Shown: positions 1 through 22,840 of the stretch, one piece after another
How the letters are laid out: each line of letters starts with the position of its first letter
How positions within the stretch are numbered: position 1 is the first letter of the stretch
Assembly (NCBI GenBank): GCA_011634665.1
Contig: WAEK01000030.1
Location: 175,001 to 197,840 of the forward strand
Length of the DNA stretch: 22,840 nucleotides
Reading direction: 5' to 3'
Source: Mortierella sp. BCC40632
Taxonomy: Eukaryota; Mortierellomycota; Mortierellomycetes; Mortierellales; Mortierellaceae
Made by a program: the position numbers and the translations under genes
The notes under the pieces: model-generated
What the model saw: only the letters and a program-made list of their open reading frames with translations
Database searches by the model: none
Told to the model about the DNA's origin: nothing

Positions 1-1347
1 CAGCCACTGGCTGCCAGAAGACCATCGATTTCGATGATGAGCGCAAGACGTAAGTGTCCGCCCATAATCTCATCAGCAGGAAGGAGAGAGGAAAAAAAAA
101 GAGCTACAAGACTTTTGTGGTTCATGGACAGATTCGACTTCAGGAGCGTTCAGCAAGTCGGAAACTCCGGTCATGGAAAAAAAAAAAAGTGATGCCATTC
201 AGTTCCATCAAACTGGAAGGGCATTCATCAGCCAAGACAATCGAGTCTGCTCCAAATCAACCTTCCCACAAATAGTTCCCGTATACTAAGCATGGATTTG
301 TTCGCCCTTATCTGCTTTTCTCCGTTTTTAGTCGCATCTTCTACGACAAGCGCATCTCTGCCGAGGTCGCCGTCGACACTCTCGGCGACGAGTTCAAGGG
401 ATACGTCTTCCGCATCACCGGAGGTAACGACAAGCAGGGTTTCCCCATGAAGCAGGGTGTCCTCCTCCCCAACCGTGTTCGCCTCTTGTTGTCCAAGGGT
501 CACTCGTGCTACCGCCCCCGCCGCACTGGTGAGCGCAAGCGCAAGTCCGTCCGTGGATGCATTGTCGGCCCCGACATGTCCGTCCTCTCGGTCACCATCG
601 TCAAGCAGGGTGAGCAGGAGCTCCCTGGTCTTACCGACACCACCGTTCCCAAGCGCCTCGGACCCAAGCGTGCCAACAACATCCGCAAGTTCTTCGTACG
701 TATATTCATTCACTATTGCTATCAATGTTACCGAAGGAACTCAGGAATTGGACTGTTTGATATAAGCACAAATGGTGGAAAATACAGCATATCATCCTTG
801 GATACTCAGCCTCGATCATGCTACCAATACCGACACTGGAAGTGTTTTCAGGAATTTATAAGAATACCTTGGATATATCTTGTTTATCTGGATCCATGTT
901 ATCCTTACCTGGAACAAGAGATATTTCAACCAACAATACCAATTACGCCGATATTGCGATGATCAGGAATCGAAAAAGAGTCATTTAGCGAGTAACAGTA
1001 GCTAACTTTGCCTCCTTTTTCTCTCATTTCTCGCCTTGGGTAATTGCGCATAATAATAGAACTTGACCAAGGATGATGATGTCCGCAAGTTTGTCATCCG
1101 TCGCGAGGTTCAGCCCAAGAACGCCGAGAAGAAGCCCTACACCAAGGCCCCCAAGATCCAGCGCTTGGTCACCCCCGTTGTTCTCCAGCGCAAGCGTCAC
1201 ATCTTGGCTCTCAAGAAGCGTCGTGCTGAGAACGCCAAGGAGGCCGAGGCTGAGTACAAGGCTCTTCTTGCCAAGCGTGTCAAGGAGGCTGCTGAGAAGC
1301 GTGCTGAGATCAAGAAGCGTCGTGCCTCTTCCCTCCACAAGGCTTAA
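1..1347 (+). CDS. RPS6: 40S ribosomal protein S6 (5' partial)
   Basis: Component of the small ribosomal subunit. Three exons join in frame: 1-49 (cut by the window edge; first whole codon at 3), 332-695 and 1060-1347, with GTAAGT and GTACGT donors and AG acceptors; stop TAA 1345-1347. The visible 232 residues include eS6 hallmarks: [70 protein letters not shown] and [12 protein letters not shown]. Only about 8-10 N-terminal residues are missing compared with the family. The C-terminus is a basic helix ending [11 protein letters not shown], which keeps the two serines at the S6-kinase position. Codons are strongly biased to C-ending forms, as expected for a very highly expressed gene. Introns are 282 and 364 nt. 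Identification is essentially certain. Confidence 0.97.
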
Positions 1348-2152
1348 GTTTATAGTTCCCTTCGCCCTTGTCCCCGATCCTCCTTCTACGAAGAAAGTGT
1401 CGTTCCTGTGTTGGCCCCGCCCAAACCTTTGTCGTTGTCAATGTTGGAGAAAACATAAACTACAACCATCAACTTTTTGCTGAATGGCCCACAACTCAAA
1501 CTATGTGTATTTTTATTGTGTAAACGTTGAAAAGACCAAAAAAAAATGACGTATTAGTGGCAAATGGTAGGGCTCCACAGCGCACGACCTTGTTATTGTG
1601 GATCTCTGGCTACAGCGCCGTCTGGAAGCATATGTTCTAACATCAGTTCATTGAATAGTTTGATTATCCCATGTTGAGGTCCTGAAGAGTCCTCTGTTCG
1701 AAATTCAGAGGCGGAAATTTGTCCAATTGGATCCCCACTTGTTCAATCCTTGTTCTCTCTCTCTTTCCTATTCCCATTACATTTTCAGCATGAGAATGGT
1801 ATACCGGGCCACTACGACATCCAGCGGTGTTGTATTTTCTGGTTCACAGGAATGGTAAAAAGAAACAACGTCAATAACTCTCACCCAGCGCGCATTTAGA
1901 CAACATGACACTGCTATTCAGGGCGAAAATAATCGCGCCTAATCAATCTTAGTGCCTCTATCACCAGCCAGTGGCCATCCATGCTTATACTGCTAGTTTT
2001 CATTTCCCGCCCCTTTAATTACATGGCGGTTGGCAGCCTTATGACAACAATCGCCTCATTACCGACTACCTGTATCCTCTTCCAAAACACGAGGCATATG
2101 CTATGGCGGCGCATTTCAACTTAGGTTGCCTCAATGGATCGAAGGCGATTGT
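1348..2152. other. Intergenic DNA downstream of RPS6, nothing recognised
   Basis: This stretch holds the RPS6 3' UTR region followed by DNA with stops in all frames. There is a small perfect stem-loop at 1691-1711 (6-bp stem, 9-nt loop) with no recognisable partner structure. I see no gene, RNA or mobile element in it. Confidence 0.5.
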
Positions 2153-3613
2153 TTAACATCTCTGGTTGAGCTTTAACAACAGATCTTCACGTTCATAGAG
2201 GAAGATCATATTACGGAGTGTCCAGGTTGGCAACTCTAGACCAAGGGTATTATGGAGGGCAGGAGTGAAACAATGCAGTCCAAAGAATTGTTTGGTATTC
2301 TGGATCCATTGCGCTCTAGAGATCGACTCGCGTACGGCTCTGATCTTGCCACCAAACCTGCTACCTAATTGCGGATTTCTGGATAGATCAATCAACCCAG
2401 AATCGACCTGTTCTGCCAACCTTTCAGTCATTGAATTCACACAGGCTCCATGTTGTCTTGGTCGATGTCGAACTTTCGAGATAGTTGATCATAGTATTGG
2501 TATTCATGATTGTTTTGGCTGTTTGGTTTGAATTTGTTGAGATAAAAGTGCGGAGATATCTCTGCGTCGCGATTAACCCAATATAGCTCTTCCTTCAAGA
2601 ATAACATTCGAGATCCCGTCCTTGGTGCCATATCCCAAAAGGCTATGTGAGATGCCAAAAAAAAAAAAAAAAAAAAAAAAGTAGTATTTCCTTAATCTGC
2701 TGCTTCCAGTGACAATAGCACGTGCGAGGTCAAAAGCGCATCAGAGCCACAAGAGTGCTAGACTTTGTTCATCCAGAGAATGAGTCGTCGCGTCAAGCTA
2801 CTGTGAGGTTTATTTCATCCTCTTGAGGTTTGGTGAGCTGCTCCACTTACTTCGAAGCTTACTGTGTGCTGCAGTCTCGTCCACTAACCGTGCCCAAAGT
2901 TTTACGATCTTTTCAAAAACTGATCTTGCCTCGTTCTCGAATATTCCTATGCCTCGTAGGGGGTGAATGCTTCAGGGTTGATATGAAATAGGGGTCCTGA
3001 GAACTACTGTTGAAGCGATGGCCGGGACTAACAAGGCGCCTGCCTCTTTGTCAGCGACTAGACGAAGCCGAAAGGGCTCAGTATTGAAAACCAAAAGGAA
3101 GGCGTTGGTGACCAGTTCTGTGATAAACCCATACTCCTTGGGGAAAAAAAATCTCGCATGAAAGCCATCCAGTCTTGAGCTGACGAGGGCACGTCCGGGA
3201 AGGCGCCGCCGAAAAGAAGAGTATGATTGACACTTGTTACCGTTAATGGCGTTGCCCTGGATATTCATCACGATCGGCTTATAAGATTTAGAAGTGAGGC
3301 TCCAGCTCTGCTGCCTTCAGAACATTGCTTGACCCTGTTCTGGTAGGTATGATGGGCCTCAAGGACGCCGTATGCTTTCGTGAGATTCTCGATATCCATG
3401 ACTTATCCGCGTACCGCTGCATCCTGATTTGTTGAGTCCATTTCCGCAGCGTCCTCCCATTGTTCTCTTGACTCGACGTCCGAAGATTTCATCACTGGAT
3501 GAGATATTGCTACGAGTGGCTTGGGTCAGGAGATGGCTTGGATTGTAGGAGGGTTCTCTGAAGCTCGGTTTCTTGCCACTTCCTCTGCCAACTCTCTTTG
3601 CTGCCCACGGCAT
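2153..3613 (-). pseudogene. Decayed unidentified protein gene
   Basis: Several consecutive minus-strand stretches read as protein but do not join. From the upstream side, a segment near 3270-3420 (MDIENLTKAYGVLEAHH) is followed by 3271-2975 (FFFPKEYGFITELVTNAFLL ... FRLRLVADKEAGALLVPAI). An in-frame TGA follows at 2974-2972, after which the same frame continues (GIFENEARSVFEKIVKLWAR) to a GTAAGT donor-like site. Beyond a 24-nt poly(A) run (2657-2680), 2658-2437 and 2440-2153 form a pair separated by a one-base frame change at about 2440. I do not recognise the family. Seen: open stretches of protein-like composition in series on one strand, with one nonsense codon and at least one frameshift. 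Inferred: an old gene copy in decay. The alternative is a chance alignment of open frames. Confidence 0.4.
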
Positions 3614-3767
3614 CCATCTTCCCCATTAACCTCTCTGGTGCATTCTCTTCTTTGTCTCTCTCTCCCACTCACTCTCATCTCTACTCGGACTCATTGCTTC
3701 TCCCCTTCCACCTTGTCCCACAAACTCACAAACTGCGCCAGAGAAAAAAAAGGTTATCCCTAGCATA

Positions 3768-5368
<1,601 letters not shown>

Positions 5369-5706
5369 ATGCTTCTCCCCCAGGCGTACAGGTGGAGACA
5401 GGTCTGTTGTGTCAGGGGAAGGACGGTGGGAGAAGGAAAAGCACTTTTGCTCCTCTTCTTCCTCGCTTTTCTCTTACAATCGCAGCCACATGTCGGACAA
5501 GACCCAAAGTGACCATGTGCACTGACCAGTCATCTAGACCAAATCCCTCCCTCCTCCTCTCCCTTGTTCAGCTTACCCATGTCTATGCACTTTTTCTTTC
5601 TCTCTTCCATCTTTATTACTCAGTAACTCTGCTCGATCGTTTGTCTTAATACCTCGTTACTATTTTTTTTTTCTTGCTTTTGTCCTTGTATTCTACTTGT
5701 CCCGCT

Positions 5707-5737
<31 letters not shown>

Positions 5738-5818
5738 CCTCTGGTGCTTTGTCAGCGCTCGTTTTTTCGACTTTTTTTCTTTTCACCCTTTGGTCCACTA
5801 TGCCTACCCTGCGAACTA

Positions 5819-5824
5819 AATAAA
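5819..5824 (+). terminator. Candidate poly(A) signal AATAAA for the UBE2E gene
   Basis: Canonical hexamer in CTAAATAAACAA, about 450 nt after the UBE2E stop. It is the clearest plus-strand signal I found in the convergent region, so the 3' UTR would be long. The assignment is an inference. Confidence 0.4.
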
Positions 5825-5910
5825 CAAATATACATGGTTTTTTTTAAATACTATTGTGTTAACTTGATCGGTTCTTCTTAAGCCCTGCTGATCAGTTTCT
5901 GCAAATGATA

Positions 5911-5916
5911 TTTATT
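5911..5916 (-). terminator. Poly(A) signal AATAAA for the OPI3-like gene
   Basis: On the minus strand the sequence TCAATAAATATC (5907-5918) lies 54 nt after the stop codon of the phospholipid methyltransferase. The same 12-mer occurs at the end of the SWIM gene (14538-14549). Confidence 0.6.
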
Positions 5917-5969
5917 GATAGAAAGAAAAAGAAGAAGAAAAAAAAAAGTAGTATGGACAGGCTAGGTTT

Positions 5970-7887
5970 CTACTCCGCCTTTTTCTTTTCAGAATAGACG
6001 CGTCGCATGTGGGGGCCCTAGTCACAGAATAGCAAAGAAAAGAAGAGAAAAGAAAAGAAAAGGCAAAGCCGTGAGTGGTCTAATCAATACACATCGTACG
6101 CCTAGAAAGAAGAGAAGCGAAAGAAAAAGAAAAAACCGTCTCCTTCCTTACCTCAAAGAATAGGACCGAGATCCAAAAGATAATATACAGGTCGACAGCA
6201 AGGACATAGCCAATGAGGGACTGGTAGTAGACAGCAGTGCCAAACAGAGACAGTGTCGTGCCAACATACTGAGGATCGTTGAAGAACTGGTAGGGACCAT
6301 CCGTGACCTAGGATCCGTCAAGGAAGAATAGGAAAAAAAAGGAGGGGGAGAAATACAGAAGATCAGAAACTTGACTGAGTAACCAGCTCAAAAGAGTAAT
6401 TATCGATCCTCAAAAGAACTCCATCTCAACAAGTTCAGCCAAAGATCCGCAAGAGTCCTATACGTACAGGAGCATCAAACAAAAAGCCAAAGCTGTCTCC
6501 GTTGTACATTCCCTTGATTCCAAGTGCCTACGAAGAGTCATAAAAAGAGAGAGAGATTGATCAGTGCGATGATCTCTCACTCGAGTAAAGTCTCTACGTG
6601 ATTATTCTTTTTCTTTTTTTTTTTTTTTTTTTTTTTTTTCCTTCTCACCTTCAATGTCCAGAGGTTCAGCAAAATGCCTGCAACAAAGCCTCCTGTGCCA
6701 AGAGCCTTGGCAATGGCAGATGGAAAAATGACAAACTATGTAAAAAAGAAAAAAGAAAAAAAAATAAAAATACAATGTAGAAAGGCACCACCTGTGAGTC
6801 CTCTAACTAGATTCCATGAAACAATAAATAAAAAAAAAAAAAAAAAAAAAAAAAAGACGAGTAGATGTCAAGCAAAGATAACGTACGGTATCGGCATTAG
6901 GAGCAACGGCAAGGTGGATAAAGTGATCACGAATCAAGGCGCTGAGGACCAAGTAGACTGCGTAGTAGTAGATGGCGTTCTTGCCTAGAGACTATAACGA
7001 GACAAAGAAATTGGGGAGAGGAGGGGAAAAGTGATTAGCTCTTCCTTGTTCGATACTATTCTTTCTCTCTCTTTTTTTGTGGGGAAGACTCAGAGAGGGA
7101 AAAAAACCTGGTTCGCCTGAGACGGGGATTCAATTATCACATGTAGTTTCTGAGCGACTCCCAGAAGAAAGGGGATCAGATCGTGGGAGGCTTCGGTCTC
7201 AACTATCCGATTTTTATCTCTTTCTTGATAGACACTCAGACCCATGTACGTACCTTTGTGAACAAGCGAGTGTTATACTCAAAACGAGCCGTTGCGTTGT
7301 AGTTGGCTACATGAAGGATCATAGCCACTATTGAAAAAGGAAGAAACAAGTGCATCAGAAAGAGAGATTCTGGGGATAAAAAGCTCGTCATACAAAAGTC
7401 TCGCGTCCCCCCTCTTCTCCCCACATTCTAGCTCTTTCTTTTTTATTCCCCCAACACTTTTTTTTTTGTTCGATTTTTTTTTCTCTTTTCTTTTGAGAAC
7501 AAGTGTGGTACGGCAAAAGGAATTCGTCCCAGTATCCACTGAACAAAGTAAATAGTTGCATTCGAGGCAGTGTATGGCCTTGCATGCGTCGCCACTGGAA
7601 TGAAAGCTGCAGGGCAATGGAGAGGCAGGTCAAGGGCATGTAATGAAACCATTTTTTTTTTTTTTCCTTTTCTCTCTCCGCAGTGTCGTTCCCGGACGTT
7701 CTGAGCGAGATTCTGTAGAGAGGGGATGTAACCAATGATTCCTTTCTTCTCTCTCCCTTTTGCCATGGTCTTTCATTGACTTACAGATGGCGATTTGGCA
7801 TGGGGCAGTGTTGATCGAGTCCCAGAGGTACTCGATAAAGTCAGCCGACTGGATCGAGCTGAGCGTCACTTCGAATGGCTTGTGCAT
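5970..7887 (-). CDS. OPI3: Phosphatidyl-N-methylethanolamine N-methyltransferase (OPI3/PEMT type)
   Basis: Integral ER-membrane enzyme that uses S-adenosylmethionine for the last methylations from phosphatidylethanolamine to phosphatidylcholine. Seven exons on the minus strand: 7887-7785, 7327-7254, 6991-6887, 6735-6649, 6527-6468, 6307-6152 and 6017-5970; 633 nt, 210 aa, stop TAG 5972-5970. All junctions are GT-AG and in frame. Family motifs: NYNATARFEYNTRLFTK after the first hydrophobic segment, GIKGMYNGDSFGFLF, YQFFNDPQYVGTTLSLFGTA and a C-terminal hydrophobic stretch ending WISVLFFE. The tail is RRVYSEKKKAE, a Lys-rich ER-retention-like end. At 210 aa it matches yeast Opi3 (about 206). 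ATG 7887 is chosen because the longer open frame upstream has only a TTG. I saw no clear inositol-response element in the upstream region. Confidence 0.93.
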
Positions 7888-8047
7888 GTTAGAGGAGGAG
7901 AGTCGGATGGACGGTGAAACAAATGGCGATGGCTCTCTTGACAAATGCTTCCAGACGAATGGTTAGGCAGAAGAGTAAGAGAAGAGGAAGAAAGAAAAAA
8001 AAAGAAAAAGAAAAAGAAAAAGAATGAAATAGTGAAGACCCGAGAAG

Positions 8048-8065
8048 CACGCGCCTGGGCGCGTG
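8048..8065. promoter_or_regulatory. Perfect inverted repeat upstream of the OPI3-like gene
   Basis: CACGCGCC-TG-GGCGCGTG: 8-bp perfect arms and a 2-nt spacer, about 160 bp upstream of the OPI3-like ATG and 230 bp past the JmjC gene stop. It contains ACGCG-type cores like those bound by fungal MBF/SBF-class factors. A regulatory role is inferred from position and symmetry only. Confidence 0.35.
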
Positions 8066-8294
8066 ATATTCCGCTGGAGAGTGGGGGGAGAGGAAAAATC
8101 ATCTCGCAAATATTTTGTATGTTTTGTTTACTCGCGACTCAATCGATTTCCTGCCAAACTTGAGCTACTTCCTCTTTCTTTGAGCTTGGCCAATAGGAAA
8201 AAAAAAATAGCACTCTTCTCCTCTGTGCCTCTTCATCTCGCAACCTTATCAAACCATCCTCGCACCAAGCCAAGACTCTTAACTTATCCAACAT

Positions 8295-10316
8295 TTATTC
8301 TACATGCTGAACATCACTACTACTTTCGCCTTCCTTGTCTAACTTCTCTTCATCACCTTTGTCCTGATCTTGGGCTTCTTCCTCCACATCCTCTCCCTCT
8401 CCAAAATCGAAGCCAAATGAAAAACCACCGCTGACTTCCCCCTCACCTTCAATCGCCTTCGATTCCGTGCCTAGCTTGGCGCGTTCCCAAAATGAAAGAG
8501 GTTCTTCATTGTCTTCGGCGTGATTTTCTCCGCCATCTCCTCCGCGTCCTGCGCGACATCTCCTGATCGCCTTGGACAGCTGCTTGTTCTCTTCCTCGTA
8601 TTTCATCCACATTTCAATCCTTTCCTTCCTCTTCTTTACCTCATCTACTGTCAATTCGGGAGAACTTTGGTCGTCCTTGGTATCATGAGCTTCTCCGTCC
8701 ACTTGGTCTCGTTCTTGGTCTGGTGTCCAATTGCTCTTAAAGAACGCCTCTCTAAATTCCTCATAGAGTCCCTCACGACGCTCATCGACCACACCCGAGA
8801 CTTGATCCCGCTTCAAGTACAGGAATTGCATGGTCTCCTTCAAGTTCTGGGATCCGACATAGTTCTGGGTCACGGCGATACAATCCTCGAGATTGACAAC
8901 GGCATGCCACCATCCGCGAGGCACGAACATGATTTCACCTTCACGACAGATACCTTCGAGAGGTCGTAGTGAGGGATCGTCTGGGAATTGAGTCGAGGCA
9001 TAAAAGTTGCTGAACCATTCCATCAATGACACTGGGGATGTTACTTCTGACTCGTCTAATCGGCACAACAACAAACAAAATAACGAATATATCAGACCAA
9101 GCCGCAAATTGAGAAGAAAAGAAGTCGACGGTGAGAATTTCACCTTGGATACAGACAATGACATGACCTACCCTCGTTAGTGAAAACACCAGGGGGCAAG
9201 ATATGTGGAGGAAACATGATCCATTTCTTCGATCCTGTGATCACTGCATTCCAGGCAGAGGTTGCGTTCGGATCCTATGAGTAACGGATGAAGAGGGCGA
9301 TTAGGACACGAGTTCTCACTCAAGAGCTTCGGTCATACTGGTTTCCTTCCTTTCTCTCCTTAAAATACCTTGTGGAAAGTGGATCCAGATCGAGCAGGGC
9401 CAACAATCAACCATCGATAATCGGGTCGTTGGTCCTTCATCATTCCAAAAAAGTCTTCTCTGAAATAGATAGGGACTTCAATATCCTCCAAGATTCCTTT
9501 GCACCTTTCACCAAAATTCTTGTCAAACAAGTAGAGTGGACTCTCATCCTTGGTGCCTTGAGCATACTTGAAATAGTTTTGGATGGTCATATCGACGGAC
9601 TCGGCTCTGAGGATTGCATCGGGCCATTGGGTCAAGAAATGCTCAGTCGACCACTTGTTCATGGCGGGCCAATGCTTGGCTCCATCGGTAATAATTACGG
9701 GTTTGCCTGGCTGTTCGTATTCACGGATAAAGTCTCCGAGACTAAGACCCGATCGTCGATCAATGTTCTCGACAGACACATAGGGATCCATACCAATGGC
9801 CGCACAATAAAACGGTTGGAAAAGCACATCTGAATAAAAGAATTTGAGTTTGAGTGGGTCCCGATTCTGGAGAATAATGGAGGTATCGTAGTTTGGGTCG
9901 GATCGTTTGAGGAACGTGGCTCGCCAAGTGTCATCCTGCCACTCCCAATCGCCCTTGAACCCGTCGATCGTGAATGTCTTCCACATGTCGTCTAGATGAG
10001 TGAGCCCATAAAGAACTCGAGAGGTAGCTCCAAGCGTGAGCAATTCTCTAGGTGAGAGCAAGTTTAGGACCTCGAGGATAATCTCGTCTGTGAGTCGAGA
10101 AAGTCGACCGAGAGACGGGCCTCGACAAGCACCCGAAAAGTCTGGGCGAGTGGCGTCCATGTAGTAGTTGCCAAGTGGTTTGATCCCAAGAGGGTGCTGA
10201 AGACCCATGACATGCTGGGTGGTCATTTTGGATTTCTCATGACGAACAATGATCCTTTGCTTCTTGCGAGGCGCCTGTGCGGCTGATTCCTCTGCTGGTG
10301 ATTGATGAATTGGCAT
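8295..10316 (-). CDS. F-box and JmjC domain protein (JMJD6-like 2-oxoglutarate oxygenase)
   Basis: Predicted Fe(II)/2-oxoglutarate-dependent oxygenase (protein hydroxylase or demethylase), with an F-box that may tether it to an SCF ubiquitin ligase. Three exons: 10316-9369, 9274-9172 and 9055-8295; 1812 nt, 603 aa, GT-AG, in frame. Order: a basic RKKQRIIVRHEKSK stretch (17-30, possible nuclear signal), F-box at about 71-115 (RLSRLTDEIILEVLNLLSPR), then a JmjC cupin at about 190-430. Metal ligands are visible: the HxD motif His315-Lys-Asp317, split across the first exon junction, and His401 in FVPRGWWHAVVNL. The C-terminal 170 residues are charged and probably coiled, with a Glu/Asp-rich tail ending SSSDVQHVE. 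The TAA stop lies inside a minus-strand AATAAA (8299-8294). F-box plus JmjC on one chain is known in plants and protists. The substrate cannot be told. Confidence 0.9.
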
Positions 10317-11200
10317 GGTTGCAATGGAGGATGTCGCTCAGATTCGGGGACCAAAAAGTGAAAAAAAAAAAAAAAAAAAAGAGTAGACAGTCCGCCTGTT
10401 CCTGTTATGTACGTGGCGCATACGTAGAGGTAATGCTGGATCGACATGCGCTGCGCCCAGACACACATACTCGATGATTTGTCCAAGGATCGGATTAAAG
10501 GAGAGGTTCTAAATAGGATTTCTCCAGCACCAAGTTATCTAAGAAAATTGAGAAGGAAAAAAGGGAGCATAGGTATATTATCTGACAGCACTTTTGATCC
10601 AGACTATTCCATTCTTTTCTTGAACAAGGTGCCAAAACGCGTTCAAGCAGCGATTCAAATGTGATTTTTTTTTTTTTTGGCCAAAGTCAATTACACTGTG
10701 TTGCAGCTATGGTCTGCTATAACCGCCTACTGTGAGAACTTTTTACCAAGACCTTATTTCATTTTGATTTTCTTGCATCAATTGCACTGACAGAAGCGCT
10801 ATAAGTAGCCTTACTCCAGCAGATCGACATTTCTAACTCTCAATAACATCAGTGACAATCGTCCAACAATTAGAGGGAGCTTCTTGGATTGGATAGTCCC
10901 CTCAGTTGCAATGGGTCGGAGACGAAAGCAAGTAAAATGACCTCTCCTACAGCAAAGCTAGGACAATTGAGCTCGGGCAGGAGTCCAAAAGAGTTCTTCC
11001 ACCCTCTCAAGGAAAAAACGCGCGCCCAGAAGATTTTTTTTTTTTGAAAATGTGACTGTTCCTCAAGCCAATGGGCACGAACTCGCGCCATATTAGAACT
11101 TTCGCTGACTCATGGATGGGAGACAAAGGAGAAAGGACTTTTTTCTTTTTCTCACCCAGTCTTTTTATTTCATTTTTTTTTTTTTGTACAGAGAGACGCT
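10317..11200. other. Intergenic region: JmjC gene promoter and RidA 3' side
   Basis: No supported gene. It holds a 19-nt poly(A) run just upstream of the JmjC gene (about 10362-10380) and shorter T runs. Open frames here show no protein-like features. The RidA poly(A) signal lies at its right end. Confidence 0.5.
11164..11169 (-). terminator. Poly(A) signal AATAAA for the RidA gene
   Basis: The minus strand reads GAAATAAAAAG about 31 nt beyond the RidA stop codon, a normal distance for a fungal polyadenylation signal. Confidence 0.55.
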
Positions 11201-12134
11201 TTAGAGATCAACGGTGGCAGTGCATTCAATCTCGACCAAGACATCCTTGGGCAAGCGAGAGACCTCGACACAGGCACGAGCGGGAAGAGCACCTCCGAGT
11301 TTCTATCAAACAATAATAGACGCGGACAATGTGGATCAGTCGCGACTCCATGACTAGAATCGATAAGAAGCTAACAAAAGATTCGTGGGGTAGGAGGAAA
11401 AAAAAAAAAAAAAAAAAACCCTACCCTTTTGCCCCTATCCCTCCACTTACCTCGGCGTAGACCTTGTTAACGATGTCAAAGTGGTTCAAGTCCTTCAAGA
11501 AGATGGAGGTCTTGACAACCTGGGAAAAGGAAGAGTTGGCAGCCTTGAGGACAGCAGTCAAGTTGTCGAGGACTTGGGCCTAGAAATTGTCCGTGGGAAA
11601 AGAAAATTCGAGATTTGACGTAGGAATGCACATTTGTAAGTAACAAGTAACAAAAAGGGATGAGTCCAAGTATCCCTCCCCCTCAGATCTTCTCTATAAT
11701 TTTTTTCCCACGTCGCATTGCTTCTTTTTGTCAGAATCCTTTTAAGATCATCGCTCCAAATGCATGTCTCTTCTCTTCTTCAGGAGGTGATAACCACTTA
11801 CAGTCTGGCCAGCAACATCAGGGGCAATCTCGCCGGTCTGGGGGTTGATGCCGACAGATCCCGAGCAAAAGACGAATCCGTTGGCAATAATGGCCTGGGC
11901 TAGATCATACCAATAGCGAAACGAATCAAAGGAGATCATGTGCCGAGAGAACAAAAAGAAGAACAAACAAGATTAGCCATGATGAACACTTCGATGTCAA
12001 GAGCCGAGGAATGTCTCCTGAAATGAGAATGCATGAGATGACGCGTCATTTCGAGACTAGCAGCATTGCTTACAGTAGGGGCCAAGAGCAGAGGGAGCAC
12101 CGGAGGTGGAAACGGTCTGGTGGACGGTGGACAT
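11201..12134 (-). CDS. RIDA: RidA family reactive intermediate (imine) deaminase
   Basis: Hydrolyses reactive 2-aminoacrylate/imine intermediates produced by PLP enzymes, releasing ammonia and the keto acid; acts as a trimer. Four exons: 12134-12074, 11899-11802, 11579-11451 and 11302-11201; 390 nt, 129 aa, stop TAA 11203-11201, GT-AG and in frame. Family signatures in order: SGAPSALGPYSQAI, GFVFCSGSVGINPQTGEIAP, AQVLDNLTAVLKAA, VVKTSIFLKDLNHFDIVNKV, GALPARACVEVSRLPKDVLV with the substrate-binding Arg in PARA, and the Glu in VEIECTATV. Length is typical (about 125-137). No mitochondrial presequence is evident (MSTVHQTVSTS), so a cytosolic form (Hmf1/RIDA-like) is more likely than Mmf1-like. 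Confidence 0.95.
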
Positions 12135-12547
12135 GGCGAAGGAGTCTTTTGGAATGGGATGGAGAGTGAAGAAGAAGAAAAAGAAAAAAGAACTGCCCGA
12201 ACAAGCGCGAATTTAAGTAGCAAATCAGGGGCGCGGGTGGGTGAGCAGGCGGAGGAGTTATTCACCAGTGGGTCCTTGTTACGGCTAATCAACGCCTTGG
12301 GCGCTCTTCTGATTATGCAAATCCAGACACTCTCTGACAGACACTCTATGTGTTATCTCTTGTTCTCACGGCCTCAACCACCTTATCCTGCGTGACCTAA
12401 ACCACATCCCCGCTGTGCATTTCTCCCTTTTACCTTCCTGGTCCTTCACCCTTTCCCTCTTCCAGGACACTTGCGCGTCATTCAGGCTCTATCGGATGGT
12501 ATGTTTTTATCAAATGTGTGTGTAGGTTTGCTTGTGCTTTTACATCT

Positions 12548-14320
12548 CTAACTTAGGAACATCTTGTTGTTCTCATAATACATCAACATTGGATTCTCGC
12601 CCGAGTATGTTCGCGTCTTCTCCAGATCACCATACCTCTCCAAAAATTCGCGTTGGGTCTGTACCTTGACCGACTTTTCCATTCCCAACGTGGGCCGACA
12701 GACCTGTTGATACATTTCCCGCAACAACTCAAAGTTGGTCGGGAAAAAAATATCAAACATGCCAGGCATCACCATGTAGGTCGAACAAGGAACCATTGTT
12801 CCACTGTATCTCGTCTGAACCACGGGTGCATCCGTGCCTGGGATCGCCTCTGGCAATGTGAAGAAGTCACTTAGGACAAGTCGGTGTTTGGGAAATTGGT
12901 TCTTGAGCGTATCAAGCAACAATAGCAGCTTGGTCGGGATAAACTCGGGCTGTGTCATATTGGGCGCAAATGGTAGTTGGTTCCGAAGCCTCCTCAGGAA
13001 TCTCCTTGATAATACAGGTGGACGGTATCCAGTCTGGCGGCGGATCGAAAGGTACCTCTGGATCAGCGGGTCTGAGACAGGAGTATAGATCTCGGTATAA
13101 TCACCCTCTTCGTCGATCGCGACCATGCCCTGGAATGGCTCCTCGGTAATGGCGTCGTACCGGATTAGATCATGCGAAAAGTTGTCCAAGACCTCCATAC
13201 CGACAAAAAAGCAGTTGTCAAGCACAGGAGTGTCCCATTCAAAGATGCTCTTATTGACAATTTCGACACAGTTATGACGACGGCGAATGTCTCGGACTTC
13301 CTGTCTTTCGCCCTGCCGTTGGGCCAACTTTTTGGAGATTTCAATAATGCGATATCGTGTCCGTTCGTAGACGCTGGGTTCGTACTGCTGGATATAGTCA
13401 AGAATGTTGAGCATCAGCGTTCCGTTGCCTGCACCCATCTCGTAAATAATGAGGTCCTTGTGTGGATAGTCGTTCAACTTATATTCCGTGACAATGTACT
13501 TGGCAATCGCGTATCCATACCAAGGCTATCCAACCAGAGTGACAAGCAACAATGAGCGTCGATACGTTTTTGTGTGAGCATTGATACTGGTGGTTAGTCG
13601 TTATCATTGTTGTGTGTGTGTGTGTGGGGGGTCTCCCCTGTTTCTAGCGAATTCCCATTCACTCATGAAATTGCTTCATATTAATACCTTGAATAGCTCT
13701 GTAGGAGTGTGCCAGACTTGCCGTGCAATTTCGTCCCGAACATCCATGTCGTCCTCGATTTCCTTGTATTTGTCTGCAATCATATCCAAAAACTCCATGT
13801 TGTCCTTGATCTTTGAGAAATCAAAGTCTGCTTCTGGTGAAAAGATGACAGCCTGCTTCGAAAAGTATCCATAGTTTGGGTGATAGAGTGAATCGTCGAT
13901 AAAATCTCGAACAAGCATCTTGGCCTCACGGGGCATGTCTTTGCTCATGGCTGTATCTTTGGCGGTAAGGATCGGGTAGAGAGATCGTGCTGCAACCTTT
14001 TCAGGGCTGTAGCGTGGGTCCTCAATCAGCGGATACCGAAGAGTCGACGAGGTATGGACCGATCTGGAGACGTCTCGTCGCGTCTGTGGAGCTGTCCTGG
14101 GGAAGTCATGGTGTGTGGTAGTCGCCCGACGAAACAGCACAGGTGTTTCCTTGGGCGTCTGGAGAGTGTAACCTTGATGAGATCGATGGTGGATAGTCCT
14201 GAGCGAGCAAGGGACTTTGAGAGAAACTCGTGATTCCAGCCTTCGCGTGGTGTGCGCAATTTGGCTCGAGAGTCGCGACAGATTCGACATGGCAATTTCC
14301 GAAGAGAGGGGAGATGGCAT
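12548..14320 (-). CDS. Methyltransf_28 (MidA/NDUFAF7-like) SAM-dependent methyltransferase, probably mitochondrial
   Basis: Two exons, 14320-13688 and 13525-12548 (536 aa, stop TAG 12550-12548), joined by a 162-nt GT-AG intron holding a TG microsatellite. The first about 100 residues are rich in Arg/Ser/Thr/Leu with few acids (e.g. SRLSSQIAHTTRRLESRVSL), like a mitochondrial presequence. The core starts near residue 130 (REAKMLVRDFIDDSLYHPNY, GYFSKQAVIF). The SAM-binding loop is E240-MGAGNG-TLML, followed by FFVGMEVLDNFSHDLIRYD, which corresponds to the acidic loop of the family. NDUFAF7, the best-known member, dimethylates an arginine of complex I subunit NDUFS2. This protein is longer and more diverged, so it may be a separate fungal branch. 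Start ATG 14320 is the first in frame; ATG at 14290 is a possible alternative. Confidence 0.75.
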
Positions 14321-14542
14321 TGGGTTTCATTCCACGATCTCTACGGTAGTTTGTGCGCAGGGCAAGCCAGTAAAAGATGCGATAATGATTTCCATGCGTC
14401 ACATCGTGCTGAGCTGAGGCTCTAGGACAATGGGCCCTATAATTCTTCTTGGACTGTTTTAGTCAACGGAAAAATTGTACAGCAGTCGATGTCAATTGAC
14501 AGAAGCACTTCTTTTTGATTTGACACTTCGAAAAAAAGATAT
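14321..14542. promoter_or_regulatory. Upstream region of the Methyltransf_28 gene
   Basis: A 222-bp gap between the methyltransferase start and the SWIM ORF stop. It must hold the methyltransferase promoter. No recognised motif. Confidence 0.3.
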
Positions 14543-15180
14543 TTATTGACACTTTCGTCCAGCTCCACTTTCGTTAAGCCCTTTGACCTGGAGGTACGCG
14601 TTGTGCAAAATCGCAATGGTCTCTTGAATGTACTGAAGCGAGCATTTCCTTTTTTTCTTTGCTAAGAGCGCTCGATGAATCTTCTCCAAAAGAGTTGCCA
14701 GGAGCTCTTCGGACTCTTCGAATACCCGCTCGTTCTCTGCTTCTCTTGCAAGTCTTGCAACTTCCATCTTTTCTGATCTCTGTTTCTGGAGCAAGAGTTG
14801 AAGTTGAGGTGAAAGCATTTTCTCCAAAGGGACATCTATATCACGATCGCTAGCGATCGTTTCATTTGCCTTGGACGGGGGTGGATCGCCCGTGTAATCA
14901 ATTTCAACCTCGTGGAAGACCCTTGGTACAAGGTACATGTGCTTGCAAGGTTCCTTGTTCCGAGTGTAATCGCTACACGAACAGGAATAGAGACGCAAGA
15001 AGTCTGGATCCGTGTTGACATGGTATGTCACTCCAACCTCTGCGAAAGACCTGACTTCAAACTACAACAGCACGACTTGTTAGGAGACAATGGCAAGACA
15101 TCGATCAGCAAAGAAAATTATGAAAAAATGGATATCTGAAATGTGGGTACCTTCTTTTCTTGGAACATTTCAGTAACCAT
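14543..15180 (-). CDS. SWIM zinc-finger protein, probably a C-terminal fragment
   Basis: Main exon 15061-14543 (172 aa) preceded by a possible 30-nt exon 15180-15151 starting at an ATG (MVTEMFQEKK), joined in frame by an 89-nt GT-AG intron. The first part is FEVRSFAEVGVTYHVNTD, then a SWIM finger C-S-C-x9-C-K-H (SCSCSDYTRNKEPCKHMYLV). Next come a spacer and a coiled-coil-like helix (LLLQKQRSEKMEVARLAREA). SWIM fingers bind DNA or protein and commonly end MULE/MuDR-type transposases and their domesticated relatives; no transposase core is present here. The TAA stop lies within a minus-strand AATAAA (14547-14542). The ORF begins only 8 nt from the end of the Fanzor-like ORF. It may therefore be the 3' part of a gene whose upstream exons were separated by that element, or a small gene of its own. 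Confidence 0.6.
14843..14860. repeat. Perfect 18-bp palindrome inside the SWIM coding exon
   Basis: ACGATCGCTAGCGATCGT equals its own reverse complement with no spacer. It lies in the codons for ETIASDRD of the SWIM protein. Confidence 0.9.
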
Positions 15181-15184
15181 CTAA

Positions 15185-15218
15185 CAAACTAGCCTAGTTT
15201 GCCCTGCGTACCGCAGGG
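15185..15218. repeat. Two abutting perfect inverted repeats at the end of the Fanzor-like ORF
   Basis: 15185-15201 is CAAACTAG-C-CTAGTTTG (8-bp arms, 1-nt spacer). 15202-15218 is CCCTGCG-TAC-CGCAGGG (7-bp arms, 3-nt loop). Read on the minus strand (the ORF's sense strand), a GC-rich hairpin is followed by 9 nt, then CTAG, then T. This is the layout of a Helitron 3' end (hairpin, about 10 nt, CTRR, target T). The TAG of that CTAG is also the stop codon of the ORF (15191-15189). A hairpin here would also suit the scaffold of a guide RNA. Confidence 0.7.
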
Positions 15219-15804
15219 ATCCCCCATTGCATCTCTAACTGATGTTGGAGGCATAGTAAGTTGAGCTATCTCCTGTGAATATGAACAGGTATGTTTGGTG
15301 GGACGGATTGTCCTTGTAAATGGCTCCAGTGTATGTCTCTCCAGTGAGAGTAGAGTCGACCCTCCTGCTATCGCAATACAAACGGCTGCGTTCACATCCC
15401 GGGACTTGATCGTATGTCCTCGCTGGACTGACCCGCACTGGCTGTTCGTACACTCCATTGCTCCATTCACCTGAACCATCTTTCTCCTTGCCATCCACAA
15501 TCCGACGCGACCGTGCCTTCCTCAACTTGACCAAAACACTCGGCACACGTCTGGCTCGTCCTGAATTCATCAGTAAGTCCAACCACTCCGTACCGCATAT
15601 GCTGCTCTCTCATCTTTCCTCCTCCCCGTCTAGCGTGCCCTCCAATTCTGCTTCCTACTCCCGTTCCTCCCGACCCCACCAGCATCACTGGGATGAGTGA
15701 TGGACCATTCTTGCGACACCGAGCCAGGTGCTGGTAGTTACCCCAGGTACACGCTATATGGTGCCGTTGGCAACCACCACACCGTCCATCTGACGGGGAT
15801 ACCT
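15189..15804 (-). other. Zinc-finger and RuvC-III terminal exon of the Fanzor-like gene
   Basis: The last exon starts after a TTCTAG acceptor (15805) and carries in order CGGCQRHH, a Gly/Arg-rich segment, DEFRTSQTCAECF, ECTNSQC and RDVNAA. Two frame changes lie between the finger halves (about 15555 and 15500). The Glu of DEF next to the finger is where some Fanzors are reported to carry a relocated RuvC-II acid; that correspondence is an inference. Confidence 0.7.
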
Positions 15805-15838
15805 CTAGAACATAAAAAAGAAGAAGTAAAAAAAAAAC

Positions 15839-15872
<34 letters not shown>

Positions 15873-17767
15873 ACATTTTGTTCTGCTCAACTGTACCTGA
15901 TGGGCTCTCTGACCCAAACGTTTCCAATGCGTGATTCTTCACATACTCCCTCTCTGCTGCCGCCACCTTCCCCACACCCTTCTTGTGCGAAGTCGCTGGT
16001 TGTGCAGATCCTTCAACCTTGCCTTGGATTTCTCAAATCCCTTCAATGCTTTGCGTGACTCTCGATGCAGCTCATGCGCCCTGTCAATCTCCTCCATCGT
16101 CTGTGCTGTCTTCAAAACTTGTTCCTTGTCTGAGAGCTTCTCCAGTGCTTCGCGTACATCACTATTCTCCGGTCTCTTAAGTCGCATCTCTCGCCTCTTG
16201 GCTACCCGTCGCATCCCTGAAGCTTCATTGAGCTGAGGTGCCGTGATCTTGAATGGACGACTCTGGGGTGTCCATTGTTCTCTAGAGGCAGTTGCCTCTC
16301 CTGATGACTCCTCATCCGGAGGTGGTGGCCATGGCTCAGGATTAGAGCTCCCAAAGGTTTCCTCCGCATCCTCTTCTGTGCCTATTCATCATTAAAAAAA
16401 GCTATTAGATGCGCTGAGCTTGACAGATGACCGACATTATTCCTTACATCTTGCCCATTCAACTTACCATAAAGTACAGCATATCGGTTGATATGCGTCT
16501 TGATCTCGCCAGGGTCTGTGCACATGTTACACTCATCGTTCGAATCCCTGGATCTGTCCCTGCAAAGACAATTCTGTCCTCTGGCAACTTGGAAATATCG
16601 AGCCGCCTCGTTGAATCCTCGACTGTAAAATCCTTCACAGTAGGTGTGGTGTACTCCACCGCCTTTTGAGCCATCCTTGCTCTTTGGGGTCTTTGCTGTA
16701 ACTACCCTGCGGAGCCCATTCCAGTAACTCCTCTCTTTCCGCAGGCGTCGCAACTGACTCTCCTGTGGCTGTACAGTTGCTCGAAGAGCTCGCACCTTTC
16801 TCCTTGCTTCTTGAAGAACGCGATATGTCTTTTTTTGCTCACTCCCTCTTCCGTCCTCTACACTCTGAATATTGCCCTCATTCGTGTCTACTACCCCCCG
16901 ATGCCTTTCCTTGTTTGCCTTCTCATTCTCTTTTCTGACTGCTGTGCGGTGGTTCTTGGCTGTCAGGCTTTGATCCGTCTCGAGCACCTTGAGTTCCTTT
17001 TCGGCCTCGCTTGATTCTACTCTCAAGGTCTTTGATATTGCTCTCTACTCTCTTGATCTCTTCAGCAATTGTTTCCACTTCCATCTTTTGATACTCTATC
17101 TCTTTGGTCCAGTCCATAGTATCAGTCCTGACCTTGGCCTTGACCCGCCTCTCGTAGTGGCTGAACAACGGGCGACCTCCACGCTCGGCTCCCTGTGGAA
17201 TCACTTCACCCAAAATCCGGACTGTGTACCTATCGACGAACATCATTCTGTCCGCAAATCTGAGGCCATGCTTGCGACACAGCCTTTGAACTTTCTCCAA
17301 GTCGAAGAATGCCCCAAAGACTGCGTCCTTGTGATGTGGGACTCTTTCTCCGGCTATTAGAGGAGTGCCTTCAGAGTTCTTGATATCAAAGTGGCCTGGC
17401 GTCTTGGCACACAACACCTCGTATAACCCCTTCGCTCCAAGAATCAATGCATTACTGGAAGAAGGTGATATCTGCGGTGACAAAAGCCGAGTGTGCTGAG
17501 GATACCCAGCCGCTCTTTGAATTGCGTTGGCAATGATGGCCATAGGTGCAAGCAAAGTAGCGTGGGCCAAGGGGGCGCCCTCGTTCCACCTTGGGGTCTC
17601 GTCTCTCGGCTAACTCGACGTTTTGCAACATAGGGTCGAAGTGCGTTGGCCAGCTTGGCTACAACACTGCATTGCTCCTCGGTGATATCCATTCCGCCGT
17701 GTGCTGACTTTCTGACCCAGTTGTTGTCGATTTCCTTCTCGATTCGGGGTGACTCTAGGAGCATACG

Positions 17768-18181
17768 AAGAAGTCTCCTCAAAGACAATATGATCGCTCT
17801 TGTTGGCTCTTTAGCGAGAGAATCCCCTAATTCGTTTTCTAGTTCTTCCTCCATCTCATCGAGATCCCAGTCGTCGAAATCAGACCCTTCGAGATTGTCA
17901 GAGTCCTGATCTTTGACAGTTCTCCTTTGGGTCACACCATTGTCCTTGTTGTTCACCTCAACCACCGGCTCTTTGACAAAATCTTCCTCCGGTTCTTTAA
18001 TGTCCCAATCGTCAAAATCAATCCCTTCAAGGTCGTCCGTATTCAGGTCTTCGACGGCTCTCCTTAGGGCTTGAATACTGGATTCACCGCCCGCCTCGAC
18101 TGTCGGCTCTTTGACAGGGTCACCCTCCAGTTGGCTAAAATCCCAGTCATCAAAATTGACCCCTCCGAAATTGTCCGTATC
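17768..18181 (-). repeat. Three tandem 138-bp (46-codon) acidic repeats with an FDDWD core
   Basis: Copies at 18181-18044, 18043-17906 and 17905-17768, in one uninterrupted frame. Each has FDDWD at repeat positions 10-14, preceded by D/N-(T/S)-D-(N/D)-(F/L)-(G/E)-G, and copies 1 and 2 share VKEP. The core motif recurs at exactly 138-bp spacing with no indel, unlike the frameshifted surroundings. Confidence 0.9.
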
Positions 18182-18229
18182 CAGATGTTCGAGTCGGACA
18201 TCCAGTGGTTCAAAACATTCCGCCCCAGC

Positions 18230-20331
18230 GGTTTTGGGCTGTGTACTTGTGAGCCAGGATGTATTCAATCCTGTGCAGGACCGATTGAATCCGTTGCCCA
18301 TCTCCGGTTGGGTCTTTGTCAAGAGCACGGTTGAGATCATCGCAGAGCACCAGGATTGTCCGTTTCCATCTACTCTTGCCTACAGTTGCATTCTTGGGAT
18401 GACTTTTTTTTTCTTTCTCGTGGCCTGACGACTTGAGTTTTCTCTCTCTGCTTTTCGCTCTCTCTCTGGAGCCAGATGGAGCCGCAATAGAAGCAAGAGA
18501 GTGTGATCGAAGCTTGTCATACATCTGGCCTCCCCAAAAGGTTCTCGATGTTTGTAGCCATTTGCTTCAAGTGCTCACTAACAGTACTTGAACGGCCTCC
18601 AACATCTACTGAAAACTTGCTTTTGCCCGATGCGAGGTTACCGACCACACTGCTCCAGACCTGTCGCCTGGCTTTGTTCGCTGCGTTAACTCCTTGAGCT
18701 CCGAAGAACCAAGAATACATGAACAGGAGAAAGCTATACGACATTAGAGTTGTCGTGTCGCTCTTTCTCTCGGCTTCCAGGTGCTCTGGCAAAAGGTCAG
18801 GAAGGGCCGCAACTGGGGAGCAAGGACAGGACAGTCTTGTCCCGAAACTCGAATCCTGCCGGAAAGACCGACTGGATGTCAAAGGCCATCTTGGTAGATG
18901 GATTGATGTAGTGAGTCCCTGATGCGAGCTAAAAAAAAAAAAAAAGGTGATATTCATTTGTCAGTAATAGAAAAAAAAAAAAAAAATAAAATAAAAATAA
19001 AAATGCAGAGCCATTACCTCATGAACCGCCTTCGTAGCCAGCACCGAGATTTCCTCACAAACCACCGTCATAGCCTCTTGACTTTTCTCTAGGAGAATTC
19101 GGATTCTCTCTTTGTCCTCTGTACAAAGATCAGGCCGAAGAACTTGCTGAAGTGTGGCTGTGCGGGATCGGAGCTGTCTCTGATCGGGTCCAGTCTCTTC
19201 CTCCTCCATCTCGTAATCACCATCGCTGCCACCATCATCGCCATCACCGTTTCTTCCGCTTCCTCTCCTACTACTACTACCTCTTCCTCCTCCTCCACTT
19301 GTTCTAGCTGCCGTATCGACTTTTTATCGTTCGAGTCGGCGCGACCCTTCCCTTTAGACAGCTTTTTGGTCTTGGCCTCTTCTTCTGCCTCCCATAGTGA
19401 CTGAAAGTTTGCTTCGAGGTAGCTGTTCCATTGGTTGACGGTGCCGTCCTTCCCCAATTTTTTGTCCATAGTAGTCCTAGAAAGATCTCGGGCGGCCACG
19501 TTGGAGGCTCTTATGGTATCGAAGGCGGACTTTTGATGCATAGAGGAAGTCTCTTTGTTGCAATAAGAGACTGGTAGGCTTCCCCTTTGTCTTTGCCCTT
19601 TAAGATGCTTCCTTTAATGCGGTTTGCTATGTAGTCATGCCTGCACAGTATCAAGTGGAGAAGCCATTAGATACACCATGCTTTATGAGGCTATTTCTGC
19701 TATCGAGTACTTGAAAAGTACATGTTTAAACATTTACCTTGCTTTTTTGAAGGCTTCCTGGATATCAGCGTCCGCAGGATCGTCTAACTTCCGTTTTTTA
19801 AAACCGCTATAGGTTCTTGGGCCTGTGCGGTAGACCGCCGAGGGAGTAGCGGCTATGGTATGGCTGGGCTGGAGGTTCTCCTGGGGTATGTTGTTGGACC
19901 GAGTAGTTCTTGGATGGCACCAATGCCAAACACTCCCTCGTCCCAAGGTAGGAGTCAACGTGTTGAAGAATACCGATTGACATTGTCGAGTCTTCGCTCC
20001 TGAAGACCTTTGTCTTTTTTCGGGTGGAGAAGACAAAAATGTCAACGTGTAGCCCTGATGACAATAGTCGGAAATGCAGGTTGCTGTGGGGTGGGATGTC
20101 AACTGATGTGTCTCCAATGGTAAGAGTGAATAGAGGGTTTCGAGATGCAGTGTTATTGAGAAGACTTTGCACGATCGATGTTGTCGCTGGTACCCGAGAT
20201 GTTTCAAGTGGAGCCATGTCGACGACGATGCCCTGTCGGCAGAGTGTCTCCATCGTACTTGCCCTGTTTTCCAATTGACAGTGGTCAAGGGACAGAGTAC
20301 TCTCCAGTCTGGGTGCAAGAGCAGGGGTCAT
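18230..20331 (-). pseudogene. Probable N-terminal half of the Fanzor-like gene, frameshifted, function unknown
   Basis: Open minus-strand segments run from ATG 20331 (MTPALAPRLESTLSLDH) through NPLFTLTIGDTSVDIPP, a basic stretch (FKKRKLDDPADADIQEAF), IKGSILKGKDKGEAYQSL, KDGTVNQWNSYLEANFQSLW, a Glu/Asp- and Gly-rich linker, LLEKSQEAMTVVCEEISVLA, LFMYSWFFGAQGVNAANKAR and CDDLNRALDKDPTGDGQRIQ. Two GT-AG introns join cleanly: 19737-19641 (97 nt) and 19017-18929 (89 nt). Frame changes are needed near 19900, 19560, 19280, 18800, 18530 and 18230. I do not recognise a domain. Same strand, no gap, the same short intron size and the same indel pattern suggest one gene with the RuvC half. A separate neighbouring gene is the alternative. 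Confidence 0.5.
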
Positions 20332-20995
20332 GCCTCTCTAGCATGCTCCTCCAGACTCTCAAGAGTCCTGCGCTGTGATCTCTCTTTGCAAAAAGAATAA
20401 TTCAGTGTTGACTCTAAAAGAGCAAAAACGATGTAGTAAATATTTAGCAAGGTGTCAAGTTGAACTGTTGGGGTCCTTTTTTGTGCTTTCTTTATTCTTT
20501 GCCCTACCATGATAAAAAAAAGGAAGAGAGAGCGTGTATGTGTGTAGTAGTGTATGTGTATAGTGTGTAGTGTGTAGTGTGGATTGTGGATTGTGGATTG
20601 TGGATTGTGGAGTGTGGAGTGTGTGTGTGTGCAAGGAAAGAAAAAGGTCAAGTTCAAGCAGAGCTCTCTTCTCTCTCTTCTCTCATTGTTGAATCCTCTA
20701 GTGCGCTGCACTTTGCATCTTCTCACTTTTAATTTGTCGGTGCCAGAATGGCGCTGGGAAAATATGAATCATTCTTTTCCTCACGCTTCAGGGGGACCAT
20801 GCGCAGTGCACGGTCTTCAAACTGACATAATCATGAACTGTATGGAAAGAGAAGAGGAGAGAGAGAGAGAGAAACTTTTGAACACACATTCCTCAGACTT
20901 AAGCTGTTCGTTATGTAGTAGCTCTATTTTTGCATAGCTGTGGCACGCAGGACCAAGCACTTGTATTCAAACTCCTGCCCTTGCTGAATTGAACA
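20332..20995. other. Upstream flank of the Fanzor-like locus with simple repeats
   Basis: No gene recognised. The likely promoter of the Fanzor-like locus would lie at 20332-20520, followed by the GT-rich array and then AG-rich sequence (about 20846-20873). Confidence 0.4.
20533..20633 (+). repeat. GT-rich simple array with GTGGATT heptamers
   Basis: Imperfect GTGTAT/GTGTAGT units grade into repeated GTGGATT heptamers, GTGGAGT and then (GT)n. Typical slippage-generated simple sequence. Confidence 0.9.
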
Positions 20996-20997
20996 TT

Positions 20998-21435
20998 TCT
21001 CAAATTGACCTCTTTTCTAAATAGTCCTTTTTTCAAATCCTACTTTTCCTCGAAATAGTCTTTTTTTTTTCAAATCCTACTTTTTCTCGAAATAGTCCTT
21101 TTTTCTAAATAGTCCTTTTTTTCAAATCCTACTTTTTCGAAATAGTCCTTTTTTCTAAATGGTCCTTTTTTTTCGATATAGTCCTTTTTCAAATACTACT
21201 TTTTCTAAATAGTCCTTTTTCAAATCCTACTTTTTTTTCTAAATAGTCCTTTTTTCAAATCCTACTTTTTCTAAATAGTCCTTTTTTCAAATCCTACTTT
21301 TTTCAGAAATAGTCCTTTTTCAAATCCTACTTTTTCGATATAGTCCTTTTTCAAATCCTACTTTTTCGATATAGTCCTTTTTTCAAATACTACTTTTTCT
21401 AAATAGTCCTCTTTTCTGAAATAGTCCTTTTTTTT
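20998..21435 (+). repeat. AT-rich minisatellite, about 31-38 bp units
   Basis: Alternating motifs AAATAGTCC and CAAATCC(A)TACT separated by T runs, with about ten copies of the CAAATxCTACT motif and about fifteen of ATAGTCC. Units differ by T-run length and by CTAAAT, CGAAAT or CGATAT variants. Confidence 0.9.
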
Positions 21436-21467
21436 TTTGGGTCTGTCCGACCAAAGTGGGATGAAAT

Positions 21468-21491
21468 GAGAGAGAGAGAGAGAGAGAGAGA
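21468..21491. repeat. (AG)n microsatellite
   Basis: About eleven AG dinucleotides just right of the minisatellite. Confidence 0.95.
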
Positions 21492-21563
21492 ATAGGGATG
21501 GACACCGTTTTTTCAGAAACCTACTTTTTTTATTTCTTTTTTTTTCTTTCAAACACCAAGTGT

Positions 21564-22082
21564 TTATTGATTAGCTTTGCATCGACCCATTAGGGCCACC
21601 AATGTCTCAAGTTGCTTGTTGCAATGGGAAGGAGTGAGGAGAAAGACTGCTGCCAAAAAGGTCAATAGGAAGAGGTGACCAGGTGTCTCAACATGTGCCC
21701 TTTTGAGTCTGTGTTTCACCAATTGGATTAGGTACTTTTCTTGAATCGCCTTCACCCCAGTACCTTGATTGCTAGCTCCTCTTTTATTCATGGCACTCTT
21801 GAAGTTCCATCTCAGGTTCTTCATGTTTCGGCTTAGTGAGTGTCGCTGGTCGTCCTGGTCCGAGTGGCAGTCGCTAATGGCTTTGAATCGGCCTTGATCG
21901 TTCGCCCTGCTAGAGTCGTACCACCACACCAGTGCCCGAGCAAACGCCTCTACTGCCTGCTTTCTTGCCTGAGGGTCATTGATATCAATTCCATGAAAGA
22001 CACTGTACCTGTCATGTCCTACTACTGTACATGGTCGAGAAAGCATGCCGACGCATAGAGAAACAGTGCGAAGCGAGGGCAT
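21564..22082 (-). CDS. Hypothetical protein, 172 aa or C-terminal exon of a larger gene
   Basis: Open frame from ATG 22082 to TAA 21566-21564, with the stop inside a minus-strand AATAAA (21568-21563), which supports a real transcript end. I do not recognise the family. Visible: GHDRYSVFHGIDINDPQARK, AVEAFARALVWWYDSSRAND, a basic middle, and a hydrophobic segment LFLLTFLAAVFLLT near the end that could be a membrane helix. The frame continues upstream of the ATG (NQLEDP) to a CAG that could be a splice acceptor, so the protein may start further upstream in the repeat-rich DNA. Composition is protein-like rather than simple sequence. Confidence 0.45.
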   Translation of the reverse strand: MPSLRTVSLCVGMLSRPCTVVGHDRYSVFHGIDINDPQARKQAVEAFARALVWWYDSSRANDQGRFKAISDCHSDQDDQRHSLSRNMKNLRWNFKSAMNKRGASNQGTGVKAIQEKYLIQLVKHRLKRAHVETPGHLFLLTFLAAVFLLTPSHCNKQLETLVALMGRCKANQ

Positions 22083-22375
22083 GGGATCCTCAAGTTGGTT
22101 CTGAGTAATCGATTAGAGATGTCTGAGAGAACCCGACTACTCGGTGAAAAGGAGCCCCTCTCGGGTCTGCGATACCTTTTTGGGATGTATAAAGATTAAA
22201 AGGTCTACCCCACATGGAGTGAGAAAATGATTACGATTGCAGCCGCTATTACAAATGTTCAGTCACCACCACCACCACCACTATTCACATTGCAATTGCA
22301 AGGTTTGCTAAAGTACCCTTCAGGATGGAAAAGAATAGAAGAAAGTTTCTTATTCCGGTTAATGGCCAATGACCG
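22083..22375. other. Intergenic DNA, nothing recognised
   Basis: Contains a short ACC trinucleotide run (about 22266-22280). No supported gene. Confidence 0.4.
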
Positions 22376-22506
22376 GTGCTCCGATCTTATACCTTCTCAC
22401 AGCACTCCGATCTTATGCCTTCTCATAGCGCCTTCTCATAGCGCCTTCTCATAGCGCCTTCTCATAGCGCCTTCTCATAGCACTCCGATCGTATGCCTTC
22501 TCGTAG
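22376..22506 (+). repeat. Tandem array of a 13-bp unit in a higher-order repeat
   Basis: Five copies of GCCTTCTCATAGC in tandem (about 22417-22481), flanked on both sides by copies of CACTCCGATC(T/G)TATGCC, so the 13-mer expanded inside a larger duplicated unit. Confidence 0.9.
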
Positions 22507-22531
22507 CACGCACGTAGCACATTACACGCAG

Positions 22532-22790
22532 GACACCTACGGCCGAATAAAGAAAGGGCATGTTGTAGCAGACAGCAGAACAGGTAGCAAAAGAAGGGCA
22601 GGTAACAGCAGAGCAAACCAGAAAAGGAAAAGGGGGGATTTTCTATCAGGTGACGCGAAACTCAGATATTTCTTTAGTATTTTTAGTATTTGTTAGATTT
22701 CAAACAGACACCTACGGCCGGAGAATAAAAGGAAAAGGGGGTTATTTTCTGTCGGGTGACCCGCGAAACTCCCGGATATTTCTTTGGTAT
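22532..22790 (+). repeat. Diverged direct repeat pair at the right end
   Basis: GACACCTACGGCCG at 22532-22545 recurs at 22707-22720. GGAAAAGGGGG...TTTTCT followed by GGTGAC, CGCGAAACTC and GATATTTCTTT at about 22625-22680 recurs at about 22731-22790. In the left copy about 75 bp of GTAGCA-rich sequence separates the two halves. It may be part of a dispersed element continuing past the window. Confidence 0.65.
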
Positions 22791-22840
22791 CTAACAAATG
22801 CTAAACAAATGAAAACAAATATAAAGAAATCTAACAAATA

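Follow-up and report, generated by a model that had tools for sequence, protein, structure and literature searches.

A giant, divergent Fanzor-like gene carried by a Helitron-type element in Mortierella, with a candidate omegaRNA at the element's 3' end

What carries the Fanzor-like gene that lies in this stretch of a Mortierella genome, and could the carrier also provide the nuclease with its guide RNA? The window, by which we mean the whole stretch analyzed (22,840 nucleotides, C30:175001-197840), reaches the contig end, and the genome searched comprises 49.9 Mb in 62 contigs. An initial annotation read five ordered minus-strand motifs as a Fanzor-like gene at 15189..18236, in a fungal host and carried by a transposon. 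All five motifs are present in that order and on that strand, between 16566 and 15384 (Table 1), and they are spread over three frames because the gene has introns and frame lesions. The host is indeed a fungus, and the carrier is a transposon of Helitron type. The annotated span is real gene sequence but only part of it, since homology continues to about 20319 and the element to 22697. Beyond what the annotation had noted, the locus presents a Helitron carrier, a broken copy, a rearranged glutamate, and an RNA resembling a guide scaffold at its end.

Table 1. Positions of the element, its gene, and its 3' structure within the window.
Feature	Position	Strand	Remarks
Non-autonomous Helitron-type element	15189..22697	minus	7.5 kb; shared copies, homology ends, differing flanks
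Minisatellite of TTTCTAAATAGTCC-like units	20996..21433		5' half of element
Giant Fanzor-like N-terminal coding region	19843..20319	minus	tblastn to P0002 residues 38-206, 36% identity, E 4e-22
Coding region upstream of poly-T intron	19018..19541	minus	contains protein start used for L010 read-through
Large exon: conserved helical region, long coiled coil, RuvC-I	16468..18928	minus	frame-broken in window copy; coiled coil assigned from model of relative P0004
GTDPG of large exon	within 16534-16566	minus	motif FAGTDPGIRTM at 16566-16534
Exon with basic helical segment (ITAPQLNE...RTRRVWGKV)	15897..16381	minus	between RuvC-I and zinc finger
Last exon: CxxC-HH region, GSRIGG, alternative Glu, zinc finger, RuvC-III RD	15189..15804	minus	
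Motif GSRIGGHARRGG	15655-15620	minus	
Alternative catalytic Glu, TDEFRTSQTC	15574-15545	minus	
Motif TSQTCAECF	15559-15533	minus	
Motif ECTNSQC	15455-15435	minus	
RuvC-III RD, motif RDVNAA	15401-15384	minus	
Candidate omegaRNA scaffold	15201..15294	minus	overlaps last codons
Candidate omegaRNA H1	15289-15285/15276-15272	minus	
Candidate omegaRNA H2	15251-15221	minus	1/3-nt internal loop
Candidate omegaRNA H3	15202..15218	minus	Helitron 3' terminal hairpin, CCCTGCG-GTA-CGCAGGG
Terminal CTAG	15189..15192	minus	host T at 15188 next; gene's stop codon TAG lies inside

In our reading, a non-autonomous Helitron has amplified recently in this genome, and the window contains a single decayed copy. Its only recognized cargo gene encodes a giant, divergent nuclease of the Fanzor family. 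A DNA search with positions 14400-19700 recovered the 3' 4.5-kb gene part in at least 21 further genome copies at 97-99% identity and in one at 86%, counts that are lower bounds with 40 of 108 candidates scored. The copies in that search end near 15189, and the 5' half of the element is found in one piece at 12 other loci (92-98%), extending to about 22690. Homology breaks off at both element ends, and the flanks differ among copies. In the window copy the element starts at A/TCTAACAAATACT and finishes at ...CCCTGCGGTACGCAGGGCAAACTAGGCTAG/T, where slashes mark the junctions with host DNA. Of the 17 other 5' ends listed, 11 read A/TCTAAC as the window copy does, five, all at one repeated site, read A/TTTAAC, and one is fused head to head. 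At the 3' end, a perfect 7-bp hairpin is followed by CAAACTAGGCTAG and then by the host T. From the hairpin it is 9 nt to CTAG and 13 nt to the final base of the element. T follows CTAG in all 19 readable 3' ends, which represent about 14 distinct sites, and the 3' end is altered at one additional locus, L008/L034. A 25-mer around the hairpin has 54 genome matches with up to three mismatches, compared with 0 for the control. Judged by eye, the element ends display neither a terminal inverted repeat (TIR) nor a target site duplication (TSD).

Helitrons insert between A and T. The marks of the Helitron1 type are given in the cited part of PMC3627910 as a 5' TC, a 3' CTRR, and a single 3' hairpin. 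The Mortierella element has Helitron1-type features: it begins with TC, its 3' end fits CTRR and is preceded by a hairpin, it sits between A and T, and by eye it lacks a TSD. No RepHel was recognized within it. The genome contains 23 matches to PF14214; when their list was compared by eye with that of the 54 hairpin matches, no two lay within 10 kb of each other. No cognate emerged from the single RepHel Helitron examined (two copies), which ends in a different hairpin and CACTTG/T. A joined-flank pattern representing the empty site of one junction returned 0 matches. A MULE carrier, suggested by a SWIM zinc-finger ORF (14546-15061), was rejected because homology between copies stops at 15189.

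Several copies share their insertion sites. Six lie at one place in a Fanzor-like gene of the P0004 type, and where compared, the 5' flanks of five of these and the 3' flanks of four are 96-98% identical. A second set of seven copies has a 5' flank in common; taken as a whole this flank is 77-99% identical, its last 220 columns are nearly so throughout, and the element starts are 90-99% identical. We considered RNA-guided targeting for the same-site insertions and prefer amplification or exchange of a composite as the simpler explanation. In the seven-copy set, divergence is greater in the flanks than in the elements, an awkward fit with composite amplification or exchange.

A further class of copies has lost nearly all of the gene. 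The five short copies checked (L002, L065-L068) all have the same deletion, which joins 20804 to 15346; what remains of the gene is its final 158 nt, and the full three-hairpin stretch and the 3' end are kept. These ghosts occupy five different insertion sites, as read from their 3' ends, the only ends seen. L002 looks rearranged on its 5' side. Ghost Spu-1 elements without an ORF keep their omegaRNA region as well (Saito 2023, PMC10432273).

What is the structure that the ghost copies retain? When 14 regions were folded separately, three hairpins formed the minimum-energy fold in nine; L025, L057, L058, and L061 gave no such fold, and L056 nearly did. The region ends were picked after the hairpins had been noticed, and these folds are therefore not blind. 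A sequence-only alignment of the nine has 91.7% of cells paired, a value reached in 0 of 500 shuffles, and sliding the pairing partners in the same nine-row alignment gives 34-44%. A covariance model (R1) trained on two groups locates the corresponding site in groups outside its training set. It has no further match in the 176 kb searched, and none at the same-genome ordinary Fanzor loci searched (L001, L003-L007). It misses L025 and L008 and scores the window family at E 0.66-0.72. In the model-fitted alignment, both partners vary in 12 of 17 pairs. The hairpin stretch overlaps the last codons in diverged members, in a codon phase that differs by group. The folding energy of L062 and L057 is nothing unusual, and an Rfam scan of the window at gathering thresholds gave 0 matches. 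Judging from these alignments, the three-hairpin 3' structure is conserved and constrained as RNA, and it is a strong candidate for an omegaRNA scaffold. Published Fanzor1 RNAs, as the cited sections describe them, have comparable features: the reRNAs form three stems, with the end of the element included in the scaffold (Yoon 2023, PMC10711439), and the RNAs of SpuFz1 and SfAV lie at the right transposon end and run about 14-15 nt into the flank (PMC10432273, PMC10711439).

The hairpins might instead be an mRNA 3'-end signal or a replication terminator, accompanying a Fanzor-derived protein with another role such as transposition regulation. In the window element the third hairpin does occupy the obligatory position of the Helitron hairpin, and in representatives of four further groups the structure is followed, at a distance of about 10 nt or less, by GTRAGN, which resembles a splice donor. 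However, a Helitron terminator requires one hairpin, not the three found here. Moreover, the L053 group has the same three hairpins although its homology runs about 100 nt further, to an end unlike that of a Helitron, and D, E, and D are retained in diverged members. We regard this explanation as unlikely, albeit with a real chance of being correct, and favor a guide scaffold.

How long is the protein? Relative to the column majority of 13 copies, the window copy has 20-21 frame-affecting indels, and the range over the 13 is 4 to 22, with 4 in L010 and 6-22 in the others; these counts are only indicative, and stop counts (38-40 per copy, reflecting phase slips) were discarded. Because each of the 13 copies has frame-affecting indels of its own, some of them may be assembly errors left unpolished in repeats, and with all compared copies affected, decay and assembly error are not separable as their source. 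The window copy retains the zinc-finger and RD letters, split over two frames. Its sibling L010 has an open exon of 844 aa followed by two further exons, and reading through three introns and one extra base yields 1331 aa. In tblastn searches with the relatives, N-terminal homology extends to 20319, in order and on one strand, and the full protein is therefore longer than 1331 aa. Five of the eight relatives with annotated lengths have 1451-1599 aa, including two fused to other domains, and the remaining three have 754 (partial), 802, and 905 aa. Published Fanzors have 400-700 aa, and certain Fanzor1s reach about 800 (cited parts of PMC10432273 and PMC10711439). This family carries Fanzor-type proteins far above that upper range (PMC10711439).

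A more ordinary account would be a plain Fanzor1 cargo with an N-terminus inflated by annotation and an RNA that is the usual omegaRNA of any Fanzor. Fanzor1 in Helitrons is already known from Chlamydomonas, where the carriers are Helitron2 elements (Bao and Jurka 2013, PMC3627910), and an omegaRNA overlapping the coding end, by 17 C-terminal codons, is described for GtFz1 (PMC10432273). The two domain fusions among the long relatives and the relative annotated at 802 aa would also fit. We nevertheless consider this account quite improbable, since the single read-through of L010 and the ordered, same-strand N-terminal homology stand against the published lengths, and the RNA model is silent on the ordinary Fanzor loci searched in this genome.

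Does this long protein belong with the Fanzors? We found 11 protein relatives, eight with organism names and three that are JGI proteins. The named ones come from Mortierella alpina (2), Lunasporangiospora (2), Modicella, Actinomortierella, Entomortierella, and Dissophora. Lunasporangiospora and Modicella are Mortierellomycetes by taxonomy look-up, and we take the other four to be Mortierellomycetes too. Segments of relative P0004 (L. selenospora) occur in the genome searched here at identity of up to 95%, in line with a Mortierellomycete host. In a 35-row alignment 30 of 34 rows are 30-59% identical to P0004 and four are 74-90% identical. L010 is laid out as GTDPG from residue 935, TDEFRTS, CxxC...CxxxxC, and RDVNAA. 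The RuvC-I motif reads GTDPG in the window family, P0001, P0002, P0005, and L059, GTDYG in P0003, P0004, P0006, L023, and L033, and GTNFG in L060; it is absent from the P0007 annotation. In L010 (E-FRTSQT-CAEC) the Glu lies exactly six residues ahead of the first CxxC, and this alternative RuvC-II column holds E in 18 of the 19 rows listed, P0007 having a gap. A rearranged Glu and DPG are Fanzor signatures (PMC10711439). Most rows that are long enough have CxxC...CxNxxC...RD, the exceptions being L057, which is without the first Cys, and P0002, P0007, L052, and L060, which end or diverge before RD. As aligned, the Fanzor layout of D, E, and D with a zinc finger is kept across diverged members. 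The basic insertion reported between RuvC-I and the finger corresponds to the basic helical segment with its own exon (Table 1).

Calculated only from stretches with at least 35% identity, and therefore favoring conserved parts, dN/dS is 0.19-0.50 between lineages (seven comparisons), 0.52-0.99 inside the recent burst (three comparisons), and 0.47 and 0.81 in two other close pairs (L058/L057 and L051/L052, respectively); the L023/L060 pair is saturated and yields no value. By this estimate, purifying selection is acting between lineages. The five motifs are not chance matches, because they have counterparts in the same order in family members and because the lineage values are 0.50 or below.

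The initial annotation had named a failed Fanzor/TnpB profile search, or a predicted fold without a RuvC core, as grounds for abandoning the assignment, and our searches came close to both. PF07282 does match, at 17.0 bits and E 0.0068, but below the cut-off of 26.3, and among 10 members searched, three match it with E no higher than 1 (best 0.022). Two AlphaFold2 models of P0004, built from 11 and 35 rows, have mean pLDDT of 49 and 61, respectively. They include a confident long helical hairpin at about residues 256-358, in agreement with the long coiled coil reported before RuvC-I, but the RuvC part is at low confidence. The Foldseek and VIA-align matches listed (50 per search) are coiled coils (PI3K p85, axonemal proteins, and the like), with no Fanzor, TnpB, or Cas12 chain among them, and we take them as uninformative. 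A PDB sequence search gave nothing significant (0 matches; E 0.49 and 2.6 in a second search), and one viral-contig scan gave 28 pattern-matching stretches, none confirmed as relatives.

Family membership is borne out by profile-profile comparison and by the rearranged Fanzor Glu. The family C-terminus (8 of 12 sequences, with near-duplicates and truncated pieces dropped) scored 44.2 against nine PF07282 proteins (E 1.8e-5 for one comparison, probability 78%), whereas 200 column shuffles reached at most 25.2 and the reversed profile 22.0. A 12-sequence version with P0006 untrimmed scored 46.8 (E 4e-5). Seven of the nine PF07282 proteins are from named Mortierellomycetes, and "ordinary Fanzor" is a label chosen here. 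An unrelated zinc-ribbon protein with look-alike motifs would fit the Pfam score below cut-off and the non-significant PDB matches, but it is very improbable in view of a profile-profile score well over all shuffles, the exact E-x6-CxxC spacing, the D-P/Y-G upstream, and carriage by a transposon with a structured RNA at its 3' end. We file the protein as a divergent Fanzor-family branch with a putative RuvC fold, consistent with the uncommon branch suspected at first.

How would such an element work? We infer RNA-guided cutting by the giant Fanzor-like protein, and our best explanation as a whole, with a probability of roughly 0.64, is a Helitron-borne giant Fanzor with an omegaRNA scaffold, flank-guided cutting, and RepHel acting in trans. 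The three-hairpin RNA would be the guide scaffold of the nuclease. Transcription would leave the Helitron past CTAG/T and append host flank as guide, and the RNA product would consist of the ~94-nt scaffold, the last 12 element nt, perhaps the fixed T, and then the flank guide. The ribonucleoprotein would cut the matching empty site on the sister chromatid or donor, and cutting of the uninserted allele would favor retention and spread of the element. The rolling-circle step would be carried out by a RepHel protein supplied in trans. More tentatively, one structure may serve two machines, with the omegaRNA scaffold being the Helitron 3' end, the nuclease stop codon lying in CTAG, the flanks acting as guides, and the ghosts supplying guides. 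If the scaffold doubles as the Helitron 3' end, each insertion would arm the nuclease with a new flank. This idea is less likely than not.

Known systems share parts of this arrangement, as far as the cited sections describe them. The Chlamydomonas elements CRe-1, CRe-2, and CRe-3 are likewise Helitrons with an intron-bearing Fanzor-type cargo and without a RepHel of their own, and they too have a surplus of 3' ends and copies with internal deletions. However, they are non-autonomous Helitron2 elements with a 5' hairpin, a TTTT target, and often TSDs (PMC3627910), whereas the Mortierella element has Helitron1-type ends, insertion between A and T, a fungal host, and a very long protein. Spu-1 of Spizellomyces punctatus also combines a fungal Fanzor1 (SpuFz1) with a right-end omegaRNA and many ORF-less elements that keep the omegaRNA. 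Unlike the element described here, it is a 2.1-kb inverted-repeat element with the omegaRNA after the stop codon (PMC10432273), and SpuFz1 is a single-ORF protein of 633 aa (length from PMC3627910). The reRNAs of SfAV and related Fanzor1s have three stems, no pseudoknot, and the transposon end in the scaffold, and their proteins have DPG and the alternative Glu, which are general Fanzor features. In contrast to our family, the SfAV type has a compact protein of ~600 aa in a TIR element with a TSD and viral or lepidopteran hosts (PMC10711439).

In the IS200/IS605 elements, TnpA (HUH) and TnpB offer a likeness to the pairing we infer of a single-strand HUH route with a flank-guided nuclease. Those elements are bacterial, and unlike ours they have a compact TnpB with the canonical Glu and a transposase in the same element.

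A full-text search of the open-access literature found no report of Fanzor in Mortierella, and within that search the size of the protein, its Helitron1-type carrier, the shared terminal structure, and the family itself appear to be new. Tested members fall below the Pfam threshold, and similar branches have therefore probably been overlooked. If the proposed mechanism is true, the element would be a eukaryotic transposon combining HUH with an RNA-guided nuclease, a counterpart of IS200/IS605, and the gene-less ghosts would be extra guide sources for nuclease made in trans. Helitron carriage of a Fanzor would parallel the peel-and-paste, cut-and-copy cycle of TnpA and TnpB (Saito 2023, PMC10432273). 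With its recent activity, near-intact and ghost copies, natural flanks as guides, and a candidate omegaRNA, this fungal Helitron family makes the parallel testable.

The nested arrangement is one in which a Fanzor-bearing element lies inside another Fanzor-bearing element. At six loci, a Fanzor-like gene of the type represented by P0004 (an L. selenospora relative of the giant protein) is apparently interrupted, directly 3' of RuvC-I, by a window-type Helitron, the non-autonomous element whose cargo is the giant Fanzor-like gene. The insertion point is apparently an intron. Across the five 5' flanks and four 3' flanks compared, C18 being left out, flank identity between nested loci is 96-98%, and the nested pair was probably amplified as a unit.

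Flanking sequence of other copies is also shared. The SWIM-ORF flank of the window recurs at C6:2616578 (L032) with 99% identity, there adjoining another Helitron copy, as if a related allele or duplicate had one insertion fewer. On the other side, where the contig ends, the window copy seems, to judge from the sequence, to have landed in a Helitron older than itself. Seven further copies (L039-L041, L043-L046) have a common 5' flank at 77-99% identity, with element starts at 90-99%, which may reflect either a shared composite or one site hit by repeated insertion. Several of the seven lie close to contig ends. The RepHel Helitron copies L063 and L064 (C9, C5) have a 3' end consisting of the hairpin GAGTGCCCG.. 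followed by CACTTG|T and, read by eye, are inserted in Gypsy-type coding sequence.

Features flanking or containing window-type Helitrons
Feature	Position	Relation	Basis
SWIM zinc-finger ORF	window 14546-15061	flanks Helitron	PF04434, 23.5 bits, above cut-off
Stretch like 5' end of a diverged Helitron	window 22698-22840	immediately outside element	read by eye
Window-type Helitron	L017-L020, L023, L036-L038, L042 (C12, C6, C2, C9, C1) and C18:1055952	within P0004-type gene, six loci	

Two relatives of the giant protein are annotated as fusions, P0005 to PF13671 and PF08645 and P0007 to a DDE-type domain; these extra domains may be annotation artefacts or insertions. A splice-donor-like GTRAGN lies within about 10 nt 3' of the three-hairpin RNA, the candidate omegaRNA, in L053, L057, L051 and L017, representatives of four groups that are all outside the window's Helitron, and is absent just 3' of this RNA in L062. 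The gene may run on, or the RNA may be processed at that point.

Ordinary Fanzors, those carrying PF07282, are a second and abundant Fanzor family of the genome, represented by L001-L007 and by 48 PF07282 matches genome-wide; in the copies read, RuvC-I is frequently D-L-G. Short window-type Helitron copies lie in or adjoin ordinary Fanzor genes in two cases (L002, C12:1329.9 kb; L008/L034, C5:2062.9 kb), which by a rough estimate is more than chance predicts, though repeat-rich regions may be common to both kinds. A motif like TTCGGTGACGTAAT 3' of the stop codon is common to L002, L005 and L007, and is perhaps part of an omegaRNA of the ordinary Fanzors' own.
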